Assembly (NCBI GenBank): GCA_903865745.1
Contig: CAIPKV010000068.1
Span: forward strand, 1 to 64,000
Reading direction: 5' to 3'
Length of the DNA: 64,000 nt
Source of the DNA: an uncultured Verrucomicrobia subdivision 3 bacterium
GTDB lineage: Bacteria > Verrucomicrobiota > Verrucomicrobiia > Limisphaerales > UBA11358
The position numbers and the translations under genes are program-made. The notes under the pieces are model-generated. The model saw only the letters and a list, made by a program, of their open reading frames with translations. It did not search any database and was not told where the DNA came from. Shown here one piece after another: positions 1 through 64,000 of this stretch (the first letter of the stretch is position 1; every line of letters starts with the position of its first letter).

Positions 1-48
1 CGCCCGCCTTCCACCGGAACCTTGAGTGGCAGCAAAACAACAAACTGA

Positions 49-1324
49 AACCACCGGAAACTGTCTCATCACAAGTGGTCTAATGAACGGGGTCCAAGCA
101 CTGCCGAACAGAATGACGCCATAGCTCAATTAAACTTGGGAATCTGCTACGACAAGGGACAAGGCGTGGCGGTGGATTTTGCGGAAGCGGCGAAATGGTA
201 TCGCAAAGCTGCCGAGCAGAATCTTGCCCAAGCGCAATCCAATCTGGGTGTCAGCTACGAAAAAGGTCAAGGCGTGATGCAGGATTCTGCGGAAGCTGTG
301 AAATGGTATCGCATGGCCGCCGAGCAAAACTATGCCCCGGCTCAATTCAATCTTGCCGTCAGCTACGACAATGGCCGAGGCGTAGCACAGGATGAAGTCG
401 AAGCGGCGAAGTGGTATGGCAAAGCCGCTGATCAGAATGACGCAGATGCTCAATACAATCTGGGCAACTGCTATTACGGTGGCCAAGGCGTTACAAAGGA
501 TTATGCGGAGGCGGCAAAATGGTTTCGCAAAGCTGCCGAGCAGAATTACGCTTCGGCTCAATACAATTTGGGCACTGCCTACGCCAATGGTCAGGGCGTG
601 GCGATGGATTTAGTGGTAGCTCATAAGTGGTGGCTGTTGGCTGCTGCGCAAGGCAATGAGAATGCAAAGAGAAACTTGCCCCATCTCGAAAATGACATGA
701 ACAGGGAGCAAATTGCGGAAGGCCAAAAGCTGGCGCGCGAGTTCAAACCGCGAAAGATACCAGAATCAGGTGCGTCAGTTTCCCATTGAGGTTTTATTGA
801 TTCGAGTCCAACGCCCCACCGGCACGGTGTTTCATCACAGACGATGGTTATTTGATTTCCAATGATCACGTCGTCAAGGACGCGGCCAAAGTGCGTTTGC
901 TCACGGGCGCAGGTTTGATTGACGCGACGGTGGTGAAGGTGGATGCGGCGAATGATCTGGCTTGGTTGAAAGCCGTTGGGCGGTTTGCACCGCTGCCTGT
1001 TGCCGCCAGCCGCACGGTGAAACTGGGCGGGACGGTGGCCACGGTGGGTTTCCCGGACATCGGGTTGCAGGGGTTTGCGCCCAAGGTGCTGGCGCACGGC
1101 CACCGTGTGCGGCGGCGGTGCTGGCGGCCATCGGGTCGCTGCCGGAGGTCTTTGCGGACGGCCACCAAGTGAATTACGCGGTGAAGAGCAGCCTGCTCTT
1201 GAGCTTCCTCGAATCGGTGCCGGAGGTGGATGCCAAACTGAAAGACGCGAACACCAAGGATGAACCTTTTGAGGACGTGGTCAAGTCGGCGCAGGACGCG
1301 GCGGTGCTGGTGCTGGTTTATTGA
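49..1324 (+). pseudogene. Decayed Sel1-repeat / trypsin-like peptidase fusion
   Basis: Positions 49-786 encode about six Sel1-type TPR-like repeats of 36 residues (pattern AAKWYRKAAEQN...AQYNLG...YGQGV). The frame is open from 49, but the first usable start is TTG at 136, so the 5' end looks lost. The stop at 787-789 is followed in the same frame by GFIDSSPT, a linker. A frameshift near 830 leads to ITDDGYLISNDHVVKDAAKV (HtrA-like region with the His of the triad) in another frame. A second shift near 1100 leads to VNYAVKSSLLLSFLESVPEV up to 1324. The segment that should hold the catalytic Ser (GNSGG) is missing. From family knowledge, Sel1 repeats fused to a trypsin-like domain occur in verrucomicrobia. 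I infer a dead gene with at least two frame lesions and an internal deletion. Confidence 0.8.
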
Positions 1325-1373
1325 TTGGTAGGTCGGGCAGGGCGGCACAACCAAACTTTCTTTAAAAAAGTTA

Positions 1374-1401
1374 TTGCACCTGAAAGTGCAGTTGCTATTA
1401 T
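1374..1401 (+). promoter_or_regulatory. Promoter of the rpsJ operon
   Basis: TTGCAC (1374-1379), a 16-nt spacer, then TATTAT (1396-1401) preceded by TG-N, which makes an extended -10 element. It lies about 68 nt before the rpsJ ATG, directly behind the upstream pseudogene, and is the only good sigma70-type match in the gap. Confidence 0.65.
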
Positions 1402-1468
1402 CCGCGTCCGCTTTTCGTTGAACGAGAAGCGGCAATAGTTAAACCAAAAACAGACAATCGCTCTTTAT

Positions 1469-1774
1469 ATGGCACAACGTATTCGCATCCGCCTCAAGGC
1501 CTATGACTATCGCGTCATAGATCAGTCGGCCAAAGAAATCGCCGACACCGTCAAACGCACCGGCGCCCGCGTGGCCGGCCCCATCCCCCTCCCGACCCGC
1601 GTGGAACGCTACACCGTGCAGCGCTCGCCGCACTCGGATAAAAAGTCGCAGGAAACTTTCGAACAACGCACCCACAAGCGGCTCATCGATATTCTCGAAC
1701 CGACCGCGAAGACCGTGGACGAATTGAAGAAGCTCAATTTGCCCGCCGGCGTGGACATCACCATCAAAATCTGA
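1469..1774 (+). CDS. rpsJ: Small ribosomal subunit protein uS10
   Basis: uS10 of 101 residues, the normal family length. It is part of the 30S head and, as NusE, binds NusB in antitermination. The N-terminus [20 protein letters not shown] and the segment [20 protein letters not shown] are diagnostic. It is the first gene of a four-gene ribosomal operon (rpsJ-rplC-rplD-rplW), the conserved beginning of the S10 operon. The ATG at 1469 fits the family N-terminus. rplC follows after 15 nt. Confidence 0.97.
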
Positions 1775-1789
1775 TTTCAAGGAGACACC

Positions 1790-2500
1790 ATGCCACTAGG
1801 ACTTTTAGGTAAGAAATTGGGCCACACCCGCGTCTATACGGCGACGGGAACGCTGGTGCCCGTAACGGTTGTGCTCGCGGGTCCGAACCGCGTGCTGCAA
1901 GTCAAAACGCAGGCCGGCAAGGATGGTTATAATGCCGTCCAACTCGGTTTCGATGACCAGAAGGAACAGCGCCTGACGAAGGCGTTGCTCGGTCACATCA
2001 AGAAACAGAACGGCGTGGCGGTGAAACGCATCCGCGAGTTCCGTGATTTCTCCAAGGACGTGAAGCCCGGCGATATCGTCGGACCGACGTTGTTCGCGCC
2101 CGGCGACTTCATTGACGCCATCGGCACGACCAAGGGTCGCGGCTTTGAAGGTGTGGTGAAGCGTCACCGGTTCGCCGGTGGTGATTCGACGCACGGTGCG
2201 AAGGGCTGGCATCGCCGCTCCGGCGCGATCGGTCAGCGTTTGTTCCCCGGTACGGTCATGCGCGGCATGAAGATGCCCGGTCACATGGGCCAGGACACGC
2301 GCACGACGCAGAATCTCGAAGTGATTCAAGTGTTGGAAGCGGATAATTTGATTCTCATCAAAGGTTCCATTCCCGGTGCGGAAGGCGATTACGTCGTCAT
2401 CCGTGAATCCAAGAAACGTCCGAAGGGCTGGAAGGCCCCGGTGGCGACCGTCGGCAAGAAGAAAGCCGGCGCGGACAAAGCTGCAGCCGCCAAGAAATAA
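1790..2500 (+). CDS. rplC: Large ribosomal subunit protein uL3
   Basis: uL3, 236 residues, a primary 23S rRNA binder near the peptidyl transferase centre. The start MPLGLLGKKLGHTRVY and the loop GDSTHGAKGWHRRSGAIGQ, which carries the glutamine usually methylated in uL3, are clear. The C-terminus has an Ala/Lys-rich tail (KKKAGADKAAAAKK) beyond the usual end, of the low-complexity kind common in this phylum. AAGGAGA at 1779-1785 is a good ribosome binding site. rplD begins 6 nt after the stop. Confidence 0.97.
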   Translation: MPLGLLGKKLGHTRVYTATGTLVPVTVVLAGPNRVLQVKTQAGKDGYNAVQLGFDDQKEQRLTKALLGHIKKQNGVAVKRIREFRDFSKDVKPGDIVGPTLFAPGDFIDAIGTTKGRGFEGVVKRHRFAGGDSTHGAKGWHRRSGAIGQRLFPGTVMRGMKMPGHMGQDTRTTQNLEVIQVLEADNLILIKGSIPGAEGDYVVIRESKKRPKGWKAPVATVGKKKAGADKAAAAKK

Positions 2501-2506
2501 TTTGCC

Positions 2507-3136
2507 ATGAAGATTTCCATCAAAAACATTTCCGGCAAAGCGGCCGGCGAACTCGAAGTGAAGTTCGCAATGATTGAAAACGGTCGCGGCACCCAAGCCG
2601 TCCACGACACGGTGACCGCGTATCGCGCGGCGCAGCGCATGGGCACGGCCAAGGCCAAGAACGCCGGCGAAGTCGCCGGTACGAACAAGAAGCCGTGGAA
2701 GCAAAAAGGTACGGGCCGCGCCCGCGCCGGTTCCTTCCAATCGCCCATCTGGGTCGGCGGTGGTGTGACCTTCGGTCCGCGCCCTCGCGATTACACGAAG
2801 AAGATTTCCAAGAACACCAAGGCGCTGGCCTTGCGCAAGGCTTTGACCGAACGGCTCAAGGCGGGCGATGTGGTGGTGGTGGACGATCTGAAACTGGCCT
2901 CGGCCAAGACGAAGGATTTTGTCACTGTCATCAACGCGCTGGAACTGACGGGCACGACGCTCATCGTTGCCGGTGGCGAAGAGAACACCAACCTGACGCG
3001 CGCCTCCCGCAACATCTGCGGCGTGACGCTGACCACGGGCGATTCGCTGAACACGTACGATGTGTTGCGCCCGGACAAGCTGCTCTTCACCAAGAGCGCG
3101 TTTGAAACCGTCGAGGCCCGCCTCAACAAGGAATAA
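2507..3136 (+). CDS. rplD: Large ribosomal subunit protein uL4
   Basis: uL4, 209 residues, the usual length. It binds 23S rRNA domain I and lines the exit tunnel, and in many bacteria it represses its own operon. The long basic loop around residues 45-95 (GTAKAKNAGEVAGTNKKPWK and RARAGSFQSPIWVGGGVTFG) is the tunnel extension. The C-terminal part is the alpha/beta globular domain. It sits between rplC and rplW as in the canonical S10 operon, with rplW 3 nt downstream. Confidence 0.97.
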   Translation: MKISIKNISGKAAGELEVKFAMIENGRGTQAVHDTVTAYRAAQRMGTAKAKNAGEVAGTNKKPWKQKGTGRARAGSFQSPIWVGGGVTFGPRPRDYTKKISKNTKALALRKALTERLKAGDVVVVDDLKLASAKTKDFVTVINALELTGTTLIVAGGEENTNLTRASRNICGVTLTTGDSLNTYDVLRPDKLLFTKSAFETVEARLNKE

Positions 3137-3139
3137 ATC

Positions 3140-3421
3140 ATGAACGCTTTCGAAATTATCAAGACCGTCCGCCTGACGGAAAAAGGCACGCGCCAGGGCG
3201 AGAAATATAATCAATACACCGTCGTGGCTGATCCGCGCGCGAACAAGACCCAGATCCGGCAGGCCGTGCAGGAACTGTTCAAGGTCAAGGTGACCCGCGT
3301 GAACACGCTGAACGTTCGTGGCAAAGCCCGCCGCAAGCGCACCGCGCAAGCCGGCACCACGTCGAACTGGAAGAAGGCGATTGTCACGTTGAAAGACGGC
3401 GACAAGATTAGCCTGACCTGA
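3140..3421 (+). CDS. rplW: Large ribosomal subunit protein uL23
   Basis: uL23, 93 residues, at the tunnel exit, where it docks trigger factor and SRP. The motifs IIKTVRLTEKGTRQ, NKTQIRQAVQELFKVKVTRV and the basic loop RGKARRKRTAQAGTT identify it. It is the last gene of the operon here. A strong terminator follows at once, although in most bacteria rplB comes next without a break. Confidence 0.95.
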   Translation: MNAFEIIKTVRLTEKGTRQGEKYNQYTVVADPRANKTQIRQAVQELFKVKVTRVNTLNVRGKARRKRTAQAGTTSNWKKAIVTLKDGDKISLT

Positions 3422-3439
3422 AATTAATCGATTCTCACG

Positions 3440-3472
3440 AACGGCGCGGAATTTATTCCGCGCCGTTTTTTG
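3440..3472 (+). terminator. Rho-independent terminator of the rpsJ-rplW operon
   Basis: A perfect 12-bp stem, AACGGCGCGGAA (3440-3451) and TTCCGCGCCGTT (3456-3467), with a 4-nt loop and a T run. It starts 18 nt after rplW and truncates the S10 operon. Confidence 0.9.
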
Positions 3473-3507
3473 TTTTGGCTGGGTGTTCATTATGCTAGTT
3501 TTCAAGC

Positions 3508-3738
3508 ATGATACAGGCGGAAGAACTGGTTGGTGGCGAGTGGGCCGAATGGTATCGGCTCACACCGGTTCAACGCTGGCTGGAGAGCGAAAAGCTCTGG
3601 CAAACCTATCTCGCCCTTGGAGGCTCGCTTGATCCCGAACCCGATACGCAAAGTCCTTTCTTCGATGCGCGCAAACCGCGTCCGCGCCCTGCTTATGGGC
3701 GGACAGGCGTGCGTGTTTTACGGCGCGGCCGAGTTTAG
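3508..3738 (+). CDS. Small hypothetical protein paired with a nucleotidyltransferase
   Basis: 76 residues. The first two thirds (EWYRLTPVQRWLESEKLWQT, then YLALGGSLDPEPDTQSPFF) form an acidic, aromatic-rich block that looks conserved and functional. The last 20 residues are Arg/Pro-rich and overlap the next gene in another frame, so the real constraint probably ends near residue 55. No domain name can be given with confidence. The tight overlap with the downstream nucleotidyltransferase suggests translational coupling and a shared function. Confidence 0.65.
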   Translation: MIQAEELVGGEWAEWYRLTPVQRWLESEKLWQTYLALGGSLDPEPDTQSPFFDARKPRPRPAYGRTGVRVLRRGRV

Positions 3739-4372
3739 CCGCGATACGGACTTCGCCATCCTTGCCGGGGCGGACAACCTGGCGCGGCTGCGAAAAGCCC
3801 TGGCGGAACTGCGGGCCGAACCCATCGCCGTGCCGCCGTTTAAAATCAAATTTCTCCGTCAAGGTCATGCGGTTCATTTCCGCTGCCAGCATCCCGAAGC
3901 CTTACGGATGCGGGTGGATGTGATGTCCAAAATGCGCGGTGTGGATTCCTTTGCGATGCTTTGGAAGCGCCGGACCACCCTGCAAATTCCTGGCGGCGAA
4001 AGGTGTGACCTGCTCTCGCTGCCAGATCTGGTACAGGCCAAGAAAACCCAGCGCGACAAGGATTGGCCGATGATTCGCCGATTAGTCGAGGCGAGTTTTT
4101 TCGAGAATCGCCGGAATCCCAACCCGGCGCGAATCCGTTTCTGGCTGGCCGAACTGCGCACGCCGCAACTGCTCATCGAAATTGCGCGCAGGAATCCTTT
4201 GGCTGCAAAAAAACTTGCCAGCAAACGTCCGTTGCTCCGGCTGGCACTTGCTGGCGAATCAAAAAAACTGGAGCGGGCGCTGACTGTCGAGGAACAAAAG
4301 GAGCGCGAGGAAGACCGGCGTTACTGGTTGCCGCTTAAAAAAACCTTGGAGAAACTTCGGCATGGCGGCTGA
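3629..4372 (+). CDS. Nucleotidyltransferase-fold protein
   Basis: 247 residues from a TTG at 3629, which has GGAGG at 3619-3623 five bases before it. ATG 3665 is the alternative, and an upstream start at 3530 adds residues that only shadow the preceding gene. The motif LLMGGQACVFYG followed by SRDTDFAI is the glycine-rich loop and D-x-D metal-binding core of a minimal nucleotidyltransferase (Pol-beta superfamily). The C-terminal half is helical and basic. Such proteins act as toxins, AbiEii-like factors or of unknown role. The function here is not determined. It overlaps the upstream small gene by 110 nt and converges on the next gene with a 5-nt gap. Confidence 0.75.
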   Translation: MIPNPIRKVLSSMRANRVRALLMGGQACVFYGAAEFSRDTDFAILAGADNLARLRKALAELRAEPIAVPPFKIKFLRQGHAVHFRCQHPEALRMRVDVMSKMRGVDSFAMLWKRRTTLQIPGGERCDLLSLPDLVQAKKTQRDKDWPMIRRLVEASFFENRRNPNPARIRFWLAELRTPQLLIEIARRNPLAAKKLASKRPLLRLALAGESKKLERALTVEEQKEREEDRRYWLPLKKTLEKLRHGG

Positions 4373-4377
4373 TGTCG

Positions 4378-5292
4378 CTACTTCATGTCGGTGGTGAAAC
4401 TCGCGACGATGGGGCGATGGTCGGAGCCGATGCCCCAGTTGGGAATGGCCGGGATGTAGGTATCGGCGGCGAGCCAGTGCAGTTTCAGCGCGGGACTTAC
4501 CAAGATATAATCAATGCGGGAATAGGTATCGGTCTTGCCGTAAAAGTAAGTCCACGAGACATCGCGCGGCTCGAAATAGGGCGGTTCGCCGGGCGCAGTG
4601 TCGCCGTTGCGTTCGGCGGGGCGCGTGTCGGTGAGCTTGAACTTTCCACGCCCGATGACCATCTTCATCGTGTCGGAATCTTTGGTGTCATTGAAATCGC
4701 CGAGGACGATGAGATTGGCGGCCGGATTTCTAGTGAGGCGCGCATCAATGAGGCCGCGCAAAACTTTGGCTTCACTAAGACGCTCCTCGGCCTCATCGGC
4801 CTCCGGTGTGGTGAGGTGCGATTTCAAATGCGCGGCCAGTAGCGTGAAGTTAAAGTTGGTCGCGACTTGGATGTCCACTTCCACGAAGCCGCGCTTGACC
4901 TGAAAACGTTTGCCATCGAGCAGGAATAAATCGTTCGTATGTGGCCGACGCGCGACGATGGGAAACTTGCTCAACACGGCGACATGGATGCTAGTGTCGT
5001 AACTCTCGATATGCTCCCAGTAGGGGAAATCCTGTACGTTAGCCTTGAGCGAGGCGCGCATTTCCAGGAGCGCATTGGTGGTGCCCATTTCTTCAAGCGC
5101 GAGTATATCGGGATTTAGTATGCGGATGCTTTCGCGGATTTCGGCTTTGGCTTCGACGGACTTGACGCGTGAGCGGGTATCAGTTGGTTGATCTAAATAA
5201 TTTTCGACGTTATAAGTCGCGACACGGAAAGTACCGGGTAAAGCATTGCCTGCGGCCAACAAAAGAGCGAGCAGGGCGGGGCGAAAGGACAT
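4378..5292 (-). CDS. Secreted endonuclease/exonuclease/phosphatase family protein
   Basis: 304 residues with an N-terminal signal peptide (MSFRPALLALLLAAGNALPG). The EEP fold motifs are in order: RVATYNVENYLD (Asn), LALEEMGT (Glu metal ligand), LIVLGDFNDTKDSD (Asp/Asn) and IGSDHRPIVASF (catalytic Asp-His). The family includes DNase I-like nucleases, sphingomyelinases and other phosphodiesterases, and the substrate cannot be read from sequence. It is transcribed alone, away from folE2. Confidence 0.85.
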   Translation of the reverse strand: MSFRPALLALLLAAGNALPGTFRVATYNVENYLDQPTDTRSRVKSVEAKAEIRESIRILNPDILALEEMGTTNALLEMRASLKANVQDFPYWEHIESYDTSIHVAVLSKFPIVARRPHTNDLFLLDGKRFQVKRGFVEVDIQVATNFNFTLLAAHLKSHLTTPEADEAEERLSEAKVLRGLIDARLTRNPAANLIVLGDFNDTKDSDTMKMVIGRGKFKLTDTRPAERNGDTAPGEPPYFEPRDVSWTYFYGKTDTYSRIDYILVSPALKLHWLAADTYIPAIPNWGIGSDHRPIVASFTTDMK

Positions 5293-5411
5293 CTGGCAGG
5301 TTAGATGCGGCAGGTAGTTCCTGAAAGAACAACCGTGAAACTTTCTTGGAAAATAATTTGAACAAATCTACGCCGACCCGGTCTCATATCTGATTGGTTT
5401 GGGGTATGGTT

Positions 5412-5456
5412 AAAGCGCCTGACTTTTATTGGGTTTTTAGTCAGGCGCTTTTTTTT
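5412..5456 (+). terminator. Terminator hairpin in the folE2 leader (attenuator candidate)
   Basis: A perfect 13-bp stem, AAAGCGCCTGACT (5412-5424) and AGTCAGGCGCTTT (5439-5451), with a 14-nt loop and a run of eight T. Reading on the plus strand it ends 34 nt before the folE2 ATG. No plus-strand gene lies upstream, since the neighbour at 4378-5292 is divergent. It therefore terminates either a short RNA or a regulated folE2 leader. Confidence 0.8.
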
Positions 5457-5489
5457 GCCCAAATCATTTAAAGCTGCTACTTTCTCACC

Positions 5490-6341
5490 ATGTCTCGTAA
5501 AACCAAAAGCAATCAGTTGCCGTTAAAATTGGATGACAAGCAGAGCGAGCGCGACACGCGCGAGCTGCGAATTGACAAGGTTGGCGTGCGCGGGTTGCGG
5601 TTTCCCATTCAAGTGCGCGACCGTGTCCATCGCGTGCAAAATACCGTCGCCACGCTGGGGATGTTCGTGGACCTGCCGAAGGAATTCAAAGGCACGCACA
5701 TGAGCCGGTTTGTCGAGGTGCTGACGTCCCATGGCAATGTGATTCATGTTGAGAACATCAAGGAGATTTTGCAGGAGCTGCAGCGGAAGCTGAATTCCGC
5801 CACGTCGCATCTGGAAATCGAGTTCCCTTATTTCATGAGCAAGAAGTCGCCGGTGTCGCGGCGCGAGAGTTTGATGGACTACATCGCGCGCTTTGACGCG
5901 GCGGCTTGCGGCAAGGAAACGGATTTTGTGCTGACGGTGAAAGTTAACGTAACAACGCTGTGCCCCTGCTCAAAGGCGATTGCCAAATATGGCGCGCATA
6001 ACCAGCGCGGCGAGGTGACGGTGGCGTTGCGGTTTAAAAAGATTGTATGGATTGAGGAAGTCATTGAGATGATTGAGGCGTCGGCGAGTTCCGAACTTTA
6101 TGCCTTGCTCAAGCGTCAGGACGAAAAGGCGGTGACGGAGCGGGCGTATGAAAACCCCGTTTTTGTTGAAGATTTGGTGCGTAACGTGGCCCTGCGGCTC
6201 AACGCGCATCCGCTGGTAACGTGGTATAAGGTGGAGGCGGAAAACTACGAGAGCATCCACAATCACAACGCCTACGCGTGCATCGAACGCCGTCCGGAAA
6301 TCCGCATCCGGATGGCCAAACTGCCGCGCGGGACGGCGTGA
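5490..6341 (+). CDS. folE2: GTP cyclohydrolase IB (FolE2)
   Basis: 283 residues. It converts GTP to 7,8-dihydroneopterin triphosphate, the first step to folate and queuosine. Unlike FolE (type IA) it does not need zinc. The signature VTTLCPCSKAI with the catalytic Cys, followed by YGAHNQRGEV, is specific to the IB family. The C-terminal VEAENYESIHNHNAYA is also conserved. In several bacteria folE2 is derepressed by Zur under zinc starvation. Its place 1-3 kb from zinc-free ribosomal proteins, a ZIP transporter and a Fur-type regulator fits that role. A terminator hairpin sits just upstream. Confidence 0.93.
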   Translation: MSRKTKSNQLPLKLDDKQSERDTRELRIDKVGVRGLRFPIQVRDRVHRVQNTVATLGMFVDLPKEFKGTHMSRFVEVLTSHGNVIHVENIKEILQELQRKLNSATSHLEIEFPYFMSKKSPVSRRESLMDYIARFDAAACGKETDFVLTVKVNVTTLCPCSKAIAKYGAHNQRGEVTVALRFKKIVWIEEVIEMIEASASSELYALLKRQDEKAVTERAYENPVFVEDLVRNVALRLNAHPLVTWYKVEAENYESIHNHNAYACIERRPEIRIRMAKLPRGTA

Positions 6342-6451
6342 AGTTTGTCTGCCCAAAAAACGCGAAAATTTGTGTGGCATATTTGATTCCTTTTGATACA
6401 TTCCCGCGCTCTTGATGAATCGGTATTACCACCGGAAATCAGTTTAATTTT

Positions 6452-7048
6452 GTGACTGCAAAGAAAAAAATTTCGAATAAGCCCGCCCCGCGCGGCAAGG
6501 CCAAGAACGTCGCGACGTCGGCGGCCATATTAGGTCGTCCGGTGTCCAAGGCTAGTGCTGGTCCAGACCTCAAGAAGGTTAAGCCGGAATGGCAGAAGTT
6601 CTGCCTGCACTTGCTGGAACTGCGCGAGCAGTTGACCAAGCAGATGAATGGCCTCGCTGCCGAATCGGCGCAGGAGATGGCTGGTTATAGTCTGCATATG
6701 GCAGATTCCGGCACGGATAATTTTGACCGCGATTTCGCGTTGAGCCTGCTCTCCTCCGATCAGGACGCCGTTTATGAAATCGAGGAAGCCCTGAAGCGTA
6801 TCGAACGTAAGACTTACGGTGTGTGCGAACTGACGGGCAAAAGCATTCCCAAGGCGCGGCTCGAGGCGATTCCATGGACGCGCTTCACGGTGGACGCGCA
6901 GGCGCAGCTTGAACGTGAAGGCGCCCTGAAGTCCCGCCGGCTTGGCACCCTTGGAACGATTGACGCTGTCGGCACCACTACGGATGTGGACGGCGAAGAA
7001 GAAGAAAATACCGACGAAGCGGTAAAAGTTAACAAAGAAAAAGAATAA
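6452..7048 (+). CDS. DksA/TraR-like protein with degenerate zinc finger
   Basis: 198 residues from GTG 6452. A basic, Ala/Lys-rich N-terminus is followed by a DksA-type helical region ([35 protein letters not shown]) and the finger region [20 protein letters not shown]. In canonical DksA four cysteines bind zinc. Here only Cys125 remains, with Thr at the second position (128) and TVDA where the second pair should be. DksA binds the RNA polymerase secondary channel and works with ppGpp, and zinc-free paralogues (DksA2) act when zinc is scarce. This degenerate form may be a lineage trait rather than a starvation paralogue. rpmG follows after 4 nt. Confidence 0.85.
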
Positions 7049-7052
7049 TTTT

Positions 7053-7220
7053 ATGGCCCGCGAAACCATCACCATCGAATGCACGGAAGCACGCAAGGAA
7101 GGCAAGTCGCCTTCACGCTACACCACCAGCCGCAATAAGAAATTGCAGACGGAAAAGCTGGAGGTTAAGAAATACAACCCCGCGCTCCGCCGCCACACCC
7201 TGCACAAGGAGATTAAGTAA
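7053..7220 (+). CDS. rpmG: Large ribosomal subunit protein bL33, cysteine-poor form
   Basis: 55 residues, the usual bL33 length. [20 protein letters not shown] and [10 protein letters not shown] are clear bL33 signatures. Zinc-binding (C+) bL33 has CTEC and CPFC pairs. Here they read CTEA and NPAL, so only one cysteine is left and zinc cannot be held: a C-minus form. The insertion KEGKSPSRY is typical of C-minus versions. It lies in an apparent operon with the DksA-like gene and rpsR (3 nt downstream). Confidence 0.95.
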
Positions 7221-7223
7221 TTT

Positions 7224-7481
7224 ATGCCCCGCAAGACAAATACCGATAAGAAGACCGACAAGCGCGGTAAGAGCACCCGGGAACAGCGCACGCCGCGCCC
7301 GAAGCCGAAGTGCGATTTCACGATTGACGCGCTTGACTACAAGAACGTCAACCTGCTCCGCACGTTTGTAACCGATCAAGGCCGTATCTTGCCACGCAAA
7401 TATACGGGCCTGCCCGCGCCTTACCAGCGCCGCATGACGGCCGCCATCAAGCGCGCACGTCAGATGCTGCTGATGAAGTAA
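7224..7481 (+). CDS. rpsR: Small ribosomal subunit protein bS18
   Basis: 85 residues. The core [30 protein letters not shown] and [18 protein letters not shown] is characteristic of bS18, which pairs with bS6 on the 30S platform. The N-terminus is a Lys/Arg/Thr-rich extension. A single Cys before DFTIDALDY means the protein lacks a zinc-binding cysteine set. It is the last gene of the dksA-like/rpmG/rpsR unit, closed by a strong terminator. Confidence 0.95.
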
Positions 7482-7488
7482 CTCTCCC

Positions 7489-7525
7489 GCCGCGCGACTG
7501 GCCTTGCCGTCGCGCGGCATTTTTG
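7489..7525 (+). terminator. Terminator after rpsR
   Basis: Stem GCCGCGCGAC (7489-7498) and GTCGCGCGGC (7509-7518), 10 perfect base pairs, then ATTTTTG. It separates rpsR from the metal transporter. Confidence 0.85.
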
Positions 7526-7535
7526 TAGACTTAAG

Positions 7536-7552
7536 TTGCAAACGATTTGCAA
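7536..7552. promoter_or_regulatory. Palindromic Fur-family operator candidate
   Basis: TTGCAAACGATTTGCAA is a perfect 7-3-7 palindrome, also readable as TTGCAA-N5-TTGCAA. That spacing matches the published Nur (nickel-responsive Fur family) box consensus. It covers the translation start of the ZIP transporter, whose partner gene is a Fur-family regulator, so autoregulation is likely. The cognate metal (Zn or Ni) is inference. Confidence 0.6.
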
Positions 7553-8317
7553 TTGAAAACTCTCACCGCCTCCATTCTGTTTCAGATTTTCCTGGCTTTC
7601 GGTATCGCTGTGGTTGGCGGCGCATTGAGCGGGCTGCTGGCGCGGACGCACCGTCAGCTTTGCGCCTTCATCAGCCTTGGCGCTGGTACACTGTTGGGGG
7701 TGGCGCTATGCGGTATCGCGCCGGAATGTCTTGAGTCGCTGAGGATGTGGGAGTTTCTGCTGGCTGGCGCCTCCGGCTATTTTCTGTTCGCGCTGGTTTC
7801 GAAGTATGTGTACCACGTCTGTCCGGCCTGCGCGGCCAGCCATTTTGACGAAGCCACGACGCACCGGCTGGCCGAATTCGCTACTGCCATGATGTTCGCA
7901 CTGGCGATTCATTGCACCGTGGACGGCTTGGCGCTGGCTGCGGGTAATGAAGAGGCCACACCAGTGCGACTATCCATTATCTTTGCCATCTGCGTTCACA
8001 AATTACCTGAAGGGTTGGCGCTCGGTGCGCTGTTGATTGGCGGCGGTGTGGCGCGTTTGAAAATGCTCTGGCTGGTGGCGGCTGTGGAATCCACGACCAT
8101 TCTGGGCGGATTGATCGGCTGGCTTTTCCTGCACAGCGCCTCAGATTTCTGGCTAGCACTGGCCCTGGCAAACGCCGCTGGCGGATTTTTATATCTCGCG
8201 CTACATGCTGTCCTCGGGGAAATCCTAAAACATCACAAAGGTTTGGTCCTGGCGAATTTTGCCGCCGGGTTTGCGGCCATTGCTGGTCTCATTCTTTATT
8301 TTCATTTGAAAGCCTGA
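7547..8317 (+). CDS. ZIP-family metal transporter
   Basis: 256 residues, about eight transmembrane helices. TTG at 7547 or 7553 are the possible starts and no ATG is near. Diagnostic ZIP metal-site motifs are AIHCTVDGLALAAG (helix 4, His and Asp) and VHKLPEGLALGALLIGG (helix 5, H-x-x-P-E-G). ZIP proteins import zinc or other divalent metals across the inner membrane. The last residues end 6 nt before the Fur-family gene, so the two are co-transcribed. The palindrome over the start codon suggests that the regulator controls this operon. Confidence 0.88.
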   Translation: MQLKTLTASILFQIFLAFGIAVVGGALSGLLARTHRQLCAFISLGAGTLLGVALCGIAPECLESLRMWEFLLAGASGYFLFALVSKYVYHVCPACAASHFDEATTHRLAEFATAMMFALAIHCTVDGLALAAGNEEATPVRLSIIFAICVHKLPEGLALGALLIGGGVARLKMLWLVAAVESTTILGGLIGWLFLHSASDFWLALALANAAGGFLYLALHAVLGEILKHHKGLVLANFAAGFAAIAGLILYFHLKA

Positions 8318-8323
8318 ACGCTG

Positions 8324-8782
8324 ATGAAAAACTGCGTTCACAAGCACCACAAGAAAAAGCAGGAACTTGCCTCACTGACGGGTCGCTTGCGACGCGAAGC
8401 GCGCAAAATCACCAGCCCGCGCGCCGCGATTCTGGAGATTTTACGCCATCATCCGCATCCGCTGACCATCAAGGAGATTTTTGCCGAGCTCCCTAAAGGT
8501 GGCTGCGATCTTGCCACGATTTACCGAGCGATGCAGATGCTCGAAAAACTAGGCATGGTGAAGCGCTTTGATTTCGGCGATGGCGCGGCGCGGTTTGAAC
8601 TCGTCGGGGAAGGAGAAGACGGCCACCATCATCATCTCATTTGCACCCGCTGTGCTGGCGTGGTGGAGATTGACGAATGTTTTCCCGAAGAGATCGAGCG
8701 CCGGATAGCGAGCGTCAACGGATTTGCCGGTGTGACCCACCGGCTAGAGTTCTTTGGCGTCTGCCCCGGCTGCCAGAAATGA
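8324..8782 (+). CDS. Fur/Zur-family metalloregulator
   Basis: 152 residues. A basic N-terminal arm is followed by the winged helix (ITSPRAAILEILRHHPHPLT, LATIYRAMQMLEKLGMVKR) and a dimerisation/metal domain with GHHHHLICTRC and CPGCQK, the two CxxC pairs of the structural zinc site. The His cluster before CTRC is the sensory-site region. Linkage to a ZIP importer and to folE2, C-minus L33 and a C-minus DksA-like gene favours Zur over Fur, while the TTGCAA-N5-TTGCAA operator resembles a Nur box. The metal is not proven. Confidence 0.88.
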   Translation: MKNCVHKHHKKKQELASLTGRLRREARKITSPRAAILEILRHHPHPLTIKEIFAELPKGGCDLATIYRAMQMLEKLGMVKRFDFGDGAARFELVGEGEDGHHHHLICTRCAGVVEIDECFPEEIERRIASVNGFAGVTHRLEFFGVCPGCQK

Positions 8783-8785
8783 AAA

Positions 8786-8807
8786 CGGCGGCGATTGCTC
8801 GCCGCCG
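8786..8807. terminator. Convergent hairpin after the Fur-family gene
   Basis: CGGCGGCGA (8786-8794) and TCGCCGCCG (8799-8807) with a TTGC loop lie 3 nt after the regulator stop and 5 nt before the end of the opposing small gene. There is no T run, so termination would be weak. Confidence 0.5.
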
Positions 8808-8811
8808 ACAT

Positions 8812-8976
8812 TCAGGCTGTTTCCTCGGCCATCCAATCGCCGAGTTGTAAATACTCCCTGATTTTTCTCCGCTCGTGGCGGTTCTTTAATGATTTTTTAG
8901 TATGATGTTCGGTTTTGCGGAACGGATGTTTCGGATTGCGAATGACTTCGCCCATTACTTCGATGGTTTTCATCAT
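8812..8976 (-). CDS. Small basic hypothetical protein
   Basis: 54 residues starting MMKTIEVMGEVIRNPKHPFR and continuing with a Lys/Arg/His-rich stretch (KKSLKNRHERRKIREYL) and an acidic end (GDWMAEETA). AAAGG about 8 nt before the start is a ribosome binding site. The charge suggests an RNA- or ribosome-binding protein, but it is not L31, L36 or bTHX as I know them, so no function is assigned. It faces the Fur-family gene tail to tail. Confidence 0.6.
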   Translation of the reverse strand: MMKTIEVMGEVIRNPKHPFRKTEHHTKKSLKNRHERRKIREYLQLGDWMAEETA

Positions 8977-9006
8977 AACTTTTACCTTTCGTTTCCTTTC
9001 ATCGGA

Positions 9007-9038
9007 CTGATAGCGTAAACAATGCCAACTGCTATCAG
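9007..9038. promoter_or_regulatory. Inverted repeat upstream of the small basic gene
   Basis: CTGATAGC (9007-9014) and GCTATCAG (9031-9038), perfect 8-bp arms spaced by 16 nt, about 31 nt upstream of the start of the 8812-8976 gene. It could be an operator or a leader hairpin. It does not resemble the TTGCAA palindrome at 7536. Confidence 0.45.
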
Positions 9039-9103
9039 CCCGAAAACTGCATATTATCTACAAATCTTCTGACGCCTGACCCCCGGCATCTGTTCAAATT
9101 TTT

Positions 9104-10003
9104 TCAGATAAAACAAAAAGCACCAGAACACCACTCGTTTTCCACACTTTTCGCCACCAGTTTAAGTTTTAAACTGGCAAACGCCCGCTCAACCTCATGA
9201 AACTCCACCGCCAAAATGCCGGCGAGCACCAAGGTGCCGCCCGCCTTCAACCGGTTTACAATTCGATGCTTTTCGGCAATTAGCAAGTTAGAAATTAAAT
9301 TTGCGCAGACCAAATCATATTGCCGCGCGGGTTTTAGAGGCAGCTTGGTAATGTCCCCGCGCGTCAGCTTGAGCTTGGTATCAACCCGGTTTTTCTTCGC
9401 GTTGTCGCGGGCGACCCGCACGGATTCCGGGTCAAAATCAAAAGCGTGAACCGGCTGATAACCCAACTTGGCGGCAGCGATTGCCAGGATTCCCGAGCCG
9501 GTCCCGATGTCTAGAAATGATTGTGGAGTCCCGACTTTTCGGCCGCGCACCAGTTCATTGAGACAAAAAGACGTGGTCGGGTGCTGCCCGGTGCCGAAGC
9601 TCAACCCGGGGTCGAGGATGACCACCGCTTGGTTTTTAAGCGGACGTTTTTTACTCCAGCTTGGTTTGACCAGCAGAGTTTTACCGATTTCCAGCGGATG
9701 AAAATGCCGTTTCCAGGATTCCGCCCAGTCCTCACGCTTCACTTTGTCGATTTCAATCTTCCCCGCACCAATGTTCAAGCCGCATGCCGCAATGTTTTTT
9801 AACCCGGCGGTAATCTCGGCGGTGATTTTCCTGCCATCAGGTTTTTCATCACGAAAAACACTGACCATGCTCACGCCGGTTTCCAGATTAAAATAGCCGG
9901 CGGCGGCAGCGTCAAGCAGCCCGCCGAGCATTTCAGTTACCGCGTCCTCGGCTTCGAGAGAAGTCGTGACCGAAATGCGCCAGAGCGGTTTGTTTTTCTT
10001 CAT
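9104..10003 (-). CDS. prmA: Ribosomal protein L11 methyltransferase
   Basis: 299 residues, the usual length. It is an S-adenosylmethionine-dependent enzyme that trimethylates lysines of bL11. The N-terminal substrate-recognition domain (residues 1-110) is followed by FGTGQHPTTSFCLNEL and the SAM motif FLDIGTGSGILAIAAAKLG, then VHAFDFDPESVRVARDNAKK and the catalytic loop DLVCANLISNLLI. It is first in a run of three minus-strand genes and ends 3 nt after the start of the phosphatase gene region. Confidence 0.9.
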   Translation of the reverse strand: MKKNKPLWRISVTTSLEAEDAVTEMLGGLLDAAAAGYFNLETGVSMVSVFRDEKPDGRKITAEITAGLKNIAACGLNIGAGKIEIDKVKREDWAESWKRHFHPLEIGKTLLVKPSWSKKRPLKNQAVVILDPGLSFGTGQHPTTSFCLNELVRGRKVGTPQSFLDIGTGSGILAIAAAKLGYQPVHAFDFDPESVRVARDNAKKNRVDTKLKLTRGDITKLPLKPARQYDLVCANLISNLLIAEKHRIVNRLKAGGTLVLAGILAVEFHEVERAFASLKLKLVAKSVENEWCSGAFCFI

Positions 10004-10006
10004 GTT

Positions 10007-10669
10007 CTAACCTACGAGATCGCGCCACGGTGTAAAATTAAGCAGCTCGATTTCCGCCAGATGCGGATGCAGCGCCACCTGCGTGATGCTGGCGTATTCC
10101 ACCTCGAACGAATTGGTCTTTGGCAGCGGCAAATCCAGCAGGATGGCGAGCGCCATGCGGATGACGCCGCCGTGACAGAACACCGCGACGTTTTGCCCGG
10201 GATGTTTCGCAATGATTTCGCGCAGGCAAGGCTCGATGCGGGCGCGAAACGTCTCGCCGTTTTCGCCGTTAGGCGAGCCGGGATGCACAATCTGCTCCAG
10301 CCATTCGTGAACGGGAAATTTAAATTTATCGCGCACATCACCCCAGTCCAGCCCGGTCCAATCGCCAAAATCTATCTCGCGCAAATCATGAAAAATCGTC
10401 TGCGCATGGCGGCCGGTCTTGAGCGTCGGCGCAAGCGTCTGCTGGACGCGCTTCATCGGGCTGGCGTAGACGGCGTCAATCGTCTTCACGCGCAGATAAT
10501 CCGCCAGCACTTTTGCCTGCCGCTTGCCGCGCGGCGAAAGATTCATGTCGATGCGCCCGCCGAAAACGCCCTGATAGCGCGCCTCGACCTCGCCGTGGCG
10601 GATGAGCAGCAGCCGCGTGGCGGGCGGTTGCAAATGTTTTTTGCGCGAAGCTTTCTTTTTAGTAGCCAT
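10007..10669 (-). CDS. Histidine phosphatase family protein (phosphoglycerate mutase-like)
   Basis: 220 residues. LLLIRHGEVEARYQG carries the RHG phospho-histidine motif. DLREIDFGDWTGLDW and VAVFCHGGVIRMAL provide the remaining catalytic residues (second His). The pattern is that of CobC/GpmB-like phosphatases, and the substrate is unknown. The gene lies between rph (6 nt upstream) and prmA (3 nt downstream), so the three are likely co-transcribed. Confidence 0.85.
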   Translation of the reverse strand: MATKKKASRKKHLQPPATRLLLIRHGEVEARYQGVFGGRIDMNLSPRGKRQAKVLADYLRVKTIDAVYASPMKRVQQTLAPTLKTGRHAQTIFHDLREIDFGDWTGLDWGDVRDKFKFPVHEWLEQIVHPGSPNGENGETFRARIEPCLREIIAKHPGQNVAVFCHGGVIRMALAILLDLPLPKTNSFEVEYASITQVALHPHLAEIELLNFTPWRDLVG

Positions 10670-10675
10670 CGACGT

Positions 10676-11416
10676 TTAACCTTGAGCAATCGCAGTTTGT
10701 TGGGCGGCCAGCAGATCTTTAATGCCCAGCTTGCCGAGCGCGAGCAAATCCGCCAGTTGCGTATCGGTAAAAGTGGCTTCCTCGCCGGAGCCTTGCAGCT
10801 CGATAAATTCCCCGCGCGAATTCATCACGAGATTCATATCCACACTCGCGGCCACGTCCTCGGTGTAACACAAATCCAGCAGGGGCGCGCCGTTCACGAT
10901 GCCGACACTCACAGCGGCGACGCCGGACAGAATGGGGCTGGTGGTAATTTTCTTTTCGGCAATCAACTTGTTTACGGCCAATGACAGCGCGACGAAGGTG
11001 CCGGTGATGGCTGCCGTGCGCGTGCCGCCGTCTGCCTGCAACACATCGCAATCCACGCAGATGGTGCGCGCGCCGATTTTTTCCAGGTCAATCGCCGCGC
11101 GGATGGAACGGCCGATGAGCCGTTGGATTTCCGAAGAGCGCCCGTCGAGTTTGCCCTTCGAAATATCGCGCGGTTTGCGCGTCAGAGTGGAGTAGGGGAG
11201 CATCGAATATTCGGCGGTGATCCAGCCGCCTTCGACCTTTTGTTCCTTCATCCAGCGCGGCACCGATTCCTCGATGGTCACGCCGCAAATGACGCGGGTG
11301 TTGCCCCATTCGATGAGCGTGGAGCCGGCGGCGTACGGCGCAATGTGGTTTTGGAAACGGAGCGGGCGGATTTGATGGGCGGCGCGGCCGTCGGCGCGGA
11401 TAGGTTCAGAAGACAT
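10676..11416 (-). CDS. rph: Ribonuclease PH
   Basis: 246 residues, the typical length. It is a phosphorolytic 3'-5' exoribonuclease that trims tRNA precursors. Signatures are GSTLIEWGNTRVICGVTIEE, WITAEYSMLPYSTLTRKPRD, the phosphate-binding GRSSEIQRLIGRSIRAAIDL and DVLQADGGTRTAAITGTFVA. First gene of the rph-phosphatase-prmA unit. Confidence 0.95.
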   Translation of the reverse strand: MSSEPIRADGRAAHQIRPLRFQNHIAPYAAGSTLIEWGNTRVICGVTIEESVPRWMKEQKVEGGWITAEYSMLPYSTLTRKPRDISKGKLDGRSSEIQRLIGRSIRAAIDLEKIGARTICVDCDVLQADGGTRTAAITGTFVALSLAVNKLIAEKKITTSPILSGVAAVSVGIVNGAPLLDLCYTEDVAASVDMNLVMNSRGEFIELQGSGEEATFTDTQLADLLALGKLGIKDLLAAQQTAIAQG

Positions 11417-11461
11417 ACGCGCGCAGTTTAGGTAAAACTAATTTGAATCGCAAACCGCGAA

Positions 11462-12397
11462 TCATTTTTTTCCAACTTCAATGCCTGCGAACAGATTTTC
11501 CAAGGTATTGATGCCCGGCTCAGCTTTTACATTGAGCATCTGACGCAGAAAATCTGCGCCTTCGTCAATGCTGCGAATAGATTTGGGCAGCAGCGCGCCA
11601 GCCGCGTTCGCGTGACCGCCGCCCTGGAATTTTTCCGCGATTTTGCGCGCCTCCCCGTTGCGGCTGCGGAAGCTGGCGAAGATAACATTCTGCCGGCGGA
11701 ATAACGTCACGAGCACCGTGTACTTCGTCGCGCCGCGCTCCAGCAATTGGTGCACGATGGAGTTAGTGTTGCCGACGATATTGTCCACGAAGCCGACTGT
11801 CGGCGAGATTTCCGAGATATTCCGTTTGCTCCATTCGTAACCGATGGGATCTTCCACGCGCCGTTTCACCGCCATCACTTCGAGGAGCGGATGGTCCAGC
11901 AACTTTTCCAAATCGCCATTGATGAGGCTGTGCAAATTCCAGAACTGATAAATCTTCACCAGACCCGCGTAATCACCGGCCACGGCAAAATCCGGGTCCT
12001 GCTCCAGAAATAAATCCGCGACATTGCTCAGGTGCACGAGGCGGTCGAGCGTGGGCGTGGCGAGGCCATGCTTCTGACACAATTCGTAAGCCAGCAGACC
12101 GGCGGATTTAGTGATGTCGTGGTGCAGGTGCGCTTTTTTGGCGGCAACCTCGGTGACATGATGATCCACCACGAGCCAGTCTTGCTTGTCCATGCGCGAC
12201 TCGAAGGTGAAATCCGTCACCCACGCCGAATTTTCGCGCAGGTCGCGTTGTTTCCAGAAATTATAATGATACGCCTGGAGCGGCACTGTCTCGCCGTAGA
12301 GCTGTTTGGCGAGGCGCTGGAGGAGGAGGCCGGCGACGAAGCCGTCCAGGTCGCTTTCGTGGGTAATAATGACTTCCGGCTTGGGCAACGTCAACAT
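11462..12397 (-). CDS. DHH-family phosphoesterase
   Basis: 311 residues from ATG 12397. Longer readings upstream run into a palindromic repeat and are not believed. Motifs: IITHESDLDGFVAGLLLQRL (motif I), DWLVVDHHVTEVAAKKAHLH (DHH), LSNVADLFLEQDPDF and the DHHA1 motif EKFQGGGHANAAGALL. The superfamily includes nanoRNases (NrnA), RecJ and c-di-AMP phosphodiesterases. This short DHH-DHHA1 form resembles NrnA-like enzymes but the substrate is not fixed. A MITE-like element and the 21-bp array A lie just upstream. Confidence 0.85.
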   Translation of the reverse strand: MLTLPKPEVIITHESDLDGFVAGLLLQRLAKQLYGETVPLQAYHYNFWKQRDLRENSAWVTDFTFESRMDKQDWLVVDHHVTEVAAKKAHLHHDITKSAGLLAYELCQKHGLATPTLDRLVHLSNVADLFLEQDPDFAVAGDYAGLVKIYQFWNLHSLINGDLEKLLDHPLLEVMAVKRRVEDPIGYEWSKRNISEISPTVGFVDNIVGNTNSIVHQLLERGATKYTVLVTLFRRQNVIFASFRSRNGEARKIAEKFQGGGHANAAGALLPKSIRSIDEGADFLRQMLNVKAEPGINTLENLFAGIEVGKK

Positions 12398-12485
12398 GGC
12401 GAGACTGTAAATCACGCCGACGCGGGTGGCGAGCCGGTAATTGGCGGAGTGCGGGGGGATAGCGGGTTGCGCTTTCTGATGGTCG

Positions 12486-12625
12486 GGACGGTGCGCTGCG
12501 CCGTCCCCGCCCGTCAGCGTAGCGAGGGCGGAACGGATGTGGTTGCACCGGCGAATGGTTATACTGCGTTCGGGGAGGCCTCGCCTGACGCTACGCTCGG
12601 CGAGGCGGACGGCGCAGCGCGCCAT
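12486..12625. repeat. MITE-like palindromic element
   Basis: The arms GGTGCGCTGCGCCGTCC (about 12492-12508) and GGACGGCGCAGCGCGCC (12607-12623) are inverted copies, with a second inner pair (GTCAGCGTAGCGAGG / CCTGACGCTACGCTCGG). There is no coding potential of its own. It separates the DHH gene start from array A. Such GC-rich nested palindromes are typical REP/MITE elements. Confidence 0.65.
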
Positions 12626-12686
12626 CTCTACCCGGGGCGAAAACGCACCGCCGAAGGCTTTTTCGGTGTTTCCGGGAGCTTTTTCC

Positions 12687-12980
12687 ATGCTGGAAAATCA
12701 TTTTATGGCGCTGAAAAATGATTCCGTGGCGTTGGAAAATGTTTTTTTGGCGCTAAAAAATCAAAAAATCGTGCCGTCGGCCTCCCCGATGGTGCCATCG
12801 GCGGTAAGAATGGCGTCGTCGTGGGTCTCGACGGCGTCGTCGGACGAGAGAATGGCGCTGTCGGATGAGCCGACGGCGTTGAAAAGTGTGCCGACGGTGC
12901 CGTCGGGGGTGCCGATGACGTTAAAAAAAGTGCCGACGGCGTCATCCGGACTGCTGACAGTGTCCAAAAATCATCCGATG
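12687..12980. repeat. 21-bp tandem array A (14 units)
   Basis: Fourteen consecutive units of exactly 21 bp. Units begin GCG/GTG-YY, end mostly in ATG or ACG, and the middle differs between a TCGG-rich and an AAAAAT-rich subtype (units 1-4 and 10, 12, 14). The unit junction reads ATGGCG or ACGGCG. There are no stops in several frames on either strand, so it reads as peptide heptads, but there is no start with a ribosome binding site. It lies about 290 bp upstream of the DHH gene (minus) and about 120 bp upstream of the plus-strand gene at 13103. Confidence 0.9.
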
Positions 12981-13102
12981 GCGCGGTTTTGAGCCTCGTT
13001 CGCGCGCTGGCGGCTGTGGAAAGCGAGTTTTTGGGGGATTTGGACGCGTTTACGAATCTCTGGCCTTGATTTTAGGGTGCCGGTCGCCCAGCTTTCAGCA
13101 TT

Positions 13103-13294
13103 ATGTTACCCGTTACCATCGCTTCCTTTGGCGTAATGTTCTTCTTGATCTACATCGGTTGCATCCTGGGCATCATCATTTACCTCTTGCGGTTGATGGG
13201 CCGGTTCGTGAGTTCGCACGAGCGGATTGCTAAATCGCTCGAAACCATTGCGAAGAAGCTGCCCGAAGATACCAAGCCGCCCGTTATTCCCTGA
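13103..13294 (+). CDS. Small single-pass membrane protein
   Basis: 63 residues. One long hydrophobic helix (ASFGVMFFLIYIGCILGIII, extended by YLLRLMG) is followed by a charged amphipathic stretch (SSHERIAKSLETIAKKLPED) and a Pro end. It resembles the small DUF-type membrane proteins seen beside housekeeping genes, and no function can be given. The HerA-like ATPase gene starts 72 nt downstream on the same strand. Confidence 0.6.
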   Translation: MLPVTIASFGVMFFLIYIGCILGIIIYLLRLMGRFVSSHERIAKSLETIAKKLPEDTKPPVIP

Positions 13295-13366
13295 GCTGCG
13301 GCGCGCTTGCCGCCACGCTCTCCACTCGGCATAATTCCCGCAACAATTTGTCGCCGACACATATTC

Positions 13367-15316
13367 ATGCCCAACTCTGCCGCCACCACCACCGCTGACC
13401 CGCTCGCGCGGCTCATTCAGAAGCCCCAATTTGTCGGCTGGCTCGGCGCGGCGGATTTTACGCGCGCGCTCGTCCTCACCAGCGATGTCTGGAAAGCCCA
13501 GGCCCACGGCGTCCCCCATAATTGTTTTCTGCTCGCGGCGACCACGGGTGCGACTTTGGAGGAAGTTTTGTTGCTGCGCGTGACCGGTTCCGCCGAGCCG
13601 CCCACGGATGCGGAACTGCTCACTAAACTGGATAAACTTAAAAGCCGCGCGCCCGCTTCCGGCGGTGATTTGACGGTGGAAGAATTTCAATTTGGTCTCC
13701 TGCAATGCCGCGTGCTCGGCACGTTTTATTTGATGGCGGGCCAATTGCGCCTCGGCAGCGATGTGGAGAACTTCGCGCAAGCCGCCGGCCTCGCGGTGTA
13801 TCGTCCGGATGGCGCGGCGCTGGAGGCGATTGTTAATTATCTCAGTCCGGCGCGCCTCGCCGCCGCCGCGGAAGAAGCGCGGCGCCTGGGTTTGCAGGGC
13901 GACCTGCCGCATTTTCCCATCGGCACCGTGCGTTACGCTTCCACCGAGCGGCTGCATCGCGGCGGGCAGGCGGCCCGGGCGGTGTTCAATTTGAACGCCG
14001 TCGATTTTCTCGCGCGCCGCACCGCCGTCTTTGGCATGACGCGCACGGGCAAGTCCAACACGGTCAAAAAACTCGTGTCGGTGGTGCAGCACACCGGTAC
14101 CGACTTCAAGCTGAAGATTGGCCAGATCATTTACGACTTGAACGGCGAATACGCCAACGCCAACCAGCAGGATAAAGGTTCGCTCGCGGAAGTTTTTCCG
14201 GGCGACACGGTGCGTTATCGCATGATGCCGACGCCGGGGTTCGAGCTGATTCTTAATAATTTCTTCGTCCAAATCTCCGAGGGTCACAGCACGTTGCGCG
14301 GGCTGCTGGAGGCGGGCAAGGTGCCGCGCTCGGCGGACCTGGAGGCTTTCCTCAGCATGGATTTTATCGCACCGAACCGGGAGGATTGCAGCAACGACTA
14401 CGAATTCCAGCGGCAGACGGCTATGTATCAGCTCAAGCTGGCCGCGTATCAGGCGATGCTGGCGCGTGCAGGCTACGAATTGCCGCCGGGCTTTAAGATT
14501 ACGTTCGAGGTCAACGCCGCCATTCGTAATAAAGTGAATCCGGCGGTGAATCCGGCCGATGGTCTGACCGCGACGCAGGCGTATGAATGGTTCAATCTCG
14601 TGCGCCAGATTCAGGATGAACTGATCACGGTCAAGGGCGGTTCGTGGATCGAGCCGGATACGAATGTGCTCATCAATCTGCTGCTCCAGAAGAATGATCA
14701 GGGCGGCTACATTCCCGGCTACCGCCTGTTGCAGCCGTACAAGGACTATCATGCGCCCAACCGCAGCACGGATGTGTGCGACGAGATTTACAATCATCTG
14801 GTGAACGGTAAGATTGTGATTCTAGATTTGTCCGTGGGCGATCCCGTGCAGCGCGAGCGTTTGAGCAAGCGGATTGCGCGGCACATATTGACTAGCTCCA
14901 TGGCCACGTTCAACGCGGGCCAACATCCCCCGCACGTCGTCGTGTATGTGGAGGAGGCGCATAATCTCATCGGCCGCACGGAGGCGCTCTCGGAAATCTG
15001 GCCGACCATCGCGAAGGAAGGCGCCAAGGCGCGCATCGCGATTGTTTACGCCACGCAGGAGGTTTCCAGCATCCATCCGAACATCCTCGCGAACACAGAA
15101 AACATCCTCGTCTCGCATCTCAACAATCAAAACGAGATCAGCGAGCTGGCGAAGTATTACGACTTCGGCGATTTTGCGGATTCGCTCATTCGCGCGCAGG
15201 ACGTCGGGTTTGCGCGGGTGAAGACGTTGTCCAATCCGTTCGTCATTCCGGTGCAGATTGATAAGTTTGACCCGGAAAAAGAGCGGCAGCGCGGTGCAGG
15301 CGGCCCGGGACACTAA
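13367..15316 (+). CDS. HerA-like (DUF87) ATPase
   Basis: 649 residues from ATG 13367; an earlier TTG at 13307 adds non-conserved residues. Residues about 220-245 hold Walker A (AVFGMTRTGKSNTVKKL), residues near 530 Walker B (HVVVYVEEAHNLIG), followed by the sensor YATQEVSSIHPNILANTENI. The HerA/FtsK superfamily comprises hexameric DNA translocases. In archaea HerA works with NurA in end resection, and in bacteria it also occurs in defence systems with SIR2 or DUF4297 partners. No nuclease partner is seen here. The N-terminal 200 residues are the expected HAS-barrel-type region. Confidence 0.85.
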   Translation: MPNSAATTTADPLARLIQKPQFVGWLGAADFTRALVLTSDVWKAQAHGVPHNCFLLAATTGATLEEVLLLRVTGSAEPPTDAELLTKLDKLKSRAPASGGDLTVEEFQFGLLQCRVLGTFYLMAGQLRLGSDVENFAQAAGLAVYRPDGAALEAIVNYLSPARLAAAAEEARRLGLQGDLPHFPIGTVRYASTERLHRGGQAARAVFNLNAVDFLARRTAVFGMTRTGKSNTVKKLVSVVQHTGTDFKLKIGQIIYDLNGEYANANQQDKGSLAEVFPGDTVRYRMMPTPGFELILNNFFVQISEGHSTLRGLLEAGKVPRSADLEAFLSMDFIAPNREDCSNDYEFQRQTAMYQLKLAAYQAMLARAGYELPPGFKITFEVNAAIRNKVNPAVNPADGLTATQAYEWFNLVRQIQDELITVKGGSWIEPDTNVLINLLLQKNDQGGYIPGYRLLQPYKDYHAPNRSTDVCDEIYNHLVNGKIVILDLSVGDPVQRERLSKRIARHILTSSMATFNAGQHPPHVVVYVEEAHNLIGRTEALSEIWPTIAKEGAKARIAIVYATQEVSSIHPNILANTENILVSHLNNQNEISELAKYYDFGDFADSLIRAQDVGFARVKTLSNPFVIPVQIDKFDPEKERQRGAGGPGH

Positions 15317-15424
15317 CCTTTTCGCCAAAATTTAACTTTGAAATCAGGCGCTCTCGCCGCCACAATCTCCATTCGCTTTGGGTTCTGAATTCAGCAGGTT
15401 GAATTCTGTAATCCGCACTTATAC

Positions 15425-17242
15425 ATGAAACGCACGCATCATTGCAACGAACTGCGCCCGGCACATATCGGGCAAACCGTCACTCTCTCCGGCTGGGTCC
15501 ACTCCCGGCGCGACCTCGGCGGCCTCATCTTCATCGACATCCGCGACCGCGAAGGCCGCACGCAAACGGTGTTTGATCCGTCGGATTTGCCGAAAGACCT
15601 TTTTGAAAAAGCCGCCGCCTTGCGCAGCGAATGCGTGGTGAGCGTGAGCGGCAAAGTGCGTCAACGCCCCGCCGGCACGAACAATGCCAAGATTCCGACG
15701 GGCGAAGTCGAAGTCGGCGTGACCGCGCTCGAAGTTTTGAACATGGCGGAAGTCCTGCCGTTCCCCGTGGACGACCCGGAAATCGCCAACAAGGTGAATG
15801 AAGAATTGCGCCTGCAATATCGCTACCTTGATTTGCGTCGCCCCGAGATGGCGCGCAACTTGAAGGTGCGCAGCAAGGTCGCCATCGCCACGCGCAGCTA
15901 CATGGACGAACAGGGTTTTCTCGAAGTTGAGACGCCGACGCTGTTCAAATCCACCCCGGAAGGCGCGCGCGAATTCCTCGTGCCGAATCGCCGCGAGCCC
16001 GGCACCTTTTACGCGCTCCCGCAATCGCCGCAGCAGTTCAAACAGATTCTCATGGTGGCTGGCGTCGAGAAGTATTTCCAACTCGCCCGCTGCTACCGCG
16101 ATGAAGATTTGCGCGCGGACCGGCAGCCGGAGTTCACGCAGGTGGATATCGAGATGAGTTTTATTGATCGCGAAGATATTTACGCGCTCATCGAAGGCTT
16201 GGTCAAACGCGTGTGGAAGACGGCGTTAAATATTGATGTGCCAACACCCTTCAAGCGCATCAGCTTTGAAGAGGCGCTCAATCGCTACGGTATTGATAAG
16301 CCGGACACGCGCTTCGGGATGGAGCTTGTGGACCTGACGGAAGATTTCAAAGCCTCCACGTTCAAGGTGTTTAGCGGCACCATCGCCAATGGCGGCGTGG
16401 TGAAAGCGCTCAACGCGAAAGGACTCGCGGGCGCGACGCAAGGTCAGATCGAAACGATGACGGAGTACGCCAAGAGCTTCGGCGCGAAGGGGCTCGCGTT
16501 CATCAAGGTGGAGAACGGCGAATGGAAATCGCCCATCGTGAAGTTTTTCAGCGACGCGGAGAAGGCCGCGCTCACCACGAAGCTCGCAATTCAGGAGGGC
16601 GACTTGATTTTGTTCGCCGCCGATCAGTGGTTGAACGCGTGCGAAATCCTCGGCAAGATACGTTTATATTGCGCTGACGTTTTGAAGGGGCAGGGGAAGC
16701 TGGTGATTCCCGCCGACCAGTTTAATTTTCTCTGGGTCATCGAGTTTCCGCTGCTCGGCTTTGATCGCGAACAGAACCGCTGGTATTCCAGCCATCATCC
16801 GTTCACCGCGCCGGTGCAGGAAGACATTCCGCTGCTCAAGACGGACCCCAAGAAAGTGCGCGGGCAACATTATGACGTCGTGGTGAACGGCGTCGAACTC
16901 GGCGGCGGCTCCATCCGGATCCATCAGCCCGATGTGCAGAAAACCATCTTCGAGGAACTGCTCGCCATTCCGCCCGAGGAGACCAAGCTGCGCTTTGGTT
17001 ATATGCTCGACGCCTTCAAATATGGCGCGCCCCCGCACGGCGGCATCGCGCTGGGCTTCGACCGGCTCATTGCGATTCTCTGCGGCACCCAAAGTATCCG
17101 CGACGTGATTGCTTTCCCGAAGACTGCGAAAGGGACGTGCTTGATGACGGATTCGCCCAGCCAGGTTTCGCCCAAGCAATTACGCGATCTTTATCTGGAA
17201 GTGAAAGTAAAGCTGGTAGCTCCCGCTCCGGCCAAAACCTGA
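15425..17242 (+). CDS. aspS: Aspartyl-tRNA synthetase
   Basis: 605 residues, the length of bacterial-type AspRS with the GAD insertion. Order: OB-fold anticodon domain (VTLSGWVHSRRDLGGLIFID), class II motif 1 (RSKVAIATRSYMDEQGFLEV), motif 2 (FQLARCYRDEDLRADRQPEF), GAD domain about 290-420, motif 3 (YGAPPHGGIALGFDRL). Charges tRNA-Asp, and also tRNA-Asn in organisms lacking AsnRS, which cannot be told here. Starts 108 nt after the HerA-like gene; the hydrolase follows after 12 nt. Confidence 0.97.
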   Translation: MKRTHHCNELRPAHIGQTVTLSGWVHSRRDLGGLIFIDIRDREGRTQTVFDPSDLPKDLFEKAAALRSECVVSVSGKVRQRPAGTNNAKIPTGEVEVGVTALEVLNMAEVLPFPVDDPEIANKVNEELRLQYRYLDLRRPEMARNLKVRSKVAIATRSYMDEQGFLEVETPTLFKSTPEGAREFLVPNRREPGTFYALPQSPQQFKQILMVAGVEKYFQLARCYRDEDLRADRQPEFTQVDIEMSFIDREDIYALIEGLVKRVWKTALNIDVPTPFKRISFEEALNRYGIDKPDTRFGMELVDLTEDFKASTFKVFSGTIANGGVVKALNAKGLAGATQGQIETMTEYAKSFGAKGLAFIKVENGEWKSPIVKFFSDAEKAALTTKLAIQEGDLILFAADQWLNACEILGKIRLYCADVLKGQGKLVIPADQFNFLWVIEFPLLGFDREQNRWYSSHHPFTAPVQEDIPLLKTDPKKVRGQHYDVVVNGVELGGGSIRIHQPDVQKTIFEELLAIPPEETKLRFGYMLDAFKYGAPPHGGIALGFDRLIAILCGTQSIRDVIAFPKTAKGTCLMTDSPSQVSPKQLRDLYLEVKVKLVAPAPAKT

Positions 17243-17254
17243 TTTGCTCCGGTC

Positions 17255-18082
17255 ATGGCCGACTGGAAGAAATCAGGCCGACGCATCTTGATTGCCATTG
17301 CTGTCGTCTATTTTTTCCTGTGTGCCTGCACCTGTGCGTGGCAGCGGAAGCTGCTTTATTTCCCGACGAAGATTCCGGCGGACTCCGTCGTACAGGCGGG
17401 CGCCGAGCACGGCTTTGTTCCTTGGAAAAATCCTGCTAACCAAATCATCGGCTGGAAGATTTCCGCTCACAGCACGGCGGCTGGCAGCGTCTTGATTCTT
17501 CACGGCAATGCTGGGTGCGCCATCGGGCGTGATTACATCGCGCAACCAATCCACGAAGCGGCGAATGTAGACGTTTATGTTTTGGAATATCCCGGCTACG
17601 GTGCCCGCGAGGGTTCGCCCAGTAAGCAGAGTTTCGTCGATGCTGCCGAAGAAGCCTTTCAATTACTCCCGACCAACTCCCCGCGCTACGTCGTGAGCGA
17701 ATCCATCGGCGCGGGCGTCGCCAGTGAGCTTGCCAAGCGTCATCCGTCGGAGGTCGCCGGGCTGGCGTTGCTGGTGCCCTACCACAATCTCGCGGCCGTA
17801 GCCCAGCGGCACATGTGGTTTCTCCCCGCGTATATTTTGTTGCTCGATCGGTTTAATCCCGAAGCCTGTCTGCGTAGTTACCATGGCCCGGTGAAGTTTG
17901 CCGTCGCCGGTGCGGACGAGGTTATCGGGCCAAAATCCGGCCTCCGCCTCAATGACAGCTACGGCGGACCTAAAGCACTACAAGTATTTCCCGGCGCGCA
18001 CCACAACGACATCTCCGCCCAGCCGCCCGCGTGGTGGCAGGAAGTATTTCGCTTCTGGCAACAGCATCCCACCCATTCGTGA
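17255..18082 (+). CDS. Membrane-anchored alpha/beta hydrolase
   Basis: 275 residues. The N-terminal helix ILIAIAVVYFFLCACTCAW is a membrane anchor or lipoprotein-like signal. Then the oxyanion motif LILHGNAGCAIG, the nucleophile elbow VVSESIGAGVASEL (Ser-Glu-Ser-Ile-Gly; the second Ser is the nucleophile), acid in VAGADEVIGP and the catalytic His in FPGAHHNDI. This is the BEM46/ABHD13-like group. Substrate unknown. Follows aspS by 12 nt. Confidence 0.8.
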   Translation: MADWKKSGRRILIAIAVVYFFLCACTCAWQRKLLYFPTKIPADSVVQAGAEHGFVPWKNPANQIIGWKISAHSTAAGSVLILHGNAGCAIGRDYIAQPIHEAANVDVYVLEYPGYGAREGSPSKQSFVDAAEEAFQLLPTNSPRYVVSESIGAGVASELAKRHPSEVAGLALLVPYHNLAAVAQRHMWFLPAYILLLDRFNPEACLRSYHGPVKFAVAGADEVIGPKSGLRLNDSYGGPKALQVFPGAHHNDISAQPPAWWQEVFRFWQQHPTHS

Positions 18083-18084
18083 AA

Positions 18085-18114
18085 TAAAAAAGGGACGGCT
18101 TTTGGCCGTCCCTT
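18085..18114 (-). terminator. Terminator of the Spy-like gene
   Basis: Stem AAGGGACGGC (18090-18099) and GCCGTCCCTT (18105-18114). Read on the minus strand it is followed by a T6 run. It also closes the convergent hydrolase gene. Confidence 0.8.
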
Positions 18115-18130
18115 CAGATTTAATTAAGTG

Positions 18131-18547
18131 TTATTGCTGTGGCGGCGCGGCGGGCGGAGTGCCGCCGGGCGGGCGGATATGCTGCGTATGCTGCTGCCAC
18201 TTGACCAATTGGTCAGGCGTCAGGAGCGCCTTGATCTGGGCCTGCGTATCCGCGCGGAGTTCCTTGGCCTTGGCGCGTTTATCCTCTTGCGACAGGCTGG
18301 TATCAGTGCGCAGCGCTTTCATTTTAGTCTGCTGATCTTCCATGATCGTCTTGAACTTCGCCTTTTGGGTGTCGGTCAGGTCGAGTTCCTTGGCAATCTG
18401 GTCGAGGTTCGGTCGGCCGCGGAAGCCTGCGGGTGGTCCGCCAGCGGGAGGAGTGTTTGTGTTGTCTTGAGCCTGGAGCGCGGTGCTACCGGCGATCAAG
18501 CTGCCAGCGACGAGCGCCGCCAGCGCGAATGTTTTGGTCAGTTTCAT
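18131..18547 (-). CDS. Spy/CpxP-like periplasmic protein
   Basis: 138 residues. Signal peptide (LAALVAGSLIAGSTALQAQ), then a helical core with two LTxxQ-type motifs (LDLTDTQKAKFKTIMEDQQT and LLTPDQLVKWQQH), the pattern of Spy/CpxP periplasmic chaperones. Pro/Gly-rich stretches flank the core (PPAGGPPAGFRGRP and PPGGTPPAAPPQQ). Probably an envelope stress protein. Single gene with its own terminator. Confidence 0.7.
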   Translation of the reverse strand: MKLTKTFALAALVAGSLIAGSTALQAQDNTNTPPAGGPPAGFRGRPNLDQIAKELDLTDTQKAKFKTIMEDQQTKMKALRTDTSLSQEDKRAKAKELRADTQAQIKALLTPDQLVKWQQHTQHIRPPGGTPPAAPPQQ

Positions 18548-18634
18548 AGTTTAATTATTTATTTTCAGGTGCGAACCGCCGGTTGTGGTTGTGGTGGCGG
18601 ATACACTATTGCAGACGCCATTCTAGCCCGAAGG

Positions 18635-19918
18635 TTACAACGTCCGCAACACCTTCGCCGCGGCAGCCACCGTCTGGTCAATATCCGCCGGCGAGTGCGC
18701 GGTGGAGATAAAACCCGCTTCGAACTGCGATGGCGCGAGATAAACCCCCGCATCAAGCATTCCGTGAAAGAACTTGTTAAACTTCTCGCGGTCACTCTTC
18801 ATGGCGTCCGCCACATTGTGAACCGGCTCGCCCGTGAAGTAGCCGCAGAACATTGAACCGCAGCGGTTGAAGCGCATTGGTACGTTGGCCGTTTTCGCGG
18901 CGTCGGTCAGGCCCGCTTCTAATTGTAAGCCGAGAGTCTCCAATTTTTCATACGCGTCGCTCGCCAACAATTCTTCCAGGTTTGCGATACCCGCCGCCAT
19001 CGCAATCGGGTTGCCGCTGAGCGTCCCCGCCTGATAGACCGGTCCGAGCGGCGCGAGATAATCCATGATGTCTGCGCGCCCACCGAAAGCGCCGACCGGG
19101 AGACCGCCCCCGATGACTTTGCCAAACGTGCTCAAGTCCGGGCGAATGTTAAACCGCTCCTGCGCCCCGCCCTTCGCCAAGCGAAAGCCCGTCATTACTT
19201 CATCGAAAATGAGCAGCGCGCCATGCGCCGCCGTGAGCTCGCGCAGAAACTCCAGATAGCCGGGTTTAGGGAGATACAACCCCGCATTGCCCGGCACCGG
19301 CTCCACGATGATGCCGGCAATCTCATTTTTATTAGCGGCAAAAATCGCTTTCACCGCCTCCACATCATTGTAAGGCGCGACGATGGTGTGCGACGTGAAC
19401 GCCGCCGGCACGCCCGCACTGTCCGGCTGACCGAACGTCAGTGCGCCGCTGCCCGCCTTCACCAGCAACGAATCCACATGACCATGGTAGCAGCCGTCGA
19501 ACTTGATGATCTTGTCGCGCTTCGTGAATCCGCGCGCGAGGCGGATGGCGCTCATGCACGCTTCCGTGCCACTGCTCGTCATGCGAATCTTCTCTACGCT
19601 CGGGACCAGTTCACAGATGCGTTTCGCCATGGTGACTTCCAGCGGATTCGGGATGCCGAAGCTCGTGCCAAACTCGGCGGCGGTTTTTACGGCGGCAATG
19701 ATTTTGGGATGGGCGTGACCGAGGATGGCGGGACCCCAAGTGCAGACATAATCAATCAATTCATTACCGTCCACGTCCCAGACCTTGGCGCCGCGCGCGC
19801 GATTGACGAAGAAAGGGTTGCCGCCGACGGCGCGGAAGGCGCGCACCGGCGAATTGACGCCGCCGGGGATATATTTCAAAGCTTCAGCGAAGAGCCGGTC
19901 AGATTGAACGCGAATCAT
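18635..19918 (-). CDS. hemL: Glutamate-1-semialdehyde 2,1-aminomutase
   Basis: 427 residues, the usual length. PLP enzyme of the C5 pathway forming 5-aminolevulinate for haem. Signatures: [20 protein letters not shown], the phosphate-binding [34 protein letters not shown] (Asp contacting PLP) and [18 protein letters not shown] with the Schiff-base lysine. Preceded by a long non-coding stretch (19919-20759) with repeats. Confidence 0.95.
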
Positions 19919-20023
19919 GCCGACAAATTAACAGCGAAGGAACCTAGAAACAAAGCAGAATGAAACGGGTTGCTTAACGGCGAGGGCGATTGCAACTGGA
20001 TAAGTTTTTTACATATTGGAATT

Positions 20024-20293
20024 TCATTTAGCAAAAGTCCTATCCCACGGGGCTCCTGTCCAAACGCTAGATGTTGGCAACTGTTGATAAAACTTCCTGA
20101 CTGTACGACGACTCACTGGGTCTGTTGCCACTGGAATAAGCCCCAACTTATTCCGGCAATAATTCTCTAGATCAATCTGTGCTGTAAAAACTGGCTTTTG
20201 TTTGCCCTTAATAACCCAGCCATGCAGATGGCGATCATATAAAATGTTCACTAGTTTACTTGGCTGCTGCAGTTTTTTGGCAATCTTTTTCAT
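20024..20293 (-). CDS. Hypothetical protein in an AT-rich patch
   Basis: 89 residues if it starts at ATG 20293 (MKKIAKKLQQPSKLVNILYD). Composition is protein-like (RHLHGWVIKGKQKPVFTAQI, then DPVSRRTVRKFYQQL) but no family is recognised. The surrounding 19.97-20.33 kb is clearly lower in G+C than its neighbours, which suggests a recent insertion or a decayed gene. No strong ribosome binding site. It may be a remnant. Confidence 0.35.
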   Translation of the reverse strand: MKKIAKKLQQPSKLVNILYDRHLHGWVIKGKQKPVFTAQIDLENYCRNKLGLIPVATDPVSRRTVRKFYQQLPTSSVWTGAPWDRTFAK

Positions 20294-20465
20294 AAACTCG
20301 AAGCCGCACAATAATAAATAGGACCTAGTTTTTGTTTTAGCAATTGTCTAGTTTCCTGCGGCAACGGTATGCAGGACGGGAAACCCTGTCCATTGCATTT
20401 TTGCAGTTCCTCCCACCCTCGCCGCACCTGAATACTTGAAGAAAGCCGGTACAAATGTATTACGA

Positions 20466-20622
20466 CCTCCCTCACCCCACCCTCTCCCCAAGGAGAGGGC
20501 TTTCACGTTCCCAGCGTCCTTGGTAAAACCCGCGACGGGATCGAAAGGAAGGTCAGCCGCATCACCCAAACCAGACGGAGCCTTTTCCCTCTCCTCGGGG
20601 GAGAGGGCTAGGGTGAGGGCGG
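20466..20622. repeat. Inverted-repeat element (CCCTCACCC family)
   Basis: The left arm CCTCCCTCACCCCACCCTCT (from 20466) and the right arm ending AGGGCTAGGGTGAGGGCGG (to 20622) are inverted copies of about 34 bp. Each contains a smaller hairpin (CTCTCCCCAAGGAGAG; CTCTCCTCGGGGGAGAG). Elements with exactly these ends are common in genomes of many phyla as non-autonomous repeats. It lies between the AT-rich patch and array B. Confidence 0.8.
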
Positions 20623-20759
20623 TCTTCCCTTAAAAAACCAATATCCCCATCGCCGCCTGTGCCGGGACGCCATTTACCGTCAAAAATGCAGTTTTCCCAC
20701 CTTAAAACGCGTAAGTGGCTAATAATTAAGGGGCATCAGCCTTTTGGCCCACCGCAGAA

Positions 20760-20969
20760 GCAGCTACTGACGCCATAAAAGCAGCTGCTTCCGTGATAAA
20801 AGCAGCTGCTTCCATGACGAAAGCAGTTGCTCCCGAGACGAAAGGAGCTGCTCTAGCCATGAAAGCAGTTGCTTCCAAGTCGAAAGGAGCTGCTCTAGCC
20901 ACGAAAGCAGTTGCTTCCATGACCAAAGCAGCTGCTCCAACGTCGAAAGCAGCTGCTTCTAAGGTGAAA
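20760..20969. repeat. 21-bp tandem array B (10 units)
   Basis: Ten units of exactly 21 bp starting GCAGCTGCT (variants GCAGTTGCT, GGAGCTGCT), then a variable 9 bp often ATGACG, and ending in AAA. Units 4 and 6 share a GGAGCTGCTCTAGCC variant, which points to duplication within the array. Reads as AAASMTK-like heptads on plus, with no credible start. It sits about 840 bp upstream of hemL (minus) and 107 bp beyond the BMC operon terminator. Confidence 0.92.
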
Positions 20970-21076
20970 ACAATCGAAATTTTTGGGGAAATCGGTCAGG
21001 AAACGGGCGGGCGGGCGGCTAAAATGCGCGCTACCGCTGCGGCGCTTTCGTTGGGGGTGACTCGGTTGGTTTAAAC

Positions 21077-21107
21077 AAAAAACCCACGGCTGACGCCGTG
21101 GGTTTTT
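21077..21107 (-). terminator. Terminator of the BMC operon
   Basis: AAACCCACGGC (21080-21090) and GCCGTGGGTTT (21095-21105) form an 11-bp stem with a TGAC loop, A/T runs on both sides. Located 23 nt after the aldolase stop on the minus strand. Confidence 0.9.
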
Positions 21108-21127
21108 CTGAAAGGGAGCCAGTGACT

Positions 21128-22183
21128 TTACTTCATCTGGGAAAGAATCTGGTCGGTGATGGCCTTCACCGCCGCTTCGGCTTCCGGATCGAGCCCGATG
21201 GTGGGCTCGTTGGACGTGGTGGCCTGACTCGTCGCGCCCGGACGCCATTCGCCGCTGTCACAGAGTTCGCATTCCTTCATCCCGATGCGCGGATCCACAA
21301 AGCCGAGGCTCTGCTTGATGTTGAGAATCTCCTTCATCTGCGGGCCGGTGAAGGTGTTGATCGGTTTGCCGAGCTGCCCCGCCACGACAATCGTGCGACA
21401 GTAGGCTTCGATGATCTCCATGCGCCAGTAGGCTTCCTCGATGTTGTTGTGGCTCCACGTCACGACGCCGTGATTGGCCATGAGGATGGTGTTGTAGTCG
21501 TCGGTCAAGTCGGCGACCAGTTTGCCCATGTCCGGCGACCCGGGCGTGCGATACGGGGCGACGCCGACGGAACAGAACACTTCGTATTCCGGCAACATGC
21601 ACGTGGGCGGCGCCTGCCCGACGACGGCGAACGCGGTGGCGTAGGGCGGATGACAATGGCAGGTGGCAACGGCCTTGGGCTGCTTCTTCATCATCTGCAA
21701 GTGCATAAGAATTTCACTCGTGCGCTTCTTGGTGCCGCAAAGTTGATTGCCATCGAAGTCCACGAGGCACATGTCGGACGGCTTCAAAGAGCCTTTGCTC
21801 ACGAGCGTGGGCGTGCAGATGGCGATGTCTTCGCCAACGCGGATGGCCATGTTGCCGCCGTTGCCATCCACATAGGCGCGTTTCCAGAGGCGATGACCCA
21901 TCTCGCAGATTTGCTCCTTGAGGCTGTGGGCGTAAGGGGAGGCGAAGAAGGCTTCGAGTTCCGCCTTGGGCGACTTGGAGTTAAGTTTCTTGGTGGGGGG
22001 CGCAAGTTTATCGCCACTGACCGGTGCCGCGCCGCCGGTGGCGAGGATCCGGGCGCCGTTTGTCTCGATATCCTGCAAGAGTTCGCGCGCCGAGGGCGTC
22101 ACGATGGCGTCGGCGGGGATGCTGACGGCCTGACCGTTGCGGATCATTTCCTGAATGTCACGGACACTGATAACTTGGCTCAT
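21128..22183 (-). CDS. BMC-associated class II aldolase (fuculose/rhamnulose-1-phosphate type)
   Basis: 351 residues. Class II aldolase/adducin domain from about residue 105: GNGGNMAIRVGEDIAICTPT (phosphate loop), TCHCHPPYATAF (Zn-binding HxH), ILMANHGVVTWSHN (third His). Cleaves L-fuculose- or L-rhamnulose-1-phosphate to dihydroxyacetone phosphate and L-lactaldehyde. Unusual are an N-terminal extension of about 95 residues (VRDIQEMIRNGQAVSIPADA, then TPSARELLQD) and a C-terminal amphipathic helix (EAEAAVKAITDQILSQM), which looks like an encapsulation peptide. The last gene of the minus-strand BMC operon; the same arrangement is known from the PV-type locus of Planctomyces limnophilus. Confidence 0.88.
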   Translation of the reverse strand: MSQVISVRDIQEMIRNGQAVSIPADAIVTPSARELLQDIETNGARILATGGAAPVSGDKLAPPTKKLNSKSPKAELEAFFASPYAHSLKEQICEMGHRLWKRAYVDGNGGNMAIRVGEDIAICTPTLVSKGSLKPSDMCLVDFDGNQLCGTKKRTSEILMHLQMMKKQPKAVATCHCHPPYATAFAVVGQAPPTCMLPEYEVFCSVGVAPYRTPGSPDMGKLVADLTDDYNTILMANHGVVTWSHNNIEEAYWRMEIIEAYCRTIVVAGQLGKPINTFTGPQMKEILNIKQSLGFVDPRIGMKECELCDSGEWRPGATSQATTSNEPTIGLDPEAEAAVKAITDQILSQMK

Positions 22184-22195
22184 ATAAGTATAAAG

Positions 22196-22501
22196 CTAAC
22201 CCTTCCACGGGTGGTAAAACATCTCGTCGACCAGCACGCAATTGATCGCGTCAATCGGCGGCGACACTTCGAACGGCTGCGCGGCTTCGGCGCCTTCCTC
22301 GTAACCAATCACGTCGTTCACCCCGCCGCCAAGGTCGTCATACACGACGAGGCTGGGGTCGGTCCCCATGCCGGGCTTGGCCGTCAGCGCCGTGGCGAAC
22401 TGCGCCCGGCTCAGCGGGCTGACCACCAGAAAGCGTCCGCCCTTGAGCGTCTCAACTGACTTGCTCAACGTGACCCGGCCGATGACAGTTCCGAGCTTCA
22501 C
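22196..22501 (-). CDS. BMC-P shell vertex protein (EutN/CcmL family)
   Basis: 101 residues. KLGTVIGRVTLSKSVETLKG at the start and VDEMFYHPW at the end mark the pentameric EutN/CcmL fold that caps the vertices of the microcompartment. The central loop (KPGMGTDPSLVVYDDLGGGV) holds the usual DDLGAG-type turn. First of three BMC-P paralogues in this operon. Three distinct pentamers are typical of PV-type loci. Confidence 0.9.
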   Translation of the reverse strand: MKLGTVIGRVTLSKSVETLKGGRFLVVSPLSRAQFATALTAKPGMGTDPSLVVYDDLGGGVNDVIGYEEGAEAAQPFEVSPPIDAINCVLVDEMFYHPWKG

Positions 22502-22504
22502 AAT

Positions 22505-22783
22505 TTAAATTCTTTTGCCCGGCTCATGCTCATCCACGATGCCGGTGACGAGCCAGCGCACGGGACTTTTATCCACGCCCACGGCCTTGCGCGCCGCTTT
22601 GCCGTCGGACGAAATCACCACCTGCTGGTGCATGCCCGCCCCGTGCGAATCAATCGCAATGATCGGCGCGCCTTCCGCCTCGCCGCCCTTGCCGATGGGC
22701 TGGCAGATCACCAGCCGCCACGCGTCGAAACTCGGATGCTTCCGGGTCGCTACAATGTTGCCTTCGACGCGGGCGAGCAGCAT
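22505..22783 (-). CDS. BMC-P shell vertex protein (EutN/CcmL family)
   Basis: 92 residues. MLLARVEGNIVATRKHPSFD, AIDSHGAGMHQQVVISSDG and VRWLVTGIVDEHEPG follow the EutN/CcmL pattern. The glycine turn reads SHGAG rather than DDLGAG. It lies 3 nt downstream of the preceding shell gene region and directly (1 nt) after the aldehyde dehydrogenase on the minus strand, so it is translationally coupled. Confidence 0.9.
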   Translation of the reverse strand: MLLARVEGNIVATRKHPSFDAWRLVICQPIGKGGEAEGAPIIAIDSHGAGMHQQVVISSDGKAARKAVGVDKSPVRWLVTGIVDEHEPGKRI

Positions 22784-24292
22784 TTAGTAAATCCTCAAGT
22801 TATCCACCATCACGCAGCGGCGGACGCGCGTGAACGTGCGGGGATTCGTGATGCCTTCGCCGGTGGGCGTGGCAATCGAGAAGCTGAGATAACCTTCGCC
22901 GCCGAGCCCGAGGCCGGCGGGGGAGGGACCGTTCTTAACGAACAAGGTCGTGTCCAGCGCGCGGGCCATGGCTGTGATGTTCTCGACATCGTGCGAGTGG
23001 ATGATGGCGGTGTGCTTGTAATTGTGCTCGGATTGGAGTGAGCGTTCGATGCCTTCCTCGACGCTTTTGACGCGCACGATGGGAATCATGGGCATCATCT
23101 GCTCTTCCTGAACGAACGGATGCATGGCATCGGTTTCGCCGAAGAGGAGTTGCGTGCCGGATGGCAGGTTGATGCCGGCGGCCTGTGCGAGAAAGGACGG
23201 ATCTTTGCCGATGTAATCTTTGTTGGTGTGCGCCTGCGCGCACCCGCCGCCCTGTCCGGGCGTGATGGTGAACGCGGCTTTGGTGAGCTTTTCCAACTGC
23301 GAGGGATTCAGCTTCACCGCGCCATTCTCGGACATCTTCTGCATCAACTTGTCCGCGATCTGATCGAGAACGAACACCTGCTTCTCGCCAATGCACAAAA
23401 GATTGTTGTCGAACGCGGCACCAGAAATGATGGCCTTCGCCGCGCGCGTCGGACAGCAAGTGTCATCAACCAAGACGGGCGGATTGCCGGGGCCGGCGCA
23501 AATGGCGCGCTTGCCGGTCTGCATCGCGGCCTTTACTACCATCGGTCCGCCGGTGACGAGCAGCAGGCGGGTAAATTCGTTTTTGCACAGGGCATTGAAG
23601 GAGTCGAGCGTCGGCTTCTCGATGATGCAGACTACGTTTTCAATGCCGGTCTCGCGATAAATCGCTTCGTTGTAGGCGCGCACAGCGACTGCCGCGCAAC
23701 GGGCAGCGCTCGGATGCGCATTAAACACGACGGAGTTGCCGGCCGCGCAGATGTTGACGATGTTGCCGCTTAGCGTAGGAATGGAATGCGTGCTGGGCGT
23801 GATGGCGCCCACGACACCGAACGGCGTGTATTCCTCCAGCGTAATGCCGTGATCGCCGCTGCGGGCATCGGGGCGGAGCCAGTCCACACCAGGCACCAGT
23901 TTGATCAAGCCCAGCTTGGCAATCTTGTGGTCGAGCCGGCCAATCTTGGTCTCTTCAAATTCAATCTTGCCCCACTGCTCGGCATTCTTCTCTGCCATCG
24001 CCTTGACGATCTCTTCAATCTTGCGACGGGCGGCAACTCCCTTTTCCTTCAATTGCAAAAAGGCTTCCTGTGCCGCTCCACAAGCTTCTTCGGCGGTGGC
24101 AAACACGCCATACTTGCCACGCAAGGCTGGAGCGGACGAAGGCTTCTTAATGCTAAAGCCGCAGGATTCAGATTTAGGTGCGGGCGCAGATGGAGCTGGG
24201 GACGGCTTGGTCGCGGTAGTGGCGGTGCCACCCAATTTGCCCAACACTTCGGCTACGACATCACGAATTAAAGTTTCATTCACGGCGCTCAT
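22784..24292 (-). CDS. BMC CoA-acylating aldehyde dehydrogenase (PduP/EutE-like)
   Basis: 502 residues. The first 20 residues (SAVNETLIRDVVAEVLGKLG) are an amphipathic encapsulation peptide joined by a Pro/Ala linker. The catalytic domain has VVGAITPSTHSIPTLSGNIV, the nucleophile in FDNNLLCIGEKQVFVLD, and GPSPAGLGLGGEGYLSFSIA. Oxidises lactaldehyde (or propionaldehyde) to the acyl-CoA with NAD+ inside the shell. The neighbours PduL and AckA take the CoA ester on. Confidence 0.93.
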   Translation of the reverse strand: MSAVNETLIRDVVAEVLGKLGGTATTATKPSPAPSAPAPKSESCGFSIKKPSSAPALRGKYGVFATAEEACGAAQEAFLQLKEKGVAARRKIEEIVKAMAEKNAEQWGKIEFEETKIGRLDHKIAKLGLIKLVPGVDWLRPDARSGDHGITLEEYTPFGVVGAITPSTHSIPTLSGNIVNICAAGNSVVFNAHPSAARCAAVAVRAYNEAIYRETGIENVVCIIEKPTLDSFNALCKNEFTRLLLVTGGPMVVKAAMQTGKRAICAGPGNPPVLVDDTCCPTRAAKAIISGAAFDNNLLCIGEKQVFVLDQIADKLMQKMSENGAVKLNPSQLEKLTKAAFTITPGQGGGCAQAHTNKDYIGKDPSFLAQAAGINLPSGTQLLFGETDAMHPFVQEEQMMPMIPIVRVKSVEEGIERSLQSEHNYKHTAIIHSHDVENITAMARALDTTLFVKNGPSPAGLGLGGEGYLSFSIATPTGEGITNPRTFTRVRRCVMVDNLRIY

Positions 24293-24299
24293 AATTCAA

Positions 24300-24614
24300 T
24301 CAACGGTTCTTGGCGCTAAATATCTCTTTCCCGAAAACGTCCACGCTATCCACGAGGCCAATCACGACGGCGTCTACCGGCGCTTCCTTCATGCCGGGAG
24401 CGAGGCGGGCGCTGCTACCCTGGCAAAACAAGACCAGTTCGCCTTCGCCGGCACCAAGGTTGTCCACGGCCACGATGGTGTTGGCCCCCGGACGAAACTT
24501 GGTCGGGTCTTTTTCGTCCACGAGCTGTGGGCGGAGCAGCAACAGTTTGCGGCCCGACATGTTCGGGTCTTTCTTGGTGGCGACCACCTGGCCTTCGACT
24601 TTGGCGAGGAACAT
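24300..24614 (-). CDS. BMC-P shell vertex protein (EutN/CcmL family)
   Basis: 104 residues from ATG 24614, chosen because MFLAKVEGQVVATKKDPNMS is the family start. Longer readings run into an inverted repeat. The turn IVAVDNLGAGEGELVLFCQG and the end DAVVIGLVDSVDVFGK match EutN/CcmL. Third pentamer paralogue of the locus; it precedes the aldehyde dehydrogenase by 7 nt. Confidence 0.92.
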   Translation of the reverse strand: MFLAKVEGQVVATKKDPNMSGRKLLLLRPQLVDEKDPTKFRPGANTIVAVDNLGAGEGELVLFCQGSSARLAPGMKEAPVDAVVIGLVDSVDVFGKEIFSAKNR

Positions 24615-24620
24615 AAAATT

Positions 24621-24687
24621 AGAAGATGGGAGATTGGAGCTAGGAGTTAGGGCGATACCCAACTTCCATCTGCCATCTCCTATCTGC
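24621..24687. repeat. Inverted repeat between BMC genes
   Basis: Imperfect arms AGAAGATGGGAGATTGGAG (from 24621) and CTCCATCTG-type sequence (24661-24687, reading GCAGATAGGAGATGGCAGAT on minus), about 26 bp each. It separates the BMC-H gene 24688-24969 from the BMC-P gene and would fold as a hairpin in the operon mRNA, perhaps setting relative expression. Its family occurs as dispersed filler in many genomes. Confidence 0.65.
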
Positions 24688-24969
24688 TTACTTCTTCTTC
24701 GGCAATACCGCTTCCACATCCGCATGCGGACGGGCGATGACGTGGACGCTGACCAATTCGCCTTTGATGGCTTTAATGGCCTGCGCGCCGGCATCGGTGG
24801 CGGCTTTGACGGCGGCGACATCGCCGACGACACACGCGGTGACGAGGGCATTGCCGACCTGAGTCATGGGGCCGACGAGCTCGACGTTGGCGGCTTTGAG
24901 CATCGCGTCCGTTCCCTCAACGAGGGCAACGAGTCCGCGGGTTTCGATCATTCCAATGGCTTGTGGCAT
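24688..24969 (-). CDS. BMC-H hexameric shell protein
   Basis: 93 residues. [37 protein letters not shown] and [16 protein letters not shown] follow the canonical single BMC domain (Pfam BMC). Six copies tile the shell facets, and a small central pore lies at the KAIKGE-side loop. One of three BMC-H paralogues here. Confidence 0.95.
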
Positions 24970-25007
24970 AATTTTGTTTAGTTGATGGTTGAGAGTTATC
25001 GGTAAAT

Positions 25008-26198
25008 TTAATTTTTCTTAGTTTCCAAAAATCGTTTCGCTTCGCGGGCCACGACGAGTTCCTCGTTTGTGGGAATAACGAAGACTTTCACAGCGGAATC
25101 TGCAGCGCTAATGATGGCTTCGGTTGCGCGCGTGGAATTATTCTTCTCAGCGTCAATCTTGATGCCGAGGTTTTCCAAATTCTCGCAAATGGCCGCGCGC
25201 AATTCTGCGCGGTTCTCGCCGGTGCCGGCGGTGAACACGATGGCGTCCGCGCCATTCAACTGCAAAAAGTAGCTGCCAATCCAATGCCGTGCGCTGGCGA
25301 CGAAAACATCCAGCGCAAGCTTCGCGTTCGCATTGCCTTTACTGATGGCATCAGATATATCGCGCACATCGTTTGACACACCACTCACGCCTAGTAGGCC
25401 AGATTGCTTGGTCAGCTGCTTTTGTGCTTCTTCAATGCTAATGCCAAGCGTCTTTACCGCATAAGGCATAGCTTCGGCGTCGAGATCGCCAACGCGGTTA
25501 TTTTGAGGCAAACCGGATTGCGGGCTCATGCCCATGCTTGTTCCGATGGACGCACCGTTAAAAATACCCGTCACGCTGGAACTTCCGCCGAGATGGCAGG
25601 AAATAACCCGTAGCGGCGCGCCAGAAATTTTAGCGGCACCCTGATTGACGTAAAGTTGACGAGCACGTTCGGCAACATCGGGTCGATTAAGCAATTCCGC
25701 CGAGCGCTCGGCTATAAATTTATGGCTCGCACCATGGAATCCCCAGCGGCGCACGCCGATTTGAAACCACGCGTCCGGCACCGCATATCGCTGTGAGGCT
25801 TCCGGTGCGAACTGGTGAAACGCGGTTTCGAACAACGCAATGAGCGGCACGGTTGGCACTCGTTGCGCAAACAGCTTAATGCCGGTGATGTAGGGCGGGT
25901 TGTGCGCGGGCGCAAGGCCGTTGTAATCGGTCATCGCCTGCAACACACGCTCATCAAGCTGTACGCAGCCGGTGACGTTTTTAGCGATGACCGTTTTGAA
26001 ACCGACGGCGCTTAATTCGTTCTCGCTCGCAATGGCGTTCGCCTGCTTGAGTTCGGCGAGGCAATCCTCAATCGCTTTGGAATAATCGGTTACGCGCTCA
26101 AAGCCACCTTTGTGCAAAAGGCGCTCGGCATTGTTTGAGAAATCAAACAACCGCCACTTGAGCGAAGTCGAACCAATATTGGCGACGAGAATCTTCAT
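25008..26198 (-). CDS. ackA: Acetate kinase (BMC-linked)
   Basis: 396 residues. [71 protein letters not shown] and [20 protein letters not shown] are the ASKHA acetate-kinase signatures. Converts acyl-phosphate plus ADP to acid plus ATP; here probably the product of PduL. It sits inside the shell operon, unlike housekeeping ackA. Some canonical positions vary (NIGSTS for N-x-G-S-S-S), suggesting specialisation for a propionate- or lactate-type acyl group. Confidence 0.92.
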
Positions 26199-26209
26199 TA
26201 AATACAGAT

Positions 26210-26269
26210 TTCGTAATGCGGAGTTATCGGTGTGCGGTTATTTCACACTCCGAATTCCGCGTTCCGAAC
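26210..26269. repeat. Inverted repeat upstream of the acetate kinase gene
   Basis: TTCGTAATGCGGAGTTATCG (from 26210) pairs with the reverse of CACACTCCGAATTCCGCGTT (26244-26263, extending to 26269): imperfect arms of about 25 bp with a short loop. It fills the gap between a BMC-H gene and ackA and would be transcribed as an intra-operon hairpin. Confidence 0.6.
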
Positions 26270-26548
26270 TTATTCCAACCATTTTCCCAGTCCGCTCAAT
26301 CCATCATGCGGACGTGGGATCACTTGGACACTGACGACGGCACCAACTTGCGCGGCGGCGGCGGCACCGGCATCGGTTGCAGCCTTCACGGCGGCAACAT
26401 CGCCCCGGAAAAACACGGTGACATACCCGCTGCCGACTTTTTCCCAGCCAGTAATGTGGACGTTCGCGGACTTGAGCGCAGCATCAGCCGATTCTACAGC
26501 GGCGCAGAAGCCTTTGCATTCAATCATTCCAACAGCTTGTTTTGACAT
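26270..26548 (-). CDS. BMC-H hexameric shell protein
   Basis: 92 residues. [40 protein letters not shown] and [15 protein letters not shown] are the BMC-H landmarks. It carries cysteines at positions 11 and 15 not found in the neighbouring paralogues, and a C-terminal LGKWLE. Second of three BMC-H genes. Confidence 0.95.
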
Positions 26549-26576
26549 ATTTATTAAGAGTTAAAGTTTGGTTGAA

Positions 26577-26864
26577 TTATTTCTTAGCGACACCATTGCC
26601 GAGGAACGCTGCGAGCAGTTCTTCGTGCGGGCGCGCGATGATGTGCGAGCCTACGAGTTCACCTACTTTGGCGGCGGCTTTCGCGCCGGCGTCCACTGCA
26701 GCTTTGACACTGCCGATGTCGCCTTGGGCGATGACGGTGATGAGTCCACCGCCGATGGCGATGGTTTTGACCAACGTTACGTTGGCCGCTTTGACCATGG
26801 CATCGCTGGCTTCGACGCTGCCGACATAGCCCTTGGTTTCAATCAGTCCTATTGCTTCGTTCAT
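26577..26864 (-). CDS. BMC-H hexameric shell protein
   Basis: 95 residues. AIGLIETKGYVGSVEASDAM, ITVIAQGDIGSVKAAVDAGA and SHIIARPHEELLAAFLG identify a canonical BMC-H. As the most upstream shell gene of the operon it is a good candidate for the bulk facet protein. Its pore-side loop has TIAIGGGL. PduL lies 47 nt upstream. Confidence 0.95.
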   Translation of the reverse strand: MNEAIGLIETKGYVGSVEASDAMVKAANVTLVKTIAIGGGLITVIAQGDIGSVKAAVDAGAKAAAKVGELVGSHIIARPHEELLAAFLGNGVAKK

Positions 26865-26911
26865 AATTTATTTTGGTTGATGGTTGAGAGTTGCGAGAAA
26901 TTGTTGGGAAA

Positions 26912-27589
26912 TTATTTAATCAATTCGACTGGCGTTTGTGGTTCTAAATTGCACGCGTTACCTTCGTCGGTGTCAATGTGTACTTCCAATTTGAAACTGG
27001 GATCCACGCGGACCAGTAATTGATCAAGCGTGATCGCGCACGGTCCGCCAATTTTCAATTTCATATGGTCGCCGGCTTTGACGCCATAGAATTCCGCATC
27101 GGTCGGGTGCATATGAACATGGCGTTTGGCGCGGATGACGCCTTGCGGCATTTCAAAAAAGCCTGCTGGCCCCATCAGCATGCAGCCGGGTGTATCCTTG
27201 ATATCACCAGAACTACGCAATGGAATTTCGAAACCAAGTGCGACTGCGTCGGTGTAGGCAAGTTCAACTTGATTCAAATTTCGGCACGGGCCGAGAATCC
27301 GCAGATTCGATATCACGCGGCTACGCGGCCCGATGAGTGTGACGGTTTCCTTCGCGGCGAACTGACCGTCCATGTAGAGCCATTTATGAATCGATAGCTT
27401 TGCGCCTTTTCCAAAAAGGGTTTCTACCGCTTCCGGCGTGAGGTGACAATGCCTTGCGCTAACGTTTACAACGAGTGGACTTTGTCCGCTAGCAATGCGC
27501 GGTAGAGGCTTGCCAAGTTTGGCGTAAACCGCCTGACGAACCAAATGTTCGACGACGGCGCGATGTGGTGCTGGTGCAGCTACAGCCAT
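26912..27589 (-). CDS. pduL: PduL-type phosphate propanoyltransferase
   Basis: 225 residues. N-terminal amphipathic encapsulation helix (RAVVEHLVRQAVYAKLG), then VNVSARHCHLTPEAVETLFG and the second zinc-site motif IRAKRHVHMHPTDAEFYGV. Two tandem beta-barrel PduL domains. Recycles CoA inside the shell by turning acyl-CoA into acyl-phosphate, which AckA uses to make ATP. First gene of the minus-strand operon, so its upstream gap holds the main BMC promoter, shared with the divergent DeoR gene. Confidence 0.95.
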   Translation of the reverse strand: MAVAAPAPHRAVVEHLVRQAVYAKLGKPLPRIASGQSPLVVNVSARHCHLTPEAVETLFGKGAKLSIHKWLYMDGQFAAKETVTLIGPRSRVISNLRILGPCRNLNQVELAYTDAVALGFEIPLRSSGDIKDTPGCMLMGPAGFFEMPQGVIRAKRHVHMHPTDAEFYGVKAGDHMKLKIGGPCAITLDQLLVRVDPSFKLEVHIDTDEGNACNLEPQTPVELIK

Positions 27590-27675
27590 AAGATTTGAGT
27601 GAATTTGACAGTTTGTAGATTTAAGTCAACATTTATCTTGCAAATAATTCCATAATCTATCAATTTCAATGAAAC
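27590..27675. promoter_or_regulatory. Divergent BMC promoter/operator region
   Basis: An 86-bp AT-rich gap between pduL (minus) and the DeoR regulator (plus). It contains an inverted repeat TTGAC (27605-27609) / GTCAA (27625-27629); on the minus strand TTGACT gives a -35-like box, but the -10 match is weak. DeoR-family repressors bind such short inverted repeats. The exact operator cannot be fixed from one site. Confidence 0.45.
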
Positions 27676-28461
27676 ATGACTGCCGAAGAGCGCAAACACC
27701 GCATTGAAGCTTATCTTCAGCGGGTTGAATTCGCGTCGCTGGAAGAACTCTCCCAGCACGTGGAAGCGTCGGTTTCTACGGTCAGGCGGGACTTGACGAC
27801 CCTCGAAGCGGTCGGAAACTTGCGGCGTACACATGGTGGCGCGCGCATTGTTACTCCAAAAACGGATGAATTCGCCTTTTCCGCGCGCGACGCACATCAG
27901 CTTTCGGAAAAGGAAGCGATTGGCAAAGCCTGTGCGGAACTTATCGGCGGAAATCAAAGCGTAATTCTTGATGCCGGCACGACGGTCTATCATGTAGCGC
28001 GGCATCTCGAAGAGAAATCTCCACAGATAGTGACAAATTCGCTGCCGGTGGCAAATCTCTTTGCTTCGGCGAACAAAGTGGAAGTAATTTTGGCGGGCGG
28101 CGTGATTTATCCGCGCCTTGGCGTTTTAGTCGGTCCAATGACGGTCGAGGCGTTTTCTAAAATGCGCGCCGATGTGGCCATCATGAGTGCGGGGGGCATC
28201 ACGCTCGAAGGCGTGACTAATTCCCACGCACTGCTGATTGACATTCAGCGCGCAATGTTGAAGGCCGCGCAGAAAATTATTTTCTGTCTCGACCATTCAA
28301 AGTTTGGCAGGCAATCCGTCTCGCCGTTGTGCGGACTCGACCTAGTGGACACCATTGTGACCGACCACCGTGCGCCGCACGAATTGGTTGTAGCCTTGCG
28401 CGAACGCGGGGTGGAAGTGATTGTAGCGCCGACCACAGAGACAAATGGCGTTGAAAATTAG
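27676..28461 (+). CDS. DeoR-family regulator of the BMC locus
   Basis: 261 residues. N-terminal helix-turn-helix (RKHRIEAYLQRVEFASLEEL, then VSTVRRDLTTLEAVGNLRRT with HGGARI), C-terminal DeoRC sugar-phosphate sensor domain (ILDAGTTVYHVARHLEEK, LAGGVIYPRLGVLVGP). DeoR proteins usually repress sugar-phosphate operons and release DNA on binding a phosphorylated sugar; rhamnulose- or fuculose-1-phosphate would be the logical inducer. Divergent from pduL and followed by the PduS/PduT pair 46 nt downstream. Confidence 0.9.
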   Translation: MTAEERKHRIEAYLQRVEFASLEELSQHVEASVSTVRRDLTTLEAVGNLRRTHGGARIVTPKTDEFAFSARDAHQLSEKEAIGKACAELIGGNQSVILDAGTTVYHVARHLEEKSPQIVTNSLPVANLFASANKVEVILAGGVIYPRLGVLVGPMTVEAFSKMRADVAIMSAGGITLEGVTNSHALLIDIQRAMLKAAQKIIFCLDHSKFGRQSVSPLCGLDLVDTIVTDHRAPHELVVALRERGVEVIVAPTTETNGVEN

Positions 28462-28507
28462 AAAGTCTTGGACGCTGCAAACGTAGTCTTCATAAAATAT
28501 TAACAAC

Positions 28508-29821
28508 ATGAATCTAGCAGAAAAAGTACGGTTGGCGGGTGTGGTTGGTGCTGGCGGTGGTGGGTTTCCAACGCATGTCAAACTTAACGCCAAAGCTGAA
28601 ATCGTCATTGCCAATGGCGCAGAATGCGAACCGCTCCTCCATAAGGATGCGGTGACTATGGAAGAAAACGCCGCTGAACTTGTCCGAGGAATGCAGCTTG
28701 CGATTGAAGCCGTCGGTGCGAAGGAGGGTGTCATTGGCGTAAAAGGTAAGAAAAAGCATGCTGTCGAAGCCGTGCAAGCTGCGAGCAAAGGCACGAACGT
28801 CCGCGTCCAATTGCTTGGCGATTATTATCCGGCGGGCGACGAATACGATTTGGTTTACAATGTTACCGGTAAATTGATTCCGCCCGGAGGAATTCCCATC
28901 GCAGTCGGGGTCGTCGTCAACAACGTGGAGACGTTTGTGAACATTGCCGCCGCGCACGATGGTAAGCCGCTTACGCATAAAACCCTCACCATTGCCGGCG
29001 CGGTGAAATCGCCAGCAACTTTGCGCGTGCCGATTGGCATGACATTCCGTGAGTGTATTGAATACGCCGGCGGCCTTGCTACGGATGATCCAGTGCTGTG
29101 CCTCGGCGGTTTAATGATGGGGACGACGACCGATGATCTCGATACGCCCGTTACCAAAACTTCTACTGGCGTGGTAATTTTGCCGCGTACGCATCACACC
29201 ATTGAACGCAAAATTAAACCGGCCAAGATGCAGGCCAAGATTGGCAAATCTGCGTGCGACCAATGCCGCTACTGCACCGAGTATTGCCCGCGCTTTTTGC
29301 TTGGCTATGCCGTCGAGCCACACCAAGTGATGCGCACGCTGGCATTCAGCGGCACCGGCGAGGATTACTTTAATCAGTGGGCGGCGATGTGCTGCTCCTG
29401 CGGGTTGTGCACGCTGTATTCATGCCCGGAAGAATTATTTCCCAAAGAAGCCTGCGACGATGCGAAGTCCATGATGCGTGCCAAGCAAATGAAGTGGACC
29501 GGTCCGATGAATCCCAAACCGCACGCGATGATGGATGGCCGTCGCGTACCGATCAAATCCCTCGCGAAGAAACTGCACGTTCTCGACTACGATTTGCCCG
29601 CGCCGTTGGTGCGTCAGGAAATTTCTTATAGCCGCCTCATCTTGCCGTTGAAGCAGAGCGCCGGAACCGCGTGCATTTCAAAAGTCAAAGTTGGCGACCG
29701 TGTGAGTTTTGGACAAATCGTCGGCGAACCGGCCCCAAATGCCCTCGGCGCAATTCTGCACGCGCCGATGGCGGGCACGGTGCGCGAAGCGAACGAAAAA
29801 CAAATCATTTTGGAGAAATAA
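28508..29821 (+). CDS. PduS-like flavin/iron-sulfur electron-transfer protein
   Basis: 437 residues. RnfC/PduS architecture: Gly-rich N-terminus (VRLAGVVGAGGGGFPTHVKL), NADH/FMN part (NGAECEPLLHKDAV), SLBB domain (about 170-230, TIAGAVKSPATLRVPIGMTF) and two [4Fe-4S] motifs, CDQCRYCTEYCP and CCSCGLCTLYSCP. In the propanediol BMC, PduS passes electrons from NADH to the cobalamin system. With no B12 diol dehydratase here, a redox link across the shell through the BMC-T neighbour is the more likely role. Inferred partner: the next gene, 4 nt downstream. Confidence 0.9.
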   Translation: MNLAEKVRLAGVVGAGGGGFPTHVKLNAKAEIVIANGAECEPLLHKDAVTMEENAAELVRGMQLAIEAVGAKEGVIGVKGKKKHAVEAVQAASKGTNVRVQLLGDYYPAGDEYDLVYNVTGKLIPPGGIPIAVGVVVNNVETFVNIAAAHDGKPLTHKTLTIAGAVKSPATLRVPIGMTFRECIEYAGGLATDDPVLCLGGLMMGTTTDDLDTPVTKTSTGVVILPRTHHTIERKIKPAKMQAKIGKSACDQCRYCTEYCPRFLLGYAVEPHQVMRTLAFSGTGEDYFNQWAAMCCSCGLCTLYSCPEELFPKEACDDAKSMMRAKQMKWTGPMNPKPHAMMDGRRVPIKSLAKKLHVLDYDLPAPLVRQEISYSRLILPLKQSAGTACISKVKVGDRVSFGQIVGEPAPNALGAILHAPMAGTVREANEKQIILEK

Positions 29822-29825
29822 TTTT

Positions 29826-30377
29826 ATGGCCGATAAATCTGTTGGATTGATTGAACTCTCAAGCATCGCCGCCGGCTTTCAGGTCGCCGACACGATGCTC
29901 AAGGCGGGCAACGTGCGCCTCATTTTGTCGCGCTCCATCTGTTCCGGTAAATACATGGTGCTCGTCGGTGGCGACGCCGCCGCCGTGGCCGCCGCCGTCG
30001 AGGCGGGCGCGAACGATGCAGGCGGCTGTCTGATTGATAGTTTCGTCATCGCGAACCTGCACCCTGACGTATTCATAGCGCTTGGCCGTACGCAACCGGC
30101 GGAGCCGAACGGCGCGCTCGGCATTATCGAGTCCTTCAACGTCGCCACGCTCATTCAAGCTGCCGATGCCGTGGCAAAAACTTCTGACGTGCAACTCCTC
30201 GAAGTCCGGCTCGCGATGGCCATGGGTGGCAAAGCCTTTTGCTCGATGACTGGTGATGTGTCCTCGGTGCAAGCCGGCGTTGCCGCTGGTCGCGCCGTAC
30301 TTGCTGAAGCCGGCGTGCTAGTAAATGCCGTGGTGATTTCACGCCCGCATCCGGATGTCTATCGCGAAGTGGTTTAA
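29826..30377 (+). CDS. BMC-T trimeric shell protein (PduT-like)
   Basis: 183 residues from ATG 29826: two fused BMC domains (SVGLIELSSIAAGFQVADTM; GALGIIESFNVATLIQAADA), ending VVISRPHPDVYREVV. The segment SRSICSGKYMVLVGGD places Cys39 where PduT has its pore cysteine (TICPGK) that binds a [4Fe-4S] cluster. So this is probably a cluster-carrying trimer, fitting the upstream PduS-like gene. It has no obvious promoter of its own. Confidence 0.93.
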   Translation: MADKSVGLIELSSIAAGFQVADTMLKAGNVRLILSRSICSGKYMVLVGGDAAAVAAAVEAGANDAGGCLIDSFVIANLHPDVFIALGRTQPAEPNGALGIIESFNVATLIQAADAVAKTSDVQLLEVRLAMAMGGKAFCSMTGDVSSVQAGVAAGRAVLAEAGVLVNAVVISRPHPDVYREVV

Positions 30378-30469
30378 GCGGTTTGGTTTGGGTTGTGTTA
30401 GCGGGATTTACCGCACCATCAATTGATTGCCAGAGGGTGGTGATTTCGGCTTAATGAGGCATTCACCCC

Positions 30470-33349
30470 ATGCTTAAACAAATTCTTCTTAGTTTAGCCG
30501 CTTCCATTTTTATTGCCGTTCCTCTGTTGACCGGTGCGCAAACCAGCTTGGACACCGGCTGGAATAATCCGCCCAACGATGCGCGGCTCCGGGCTTACTG
30601 GTGGTGGCTGAATGGCAACGTCACCAAGGCTTCGATTACGCACGACTTGGAGCAGATGAAGGCCAAGGGTTTTGGCGGTGCGGTGCTGATTGACGCCGGT
30701 GGCGCGTCGCAGGAAGGAAATGCGCCCGTGCCGCACGGCCCGACTTTTTTCACGCCGGCATGGCGCGAGCTTTATAAACACACGCTGCGTGAGGCAAACC
30801 GGCTTGGCTTGGAGATGAGCCTGAATATCTTGAGCGGCTGGAATCTCGGTGGACCGGTGGTGTCGAAGGAGGATGCCGCAAAAAAATATGTCTGGGTGGA
30901 AACCAAAATCACCGGCGGCACGAATCTTGAATTCAAACTCCCGTCACCAAAAGCCCGCGAAGGTTTTTACCGCGACATCGCCGTGGTCGCTTATCGCCTG
31001 AAAGGTTCCGCCAAACACGCCCCGCTGAAGAACTGGCCGGAAAAAGCGCTGCAGGAATCGCTTAAGCCATTTTCTTCTCCCGCCTCCACGGCACTGTTCG
31101 AGGAAATCCCCGCGACAACCGGTGAGCCAGACGCCGCCGCAGCGGACGTAGTGGATTTGACCAAGAATCTTTCCGCCGACGGAAAATTGCGTTGGGACGC
31201 ACCGGTTGGCGATTGGCAAATTTTCCGTTTTGGCTACACCATCGGCGACCACGCCTACGTCTCGACCGGCAGCGACGGCTGGGGTGGTTTTGCGCTTGAT
31301 GTTTATAGCGCCACGGCCTTTCAAAATTACTGGGATAAGATCGTGGAGCCGCTCATTGCCGACGCCGGACCGCTGGCGGGAAATACTTTAAAATATCTCC
31401 ACACCGACAGTTGGGAAATTGAGCTCGCTAACTGGACGCCGACGCTGCCGGCGGAATTTCAGAAGCGCCACGGCTATGATTTATTGCCGTGGCTGCCGGT
31501 GCTGGCCGGGCGCATCGTGAACAGTCGCGACGAGAGCGACCGTTTTCTTTTCGACTATCGGCAGACGCTCGGCGACCTGGCGATTGATAATCATTACAAA
31601 TTATTTAGCGACCATGCGCACAAGCATGGTTTGGAAATCCATCCTGAATCCGGTGGGCCGCACGCGGTGCCGATTGATGCGCAACGCTGCCTCGGTTGGG
31701 ACGACGTACCGATGAGCGAGTTTTGGGCGTGGTCCTGGATGCACCGCATTGGCGATGTGAACCGTTTCTTCGTGCGGCAGCCCGCCAGCGCCGCCCACAC
31801 CTACGGCCACCGGATTACTCAGGACGAAGGGTTCACGACCATCGGGCCGCATTGGCAGGAAAAGATCTGGGACAATTTGAAGCCGTCATTTGATAAGGCG
31901 CTATGCGAAGGCATGAACCGCCTTGTCTGGCACGCGTTCGTCTGTTCGCCGGACGAAACCGGCATTCCCGGCCAACAGTATTTTGCCGGTACGCACTTGA
32001 ATCCGAAGGTGACGTGGTGGAAAAAATCCGCCCCGTTTTTCAGTTATATTGATCGCAGCGAGTTTCTGTTACAGCAGGGACATTTCGCGGCTGATGTTTT
32101 GGTTTACTATGGCGACCACGTCCCGAATTTTTCCCAGCTCAAAGCTTCTGACCCGGCGCACATTCAACCGGGTTACGATTACGATGTAATAACCGCCGAG
32201 GCGCTGATCGAGCGGGCGAGCGTCAGGGACGGTAAAATATATCTGCCGGATGGCATCAACTACCGCGTGCTGGTGCTGCCGGATCGCGACCAGATTGCTT
32301 TGCCGGTGCTAAAGAAAATCCAGGAACTCGTCGTGGCTGGGGCCACTGTCATCGGCCCGAAACCGGTGCGCGGCGAAACGCTGGAAAACTTTGCGGCCAC
32401 CGACGCCGCAGTGAAAAAACTCGCGGATGAATTATGGGGCGGTCAGGTTGGCAAGGGCCGGATTATCACCGGCAAAACGGCGCGCGAAATTTTACAGGCT
32501 GACGGCATCCAGCCGGACTGCGAATTTCTCGACGCCGCCGGTGTGCCGCTGGATTACATCCATCGCACCACGGAAGACGCGGAAATCTATTTTGTCGCCA
32601 ACCGATCCACCAACGCAGTTGCCGTGAACTGCAACTTCCGCGTGACCGGTAAGGCACCGGAGTTGTGGAATCCGGTGACGGGTGAACGCCGCTTCGCCGC
32701 CGCCTATCAGGAGACCGATGGCCACATCACCGTGCCGCTCGATTTCGCCCCGTGCGGCTCCTGGTTCGTTATCTTCCGCGAACCAGCCGCTCAGCATCCT
32801 ACGATTATTAGCGGCAACCTGCCCGCGACCGCCAATAGTCCGGTGCTCAAGCCCCTGCAAGCGATATCCGGCACTTGGACGGTGCATTTCAATCCGAAAT
32901 GGGGTGGACCGGAAACCGCGCAGTTTGATTCGCTGGTGAGCTGGCCGACGCGGTCGGAGCCGGGGATTAAATATTATTCCGGCACGGCGGTTTATGAGAA
33001 AACTTTCGCTTTGCCGGGTCCCTCGGCGATGGTTCCGGGCGATAAGTTATTCCTCGACCTAGGCAATGTTCGCGAACTCGCGGAAATAAAAGTGAACGGC
33101 AAGTCCTGCGGCATTGTGTGGTGTCCGCCTTGGCGTGTGGACATTACCGACGCAGTTCAGACTGGTGAAAATCAACTCCAAATTGAAGTCGTCAATTTCT
33201 GGCCGAACCGCATCATCGGTGATGCGGGCTTGCCGGAAGCGCAGCGGTTTACGCGCACGAACATCCGCAAGCTGACCGCGAAGACGCCGCTGGAGCCGGC
33301 GGGTTTGTTCGGCCCGGTGCAATTACTGGAGGCGTCCGGGCTGAAGTGA
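30470..33349 (+). CDS. Secreted GH106-type alpha-L-rhamnosidase
   Basis: 959 residues. Signal peptide (SLAASIFIAVPLLTGAQT). The N-terminal catalytic region has the GH106 features ARLRAYWWWLNGNVTKASIT and DLEQMKAKGFGGAVLIDAGG; a C-terminal galactose-binding-like jelly roll (from about 800: LFLDLGNVRELAEIKVNGKS). Releases L-rhamnose from plant or algal polysaccharides in the periplasm or outside. It follows the BMC-T gene by 92 nt on the same strand, linking substrate release to the deoxysugar BMC. Family naming is from motif memory; the exact linkage is unknown. Confidence 0.82.
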   Translation: MLKQILLSLAASIFIAVPLLTGAQTSLDTGWNNPPNDARLRAYWWWLNGNVTKASITHDLEQMKAKGFGGAVLIDAGGASQEGNAPVPHGPTFFTPAWRELYKHTLREANRLGLEMSLNILSGWNLGGPVVSKEDAAKKYVWVETKITGGTNLEFKLPSPKAREGFYRDIAVVAYRLKGSAKHAPLKNWPEKALQESLKPFSSPASTALFEEIPATTGEPDAAAADVVDLTKNLSADGKLRWDAPVGDWQIFRFGYTIGDHAYVSTGSDGWGGFALDVYSATAFQNYWDKIVEPLIADAGPLAGNTLKYLHTDSWEIELANWTPTLPAEFQKRHGYDLLPWLPVLAGRIVNSRDESDRFLFDYRQTLGDLAIDNHYKLFSDHAHKHGLEIHPESGGPHAVPIDAQRCLGWDDVPMSEFWAWSWMHRIGDVNRFFVRQPASAAHTYGHRITQDEGFTTIGPHWQEKIWDNLKPSFDKALCEGMNRLVWHAFVCSPDETGIPGQQYFAGTHLNPKVTWWKKSAPFFSYIDRSEFLLQQGHFAADVLVYYGDHVPNFSQLKASDPAHIQPGYDYDVITAEALIERASVRDGKIYLPDGINYRVLVLPDRDQIALPVLKKIQELVVAGATVIGPKPVRGETLENFAATDAAVKKLADELWGGQVGKGRIITGKTAREILQADGIQPDCEFLDAAGVPLDYIHRTTEDAEIYFVANRSTNAVAVNCNFRVTGKAPELWNPVTGERRFAAAYQETDGHITVPLDFAPCGSWFVIFREPAAQHPTIISGNLPATANSPVLKPLQAISGTWTVHFNPKWGGPETAQFDSLVSWPTRSEPGIKYYSGTAVYEKTFALPGPSAMVPGDKLFLDLGNVRELAEIKVNGKSCGIVWCPPWRVDITDAVQTGENQLQIEVVNFWPNRIIGDAGLPEAQRFTRTNIRKLTAKTPLEPAGLFGPVQLLEASGLK

Positions 33350-33370
33350 TTGCGGGTGGCACCGCCACTT

Positions 33371-34270
33371 TCAACCCAGCAGCGTCAGCACGATGCCGAC
33401 AAGAATGCCGATGACGGCGGGCAGTTTCTTCCAGCCGTTTACTTCGCGGAAAAAATACAGCCCGCCGGCGAACGCTACCAGCGTGCTCGCCCGCCGGAGA
33501 CTCATCACGATGGCGACCAGCGCGGCCGGCTGTCGCAGCGCGCTGAAATAAAGATAGTCCGCCACCAGCAGCGCCAATGCGATGAAGGGAATCGTCCAAC
33601 GCCAGTTGAATTCGTTGCGTGGCCACAACCTCAGCTTCCAGCCGAGCGCTAGCGGGGTGAATAACGCCAGCAGATAAATCTGAAACCAGCATTGCACCGT
33701 CGGCACGGTGAACTTCAGGGTGCCCAGCAGGTACTTGTCGTAGAGCGAACTCACGGCGCCAAACAGCGTCCCCAGCAGCAGCAGCCAGACCCATTTGTTA
33801 CGGTGAAAATGAATGCCTTCGCGCGCGCCTGCCACGGACAGGCCGACGAATGAACCGAGCGTGGTCAGGATACCAATGGTTTCCAAAAAGGTCGGGCGTT
33901 CGCCTAGAATCAGAATCGCGCCGAACAAAGTCAGCAGCGGACTGGTCGCGCGGATGGGCGCACCGAGCGAGAGCGGCAGATGTTTTAGCGCGTAATAAGT
34001 GCCGACCCACGACGCGGCCACGATGCCAGATTTCAGCAGCAGTTGCAGATGCTGTTTCCAGGTCAGCGTCTCGGTGACGAGTGAGGCGGGCAGCAGCCCG
34101 GGATGAATCCCTTGCACCAGCAACAGGCCGAACCACACCGTTGCCCCGGTGAGGGTGCTGAAAAACAGGACGGGCGTCACGGCGTTCGCCCGCACCGCAT
34201 ATTTGGTGCAGAGGTCGTACAGGCCGAGGAAAAACGCGGACAACAATATGGCAACCACCCAGTTCATCAA
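33371..34270 (-). CDS. EamA/DMT-superfamily transporter
   Basis: 299 residues, ten predicted transmembrane helices in two EamA repeats (VAILLSAFFLGLYDLCTKYA; LLLLGTLFGAVSSLYDKYLL). The second repeat begins with a Tyr-Asp-Lys-Tyr motif like the first, which shows the internal duplication. Exporters of metabolites or drugs; substrate unknown. Converges on the GH106 gene; array C lies 116 bp upstream of its start. Confidence 0.85.
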   Translation of the reverse strand: MMNWVVAILLSAFFLGLYDLCTKYAVRANAVTPVLFFSTLTGATVWFGLLLVQGIHPGLLPASLVTETLTWKQHLQLLLKSGIVAASWVGTYYALKHLPLSLGAPIRATSPLLTLFGAILILGERPTFLETIGILTTLGSFVGLSVAGAREGIHFHRNKWVWLLLLGTLFGAVSSLYDKYLLGTLKFTVPTVQCWFQIYLLALFTPLALGWKLRLWPRNEFNWRWTIPFIALALLVADYLYFSALRQPAALVAIVMSLRRASTLVAFAGGLYFFREVNGWKKLPAVIGILVGIVLTLLG

Positions 34271-34385
34271 AAGCGGGCAGGATAATCTCGATGCCGGCAG
34301 AACGCGAATTCATAAAGGACTGGCCCGCCCACCCGCAGGCACGGCGGGCGGCTAGTCTTTGGACAGAACGGGGACATTTTGGCAA

Positions 34386-34679
34386 ACCGCCGATGATTGG
34401 CTACCGACCGCCGGTCTTTGGCCGTCGACGGCCAGTCATTCGCCGTCGACCGCCGATGACTGGACGCCGACCGGCAGTGATTGGACGTCGACCGCTAATG
34501 AATGGCTGGCGACCGGCAATGGTCGGCTGCCGACCGGCAGTGACTGGCTGACAACCGCCAATGGTTGGCCGTCGACAGCCAACCGTTCGCTGGCGTCAGC
34601 CAATGACCGGCCGTCGACCATGGAGAACCGGCGGTCGACGGCGAAAGACTGGCGGTCGCCAAGCAATGACTGGCGGGCG
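34386..34679. repeat. 21-bp tandem array C (14 units)
   Basis: Fourteen units of exactly 21 bp, a degenerate 15th to 34700. The pattern is ACCGCC-AATG-RY-TGG-CCGTCG (read as pieces; each unit differs by several bases, and units 5, 7 and 8 share ACCGGCA). The AATG core is at unit positions 7-10, the same register as array D. Reads as TADDWLP-like heptads on plus with no believable start. It lies 116 bp upstream of the EamA transporter start (minus) and about 100 bp after the radical SAM gene stop. Confidence 0.92.
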
Positions 34680-34801
34680 GCACCGGAGAGTCCAGTGGCG
34701 GGGGCGGGTATCGGGTTGATTACGAGCAACTTCGTAGTGGGCAGCTTGGGAGAAAGGATGGCGGTAGCCCGGTCCGCGCTGGCGACCCCGCCGGGGCGGC
34801 C

Positions 34802-36466
34802 TTATGGCAGCGACTGGGGCGGCGTAGCTGCGGTATGCCGCGCCTGACGCTTGGGCAACGAGCGGTCGCGGTGGCGGCTGACCGTCCACTTATCTTCCGG
34901 CAGAAATTCCTTCAGGAAGTTCGGCGCGTCGCGGCGGCCGGTGCGCTGGCCATCGTGCCAAAAAGTTTCGGCAACCAGCCCGGCATCGAGCGCGAGTTCG
35001 CGGGTGAGAAAATCAAAGAGCAGTTCCATTAAACGATCCAGGGCGATGCTGTCGGTGCGCTGAATTTTGGCAAAGAGCCAGTCGCTGAATCGGAGGAAGG
35101 AATGGAACGGTTGTGCCGGTGGGGCGAGCGTCCCCGCGAGCCGGGCGTCGCTTTCCAATTCGGCTCGCGAGGACGCTCGCCCCACCGACCAGATGAGCGG
35201 GGCGGTGGCGATGAAGTTACCGCTGTTGCCGACCAAATCCCAGTAGCGCGCGAAGCGCCGCAACCGCTGCATCGTGGCGAAATCCAGCAGCTTGTTCTGC
35301 AAAATCTCGTAGGGCGGGTTCGTATTGTAAACCATTTGCCACTCTTTATCGTGCCGGATAATAGGTGTGCCGCGCAGCCGCTTCAAGATGCCGACCTGGA
35401 TTTCCTGCGGGCCGAGCGCGATGAGTCTGTCGAACCCGGCGGCAAAGCTTTCCAACGTTTCACCGGGCAGGCCGACGATTAAATCCGCGTGGATGTGGAC
35501 GCTGGTTTCGTTTCGCAGGAAATTAAAATTATCCGCGAGGCGCTCGTAATTTTGGCGGCGGCTGATGAGCGTACCCACTTCGGGATTAAACGTCTGGATG
35601 CCGACCTCGAATTGCAGCGCGCCGGGCGGAAACCTGGCGATGACCTCGCGCAACTCGGCGGGGAGGCGGTCGGGAATCATCTCGAAATGAAAAAACATGC
35701 CCGGTTGGTGCCGCGCGAGGCAAAATTCGAGCAGCGCCTTGCTCGTCGCGATGTTCAGGTTGAACGTGCGGTCCACGAACTTGAATTGCTTGAGGCCGCG
35801 ATCCATCAGCCGTTGCAGCGCGGTTAGAAATTTATCCAGCGGTACCTGGCGCACGGGAATGTCCAGCGACGATAGGCAAAATTCGCACGTGAACGGGCAG
35901 CCGCGCGACGCCTCCACGTACACGACGCGGTGCGCGATGTCCGCGTCCGTGTAGAAATCGTAGGGCAGGGCGAGGCGCGAAAAATCCGGAAGCTCGGCAG
36001 CGATGACTTTTGGAAGTGTAGTGTCTTCACCCAGCTTCGCCACCCGCGCCCCATCGGTCGGGGTGAGGGACGACTCGAGTTTCAACAACACCCGGCACAC
36101 CTCGGCAAATTTTAAGTCCGCCTCGCCCGTGATGACATGGCCGGCGAGTTCCACGATGGTTTGACCCTCAGTTTCGTAGCTGACTTCCGGTCCACCGAGA
36201 ATGATTTTAATTTCTGGGCGAAGCCGTTTAATCGCGCTGACGACCTCCGTTGTTTCCGCGACGTTCCAGATATAAACCCCGAAGCCGATGATTTTCGGTT
36301 CGCGCGCCAACAGCGCTTCGGCGATGTCCAGCGGACGCAGATTGATATCAAATTCCGCGATGACGGCGCGCGGCTGCAAGTCGCCGAGGTTCGCGAAGAG
36401 ATAGCGCAGCCCAAACGCGGTATGGATGAACTTCGCGTTCAGTGTGGTGAGGACAATGTCCGGCAT
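34802..36466 (-). CDS. B12-binding radical SAM protein (DUF4080-like)
   Basis: 554 residues. N-terminal cobalamin-binding Rossmann-like domain ([40 protein letters not shown]), radical SAM domain with [20 protein letters not shown] (C-x3-C-x2-C for the [4Fe-4S] cluster), then a C-terminal DUF4080-type region. Function within the class is unknown. Residues [20 protein letters not shown] in the C-terminal part come from an inserted 27-bp-arm palindrome (35117-35187), in frame. Confidence 0.85.
35117..35187. repeat. Palindromic element inside the radical SAM gene
   Basis: Arms of 27 bp (35117-35143 and 35161-35187) are inverted copies with one mismatch, separated by 17 nt. They begin CGGTGGGGCGAGCGTCC and end GGACGCTCGCCCCACCG. 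The insertion keeps the reading frame and adds roughly 24-27 residues. The same peptide flavour (GRASSRAE...LAGTLAPP) recurs in unrelated verrucomicrobial proteins in my recollection. Confidence 0.85.
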
Positions 36467-36520
36467 CGCCTAGAAAATAGCAGCGCGGTCTGGTGCGCCA
36501 AAGACGAAATTAAAACGGCG

Positions 36521-37546
36521 ATGGTGTTTGACCTTGTGTTCGCCATCGCTGAACCTGCCAGTGTGCTAATTGCGACCAAGGCCGAAACCCTCCACGCACG
36601 TACTAAATCCTACGCCAAAGATAATTCCCTGATGAGTTGGTGGTGTATTCTTTCCACTACGTTCCTGCTCCTCACGGCCTCGGCGGGCACGCTGCCGGGA
36701 CTGCCGCTGGCACTGCGGATTTTCTGTAGTTTGCTGACCGGTCTATTGGTGCTCCGGCTGTTTGTGATTTACCACGACCAGCAGCATCATGCCATCTTGC
36801 CGCAATCCCGTCTGGCCGAGTTCTTTATGCGCATTTTTGGCATCTGGGCGCTCAGTCCCAGCAGCATCTGGCGAAGTTCCCACGATCATCATCATGCGCA
36901 CAACTCCAAACTGCGCGGTTCCCATATCGGCTCCTATCCCATCATGACCAAGGACCAATATCAAAATTCTCCACACGGTCTGCGGGTTCAATATCTGTTC
37001 ATGCGGCATCCGCTGACGATTCTGTTTGGTTATTTTTTTGTGTTTCTTTACGGCATGGTAGTCAATCCGTTTTTGAGTTCGCCGCGCAAACACTTCGACT
37101 GCCTGCTGGCGCTGCTGCTGCACGTCGCGCTGGGGGCGGTGCTGGTCTGGTATTTTGGTTGGCTGGCCATGGGCTTGACACTGGTGTTCCCGCGTATCGT
37201 GGCGGGGGCCATCGGCAGCTATTTGTTTTATGCGCAGCACAATTTCCCGGGAGTTTCCTTCAAGGACAAGGCCGGTTGGACCTATGAAAAAGCTGCGCTC
37301 GAATCCTCCAGCCACCTCAAGACGGGCCGGATCATGGCGTGGTTCAGCGGCAACATCGGGTACCATCACATTCACCATCTGAATGCGCGCATTCCCTTTT
37401 ATCGGCTGCCGGAATTATTCCGCGATATTCCTGAATTGCGTCTGGCCAAGACCACCACGCTCCATCCGCGTGATATTATCCGCTGCCTGAGTCTGAAAGT
37501 GTGGTGCGTGGAGACGCAGCGAATGGTCGGCGTGCGCGGGCTTTAA
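36521..37546 (+). CDS. Fatty acid desaturase family protein
   Basis: 341 residues from ATG 36521 (upstream reading overlaps the radical SAM gene antisense and is discarded). Four or more membrane helices and the three histidine boxes HDQQHH, HDHHHAHNS and HHIHH, which bind the di-iron centre. Introduces double bonds into lipid acyl chains or hydroxylates a related substrate. Divergent from the radical SAM gene; converges with a Nudix gene. Confidence 0.85.
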   Translation: MVFDLVFAIAEPASVLIATKAETLHARTKSYAKDNSLMSWWCILSTTFLLLTASAGTLPGLPLALRIFCSLLTGLLVLRLFVIYHDQQHHAILPQSRLAEFFMRIFGIWALSPSSIWRSSHDHHHAHNSKLRGSHIGSYPIMTKDQYQNSPHGLRVQYLFMRHPLTILFGYFFVFLYGMVVNPFLSSPRKHFDCLLALLLHVALGAVLVWYFGWLAMGLTLVFPRIVAGAIGSYLFYAQHNFPGVSFKDKAGWTYEKAALESSSHLKTGRIMAWFSGNIGYHHIHHLNARIPFYRLPELFRDIPELRLAKTTTLHPRDIIRCLSLKVWCVETQRMVGVRGL

Positions 37547-37579
37547 GCCGGCAGGGCGGAGATTTAGTAGAAGCCCACT

Positions 37580-38005
37580 TTAGAGAACGGCGGTGTCAGT
37601 ATCTTTGGGGAATTCGAAGCGACTTAATCTTTCAATCAATTGCGCGTCCGCCGCCGGAAACGCGTGCGTCTGCAAGCCCTCCTTGCTAATCCATTTTACC
37701 GCCGCGCAATCCAGCGGCTGCGGTTCGCCGGCGATTAGTTTGCAGTGGAAAAATTTCAGGTGGACGGCTTTTTCCGGATAGTCGTGGCGGATTTCCTCAA
37801 AGAGTTCGCCGACTGTTATGTTCACGCCTAGCTCCTCACGGATTTCGCGAACCAGACATTGCTCGAACGTTTCGCCCGGCTCGCGCTTGCCCCCCGGAAA
37901 TTCCCAAAGCCCGCCGAGATGCGCCTTCGCGTGGCGCTGCGTGATGAGTAACTGTCCGTCGCGGAAGATGAGCGCGGCGCTGACTTCTATAAATTTACGA
38001 TTCAC
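37580..38005 (-). CDS. Nudix hydrolase (MutT-like)
   Basis: 141 residues. The Nudix box GGKREPGETFEQCLVREIRE-EL (residues about 37-58) is complete, preceded by LWEFPG. Length, KFIEVSAALIFRDGQLLITQ start and the C-terminal ALDCAAVKWIS-type loop fit MutT/8-oxo-dGTP diphosphatases, which remove oxidised nucleotides. The gene's start lies in an inverted-repeat region. Confidence 0.85.
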   Translation of the reverse strand: MNRKFIEVSAALIFRDGQLLITQRHAKAHLGGLWEFPGGKREPGETFEQCLVREIREELGVNITVGELFEEIRHDYPEKAVHLKFFHCKLIAGEPQPLDCAAVKWISKEGLQTHAFPAADAQLIERLSRFEFPKDTDTAVL

Positions 38006-38073
38006 GATTTACGATATACGATTGAAAACAGCCGGGCCGCCCATCGTAAATCGTAAATCACACATCGTAAATC
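37994..38073. repeat. ATCGTAAATC inverted repeat
   Basis: GATTTACGATATACGAT on the left and ATCGTAAATCGTAAATC on the right form an imperfect inverted repeat with a GC-rich middle (GCCGGGCCGCCC). It sits between the Nudix and UDP-glucose dehydrogenase genes and borders both. A common dispersed filler sequence. Confidence 0.7.
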
Positions 38074-39361
38074 AACGCCCTACGCTCTTATAAATCCAGC
38101 CGAGCTTTTCCATTTCCGCCGGGTCGAAGAGGTTGCGGCCGTCGAACAGAATCGGATGCGTCAGGCCTTTTTTGGCGCGGGTCAGATCAAGCTGTTTAAA
38201 TTCGTCCCATTCCGTCGCCACCACGAGCGCGTCGCAACCTTCGGCCACGTCATTCATATCGTCCACGTAGGTGACATTAGGCAGGAGCGATTTCGCCTTG
38301 GCCATCGCCTTCGGGTCGTGGACGCGCAGCGTCGCGCCGTCCTTCAGCAGGCGCTGGCACAGGTCAATCGCCGGTGAGCTGCGCACGTCGTCCGTGTTCT
38401 GTTTGAACGCGAGGCCGAGCACGCCGATTTTTTTGTCTTTGAGCACCCACAGCGTGTCCGTGATTTTCTTCACGAAGCGCGCCATCTGGTCGGCATTGAT
38501 GTGCTGAACTTCCTTCAGCAATTTAAATTCATAGCCGACCTGCTCGGAAATCTTGATGAACGCGCTCAAATCCTTTGGAAAACAGCTGCCGCCGAAGCCG
38601 ATGCCCGCATTCAAGAACCGGCGCCCGATGCGCTCGTCCAGACCAATGCCGTGCGCGACTTCCTGCACGTTCGCGCCAGCCGCCTCGCAGATATTCGCGA
38701 TGGCATTGATATAGGAAATCTTGAGTGCGAGAAAAGAATTGGCCGCGTGCTTGATGAGCTCGGCCGAATTAATGTCGGTCACGATGATGGGTGCTTTGAA
38801 CGGCGTATAAATCTCCGTCATCGCGGCCACCGGGCGCTGCGAACGGACGCCGATGACCACGCGATCGGGGTTCATCAAATCGCCGACGGCAAAACCTTCG
38901 CGCAAAAATTCCGGATTGCTCACCACGTCGAATTCCACCTTCGCGGGGCAATAGCGCTTGATGGTCTCCGCGACTTTTTCGCCCGTTTTTACCGGCACCG
39001 TACTCTTATCCACGACAATTTTGTAGCTTGTCATGGCCGCCGCGATATCGCGGGCAACGCGCTCGATGTAGCTTAAATCCACTGAACCATCCGGCTGGGG
39101 CGGCGTGGGGACCGCGATGAAAATAACATCGGAATTTTGAACGCCCTCCGCCGTGCTCGCGGTGAATTTGAGATGACCGGAGGCCACATTCTTTTTGACC
39201 AGTTCCTCGAGGCCCGGCTCGTAGATGGGAATCCCCCCCGCCTGGAGCATGTTCACCTTGGTCGCATCATTATCCACGCAGATAACGTGGTGACCGACTT
39301 CCGCAAAACAAGTACCGGAAACGAGGCCGACGTAGCCGGTGCCGATGATGGTTAACTTCAT
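38072..39361 (-). CDS. ugd: UDP-glucose 6-dehydrogenase
   Basis: 429 residues. KLTIIGTGYVGLVSGTCFAE (NAD-binding), VDKSTVPVKTGEKVAETIKR, NPEFLREGFAVGDLMNPDRV, catalytic Cys in GIGFGGSCFPKDLSAFIKI and the C-terminal UDP-binding domain (VLGLAFKQNTDDVRSSPAID). Makes UDP-glucuronate for exopolysaccharide or lipopolysaccharide. The gene stops overlap the repeat at its 3' side; 2 nt separate its start from the next gene's stop. Confidence 0.95.
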   Translation of the reverse strand: MKLTIIGTGYVGLVSGTCFAEVGHHVICVDNDATKVNMLQAGGIPIYEPGLEELVKKNVASGHLKFTASTAEGVQNSDVIFIAVPTPPQPDGSVDLSYIERVARDIAAAMTSYKIVVDKSTVPVKTGEKVAETIKRYCPAKVEFDVVSNPEFLREGFAVGDLMNPDRVVIGVRSQRPVAAMTEIYTPFKAPIIVTDINSAELIKHAANSFLALKISYINAIANICEAAGANVQEVAHGIGLDERIGRRFLNAGIGFGGSCFPKDLSAFIKISEQVGYEFKLLKEVQHINADQMARFVKKITDTLWVLKDKKIGVLGLAFKQNTDDVRSSPAIDLCQRLLKDGATLRVHDPKAMAKAKSLLPNVTYVDDMNDVAEGCDALVVATEWDEFKQLDLTRAKKGLTHPILFDGRNLFDPAEMEKLGWIYKSVGR

Positions 39362-39363
39362 AT

Positions 39364-40065
39364 TCAGTGCCAGTTTGTGGGTTTGTTGGTGCTAACGCTG
39401 AAGCCGTTTGCGGCCGGGGCCGTGGCGGCTGATAACTCCGACAGTCTTTCTGCGGCCTCTTGGGCGAGCGAACCGGCTAATTGGGTGTGCGCCACTTCAG
39501 CGTAATAGCTAGACGCTTCCGCGGCCTTGTTCTGCGACTGTAAAATGCGCGCCAGCGCGAACTTCGCCGAGATCGCTTCCGGAGCATTGGGATAGCTCGT
39601 GAACACCGTGCGATAAGCCGCGGCTGCTGCCTCCAATTGATTTTGCGCTTCCAGACTGGCTGCGACCCCGAATTGACTTCCCGCCGCGAGCGCCCCGCCG
39701 GAACTCGTCGCGACAATCTTGGCAAAAGCCGCCTGCGCATCCGCGTAACGGCCGGCGCTGTACAGCACCGAGGCCGACTGCACCAGCGCGCGCTGAGCGG
39801 CTAAGGTGCCAGGATATTTATTCGCGAGTTGCTGGAATTCGGCTGCGACCTGATCCACCGTCGGGTTCGGGGGCTGATTTAACTGGAGTTGCGTGTATGC
39901 GTTGCCGGCGTCCACGGCCTTTTGGGCTTGTTCCGTGGTATAAAAATAGATGACCAGGAAGATTACCGTCACGGCCACGGCAAAGCCGATGATGCGATTA
40001 CGGTTGGCTTCAAACCACGGCCAAAATTTAATGAGCAATTCCGTCTGGGCGTCTTGAGTTTGCAT
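39364..40065 (-). CDS. TPR-containing membrane-anchored protein
   Basis: 233 residues from ATG 40065; an earlier start at 40266 would translate through array E and is rejected. One N-terminal transmembrane helix (IIGFAVAVTVIFLVIYFYTT), then repeats of a TPR-like pattern (AAQRALVQSASVLYSAGRYA; ALARILQSQNKAAEASSYYA) and a Ser/Thr tail. Resembles YfgM/BamD-like periplasmic TPR proteins that escort outer membrane proteins. The start lies 95 bp from array E. Confidence 0.75.
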   Translation of the reverse strand: MQTQDAQTELLIKFWPWFEANRNRIIGFAVAVTVIFLVIYFYTTEQAQKAVDAGNAYTQLQLNQPPNPTVDQVAAEFQQLANKYPGTLAAQRALVQSASVLYSAGRYADAQAAFAKIVATSSGGALAAGSQFGVAASLEAQNQLEAAAAAYRTVFTSYPNAPEAISAKFALARILQSQNKAAEASSYYAEVAHTQLAGSLAQEAAERLSELSAATAPAANGFSVSTNKPTNWH

Positions 40066-40159
40066 ATATGAACGATAAGTTTTTCCCCGCTCCGAACGAA
40101 AGGCAAGCCGAAACCGCCCGATTCTTATCTTGAACCTTGCAAGTACCTCCCAAAATCGT

Positions 40160-40264
40160 TCCTTAAAATGAAAAAGGGGGACGGGGAAATGGCTGCCGGA
40201 AACGGGAAAATGACTTTCCCGCATGGGGAAATCTCTCAGGCGAGTGGTGAAATCACCGGCTGGC
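40160..40264. repeat. 21-bp tandem array E (5 units)
   Basis: Five consecutive, more degenerate units of 21 bp: 40160-40180, 40181-40201, 40202-40222, 40223-40243, 40244-40264. Each is built as ACGGGG- or AAAT-type, with AAATGGCT, AAATGACT, AAATCTCT and AAATCACC at the same unit position. Located 95 bp upstream of the TPR protein start. A small, older-looking member of the array family. Confidence 0.7.
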
Positions 40265-40511
40265 ACCCTTCAGCCGCCCGTTGGCGCGGAAAAAGCTAAT
40301 CAAGGATTAGTAAAAGGTGGCGGATGCCTGCGGCCACTTCAAAGACGCCCAAGTCAGAGCCAGGAAAAAGTTCCGGTTATTATTTTACGGATGGCCGTTT
40401 CCTAACTGGGTTTGATTCGAACCCAAAAATCTAACCGCCATCTAGCGAAGGAGCTTGCTATGAGAACGGCTACGACTGGCGGCTGGTCGCTTGGGTAAAC
40501 CCGGGGGCGGA
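40265..40511. other. Non-coding stretch after array E
   Basis: No gene is seen. The 3' ends of array E and of the next gene bound it. A 17-nt GGGTTTGATTCGAACCC (40408-40424) forms a perfect hairpin resembling a tRNA T-arm, but no other tRNA part surrounds it. Confidence 0.5.
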
Positions 40512-41342
40512 TCAGAACTTCAGGCTGAAAACGAGGTTGCCCTTCTTATCCTTGGCCTCAAGCGTTTTCAAGTTTGGCAGATTGGTGTGAGGGAGCGTCT
40601 TAACCGAAACGGCGCCCTTTGGGGAGGCCGAGGTGGTCGTGCTCGTGATACCATTGGCCTTGAGATACAAAAGCTGTTTCGGCGTTAACCCGCCGGCGTT
40701 TAAAGCAAAGTTGCTGGTGGTCTTGCCCTTTTTATAAGCGAGCGAAAGTTTGCCCTGACCCTGCGCCGTGGCGGTGGTTCCAGGGACTACCGGGACAATC
40801 TCCTCGTAATATACGGCGGAGAGATTCGTCAAGCTCGTGAAGTCGCCGGTAAAATCCACCACGCCGTTTGTGTTGAATATAAAGAGGGCCGCCACGTTCG
40901 TGGGGTCAAGCCCGGCCGGCAGCGCAAATTTGCCGCGGCCAAAGGTGACTACGTTGGTGCTGATCACCGGGGTGTTGGTGCTGCAATCACCAAAATATGC
41001 GTCGTGCTCCCATTCGTCACCGTCAAAAGAGTTTGTGCCGACATCGAAAGTGCCCAGCGTGTAGCTGTTCGTGAGGGTCAGGTCTACCAGACTGACGTTG
41101 TAGGTGCTGGCAGCGAGGCCGGCTACGCTGACTTTCAACTCGGTGTAGTTGGTGTCATCATCTTCCACGGTCCGCAGGTTGGCTAAGCCAACGGCGTTGG
41201 TTGAAATGTTAGTGGTCCCGGCCAGAATGATAACTTGTTGGAAGTCATCGCTGTTGGTGCAGCTATGGTCATCGGCCCGGGCGGACAAACCAAGGAAATT
41301 AATGGTCGCAACAGCCCATGCTAAGATAATATTTTTCTTCAT
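40512..41342 (-). CDS. Secreted hypothetical protein (CHRD-like)
   Basis: 276 residues from ATG 41342. Signal peptide (IILAWAVATINFLGLSARAD). The mature part is Asn/Thr-rich and resembles CHRD-like or adhesin-type beta proteins (VSVAGLAASTYNVSLVDLTL, AALFIFNTNGVVDFTGDFTS). Two Cys in the N-terminal half could form a disulfide. Function unknown. Its 3' end borders the non-coding stretch and array E. Confidence 0.6.
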   Translation of the reverse strand: MKKNIILAWAVATINFLGLSARADDHSCTNSDDFQQVIILAGTTNISTNAVGLANLRTVEDDDTNYTELKVSVAGLAASTYNVSLVDLTLTNSYTLGTFDVGTNSFDGDEWEHDAYFGDCSTNTPVISTNVVTFGRGKFALPAGLDPTNVAALFIFNTNGVVDFTGDFTSLTNLSAVYYEEIVPVVPGTTATAQGQGKLSLAYKKGKTTSNFALNAGGLTPKQLLYLKANGITSTTTSASPKGAVSVKTLPHTNLPNLKTLEAKDKKGNLVFSLKF

Positions 41343-41471
41343 AAATAATACGGGAGGATTTGTCTGATGGTCGAAATCTCCCGACGGAACAAATAACACG
41401 GCCTGATTAGATTTCAACAAATTATTTATCAGAAAAACAGCCGGGGTTTGGCGGGCCGGATGCCACGCGGC

Positions 41472-42830
41472 TCACGCCTTCCAGACTTGTCCGGGCGCAG
41501 TCGCGATTTTTGCCATCACATTGCGCGTGTCCACGATGAGCGGCGCCCACGCGGCCAACTCCGAATAATTCACCAAGTCGTGCGCCGTGGAAATTAAGAC
41601 CACCTGGAAGCGGGCAATAGTCTTCTGCTCCCATGTCACGGATTTCTTGCCCGCCCACTGTGGATGTTCGCGCGTCTTGCGGATGACCGGCACGTGCGGA
41701 TCATAATAAGCCACGCGCGCCCCGTGTTTTTTCAGCAGATTCAGCAAGACATAACTGGGGGATTCGCGGTCGTCGTCCACATTCGCCTTGTAAGCGAGGC
41801 CGAGTACGAGCACGCGCGCGCCACGCAGGAGTTTACGCCGGCTTCCGAGGGCCTTCGCCGTGCGGTCAATGACTTTGTCCGGCATCGTGCGGTTGATTTC
41901 GCCAGCGAGTTCGACAAAACGCGTTTCCTGACCCGCCTGCCGAGCGCGCCACGCGAGATAAAACGGATCAATCGGAATGCAATGACCGCCCAAACCGGGT
42001 CCGGGATAGAACGGCATGAAGCCGAACGGCTTGGTTTTGGCGGCGGCAATCACCTCCCAGATGTCGATGTTCAGCGCGGCATAAACGCCCTTAAGTTCAT
42101 TGACCAGCGCGATGTTGACGCCGCGAAATACATTCTCCAAAAGTTTCGCGGCCTCAGCCGTGCGGCAATTCGCCACGGGGACGAGGTTGCGAATGGCGTG
42201 CGCATAAACCCGCTGCGCCGCTGCGAGACAGGTCGGCGTGTAGCCGCCGATGAGTTTGGGAATCTCCGCGACTTTACTCTGGGGGTTGCCGGGGTCTTCG
42301 CGCTCGGGCGAGTAGGCGAGATGAAAATCTTTGCCCGCCTGCAAACCGGAACCGGCTTCGAGCACGGCGCGCAATTCATTTTCCGTGGTGCCGGGATACG
42401 TGGTGGATTCGAGAATGACAATCTGCCCGCGCTGCAGGTGGGGCGCGATGGCCTGGCCGGTTTTAAGCACGAAGGAAAGGTCGGGCGTGCGCTTCTTTTT
42501 CAGCGGCGTGGGCACGCAGATGAGAATGGCCGCAATGTCCTCAGCGTTGTCGAAGCCAACGGGAACCGCCGCTGAGTGCCTTTTATAATAGTTGTCACCC
42601 AAGCGAGTTTTTCCAATGAGCGAAAAGTCAGTGGCCGCCGTAAATTTTCCCGCGCCGATGAGCTGGGCGATTTCGTCGGCGGGAATATGTTGGATATAGC
42701 TGCGTCCGGCGTTGAGGGCGGAAACTTTTTTGGGATCAATGTCCAGACCGAGGACGCGGACGCCGCTGCGCGCGAATTGCAGGGCAAGAGGCAGGCCGAC
42801 GTAACCGAGACCAATAATGGCGATATTCAT
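41472..42830 (-). CDS. UDP-N-acetylglucosamine/-mannosamine dehydrogenase-type protein
   Basis: 452 residues from ATG 42830 (MNIAIIGLGYVGLPLALQFA); longer readings add non-conserved residues. LESTTYPGTTENELRAVLEA, HLAYSPEREDPGN and the catalytic GPGLGGHCIPIDPFYLAWRA place it in the WbpA/TuaD-like nucleotide-sugar dehydrogenase group. A 27-residue stretch (IGKTRLGDNYYKRHSAAVPV plus GFDNAED) between TDFS and ILICVPTPL is not usual for the family and may be an inserted element. Codes for surface polysaccharide precursors. Confidence 0.88.
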   Translation of the reverse strand: MNIAIIGLGYVGLPLALQFARSGVRVLGLDIDPKKVSALNAGRSYIQHIPADEIAQLIGAGKFTAATDFSLIGKTRLGDNYYKRHSAAVPVGFDNAEDIAAILICVPTPLKKKRTPDLSFVLKTGQAIAPHLQRGQIVILESTTYPGTTENELRAVLEAGSGLQAGKDFHLAYSPEREDPGNPQSKVAEIPKLIGGYTPTCLAAAQRVYAHAIRNLVPVANCRTAEAAKLLENVFRGVNIALVNELKGVYAALNIDIWEVIAAAKTKPFGFMPFYPGPGLGGHCIPIDPFYLAWRARQAGQETRFVELAGEINRTMPDKVIDRTAKALGSRRKLLRGARVLVLGLAYKANVDDDRESPSYVLLNLLKKHGARVAYYDPHVPVIRKTREHPQWAGKKSVTWEQKTIARFQVVLISTAHDLVNYSELAAWAPLIVDTRNVMAKIATAPGQVWKA

Positions 42831-42974
42831 GCCGTGGCTGTCAGCTTGCACCACCGGCGTGCGCGGCAAAAGCGTTTTCGAAGCGAGCGACGCCCCGTCC
42901 AAACCAACCCCCGGAAAAAACCACTAATCCGGAATTTTAAAACGAGGCGTCGCAAATCACTTCAAACGCGGCGC

Positions 42975-43301
42975 TTACTTTTTGAGCGTCCGCAAGTAGG
43001 CGATGGAGGCCTTGATGTCGTCGTCCGAAAGCTCGGACGGTTTCATCAAAGTCTTGTCATCTTTCTTCAAGCCTTCCTTCACGGATTTGAAGGCCTGATC
43101 GTCCGTGATGGCCGCCTGCACGGTGGCATCGGAATAATCCTTGCAGCCGAGCTTGGTACCCATCTTGGTGGCCCCTTTGCCATCGTCACCGTGGCATTTG
43201 GCGCAGTTATCGCCATAGACGCCCGCGCCATCAGCGAAGGCGGTGGAGTTGAGCGCGAGCGCGAGCGCGGCGGGGAGTGCGAGGACGAGGAGTTTTTTCA
43301 T
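42975..43301 (-). CDS. Small secreted c-type cytochrome
   Basis: 108 residues. Signal peptide (LVLALPAALALALNSTAFAD), then YGDNCAKCHGDDGKGATKMG with the CxxCH haem site and a Met-containing C-terminal half (KTLMKPSELSDDDIKASIAY). Class I monohaem cytochrome of the c5/cbb3 subunit III type; an electron shuttle in the periplasm. Single gene. Confidence 0.88.
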   Translation of the reverse strand: MKKLLVLALPAALALALNSTAFADGAGVYGDNCAKCHGDDGKGATKMGTKLGCKDYSDATVQAAITDDQAFKSVKEGLKKDDKTLMKPSELSDDDIKASIAYLRTLKK

Positions 43302-43427
43302 AAGGGCAATGTTGTTGTGTGTTGTGTTGTTAACCGTGCTTAACTATTGCGCTTACGATAAAATAAAACTAATCACATTTTGTCAGACACTGGACGTAGA
43401 TTGCTACCCTTGGAGACGCTAAAAACC

Positions 43428-44243
43428 TCAATCGCGCTGCCGCACGGCCTCGTAAAGGAAGATGCCGGTGGCGACGGCGACGTTCAGGGAATTCATGTGC
43501 GAGGGCATGGGAATTTCCACCAGCTCATCGCACGCGGCGAGCGCAGCGGCGGTCAGCCCCGGACCTTCCGCGCCAAATAGCAGGCAGCAATCACTGCGCA
43601 AATTGGCGTGTGCGAGTTTGGTCGCGCCCGCGCGCGGATGTGCCGCGAGACAACGAATGCCGCGCGCGCGTAATTGATTCAGCGTCGCCACCAAATTATC
43701 CGCCTGCACCACCGGCTGCTCAAAAACCGTGCCCATGGAACCCGCCACCGCGCGTCGCTGATACGGGCTGCCGCACGTTTCGCCCACAATTAGACCATGC
43801 GCGCCAAACGCCGCACAGTTGCGCACCACCGCCCCAAGATTTTCTGCGCTGGCAATGCCTTCGACGGCCGCGAGCAAAAGCGGTTGGGGAGAATTATTCA
43901 GCACGGTAATCAAATCCGGCAGCGGCGGGATTTTCGCCACGGCCAACGCGCCTTGATGCAACTTGTAACCGGTAATGGTTTCGAGCAGCGCATCATCCGC
44001 GGTGAAAACCGCGATGGCTTCCGGACGCGCGCGCAATTGCGGCTCCAACTTTTCCAGCCACGTGGGCGTGAGCAGGGCGGACACCACGGTGAAGCGGCTA
44101 GCAAGCAGGCGCTTGATGACTTTGTGATTGGCGGCCACGAGCACGCCGGCGCGCTCGTGCTCCTCCACGCGTTTGAGCGTGCGATACAGCGTCAGCTCCG
44201 GCGCATCGAGGGACTGGACGGCATTGATTTGCGAAATGGCCAC
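43428..44243 (-). CDS. TrmH/SpoU-family RNA 2'-O-methyltransferase
   Basis: 271 residues. An N-terminal substrate-binding region (ELTLYRTLKRVEEHERAGVL) precedes the SPOUT knot: ENLGAVVRNCAAFGAHGLIV (motif 1), GSPYQRRAVAGSMGTVFEQP (motif 2), LNVAVATGIFLYEAVRQR (motif 3). Methylates ribose in rRNA or tRNA with SAM; the exact site is not readable. The stop is 42 nt from the cytochrome-side gap; clpB lies 90 nt upstream. Confidence 0.88.
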   Translation of the reverse strand: MAISQINAVQSLDAPELTLYRTLKRVEEHERAGVLVAANHKVIKRLLASRFTVVSALLTPTWLEKLEPQLRARPEAIAVFTADDALLETITGYKLHQGALAVAKIPPLPDLITVLNNSPQPLLLAAVEGIASAENLGAVVRNCAAFGAHGLIVGETCGSPYQRRAVAGSMGTVFEQPVVQADNLVATLNQLRARGIRCLAAHPRAGATKLAHANLRSDCCLLFGAEGPGLTAAALAACDELVEIPMPSHMNSLNVAVATGIFLYEAVRQRD

Positions 44244-44333
44244 GCGGGAATTTAACTGCGCAATGGCCGCAATGAAAAGCGCGGAGAAAAATCTATTTTG
44301 ATTTTCGTTGTCCGCGCGGTTGGTGGCGAAAAA

Positions 44334-46952
<2,619 letters not shown>

Positions 46953-46989
46953 ATCTAATAAATAGAACGTCTGCGCGCCGCGTCAAGTC

Positions 46990-47040
46990 AGGGAAAGACC
47001 CCATAGCCACAGATGGGCACAAATGAAACCTAGATGGGGT
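46990..47040. repeat. Short repeat fragment upstream of clpB
   Basis: CCATAGCCACAGATGGGCAC is a degenerate copy of the CACAGATGGACACAGATG filler repeat common in verrucomicrobia. A second half (CCTAGATGGGGTGGGG) follows. Filler at the clpB upstream gap; no gene is seen between 46953 and 47176. Confidence 0.5.
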
Positions 47041-47176
47041 GGGGTAGGACTACCGGTGGGACGCCAAGACATTTCTACCGCGAACTAGACGAAATATGCG
47101 AAAATGTTTTAACGTAAAGGCGCTTAGCCGCAGCACTGAGGAATTTAAACCAAGTTCCTGTGTGCGAACTTAAAGC

Positions 47177-47485
47177 TCAAGCAAGTCGGTCACCCCACTT
47201 ACAAAGTTCGCGCATGACGGGCTTGAGGGTTTTACCGAAGTCAGTCAGGGCATATTCCACCTTGGGGGGAACGGTCGAATAGATTTTGCGGGCGACTATG
47301 GCGTCCCGTTCCAGCTCGCGCAATTGCTGGGTCAACATTTTCTGGGTCGCATCAGGGATGAGCTTCTGTAATTCGCTGAAGCGTTTCTTGCCTGCCAACA
47401 GATGGTACAGGATGACGGGTTTCCATTTGCCGCCGATCACATCGAGGGCGGCACGGACGGGACAATTGGCGAGGCGCATAAACAT
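47177..47485 (-). CDS. HxlR-family regulator
   Basis: 102 residues, single winged helix: CPVRAALDVIGGKWKPVILY, LIPDATQKMLTQQLRELERD and ALTDFGKTLKPVMRELCKWG. The Cys at position 8 (NCPVRAAL) is the position used for redox or electrophile sensing in many HxlR proteins (HypR, YodB). Divergent from the four-gene oxidoreductase operon, with a perfect palindrome in the 100-bp gap. Confidence 0.92.
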   Translation of the reverse strand: MFMRLANCPVRAALDVIGGKWKPVILYHLLAGKKRFSELQKLIPDATQKMLTQQLRELERDAIVARKIYSTVPPKVEYALTDFGKTLKPVMRELCKWGDRLA

Positions 47486-47492
47486 TAAAACA

Positions 47493-47512
47493 TAGGCACC
47501 AAATGGTGCCTA
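47493..47512. promoter_or_regulatory. HxlR operator palindrome
   Basis: TAGGCACC (47493-47500), AAAT, GGTGCCTA (47505-47512): perfect 8-bp arms with a 4-nt centre. It lies 8 nt upstream of the HxlR start and about 74 nt before the SDR gene, as expected for an autoregulated divergent operator. Confidence 0.8.
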
Positions 47513-47585
47513 CTTGCAGACTTAATTCTGTGCGCTAGATTCGCCTCCGGCAACAGAGAAATAAAGGACGCAACAAAAACTAAAT

Positions 47586-48245
47586 ATGAATAAACCAGTA
47601 TGCCTCATTGTCGGTTACGGTTCCGGCGTAGGCCATGGAGTCGCCAAAGCTTTCGGGTCCGAAGGTTATCATCTCGCCCTCCTTGCGCGGAATCCCCAGC
47701 GCCACGCCCCGCTTACCGCCGAGCTTGCGTCGGCAGGCCATACCGTGGCTGCGCTGGCTGCCGATGCTGGTGATGAAGGGTCGCTGACCGCTGCCATTGC
47801 CAAGGTCGGGCGCGAAATCGGCGAGCCTGACGTGTTGATTTATAATGCGGTTGTGCCGACCTTTGCCGAGCCCACCACGTTGACGACGGAACAACTCGTG
47901 GCAGATTTTCGGGTAAACGTCACGGGTGCGTTGCTCGCGGCGCGGTTGGTTTTGCCCGGCATGAAGGCGCGTGGACGCGGCACGATTCTTTTTACCGGCG
48001 GTGGTTGGGCCCTGCAACCTTGGGCGGGCGCGGCGTCGCCAAGTATTGGCAAGGCCGGTCTCCGCAGCCTTGCCCATACGCTCGCGCAGGAGTTAGCCGA
48101 CACGGGCATACATGTCGGCACTGTAATCATTGCGGGCCAGGTGCAAGCAGGAACGCATTTTGATCCGGACAAAATTGCGGAAGCTTATCTCCAATTCCAC
48201 CGGCAACCGCCCGGGAAGTTCGAGGTGGAAATTATTTACCAATAA
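47586..48245 (+). CDS. Short-chain dehydrogenase/reductase
   Basis: 219 residues. VCLIVGYGSGVGHGVAKAFG is a Gly-rich NAD(P)-binding loop, VLIYNAVVP corresponds to the NNAG motif, and the active-site Ser/Tyr region is partly changed (TGGGWALQP...SPSIGKAGLRSLAH: Ser-x-x-Lys where Tyr-x-x-x-Lys is usual). So the catalytic Tyr may be missing. First gene of the HxlR-linked operon. Confidence 0.82.
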   Translation: MNKPVCLIVGYGSGVGHGVAKAFGSEGYHLALLARNPQRHAPLTAELASAGHTVAALAADAGDEGSLTAAIAKVGREIGEPDVLIYNAVVPTFAEPTTLTTEQLVADFRVNVTGALLAARLVLPGMKARGRGTILFTGGGWALQPWAGAASPSIGKAGLRSLAHTLAQELADTGIHVGTVIIAGQVQAGTHFDPDKIAEAYLQFHRQPPGKFEVEIIYQ

Positions 48246-48296
48246 CCCTTCAACTAGACCCAAAGCGAAATATCAAATAAGGATTATACGATATTT

Positions 48297-48965
48297 ATGA
48301 AGCTCTCCTTTCTTGGCACTGGGAATATGTCTCGCGTCATAGCCGGTTCGTTTGCGGAACTGGGGCACGAAGTTTTTCTGGGCTCACGCTCAGCAGAAAA
48401 AGCTTGTTCGATTGCTAAAGAAATCGGTTTCCATGCCCGTGGCGGGACAAATGACGAGGCCGCGGATTTTGGTGAAGTCGTCTTTCACAGTGTGCGAAAT
48501 GTACCTTCGACCTTCCTTCAGAATATTTCCCTGCTTGACGACAAAATCATCGTTGACCTAAACAACCGTGATTTTCCGAGAGAATATAACGGTGCAGAAA
48601 TCGTCGAATCTCTGGCGGCCTCAGTACAGAAAGATATTCCCAAGGCAAAGATTGTGAAGGCGCTAAACAATCAGGCGATGGAAGCTTTGTTCGCGAATCC
48701 GGAAGCATTACGGAAATCTGGCGTACAATCATTCATTGCCGGAGACCATCTGGAGGCAAAGGTGTTGGTTGCTGAACTGCTTCAACAGCTTGGACTGTCG
48801 CCCATTGATTTTGGTCCCCTCAAGAATGCTTGGTTATTGGAGGTACAGGCAGACATACTCCGTACCTATATGTTTGCCACCGGTAAATTTCTCGCCACTC
48901 CCGGCTTCATTTTTGCGCCCGAAGCGCCGGCACGTTTCGGTGAGCGTCGTAAGGGCGAATATTAA
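48297..48965 (+). CDS. NADPH-dependent F420 reductase-like protein
   Basis: 222 residues. KLSFLGTGNMSRVIAGSFAE, then VFLGSRSAEKACSIAKEIGF form the NADP-binding domain of the F420H2:NADP+ oxidoreductase-like/ProC-like group (pfam F420_oxidored). The C-terminal domain ILRTYMFATGKF resembles the dimerisation part. F420 itself need not be the cofactor. Second gene of the HxlR operon, 51 nt after the SDR gene. Confidence 0.75.
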   Translation: MKLSFLGTGNMSRVIAGSFAELGHEVFLGSRSAEKACSIAKEIGFHARGGTNDEAADFGEVVFHSVRNVPSTFLQNISLLDDKIIVDLNNRDFPREYNGAEIVESLAASVQKDIPKAKIVKALNNQAMEALFANPEALRKSGVQSFIAGDHLEAKVLVAELLQQLGLSPIDFGPLKNAWLLEVQADILRTYMFATGKFLATPGFIFAPEAPARFGERRKGEY

Positions 48966-48994
48966 ACACTAAACCAGATAAAATCATTAAACCT

Positions 48995-50014
48995 ATGACA
49001 AACTCCATCAAAGCCCTTGCCGCCTTTGGCGCAAAACAACCGCTCCAAACGTTTGAATACAACCCCGGCCCGCTCGGCTGCGAGCAGGTCGAGATTGCCG
49101 TCGAAAGTTGCGGCATCTGCCACAGCGATCTCTCGATGCTCGATAATGATTGGGGGATGACCGCGTATCCTTTTGTGCCCGGCCACGAAGTGGTGGGTAA
49201 AGTCGTTGCGCTTGGTGAACACACCAAGCGCTTGAAAATTGGCGACCGCGTCGGCCTCGGCTGGTATTCCGGTAGTTGCGGCGAATGCGAGCAATGTCTT
49301 TCCGGCAACCAAAATCTCTGTCTTAAGGCAGAAGCCACCATCGTGGGACGACATGGCGGTTTTGCGACCCGCGTCCGGGCGCAGTGGACTTGGGTGAGTC
49401 CTTTGCCTGAGAAAATTGATGCTGGCAAAGCCGGGCCGCTGCTATGTGGCGGCATCACCGTGTTCAATCCCATCATTCAGTGCGGCATCAAGCCGACGGA
49501 TAGCGTGGCCGTCATCGGCATCGGTGGCCTCGGCCACATGGCTCTGAAATTTCTCCGGGCGTGGGGCTGTGATGTCACCGCGTTTACCACCAGCGACTCC
49601 AAGCGGGAAGAAGCGCTGCGGCTCGGTGCGCATCGTACGCTGAACTCGCGTCATGCTGAGGAATTGACCAAGGCCGCCGGCACTTTTGATTTCATCCTGA
49701 ACACGACCAACGCGGATTTAGATTGGAATGCCTACATCACCACGCTCAAGCCCAAAGGCCGTTTGCATACCGTCGGGGCGGTGCCTTCGCCCATGGCCAT
49801 GAGTGCTTTTCCGATGATTCTCGGCCAGAAATCGCTCTCCGGTTCACCGCTCGGCAGCCCTGCGACCACCGACACCATGTTGAAGTTCAGTGCCCGGCAC
49901 GGCATTTCGCCGACCACCGAAAGTTTCCCGATGTCCAAGGCCAACGACGCCATTGAACATCTCCGCTCCGGTAAGGCGCGCTACCGCGTGGTGCTGGTGA
50001 ATGATATGAATTAA
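48995..50014 (+). CDS. Zinc-dependent alcohol dehydrogenase (YahK/Adh-like)
   Basis: 339 residues. Catalytic zinc region SCGICHSDLSMLDNDWG and GHEVVGKVVALGEH, structural zinc cysteines GSCGECEQCLSGNQNLC, and NADP-binding VAVIGIGGLGHMALKFLRAW. This is the CAD/YahK group of broad aldehyde reductases. In the HxlR operon it likely reduces toxic aldehydes. Third of four genes; 29 nt after the F420-like gene and 10 nt before the next. Confidence 0.9.
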   Translation: MTNSIKALAAFGAKQPLQTFEYNPGPLGCEQVEIAVESCGICHSDLSMLDNDWGMTAYPFVPGHEVVGKVVALGEHTKRLKIGDRVGLGWYSGSCGECEQCLSGNQNLCLKAEATIVGRHGGFATRVRAQWTWVSPLPEKIDAGKAGPLLCGGITVFNPIIQCGIKPTDSVAVIGIGGLGHMALKFLRAWGCDVTAFTTSDSKREEALRLGAHRTLNSRHAEELTKAAGTFDFILNTTNADLDWNAYITTLKPKGRLHTVGAVPSPMAMSAFPMILGQKSLSGSPLGSPATTDTMLKFSARHGISPTTESFPMSKANDAIEHLRSGKARYRVVLVNDMN

Positions 50015-50024
50015 GGCATCGCCC

Positions 50025-50984
50025 ATGAAAATCCTCATCGTTCACGCCCATGACGAGCCCAAAAGTTTTTGCAGTGCGCTCGCCCGCCGCGCGGAAGAGG
50101 TTTTTAAAGCGCAAGGTCACACCGTGGATTTCGCGGACCTCCACGCGGAACAATTCAACCCTGTCTCTGATCGCCGAAACTTTTCCTCGGTCAAAGATAC
50201 GGATTATTTAAAACAGCAAGTCGAAGAAACCCACGTGACGGAGGTTGGTGGCTTCGCGCCGGACTTGGAAAAGGAAATCCGCCGGCTCGAAGCGTGCGAC
50301 CTGCTGATTTTCAGTTATCCGCTCTGGTGGTTTGGGATGCCCGCGATTTTGAAGGGCTGGGTGGATCGGGTTTTTGCCTACGGCCGCATTTATGGCGGGC
50401 CAAAAATTTATGAAGGCGGTCTCGGCCAGTCCTCGAAACGCGCCCTGGTGTTGCTGACCACCGGCGGCGGGCCGGATGTCTATGGCGGCTATGGCGTGAA
50501 CCCTCCGCTCACGACCATTTTAGCACCCGTGCAGCACGGAACCTTTTGGTTCAATGGTTTTCTACCGCTTGCCCCGTTCGTGGCCTGGAGTCCCGCCAGA
50601 ATTTCGCCGGAGGAACGCAGCAACTATCTCGAAGCGCTGGCGATGCGCTTGCAAGACATCAACACCGAACAGCCGCTCGTACTCCCGCCGCTGGCAGATT
50701 TTCCCGGCTGGGGCAAAGATTCCAAGAAGCGGTTCATGGTCACAGTCACGCGCACCCAGCCGGTGGATGAAAAATTCAAATCCCTCATCCCGGCCGAGCA
50801 GTCCCATCTGGCTGAGTGGCGACGCCTCGGTTTGGTGCTGGAATTTCACATGATGCCGCCGCAAGCCGAACCGTGGCGCGCCTTCATGCTCATCCGCGAA
50901 ACCGATGCCGCCGCGGTTCAAAAACAACTCGCAACCCTCCCGCTCGCTCCGTGGCTTTCATTCGAAACGGTAGAAGTCAGCTAA
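50025..50984 (+). CDS. Flavodoxin-like NAD(P)H quinone reductase fused to a YCII-like domain
   Basis: 319 residues. Residues 1-205 form an MdaB/KefF-type flavodoxin-like quinone reductase (MKILIVHAHDEPKSFCSALA, LLIFSYPLWWFGMPAILKGW, LLTTGGGPDVYGGYGVNPPL). Residues about 232-319 (RFMVTVTRTQPVDEKFKSLI, then FMLIRETDAAAVQKQL) look like a dimeric alpha-beta barrel of the YCII/muconolactone isomerase type. This fusion is not usual. Quinone detoxification fits an HxlR-type electrophile sensor. Last gene of the operon. Confidence 0.82.
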   Translation: MKILIVHAHDEPKSFCSALARRAEEVFKAQGHTVDFADLHAEQFNPVSDRRNFSSVKDTDYLKQQVEETHVTEVGGFAPDLEKEIRRLEACDLLIFSYPLWWFGMPAILKGWVDRVFAYGRIYGGPKIYEGGLGQSSKRALVLLTTGGGPDVYGGYGVNPPLTTILAPVQHGTFWFNGFLPLAPFVAWSPARISPEERSNYLEALAMRLQDINTEQPLVLPPLADFPGWGKDSKKRFMVTVTRTQPVDEKFKSLIPAEQSHLAEWRRLGLVLEFHMMPPQAEPWRAFMLIRETDAAAVQKQLATLPLAPWLSFETVEVS

Positions 50985-51002
50985 ATCGTTCCGGTAAATG
51001 GT

Positions 51003-51221
51003 TTGTTTCAGCATCTCGCCACCACCGAAGAGTTGGTGCCTAGCGCGACGGAAGCTTGTGACTTGGCCGAGGCGCGCTATCAGATTGGGAGCAGTTCCAT
51101 CCTTGAACTAAGTCAGGCCCAGTTGAGCCTGACTTCCGCCCGGATTGCCGGCACCAACGCGCGCTATGGCGTGCTCATCCAGCAGGCCCGGCTGGATTAT
51201 GAGACCGGCACGCTTCGGTAG
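51003..51221 (+). pseudogene. TolC-family outer membrane efflux protein remnant
   Basis: 72 residues of the C-terminal end of a TolC-like channel: SATEACDLAEARYQIGSSSI, LELSQAQLSLTSARIAGTNA and the closing YGVLIQQARLDYETGTL, the typical TolC tail. The N-terminal 350-400 residues are absent, and no start with a ribosome binding site exists. No membrane-fusion or pump gene lies next to it. A left-over of a lost efflux locus. Confidence 0.85.
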
Positions 51222-51238
51222 GCGTTATTCGGCAAAAA

Positions 51239-52237
51239 CTACCGCGCCGAAATCTCCAGCATCCGCTCCATGGGCACCCGGGCGCGCTGAATGATATCCG
51301 GCGGCAACTCCACGCGTGGGGCGAGGTTCTTCATGCAGTCGCGCACCTTCTCCAGCGTATTCATTTTCATGAATTTGCACTCGCTGCAATGGCAGGGATC
51401 CGTCGGTGCCCGCATCGCATCCACCGTCGGTGCGCAAAGAAAAACTTTGTCCGGGCATTCCTTTTGCATCCGGTGGATGATGCCCGACTCGGTCACAATG
51501 ACGAACCGCTTGGCCGGGCTCGTCTTGCAATAGGTAATCATCTTCTCCGTCGAGCACACCGAATCCGCCAGCTCGCGCACGGCGCGTAGGCTCTCGGGAT
51601 GCACCACCACCTTCGCGTCAGGAAACTGCGCACGCAGTTTCAGGATGTTCTCCTGCTGGAACTCCACGTGCGCGTAACAATTCCCCTGCCACAACGTCAT
51701 TTTGCGTCCGGTTTGCTCCATCACCCATTGGCCCAGATTCTCGTCCGGCACGAACAACAGATCGCGGTCCTTCGGCGCGGCGTTGACGATCTTCTCCGCA
51801 TTGCCGCTCGTGACAATGACATCGCACAACGCTTTTACCGCCGCGCTACAATTGATATAGGCGATGGTCCAGAAATTCGGATTGGTCGCCTGTAGCTTGG
51901 CGAGGGCGGGGGCGGGGCAACTGGCTTCCAGCGAACAGCCTGCGTCGCGGTCGGGTAGCACGACGATTTTATTCGGGTTTAAAATCTTCGCCGTCTCCGC
52001 CATGAAATGGACACCGCAGAAGACGATGACCGCCGCGTCCGTCTTGGCCGCCTGCTGGGCGAGGCCGAGCGAATCGCCTACGAAGTCCGCCACATCCTGA
52101 ATCTCCGGCACCTGATAATTGTGCGCGAGGATGACGGCGTTCAGCTGTTTCTTAAGCGTGAAGATTTCTTGTGCCAGCGGCTGGAACTTGGCTGGGCTCA
52201 TCCCGGCGCGCGGCTGCATCTCGGCAACATCAATCAT
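51239..52237 (-). CDS. nadA: Quinolinate synthase A
   Basis: 332 residues. Makes quinolinate from iminoaspartate and dihydroxyacetone phosphate on an oxygen-sensitive [4Fe-4S] cluster, first steps of NAD synthesis. Three cluster cysteines are in the expected contexts: LEASCPAPALAKLQ, ADSVCSTEKMITY, and HCSECKFMKMNTLEKV. VILAHNYQVPEIQDVADFVG is the signature start. No nadB or nadC neighbours. Confidence 0.94.
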   Translation of the reverse strand: MIDVAEMQPRAGMSPAKFQPLAQEIFTLKKQLNAVILAHNYQVPEIQDVADFVGDSLGLAQQAAKTDAAVIVFCGVHFMAETAKILNPNKIVVLPDRDAGCSLEASCPAPALAKLQATNPNFWTIAYINCSAAVKALCDVIVTSGNAEKIVNAAPKDRDLLFVPDENLGQWVMEQTGRKMTLWQGNCYAHVEFQQENILKLRAQFPDAKVVVHPESLRAVRELADSVCSTEKMITYCKTSPAKRFVIVTESGIIHRMQKECPDKVFLCAPTVDAMRAPTDPCHCSECKFMKMNTLEKVRDCMKNLAPRVELPPDIIQRARVPMERMLEISAR

Positions 52238-52426
52238 GGTGAAAAGTTACTTGGCCGTGCCGCCACCGTCAATGAAGGTGAAGCCGGTCCGTCCCCTGGG
52301 TTGGTTTCTTGTAACTAATTTCCCGGGTCGCTGGTCTTAGGACAAAATGGCGTTGCCAGTGACGGTGACGGGAGATTTTTCTTTCCAATCAATAAATTAT
52401 GAAAACAATCAGCGCCACAGTTTTTT

Positions 52427-52882
52427 ATGAATGAATTCATCCTAATGGCCCACGTGATGTTCGGGGTGGCCTGCCTCATCACCACCGTATGGGTGTTTGT
52501 GGACGTGTTGAACGTTTCCGCCGCCAATCAGGTCCGTATCCGCAAGCTGAGTTGCGTTGCCGCCGCCTGCATGTGGTTCGCTTTTCTGGTCGGCGGCTAC
52601 TGGTATGTCCACTTTTACAAGGCGGACAAGGCCGTCATCCTGAAAGGGCCTTGGCCGTTCGCCCATAATTTCTTCATGGAAACGAAAGAGCACCTCGTCA
52701 TTCTGCTGCTGATGCTCGTTACCTATCTGCCCATCGCCGCCGCCGGCAATCTCGTGGCCAGTCAGGATGCGCGCCGCGTAGTCCTGTGGGTCGCAGGCCT
52801 GATCGTCCTGCTGGCTCTGACAATGGAAGGCGACGGCGCGGTCATTGCCATGGGCGTCAAGATGGGTTTGCTTGCCCGATAA
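52427..52882 (+). CDS. Membrane protein with four helices, hypothetical
   Basis: 151 residues, about four transmembrane helices (HVMFGVACLITTVWVFVDVL; LSCVAAACMWFAFLVGGYWY; HLVILLLMLVTYLPIAAAGN; VVLWVAGLIVLLALTMEGDG). Charged loops carry HFYKADKA and FMETKEH. No family name. In an apparent operon with the next two genes; it precedes the second membrane gene by 28 nt. Confidence 0.65.
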   Translation: MNEFILMAHVMFGVACLITTVWVFVDVLNVSAANQVRIRKLSCVAAACMWFAFLVGGYWYVHFYKADKAVILKGPWPFAHNFFMETKEHLVILLLMLVTYLPIAAAGNLVASQDARRVVLWVAGLIVLLALTMEGDGAVIAMGVKMGLLAR

Positions 52883-52909
52883 ATTTCAGACTTTAACTCC
52901 CAAACCAAT

Positions 52910-53230
52910 ATGGAAAACACCGGACTTTCAAAATATACCATCGCCTTCGGGCTCTCCCTCGCGCTGGCCAGCGTGGCCAATGGCTTGCTGGTAATCGTCA
53001 AAGAATCCAGCCCCGCCGTCCAAGCCGGGATGCAAAAGCTCACCGGCCATCATTGGATTACGCACAGCGTGGTCATCCTCGCCCTGTTTCTGAGTGGCGG
53101 CTGGCTCTTCGCCCAAATGAATGGCGGGCAGGGTGTCAGGCTGACCGCTGGCCGACTCATCAATACCGTCGTACGGGGAGTCATCCTTGGCGGCCTGCTC
53201 ATTGTCGGGTTCTATCTGCTTGGGGATTGA
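52910..53230 (+). CDS. Small membrane protein, hypothetical
   Basis: 106 residues, three predicted helices (TIAFGLSLALASVANGLLVI; HSVVILALFLSGGWLFAQMN; VVRGVILGGLLIVGFYLLGD). Gly-rich last helix. Unknown function; probably works with the 52427 gene, since it has similar size and composition. 27 nt before the outer-membrane protein gene. Confidence 0.65.
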   Translation: MENTGLSKYTIAFGLSLALASVANGLLVIVKESSPAVQAGMQKLTGHHWITHSVVILALFLSGGWLFAQMNGGQGVRLTAGRLINTVVRGVILGGLLIVGFYLLGD

Positions 53231-53256
53231 GAAATTTCCGGTCTGTCTAGGAAGTT

Positions 53257-54039
53257 ATGAGCAACCAACGAACGCACATTTTATTACTCATATTAAGCTT
53301 CATTGGCGCGCTGCCGGTGTTGGCTGGACCGCCGTTCCTGACGGATGACCCGCAGCCGGTGGATTATCAGCACTGGGAATTTTACATCGCTTCCCAACAC
53401 ACCCAAACGTCGGGTGGCTGGTCCGGCACGGCACCGCACGTTGAACTGAACTATGGCGTCATCACCAACGTCCAGCTTCACCTGATCGCGCCACTGGCTT
53501 ACAACGTTCCCACCACCGGTGCGGCGCATTACGGCTACGGCGACACCGAACTCGGCGTGAAATACCGTTTTCTGCAGCAGACCGAATATTTGCCGGACGC
53601 CGGGGTTTTCCCGCTGTTGGAACTTCCCAGTGGCAACGCTGCGGACGGGCTGGGCAATGGCAAGGCGCAGGTCTTTCTGCCATTGTGGCTGCAAAAAGAT
53701 TGGGGCGACTGGACGCTCTATGGCGGCGGCGGCTACGGCCTCAATTCCGGGACCGGCAATCAGAACTGGAATTTTGTCGGCGCGGTCCTGCAGCGTCAGA
53801 TTACAAAAAGTTTTCTGCTGGGCGGGGAAATCTATCATCGTACTGCCCTTCAGACCGGCCAGCCCGATGACACCGCCTTCAACATCGGCACGGTCGTAGA
53901 TTTCACGGAACACCAGCACCTGCTTTTTTCCGCTGGTCGCTCGCTGGATGGCCCGACAGATTTCCAATGCTACATCGCGTGGCAATTCACCTTCGGCCCG
54001 GAATTTTTCCATTCAGTCGGCCATTGGTTCGGCCATTGA
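53257..54039 (+). CDS. Outer-membrane beta-barrel transport protein, hypothetical
   Basis: 260 residues with signal peptide (ILLLILSFIGALPVLAG). FLTDDPQPVDYQHWEFYIAS, NYGVITNVQLHLIAPLAYNV and YGDTELGVKYRFLQQ follow the MetA-pathway phenol-degradation-like (Phenol_MetA_deg) barrel family: amphipathic beta strands ending in YIAWQFTFGPEFFHSVGHWF. Probably a small porin or lipid-interacting barrel. Third gene of this membrane unit. Confidence 0.75.
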   Translation: MSNQRTHILLLILSFIGALPVLAGPPFLTDDPQPVDYQHWEFYIASQHTQTSGGWSGTAPHVELNYGVITNVQLHLIAPLAYNVPTTGAAHYGYGDTELGVKYRFLQQTEYLPDAGVFPLLELPSGNAADGLGNGKAQVFLPLWLQKDWGDWTLYGGGGYGLNSGTGNQNWNFVGAVLQRQITKSFLLGGEIYHRTALQTGQPDDTAFNIGTVVDFTEHQHLLFSAGRSLDGPTDFQCYIAWQFTFGPEFFHSVGHWFGH

Positions 54040-54277
54040 AGAATCCGTGGGCTTTGCGGTCAGGGAAATTCAGTGAATTAAACCCGATTAAATCAAAAGC
54101 TCGGTAGGAGCGGCATATGCCCGATGAATCGCTGTAAATGTGGCTTGGTTCAATGGCAAAATCTTCACGACCTTGTCGCCGCCAGAATGGAGCCGCATGA
54201 TTTATGCTTTAACTCTCGGAGGAGAATGGAATTGGCACCACCTTGGTTAGGCGACTGGCAATAGCCGTAGTTCAGCG

Positions 54278-55291
54278 TTATTTTGGCGCCGCGTAAATCG
54301 CCTGGATTTCGGGGAGGGAAAGTGCGCGATTGTAAATCTGCACATCATCAATCAGCCCATTAAAGAACCGGATGCCAGTGGCCGAGCCAATTGTAAAAGC
54401 AGTTGCAGGAATCGGACTTTTTGATTCTGTGTTCGCCGTCTGGTTTCCGTTCACATAAAACTGGGTGACGCCGTTCGCCCGCAGCATGACGACATGATAC
54501 CAGACATTAGAAGCTGGAAAAACATATCCGCTGTCAATCCACGCCACCGTGCCAAGTATTCCAAATAATTTACTTCCCGGACGGTTACCGCCGGAGACGC
54601 CAAACTCAAATCCATTGCCAGTCCTGCCATCGTCATAACCCATGCTCACGGCCATGGAGTCCTGGTCAATTGACGCGGGCTTGATCCAAGCACACAGGGT
54701 GCAATTATCGGTTTGTTTCAGCGGAACCGAATCAAAACTGATGTAATTATCTACGCCGTTGAAACTAAAAGCCGAATTAGTATTTCCGAACCTGTCTTGG
54801 CAAGGCGTCGCGCCGACGACGTGGCCGTTACAGTTATTGCCGCTGGCGTCATTGGCGTTGCCATTTAAAGGGTAGTAAGCAATCAGCCCATCCGGCAATT
54901 GCCCCGGCTTGGGAATCACCGCGACTTTGATCCGTTTGACCAGTTTCATCGCGATTTCATTTTTGCCATAGCTTGTTTCCACGCGGATGGTGTCGGTAAG
55001 CATTTTGACACTGAGTCCATCACCGTTGGTGACCGTCAGCCGGGCACTGTCGGCGTCGGCAGCATATTCGATGGCGCGAATGGCGGCCCAGGAAAGTACT
55101 TGATCGCCGAGCGTGACCGAGTTGAACTTCAGGTTCTCGTTTGGGGTGGTGCCGATGATGCGCGAACCGTCCCGCAGTTCGATGGTCAGTTGATAACTGG
55201 ATTCATTCGTGGTTAACGATCCGGTCTTCGCGCAACTGGAACAAAACGCCAAAACAAACAGCACAGGGAAAAATCGCAGCAGGGATTTCAT
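54278..55291 (-). CDS. LamG-domain lipoprotein
   Basis: 337 residues from ATG 55291. Lipoprotein signal (LLRFFPVLFVLAFCSSC; LAFC or SSC lipobox). Residues 25-150 are a beta-rich domain (SSYQLTIELRDGSRIIGTTP). Then a LamG/concanavalin A-like domain (LIAYYPLNGNANDASGNNCN, DNCTLCAWIKPASIDQ, GLIDDVQIYNRALSLPEIQA). LamG domains bind sugars or matrix; this type is abundant in verrucomicrobia as surface proteins. Array D begins 249 bp upstream. Confidence 0.85.
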   Translation of the reverse strand: MKSLLRFFPVLFVLAFCSSCAKTGSLTTNESSYQLTIELRDGSRIIGTTPNENLKFNSVTLGDQVLSWAAIRAIEYAADADSARLTVTNGDGLSVKMLTDTIRVETSYGKNEIAMKLVKRIKVAVIPKPGQLPDGLIAYYPLNGNANDASGNNCNGHVVGATPCQDRFGNTNSAFSFNGVDNYISFDSVPLKQTDNCTLCAWIKPASIDQDSMAVSMGYDDGRTGNGFEFGVSGGNRPGSKLFGILGTVAWIDSGYVFPASNVWYHVVMLRANGVTQFYVNGNQTANTESKSPIPATAFTIGSATGIRFFNGLIDDVQIYNRALSLPEIQAIYAAPK

Positions 55292-55539
55292 GGTGGTTCG
55301 GACTTTGCGCCTCGGGGCAGAAACCGTCAAGCGAAAACCCGGCAAGCCCAGTGACAATTATTCGAGTCACCCCAACTGCCCTTAGCGGAGCGGGGGAAAC
55401 TCCACCGCGTCTTGGCACCTTGGCGTTACCTTCTCCGGCCTTTAACTGTCGCTTTTTGACCAGTGTCAGCGGGAAATGGGTGTTTTTCCGAATTTTTGAC
55501 ACTTTTCGAGCCGTTTCCACCTCCAGCCGTCGCAAGATT

Positions 55540-55791
55540 GGGCCCAATGGCGGCGTCAACGGGGCCAATGGTGGCGCGAACGGGGCCAATGGCGGCGTCA
55601 ACGGGGCCAATGGCGGCGCGAACGGGCCCAATGGTGGCGCGAACGGGCCCAATGGTGGCGCGAACGGGCCCAATGGCGGCGTCAACGGCCCCAATGGCGG
55701 CGTCAACGGGTCCAATGGCGGCGTGAACGGGCCCAATGGTGGCGTCAACGGGCCCAATGGCGGCGCGAACGGGGCCAATGGTGGCGGGAAT
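55540..55791. repeat. 21-bp tandem array D (12 units)
   Basis: Twelve near-identical units of exactly 21 bp, pieces GGGCCCAATGG (GGGGCC in some) then CGGC or TGGC, then GTCAAC or GCGAAC; a degenerate 13th follows to 55812. It is the most conserved of the arrays and has the AATGG core at unit positions 7-11. Minus strand reads as Pro-rich heptads (PLTPPLG-type), plus as GPNGGVN heptads. Located between the LamG lipoprotein start (249 bp) and the purD stop (25 bp from the degenerate unit). Confidence 0.95.
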
Positions 55792-55836
55792 GGTGCCGTT
55801 AGCCGTCGGGCAGACGGTTGCCGCCCAAGCCCTGGG

Positions 55837-57126
55837 TCAAAGCGCCTTGGCCGCGATGTCCCGGCGGAATTGCATGCCTTCGAAGCAGATTTTATCCACG
55901 GCGGCATACGCGGCGGCTTGCGCAGCCCGCAAATCCTTGCCCAGCGCGGTCACCCCGAGGACGCGCCCGCCGTTGGTCACGACTTGGCCATCTTTGAGCG
56001 CGGTGCCGGCGTGGAAAACTTTGGTGCTGGGGAGCGCGTCCGCTTCCGCCAGACCGAGCATCGGCTTGCCTTTGGCATAATTGCCGGGATAACCGCCACT
56101 GGCCAGCACCACGCAGACGCTCGCGCGCGGACTCCATTTCAGCTCCAGCGAACCGAGGGAGCCGCACACGCTGGCGGCGAGGAGTTCGAGCAGGTCGTTC
56201 TCAAGGCGCGTCAGATAAACCTGCGTCTCGGGATCGCCGAAGCGCGCGTTGAACTCCAAAATCTTCGGCCCGTGCTTCGTGAGCATCACGCCGGGATACA
56301 GCAGCCCGCGATAATCGATGCCTTCTGCCACGCACCCGCGCATGAAGGGTTCCAACACCTTATTCGCCACATCGGCGAGCTGCGCGTCCGTGAGGAAGGG
56401 CGTGGGCGAATACGTCCCCATGCCGCCGGTGTTCAGGCCAAGGTCGCCGTCGAGCGCGCGCTTGTGGTCCTGCGACGTTGGAAAAATCTTCGCGACTTTG
56501 CCGTCGCACAGCGCGTGGAGCGAAACCTCGGTGCCTTCGAGAAATTCTTGAATCACGACGCTGGCGCCCGCCGCGCCGAACGCTTTGCTGACCATGATTT
56601 CGTCCACGGCCTTTTCCGCCTCGGTCTGATTGGTGCAAATCAGGACGCCTTTGCCGAGCGCGAGGCCATCGGCCTTCACCACGCATTTGCCGCCGAGCGT
56701 CGCCGTAAATTTCTTGGCTGCGACGACGTCGGAGAAAGTTCCGGCGGCCGCCGTGGGGATGCCGTATTTCTCCATGAACTTCTGCGAGAAAACTTTGGAG
56801 GACTCAAACTGCGCGGCCTTTTTATTGACGCCCCAGATGCGCAGGCCGTGAGCTTGAAATAAATCGACGATGCCGAGCGCGAGCGGATTGTCCGGGCCGA
56901 CGACGGTGAGGTCGATTTTCTTGTCCTGGGCGAAGGCGAGGAGCTTGGGCAAATCTTCTGCGCCGATGGCGACGCATTCGACGGGCGGGGTGTTCTTAGC
57001 GAGGCGTTCCTGGGCGATGCCGGCGTTGCCCGGCGCGCACCACATCTGGGTGACGTGTGGCGATTGCGCGAGTTTCCAAACGAGGGCGTGCTCGCGTCCG
57101 CCCGAACCGATGACAAGAATTTTCAT
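55837..57126 (-). CDS. purD: Phosphoribosylamine-glycine ligase
   Basis: 429 residues, the usual length. KILVIGSGGREHALVWKLAQ, VVGPDNPLALGIVDLFQAHG, the ATP-grasp site (GGKCVVKADGLALGKGVLIC) and ILEFNARFGDPETQVYLTRL. Second step of purine synthesis: glycine to 5-phosphoribosylamine with ATP. A palindromic repeat fragment follows on its upstream side (57133-57150), and array D is at its 3' end. Confidence 0.96.
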   Translation of the reverse strand: MKILVIGSGGREHALVWKLAQSPHVTQMWCAPGNAGIAQERLAKNTPPVECVAIGAEDLPKLLAFAQDKKIDLTVVGPDNPLALGIVDLFQAHGLRIWGVNKKAAQFESSKVFSQKFMEKYGIPTAAAGTFSDVVAAKKFTATLGGKCVVKADGLALGKGVLICTNQTEAEKAVDEIMVSKAFGAAGASVVIQEFLEGTEVSLHALCDGKVAKIFPTSQDHKRALDGDLGLNTGGMGTYSPTPFLTDAQLADVANKVLEPFMRGCVAEGIDYRGLLYPGVMLTKHGPKILEFNARFGDPETQVYLTRLENDLLELLAASVCGSLGSLELKWSPRASVCVVLASGGYPGNYAKGKPMLGLAEADALPSTKVFHAGTALKDGQVVTNGGRVLGVTALGKDLRAAQAAAYAAVDKICFEGMQFRRDIAAKAL

Positions 57127-57177
57127 GAAAAGCCGCCCGCAGATTACGCGGATTCCGCCAATTCAAAACAAAAAAAG

Positions 57178-59430
57178 CTACTGAAGCTCGGCGTTCAGGG
57201 AGCGGGTCGCGTTCGGCTTCAATTCGAGACGAATCACCTTGTCACCGCAGCGAACGGTGGCGTGGCCATCGCCGCTGACATTTTTAATCGTGGCAGAAAC
57301 GAGTTTGCCAGCCTTCCATGCTTCGCTCACCTCATAGCCGCCGCGCGCGCGCAAGCCGGAGATGCTACCGTTTGGCCACGCGGAGGGCAGGGCGGGGAGC
57401 AGCTCGATTTCACCGGTCTGGCTTTGCAACAACATCTCGGCGATGCCGGCGGTAATCCCGAAGTCGCCATCAATCTGCATCGGCGGATGCAGGCCGAACA
57501 GGTTGAGGCAGGTGTTCCGCGACGAAAAAAGTTGCTGCAACATCTGGTGCGCGTGCTCGGCGTCGCGCAGCCGCGCGTAGAGCGCCGTGCGCCAGGCGAA
57601 CGACCATTCGCGCACGTCGCTGCCGGCGTCAATACCGCGCGCGTCGAGCGTGACCTTCGCGGCTTTCGCCAGCTCCGGAGTTTTGCCCGCGCTGATCTGT
57701 GTGCCGGGATAAACGGCAAACAAATGCGACGTATGCCGGTGATGGTCGTTGGGTGTGTCGAGCTCGGGCGATTTGGCAATGGCGTTGGTGCCCTTCTTCT
57801 CGACCATCCATTCCATCAATTGTCCCCAACTGCCGACCTGCGGGGTGACGAGGCGGTCGCGCAAGGCGGCAATCTTCATGCGGTAAGGCAGATCCATGCC
57901 CAGGGCGTCGCTGGCGGCGACAAAATTATTGAACAGGTCCCAGACGATTTCCTGGTTGTAGGTCACGCCGTCCTCGTCCGGGCCGTGTTCGGGCGACCAG
58001 CCGTTGGGCACCACGAGTTTTCCATTCGGCAGCCGCTTCAAATGGTCTTCCCAGAATTCGCAGGTCTCGCGCAGAATCGGGTAGGCGACGTTGCGTAGAT
58101 AAATTTTATCCTGACCGAACGCGTAATGCTCCCACAGATGCTGGCAATACCAGGCGTTCGCCGTCTTGTCCCATTTCCAGCCCATGCCGCCGGTGATGTT
58201 GTGCGAGGTGCGAACGGCGAACCCGCGTTGGGTGAAACTGCGGTCGGCCAGCCGGAAATCCCTGGCCTTGGCCGTCGCCGCGCGCCACGCGGGAATCTGG
58301 CTCGTAAGCAGGTCAAACAGCGGCGTGTGGCACTCGCCGAGATTTGCAACCTCGACCGGCCAGTAATTCATCTGGATGTTGATGTTCGCGTGATAGTCGG
58401 AGTGCCACGCGGGCTTGTTGTTGTCGTTCCACAGGCCTTGAAGATTCGCCGGCAGGCCGCCGGGGCGCGAACAGGAAATCATCAGGTAGCGGCCGTATTG
58501 GAAAAGCAGGCCTTCCAGCCCGAGGTCAACCGACTTGAACGCCGCCAGCTTGCGCTGATTCGTGGGCAGTGCGGTCTGCGCGGCGGTAGCCTGGCCGAAG
58601 TCGGCGCTGACACGGTTGAACAGTGACTGGTAATCTGCAACGTGTTCGGTCTTTAAGGCCGCAAAATTTTTATTCGCCGCCGCGTCAATTTGCGCCGTCA
58701 CGCGCATGTGCGGGTCTTCGCCGTGATAATGTTTGGCGTAATCGAAAACATAATCCGTTCCCGCCGCGATGAGCAGTTTAAGGCTATCGCAATCCTTGAA
58801 CTCGAGCCGCGTCGAATTGGTGCCTGACACGGTCGAGACGGAGCCGCCCTGATTTTGCACCAGCAGTTGCCATTCGAACTTCATGCCGTTATCCAGAGTG
58901 CCGGAGGCGGTGATGCGGTTGCCGTCGGCGACAATCTTGGCGTTGTGCGAATCCACCAGTTCGATGCTGCCGGTGTAAGCCGCGTTTTTATCCGAGTTAA
59001 ACGCCGCGACCAGCACTTCCGCCGGATGGCTGCAAAAGAATTCGCGGCTAAAACCCAGACCGTTTGCGTTATAGCGGACGGTTGCGGTCGCGTCGACAAG
59101 ATTGAGGGCCCGGCGATATTCCGTGGTGTTCGTATGCCCCGGAAAATTCACGAACACATTGCCCAGCACCTGATACGCGCCCATGGTGGCGTAATCGCCA
59201 GTAGGATTTTCGCCGCCGGTCCAGAGACTGCTTTCGTTGACACTGATGCGTTCGCGCTCCGGTGAGCCGAAAATCAGTGCGCCCATTCGCCCATTGCCGA
59301 TGGGCAACGCCTCGTTCATGGGCTTGCTGTCAGCGGCGGGCTGCTGATACCAGAGGGTCAAATCGGCGGCGGATAAGCGGGCGACGCAGGCCAGCGTGGA
59401 AAGAATGACGGCAACAGTTTTATTGTTCAT
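57178..59430 (-). CDS. Secreted GH95 alpha-L-fucosidase
   Basis: 750 residues. Signal peptide (VAVILSTLACVARLSA). N-terminal GH95 domain (LWYQQPAADSKPMNEALPIG, GALIFGSPERERISVNESSL, WTGGENPTGDY), alpha-toroid catalytic middle (LQGLWNDNNKPAWHSDYHAN, INIQMNYWPVEVANLGE), and the region after LVVPNGWSPEHGPDEDGVTY. Cleaves alpha-1,2-fucose of xyloglucan, mucin or algal glycans. Next to GH35 beta-galactosidase, 42 nt apart, so both probably work on one glycan; fucose can enter the BMC pathway. Confidence 0.93.
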   Translation of the reverse strand: MNNKTVAVILSTLACVARLSAADLTLWYQQPAADSKPMNEALPIGNGRMGALIFGSPERERISVNESSLWTGGENPTGDYATMGAYQVLGNVFVNFPGHTNTTEYRRALNLVDATATVRYNANGLGFSREFFCSHPAEVLVAAFNSDKNAAYTGSIELVDSHNAKIVADGNRITASGTLDNGMKFEWQLLVQNQGGSVSTVSGTNSTRLEFKDCDSLKLLIAAGTDYVFDYAKHYHGEDPHMRVTAQIDAAANKNFAALKTEHVADYQSLFNRVSADFGQATAAQTALPTNQRKLAAFKSVDLGLEGLLFQYGRYLMISCSRPGGLPANLQGLWNDNNKPAWHSDYHANINIQMNYWPVEVANLGECHTPLFDLLTSQIPAWRAATAKARDFRLADRSFTQRGFAVRTSHNITGGMGWKWDKTANAWYCQHLWEHYAFGQDKIYLRNVAYPILRETCEFWEDHLKRLPNGKLVVPNGWSPEHGPDEDGVTYNQEIVWDLFNNFVAASDALGMDLPYRMKIAALRDRLVTPQVGSWGQLMEWMVEKKGTNAIAKSPELDTPNDHHRHTSHLFAVYPGTQISAGKTPELAKAAKVTLDARGIDAGSDVREWSFAWRTALYARLRDAEHAHQMLQQLFSSRNTCLNLFGLHPPMQIDGDFGITAGIAEMLLQSQTGEIELLPALPSAWPNGSISGLRARGGYEVSEAWKAGKLVSATIKNVSGDGHATVRCGDKVIRLELKPNATRSLNAELQ

Positions 59431-59472
59431 GCGAATGGAGAGCAGACAGAATTATTTTGCTAGTTCAATGTG

Positions 59473-61710
59473 TTAACGATGATTGACGATTTCCGCCGAC
59501 AGAAGTTTCACCAAACTTTCGTTGGTGCCAAAATCCGGCTTCGCTTTCGGTTCCAGAAAAATGGGTGCGTCCCGGCGCAGCGGCAGAATCTCTAGTTGTA
59601 AATCGCCGCTTAAGATTTCCGGCAGATAGCGCTTCAACCCGAGGTCAAACTCGCGCCCGCTGTAAAAGTTGTCTTCAATCAGTTGACCGTTGAGCGTCAA
59701 CCGCGCGACATCACCGACATAATTGATTCGCAGCAGCGGGTTGCGGCTCGCGTCCAGCCGAGTTGGCAGCGAGATTTTCCAGACGGCGGCATTGGTCCAA
59801 TCTGCTTCTGTGGGGGCGAGGGCCTTGTGCGCCCAGCCTTGGCTCATGGGAATCTGTCGCGCTGCGCCAGCCGGACGAAGTAGTTCCGTTGCCACTTCTT
59901 TTGTGGAAACTTTTAGCGGCTTCTCGAAGATAACGCTCTCGCCGTCGCTAGTTTTCTGTAACGCCAATGAATCCGCCTCGCTCAACAGAACGATTTCAAT
60001 CTTCTGGTTGGTTTTTTTAGTTCGCAATTTGATTGCCGGCTTGCGTCCGGGGTGCACGTTTTGGAAGTCAGTCTGCGTCGAAGTTAAAGTCTGCGGATCG
60101 AAAACAAACTCCGCTGGCACACCCGGTATTTCTGCAAAGTAAAAGGTATCACCGACTTGGCAAACCGGCTGCGCGGTGGAGTAAATCAACTTGGCGCCAC
60201 TGAGCTCCAAGTTGAACGGCCAGAAGAAAAATTCGTCCGCCGGAATCGTCACCGGCTTTTGTGGAAAGCTGAATTCGCCGCCCGGCAGATTCAGTTTGAA
60301 CTGCACATCTGACTTTGCGGGCAAGGGTTGGAGTCGTTGGTAATTGTTTACGAATATGTAACCGCTGCTGCCATCCGAACGCACCGCCCAGCGCAACGTG
60401 GCGAAATCGTTTTTATCTTTCGGGCGCAAATCAGAGAGCGTCGTGGGCATCTGCGCGAGCGGGGCGCCGAAGTCATGCAAAAACAAATGCAGACGGCGCA
60501 GCCAGTAATATTGCGGATTAATCTGGCCGAACTCGCCCAGCGGCGCGTTGAAGTCATAACTCTTCACCGGCAAATCATTCGGGTAACCGGTGCCGGTTGA
60601 TTCTTGCAATGTCGTGAGTTTGCCCTCGGGATTCTGGCCACCGTGATACATATAGTAACCCAGCAGACTGCTGCCGCCGCCGAGTTGCGTCAGCACGTTC
60701 GCCTCAACATCGCGCGGATCGTAGTTGATGCGGCGGTGATACGAGGTGGCCATGCCGCCGCCGACCTCGCAGGTCAGGTGCGGATATTTCTCGGTGCCAG
60801 CGGAGTCGCCTTGGTGGTCTACCTTCAACGTATCGTTGCCGATGCCGGTATCCGTGCGCGTGATGCGGAAGGTAAAGTTTTCCCAGTTGTAGCCGTCCAT
60901 CGGCTGCAGGCTGGTGCTCCAAAATCCGTCGGGATACGCGCCGAAGAGCGGCAGCAATTCACCGAGCGGCACGGGTGTCTTCAACGCTGGCCAACCCGTT
61001 TTGATGTAGAGCGGCACATCAATGCCGGATTCAATGGCAATTTGTTTTAGCGCCATCAGATAATTTGGTGAGCCGCCAAATTCGTTGTCCACCTGAATGC
61101 CGATGACCGGGCCACCGTCTTTCCACAGTTCACCTTTAAGCTGTTGGGCAATCTGCGCATAAAGAATTTTCACCGCGGCGAGAAAATTAGTATCCGTCGA
61201 GCGCAGCTTCCAATCCTTGTGCGCCTCCACCCAATCAGGAAAACCGCCGTTGCGAACTTCGCCGTGGCACCAGGGACCGCAGCGGAGCACAACTTTCAAG
61301 CCCAACTCGCTGCAGGTCTGGACAAATTTCCGCAAATCACGCTGGCCGCTCCAATTCCACTGGCCTTCGACTTCCTCGTGATGAATCCAGAAAACGTAAG
61401 TTGCCACGATGTCCAAACCGCCAGCTTTCATCTTGAGCAACTCATCGCGCCATTCGGCTTGCGGCACGCGTGAGTAGTGCATTTCGCCCATGACGGGAAA
61501 CACGGGCTGGCCGTCGAATAGCAGGCTGCGGCTGTTTGCGCCAATCTCGTGACCGGCGGGATTCCTGGTGGTGCCGAGTTTGAAGTAGCCGATCTCGGCG
61601 GGTGGCGGGGTTTTGATGGTAGCCGAAACAATTTCGGCACGAAGCGAAACGGAAAAGGTCAGGCTAGCGAAAAAAACAGCGAGCCGCAGTTTCACAACAT
61701 GGGAATTCAT
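59473..61710 (-). CDS. Secreted GH35 beta-galactosidase
   Basis: 745 residues. Signal peptide (LAVFFASLTFSVSLRAE). GH35 core: FPVMGEMHYSRVPQAEWRDE, KAGGLDIVATYVFWIHHEEV, LRCGPWCHGEVRNGGFPDWV, and IQVDNEFG with the catalytic acid/base Glu; the nucleophile Glu lies in KYPHLTCEVGGGM. Second domain beta-rich. Hydrolyses beta-galactosyl ends of plant or bacterial glycans. Same strand as GH95, 42 nt upstream; probably one operon. Confidence 0.93.
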   Translation of the reverse strand: MNSHVVKLRLAVFFASLTFSVSLRAEIVSATIKTPPPAEIGYFKLGTTRNPAGHEIGANSRSLLFDGQPVFPVMGEMHYSRVPQAEWRDELLKMKAGGLDIVATYVFWIHHEEVEGQWNWSGQRDLRKFVQTCSELGLKVVLRCGPWCHGEVRNGGFPDWVEAHKDWKLRSTDTNFLAAVKILYAQIAQQLKGELWKDGGPVIGIQVDNEFGGSPNYLMALKQIAIESGIDVPLYIKTGWPALKTPVPLGELLPLFGAYPDGFWSTSLQPMDGYNWENFTFRITRTDTGIGNDTLKVDHQGDSAGTEKYPHLTCEVGGGMATSYHRRINYDPRDVEANVLTQLGGGSSLLGYYMYHGGQNPEGKLTTLQESTGTGYPNDLPVKSYDFNAPLGEFGQINPQYYWLRRLHLFLHDFGAPLAQMPTTLSDLRPKDKNDFATLRWAVRSDGSSGYIFVNNYQRLQPLPAKSDVQFKLNLPGGEFSFPQKPVTIPADEFFFWPFNLELSGAKLIYSTAQPVCQVGDTFYFAEIPGVPAEFVFDPQTLTSTQTDFQNVHPGRKPAIKLRTKKTNQKIEIVLLSEADSLALQKTSDGESVIFEKPLKVSTKEVATELLRPAGAARQIPMSQGWAHKALAPTEADWTNAAVWKISLPTRLDASRNPLLRINYVGDVARLTLNGQLIEDNFYSGREFDLGLKRYLPEILSGDLQLEILPLRRDAPIFLEPKAKPDFGTNESLVKLLSAEIVNHR

Positions 61711-61719
61711 CCCCGCAGC

Positions 61720-61776
61720 TTACGCGGATAGGCGCAGATTAAAAATAAAGAAAATAAATCTGCGCCTATCAGCGGA
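61720..61776. repeat. Inverted repeat upstream of GH35
   Basis: GCGGATAGGCGCAGATT (61724-61740) and AATCTGCGCCTAT (61757-61769) are inverted copies with an AT-rich loop. It is a close relative of the CGCAGATTACGCGGATT fragment upstream of purD at 57133-57150. No gene of its own. Confidence 0.75.
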
Positions 61777-61791
61777 ATCGGCAGGAAATCA

Positions 61792-62862
61792 TTATTCCAC
61801 CCGCGCTTCGCCTTTACCTTTGACGACTTCGCCGATGATCCACGCCTTATGCTTCTGTGCGTTGATGAATTTCAGCACGGCCTCCGCCTGGTCTGCCGCG
61901 ACGATGCTCACCATGCCAATGCCCATGTTGAAGACCTGATACAATTCGTCGTTCGGCACGCCGCTCTTCTGCTCGATGATCTGGAAGATGGGCAGCATGT
62001 CCCACGAACCTTTCTTGATGACCACGTCGAGTGACGACGGCAGCACGCGCGGGATGTTGTCCACAAAACCGCCACCGGTGATATGCGCGAAGGCCTTGAC
62101 CGGAAGCTTTGAGTTTTGAGTTTTGAGTTTTGAATTGAAGCGCTTCAACAACGCTTGCACCAGCGGGCCGTAGCTGATGTGTTCCTTCAACAACTCTTCG
62201 CCGACGGTGCCTTTGAGGCCGGGCACGCGGCTGGTCGGTTTCAATTTCAATTGCTCGAAGAAAATCTTCCGGCCCAGCGAATAGCCGTTCGTGTGCAGGC
62301 CGCTCGACTCAATGCCGATCACCACGTCGCCGCGCTTCACGGTTTTCTGGCCGTTGAGCATCTTGGATTTTTCCACCACGCCGACGATCGTGCCGCTCAC
62401 GTCGTATTCACCCGGTTGATAAAAGCCCGGCATCTGCGCCGTCTCGCCGCCGATGAGCGCGCAATTATTTTCCGCGCACGCGCGGGCAAAGCCCCTGATG
62501 ATTTCCGTGAAGACATGCGGCTCCAACTTGCCCGTGCCGAGATAATCAAGGAAGAACAACGGCTCCGCACCCAGCACGGCGATGTCGTTCACGCAATGGT
62601 TCACGAGATCCGCGCCGATGGTGTCGTGCTTGTCTTGCTGGAAGGCAATCTTGAGCTTGGTGCCGACGCCGTCCACGGACGAGACGAGAATGGGCTCGCG
62701 ATATTTTTTCACGTCCAGCGCAAACAAGCCGCCGAAGCCGCCGACTTTGCCGAGCACCTCGCGGCGATGCGTCGCGGCGAGCAATTGGGGCAGGGTGGCT
62801 TTGACTTTATTGCCGAGATCAATGTCGACACCGGCGGCGGCGTAGGCTTTTTGCTTCTTCAT
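61792..62862 (-). CDS. purM: Phosphoribosylformylglycinamidine cyclo-ligase
   Basis: 356 residues. YAAAGVDIDLGNKVKATLPQ, LVSSVDGVGTKLKIAFQQDK, GADLVNHCVNDIAVLGAEPL and IGGETAQMPGFYQPGEYDVS are PurM signatures. Forms the imidazole ring of AIR in purine synthesis. A short insertion (NSKLKTQNSKL) encoded by TTTGAGTTT repeats lies between LLKRF and PVKAFAHITGG, keeping the frame (62107-62137). Purine genes purD and purM are in this window but not adjacent. Confidence 0.96.
   Translation of the reverse strand: MKKQKAYAAAGVDIDLGNKVKATLPQLLAATHRREVLGKVGGFGGLFALDVKKYREPILVSSVDGVGTKLKIAFQQDKHDTIGADLVNHCVNDIAVLGAEPLFFLDYLGTGKLEPHVFTEIIRGFARACAENNCALIGGETAQMPGFYQPGEYDVSGTIVGVVEKSKMLNGQKTVKRGDVVIGIESSGLHTNGYSLGRKIFFEQLKLKPTSRVPGLKGTVGEELLKEHISYGPLVQALLKRFNSKLKTQNSKLPVKAFAHITGGGFVDNIPRVLPSSLDVVIKKGSWDMLPIFQIIEQKSGVPNDELYQVFNMGIGMVSIVAADQAEAVLKFINAQKHKAWIIGEVVKGKGEARVE
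62107..62137. repeat. Low-complexity in-frame insert within purM
   Basis: TTTGAG repeated four to five times (minus strand TCAAAACTCAAAACTCAAA). It encodes SKLKTQNSKL, a peptide seen in many unrelated proteins as a repeat-derived insertion. Reading frame kept. Confidence 0.75.
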
Positions 62863-62922
62863 GTGGCCAAGATTAAACCGAGAAATGCGCTGGCGGGCGA
62901 GAAAATTTGGAGAACCCCCAAC

Positions 62923-63315
62923 TTAGCTCGGTTTGCCAGCTGCTCCGGAACGCGCCACGAAAAATACGCCGACGATAATTAGGATGATTCCAAACCAGCG
63001 CGAAGAATTAACCGACTCGGCCAGCATCCATTTGCCCAGAAACGCCATGACGGCGTAACACAGACCCATCACCGGCAACACCACGCTCACATCCCAACCC
63101 CACCGGAACAAAGTCATCGTGCAGCCAAACTGGACAAACATCAGCAGCACGCCGGCGATGATTTGCGGCGTGTTCCAGAGCGACTGGACGGCGGGCATGC
63201 CGGTGGCGGTCAAAGAATCGTAACGGGTCATGCCGAGTTTGAGCAGGATATTGCCAAAGGACAGGCTGGCGATGGAAAGCGCGAAGACCAACACCGCCGA
63301 CGTCAGATTTTTCAT
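62923..63315 (-). CDS. Small EamA-like membrane protein
   Basis: 130 residues, four transmembrane helices (VLVFALSIASLSFGNILLKL; IIAGVLLMFVQFGCTMTLFR; VVLPVMGLCYAVMAFLGKWM; WFGIILIIVGVFFVARSGAA). It has the half-size form of EamA/SMR exporters, so probably a dimer. The motif YAVMAFLGKWMLAESVNSSR is typical of the second EamA half. Substrate unknown. Confidence 0.75.
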   Translation of the reverse strand: MKNLTSAVLVFALSIASLSFGNILLKLGMTRYDSLTATGMPAVQSLWNTPQIIAGVLLMFVQFGCTMTLFRWGWDVSVVLPVMGLCYAVMAFLGKWMLAESVNSSRWFGIILIIVGVFFVARSGAAGKPS

Positions 63316-63517
63316 GCTGTTGATTAAACCGCGAGACGGCGAAACGGGCGAGAAAATTTAATCACCCAATTCGAAGGAGGCTAACGCCGTTCCACTGGTG
63401 GCGGCCAGTCCGTTTTTTGCTGGTAGACCTTGGTGTATCTGCCAAAAAAGATTGCCACGCAGAACGGTTCCTTTTATGTTGTCCGTCGCCCTTAAAGCAG
63501 ATTTGGGACGGGCAATT

Positions 63518-63592
63518 GCGCGCTTAGCTCAGTGGTAGAGCATTACCTTCACACGGTAGGGGTCGCAGGTTCGAAACCTGCAGCGCGCACCA
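63518..63592 (+). tRNA. tRNA-Val (anticodon CAC)
   Basis: 75 nt, acceptor GCGCGCT (63518-63524) pairs with AGCGCGC (63582-63588), discriminator A and an encoded CCA (63590-63592). D-arm TAGCTCAGTGGTAGAGC, anticodon loop TTCACAC with CAC at 63550-63552, T-arm CAGGTTCGAAACCTG. It reads GUG. Complete cloverleaf. Confidence 0.95.
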
Positions 63593-63695
63593 TTTTTCGT
63601 TGGCTTTCAAAAGTTTTTAGAACCCCTAACTATTCCCAGACTCCTGACCGACAGCTCGCGGTTATCTCCCCGGCCGACATTAACCATTCAATGAT

Positions 63696-64000
63696 TTAAG
63701 CTTTAGTTCTACCTAACTGAATTGCCAGACGGTTCAAGCCTTCGGCGCTCGCTTCATACACTCCGTGTTCAGTGATCAACCCCGTAATCAGTCCGCCGGG
63801 CGTCACATCAAAGCCGTCATTGCGCGCGGGCGTACTCGCCGGCGTAATCAACACCTCCTGCCGTCGGCCATCCGCCCCCAGCCCGCCCATATGCGTGACT
63901 TCGCGGCCGGAGCGTTGCTCGATCGGGATATCCCGGACGCCATCCGCGATGGTCCAATCTATGGTGCTCACCGGTAATGCCACATAGAACGGGATATTAT
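63696..64000 (-). CDS. mtnA: Methylthioribose-1-phosphate isomerase, C-terminal part
   Basis: The start is beyond the right edge, and 101 residues are visible. IPFYVALPVSTIDWTIADGV, IPIEQRSGREVTHMGGLGAD and FDVTPGGLITGLITEHGVYE match the MtnA C-terminus. It isomerises 5-methylthioribose-1-phosphate in methionine salvage. The related eIF2B-like family is less likely because of the VTHMGG and ITPAST patterns. Confidence 0.9.
   Translation of the reverse strand, partial: NIPFYVALPVSTIDWTIADGVRDIPIEQRSGREVTHMGGLGADGRRQEVLITPASTPARNDGFDVTPGGLITGLITEHGVYEASAEGLNRLAIQLGRTKA

Follow-up and report, generated by a model that had tools for sequence, protein, structure and literature searches.

A hairpin upstream of folE2 in a Verrucomicrobia genome is very probably the 3' end of a multi-copy small RNA with its own ECF/RpoE-type promoter

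The window analysed here is a 64,000-nucleotide stretch of DNA from an uncultured Verrucomicrobia subdivision 3 bacterium (GCA_903865745.1, contig CAIPKV010000068.1, positions 1 to 64,000 of the forward strand), and the feature of interest lies in the space between two divergent genes. On one side, the gene at 4378-5292 is on the minus strand. On the other, folE2 (GTP cyclohydrolase FolE2; 5490-6341, plus strand; NF010200, 281.8 bits with a cut-off of 215) starts with an ATG at 5490. The plus-strand genes at 5490-8782 comprise folE2, followed by DksA-like and S18 genes that are seemingly depleted of zinc-binding cysteines, and, after the S18 gene, a ZIP-type transporter and a Fur-family regulator. 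This cluster looks like a zinc-sparing (Zur-type) one.

Between the two genes, the plus-strand arms AAAGCGCCTGACT (5412-5424) and AGTCAGGCGCTTT (5439-5451) pair perfectly over 13 bp around a 14-nt loop. A T8 run (5449-5456), whose first three T double as stem-closing bases, completes a predicted intrinsic terminator (5412-5456, plus strand). Its fold has an energy of -22.4 kcal/mol, compared with a shuffled mean of -15.0 (z -2.67), and 0 of 200 shuffles were as good. A simple terminator scan missed it because the scan accepts loops of 3-8 nt only, which the 14-nt loop exceeds. The initial annotation had described a perfect 13-bp hairpin with a T8 tail, located 34 nt before folE2 and without a plus-strand gene ahead of it. 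The pairing and the shuffled-fold comparison bear out the hairpin, the distance is correct to within 1 nt (33 nt separate the end of the T8 run at 5456 from folE2), and the preceding gene does indeed lie on the minus strand and is divergent. With its upstream neighbour oriented the other way, the hairpin can only end a transcript initiated between 5293 and 5412.

The stem is also conserved in other copies of the same element, which are described below. In an alignment of 38 sequences (22 in an earlier version), made by sequence and not fitted to the structure, four pairs are changed on both sides, and the 37 double-changed cells compare with 12.4 on average after shuffling. Additionally, 98.2% of cells are paired, and shifting the partner by a single column destroys the signal. 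To judge from this conservation with compensatory changes across dozens of copies, the hairpin is more than a chance fold.

Ahead of the hairpin, two elements are arranged as in a bacterial promoter. The -35 element, TTGAAC (5358-5363, plus strand), is preceded by an A/T-rich stretch (5350-5357) and is conserved in nearly all copies, and the -10 element, GGTCTCA (5380-5386, plus strand), lies exactly 16 nt past it. TTGAAC followed by GGTCT or a near variant is present at nearly every copy, with the 16-nt gap in 39 of the 45 copies scored; a few copies have a degenerate -10 element. When the spacing was fixed at 16, 40 of 50 copies agreed in at least 9 of 11 letters and 30 of 50 in all 11, whereas the promoter score never rose above 8/11 at 95 look-alike control hairpins from unrelated bacteria. 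These controls were among the matches listed from a hairpin-pattern scan of GTDB contigs and are mostly unrelated terminators. The same letters and spacing occur in E. coli rpoHp3, which reads TTGAAC-TTGTGGATAAAATCAC-GGTCTGATAAAA in the MG1655 record: the window promoter (TTGAAC-N16-GGTCT, 5358-5384) is identical to it in 11 of 11 fixed letters. This rpoH site is the sigma-E promoter P3. For the sigma-E sRNAs rybB and micA, the motifs given in the literature are GGAACTTTT and GTCAAA (PMC1804206). The promoter is therefore assigned by its sequence to the ECF/RpoE type. A sigma-70 consensus scan of the 4-8 kb part of the window returned no site.

If transcription starts 5-6 nt past the -10 element, as estimated from the promoter, the product would be a small RNA of about 65 nt (5392-5456, plus strand), a unit also supported by the covariance models R1 and R2 described below. 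The predicted fold of 5392-5456 consists of the terminator hairpin only, with the first ~20 nt unpaired and G/U-rich. These nucleotides form a 5' tail, GATTGGTTTGGGGTATGGTT (5392-5411, plus strand), that is a putative antisense region, and GATTGG-TTTGGG-TATGGGTT is conserved in the tails of the folE2-type copies. The hairpin before folE2 is thus very probably the 3' end of a separate sRNA gene of about 65 nt, with an ECF/RpoE-type promoter of its own. One of two readings in the initial annotation, a small RNA of about 100 nt that ends at the hairpin, is strongly supported, although at about 65 nt, and the reading extends here to a multi-copy family under an ECF/RpoE-type promoter of its own.

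When 97 relatives were searched at the DNA level with 5293-5520, 20 genomes gave matches, mostly spanning 5350-5456. In ten genomes the sRNA lies directly before folE2, as a rule beside the same divergent nuclease gene. The window's own genome has a second copy (L021; G000:C13, about 24472-24582, minus strand), which precedes an aspartate aminotransferase gene, as do copies in several relatives. Other copies precede a DUF3300-like gene, neighbour isocitrate dehydrogenase or lie at further sites; the names of these surrounding genes come from reading translations and not from a family search. A covariance search of the leader across related genomes, as the initial annotation had proposed, recovered a covarying, multi-copy RNA. 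Model R1, which is restricted to the putative transcript (71 positions, starting a few bases downstream of the promoter), gave 50 matches spread over 28 of the 49 genus genomes, with 1-8 per genome, and model R2, which includes the promoter, found 49 places in 28 of the 49. The three weakest genus matches (L077-L079) lack the promoter and were counted as false. The family has about 47 copies in these 28 genomes, two of them in the window's genome; in the other 21 genus genomes the covariance models detected no copy. Across the order, R1 matched four genomes outside the genus (E <= 1e-4), and the promoter is present in three of them. When R2 was run on 387 genomes of the phylum, under strict filters at which weak matches are lost, every match at E <= 1e-7 fell within the genus. 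Among the hairpin-pattern matches listed from GTDB contigs were contigs labelled 'Limisphaerales bacterium' and 'Verrucomicrobia subdivision 3 bacterium'. A search of the window with Rfam 15 at the gathering threshold returned a tRNA as the sole match, a lax-threshold search returned only sub-threshold, chance-level matches, and no paper on the RNA family was found in the open-access literature searched. By the lack of an Rfam match, the family is previously uncatalogued.

The promoter type is not confined to the sRNA. Across the 49 genomes, TGAAC-N16-GGTCTNAT has 43 matches, compared with 5 for the reversed pattern. Sorted by reading the sequences, 17 of these belong to the sRNA, 13 lie immediately before the start of rpoD, 4 precede a WCxWC protein, 1 precedes ispH, and 8 are unassigned. 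When rpoD upstream regions of the genus were read directly, 21 of 30 (L262-L291) have CTGAAC-N16/17-(G/A/T)GTCT or a near variant that ends a few nucleotides before the ATG, and the window's own genome has such an rpoD site at G000:C84:52695-52723 (L030, L085). Because this ECF/RpoE-type promoter ends so close to the rpoD ATG, a leaderless rpoD mRNA is implied. Similarly, an orthologous-looking WCxWC thioredoxin-like small secreted protein has the same promoter in four genomes (L325, L336, L341, L353). The occurrence of this promoter type before rpoD, a secreted thioredoxin-like gene and ispH in relatives suggests an envelope/redox-stress regulon. A candidate for the sigma factor that would read the sRNA promoter is an ECF protein encoded in the window's own genome (L088, G000:C26), that scores best against the RpoE family (TIGR02939, 159 bits, short of the equivalog cut-off of 236). 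An autoregulatory promoter was looked for before this gene and not found. Next comes a gene for a short protein, predicted to have a single membrane stretch, that could be an anti-sigma factor, and then a ParA-like gene.

From these features we infer how the sRNA would be transcribed, by which kind of sigma factor, and how it would act in trans on its targets. Under stress, an ECF sigma factor of RpoE type would recognise TTGAAC-N16-GGTCTCA (5358-5386). Transcription would begin near 5392 and stop at the intrinsic terminator at 5456, yielding an RNA of about 65 nt in which an unpaired, G/U-rich 5' tail is followed by a stable hairpin and a U-tail. If the RNA acts as RpoE-driven sRNAs do, its 5' tail would pair with mRNAs and lower them once the envelope/redox stress regulon is on, and folE2 would be transcribed separately from its own promoter just past the terminator. 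The RNA is viewed as most likely an ECF-sigma-driven, trans-acting antisense sRNA that is comparable to MicA and RybB and unrelated to them in sequence.

A more specific version of the antisense reading, which we regard as tentative, is that the paralogous RpoE-type-driven sRNAs pair through their 5' tails with the start codons of leaderless or short-leader mRNAs. One branch of the family retains TTTCAT close to its predicted 5' end. The element is present in 16 of all 50 copies versus 2.4 expected from shuffles, a count that measures conservation and not independent events, since the copies are related. TTTCAT is complementary to ATGAAA starts; the window copy lacks it and has GATTGGTTTGGGGTATGGTT instead. 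On the start-codon-pairing reading, GUUUUCAU near the 5' end in this branch would be complementary to the AUGAAA(A) starts typical of secreted proteins, and the copies would diversify their tails to cover different targets. Across the genus, CCCAAACCAAT, the complement of the 5' tail, outnumbers its reversal, but to a like degree whether or not a genome has the sRNA, which makes this search uninformative. When two 5' tails were compared with 1,624 crude gene starts in 1.84 Mb of the relative G034, duplex energies were on the whole no better than for control windows or shuffled tails. In the same genome, very strong duplex sites near the start codon (<= -23 kcal/mol) numbered 9 versus 2-4, a difference too weak to name targets.

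The RNA could also be made but act by binding a protein through repeated GGGUU segments and not by antisense pairing. The G/U-rich tail and loop, the recurrence of GGGTT in most copies, and the lack of a clear signal in complementarity-based target searches are consistent with this. However, the diversified tails and the anti-start-codon TTTCAT branch (16/50 vs 2.4) fit antisense action better, and protein binding, for which there is no known partner, is considered unlikely. It is less probable still that the copies are mobile or repetitive terminator elements (REP-like) with no regulatory function, kept as terminators or insulators between genes. Multiple copies, a patchy distribution over many intergenic places and 5' tails that differ between copies would all be expected of such an element. 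Yet the copies diverge strongly outside the promoter and hairpin while retaining the promoter spacing and compensatory stem changes, their number is low, and the folE2 and aspartate aminotransferase positions are common to several species.

The relationship between the sRNA and folE2 bears on the second reading of the initial annotation. A putative folE2 promoter, recognised by its consensus in a conserved stretch, consists of TTGCCC (5455-5460) and, after 17 nt, TACTTT (5478-5483; 5455-5483 overall, plus strand), with 6 nt to the ATG. Its -35 element abuts the T-run of the sRNA terminator, and because its -10 element ends 6 nt before the ATG, a leaderless or near-leaderless folE2 mRNA is implied. 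At the 30 folE2 loci that were read, the sRNA is directly upstream in 10, displaced upstream in 1 (G039), and absent in 19. One of these 19 (G043, with eight sRNA copies elsewhere) has an apparent decayed copy of the sRNA and terminator upstream of folE2 (L370). A TTTTTGCCAAAT ... GCAAAGCTG(C/T)TA stretch, ending a few nucleotides before the ATG, is present whether or not a folE2 locus has the sRNA, and varies in more distant genomes. Since this folE2-proximal stretch is kept either way, the sRNA seems, in one clade, to lie ahead of a folE2 promoter that was already there, and folE2 is judged to lie outside the sRNA transcription unit. Stress-dependent read-through from the sRNA into folE2 may occur to some extent. 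Attenuation of folE2 by a pterin-, preQ1- or metal-sensing RNA, in which the folE2 mRNA would start near 5392 and a ligand or protein would choose between termination and read-through, has in its favour that the terminator and folE2, 33 nt downstream of it, point the same way, an arrangement kept in 10 genomes, but is not supported and is highly improbable: the same RNA also precedes unrelated genes, 19 of the 30 folE2 loci lack it yet keep the folE2-proximal promoter region, a conserved promoter region of folE2 itself follows the terminator, no Rfam leader or riboswitch (THF, preQ1, metal) reaches threshold, and the predicted fold has no alternative antiterminator, the leader at 5405-5490 adding only a short hairpin extension. 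Comparison of sequences across genomes shows an RNA family with its own promoter, terminator and covarying stem that is independent of folE2.

RpoE-controlled sRNAs are best known from gamma-proteobacteria. If the separate, RpoE-type-driven sRNA proposed here is real, then the pairing of an ECF sigma factor with a small RNA arose elsewhere too, in an unrelated, paralogous sRNA family of Verrucomicrobia. With the same motif ahead of rpoD itself and of a secreted thioredoxin-like gene, a large phylum that has been little studied would gain a regulon open to testing. The analysis also corrects the reading of the hairpin as a folE2 riboswitch, an easy mistake to make. Anatomically, the feature in the window resembles an RpoE-dependent sRNA, and it is a putative member of this functional class. 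Like MicA and RybB of E. coli and Salmonella (PMC1804206), it would be a short intergenic RNA (~70-80 nt in those cases) with a Rho-independent terminator and an RpoE-type promoter, and the regulon logic proposed, that of envelope stress, is the same. Unlike them, it belongs to a different phylum, has paralogous copies and has no sequence relation to either (no Rfam match), and its sigma dependence, any Hfq dependence and its targets are putative. Furthermore, E. coli rpoHp3 drives a heat-shock sigma gene, whereas the same motif here would drive a predicted sRNA and, in relatives, rpoD. OmrA/B, Qrr and LhrC are multi-copy sRNA families whose paralogous copies share the 3' hairpin and have diverged in their 5' regions. 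The family described here differs from these in sequence, regulator and phylum, but, going by their general description, it resembles them in its paralogous copies, shared 3' hairpin and diversified 5' regions.
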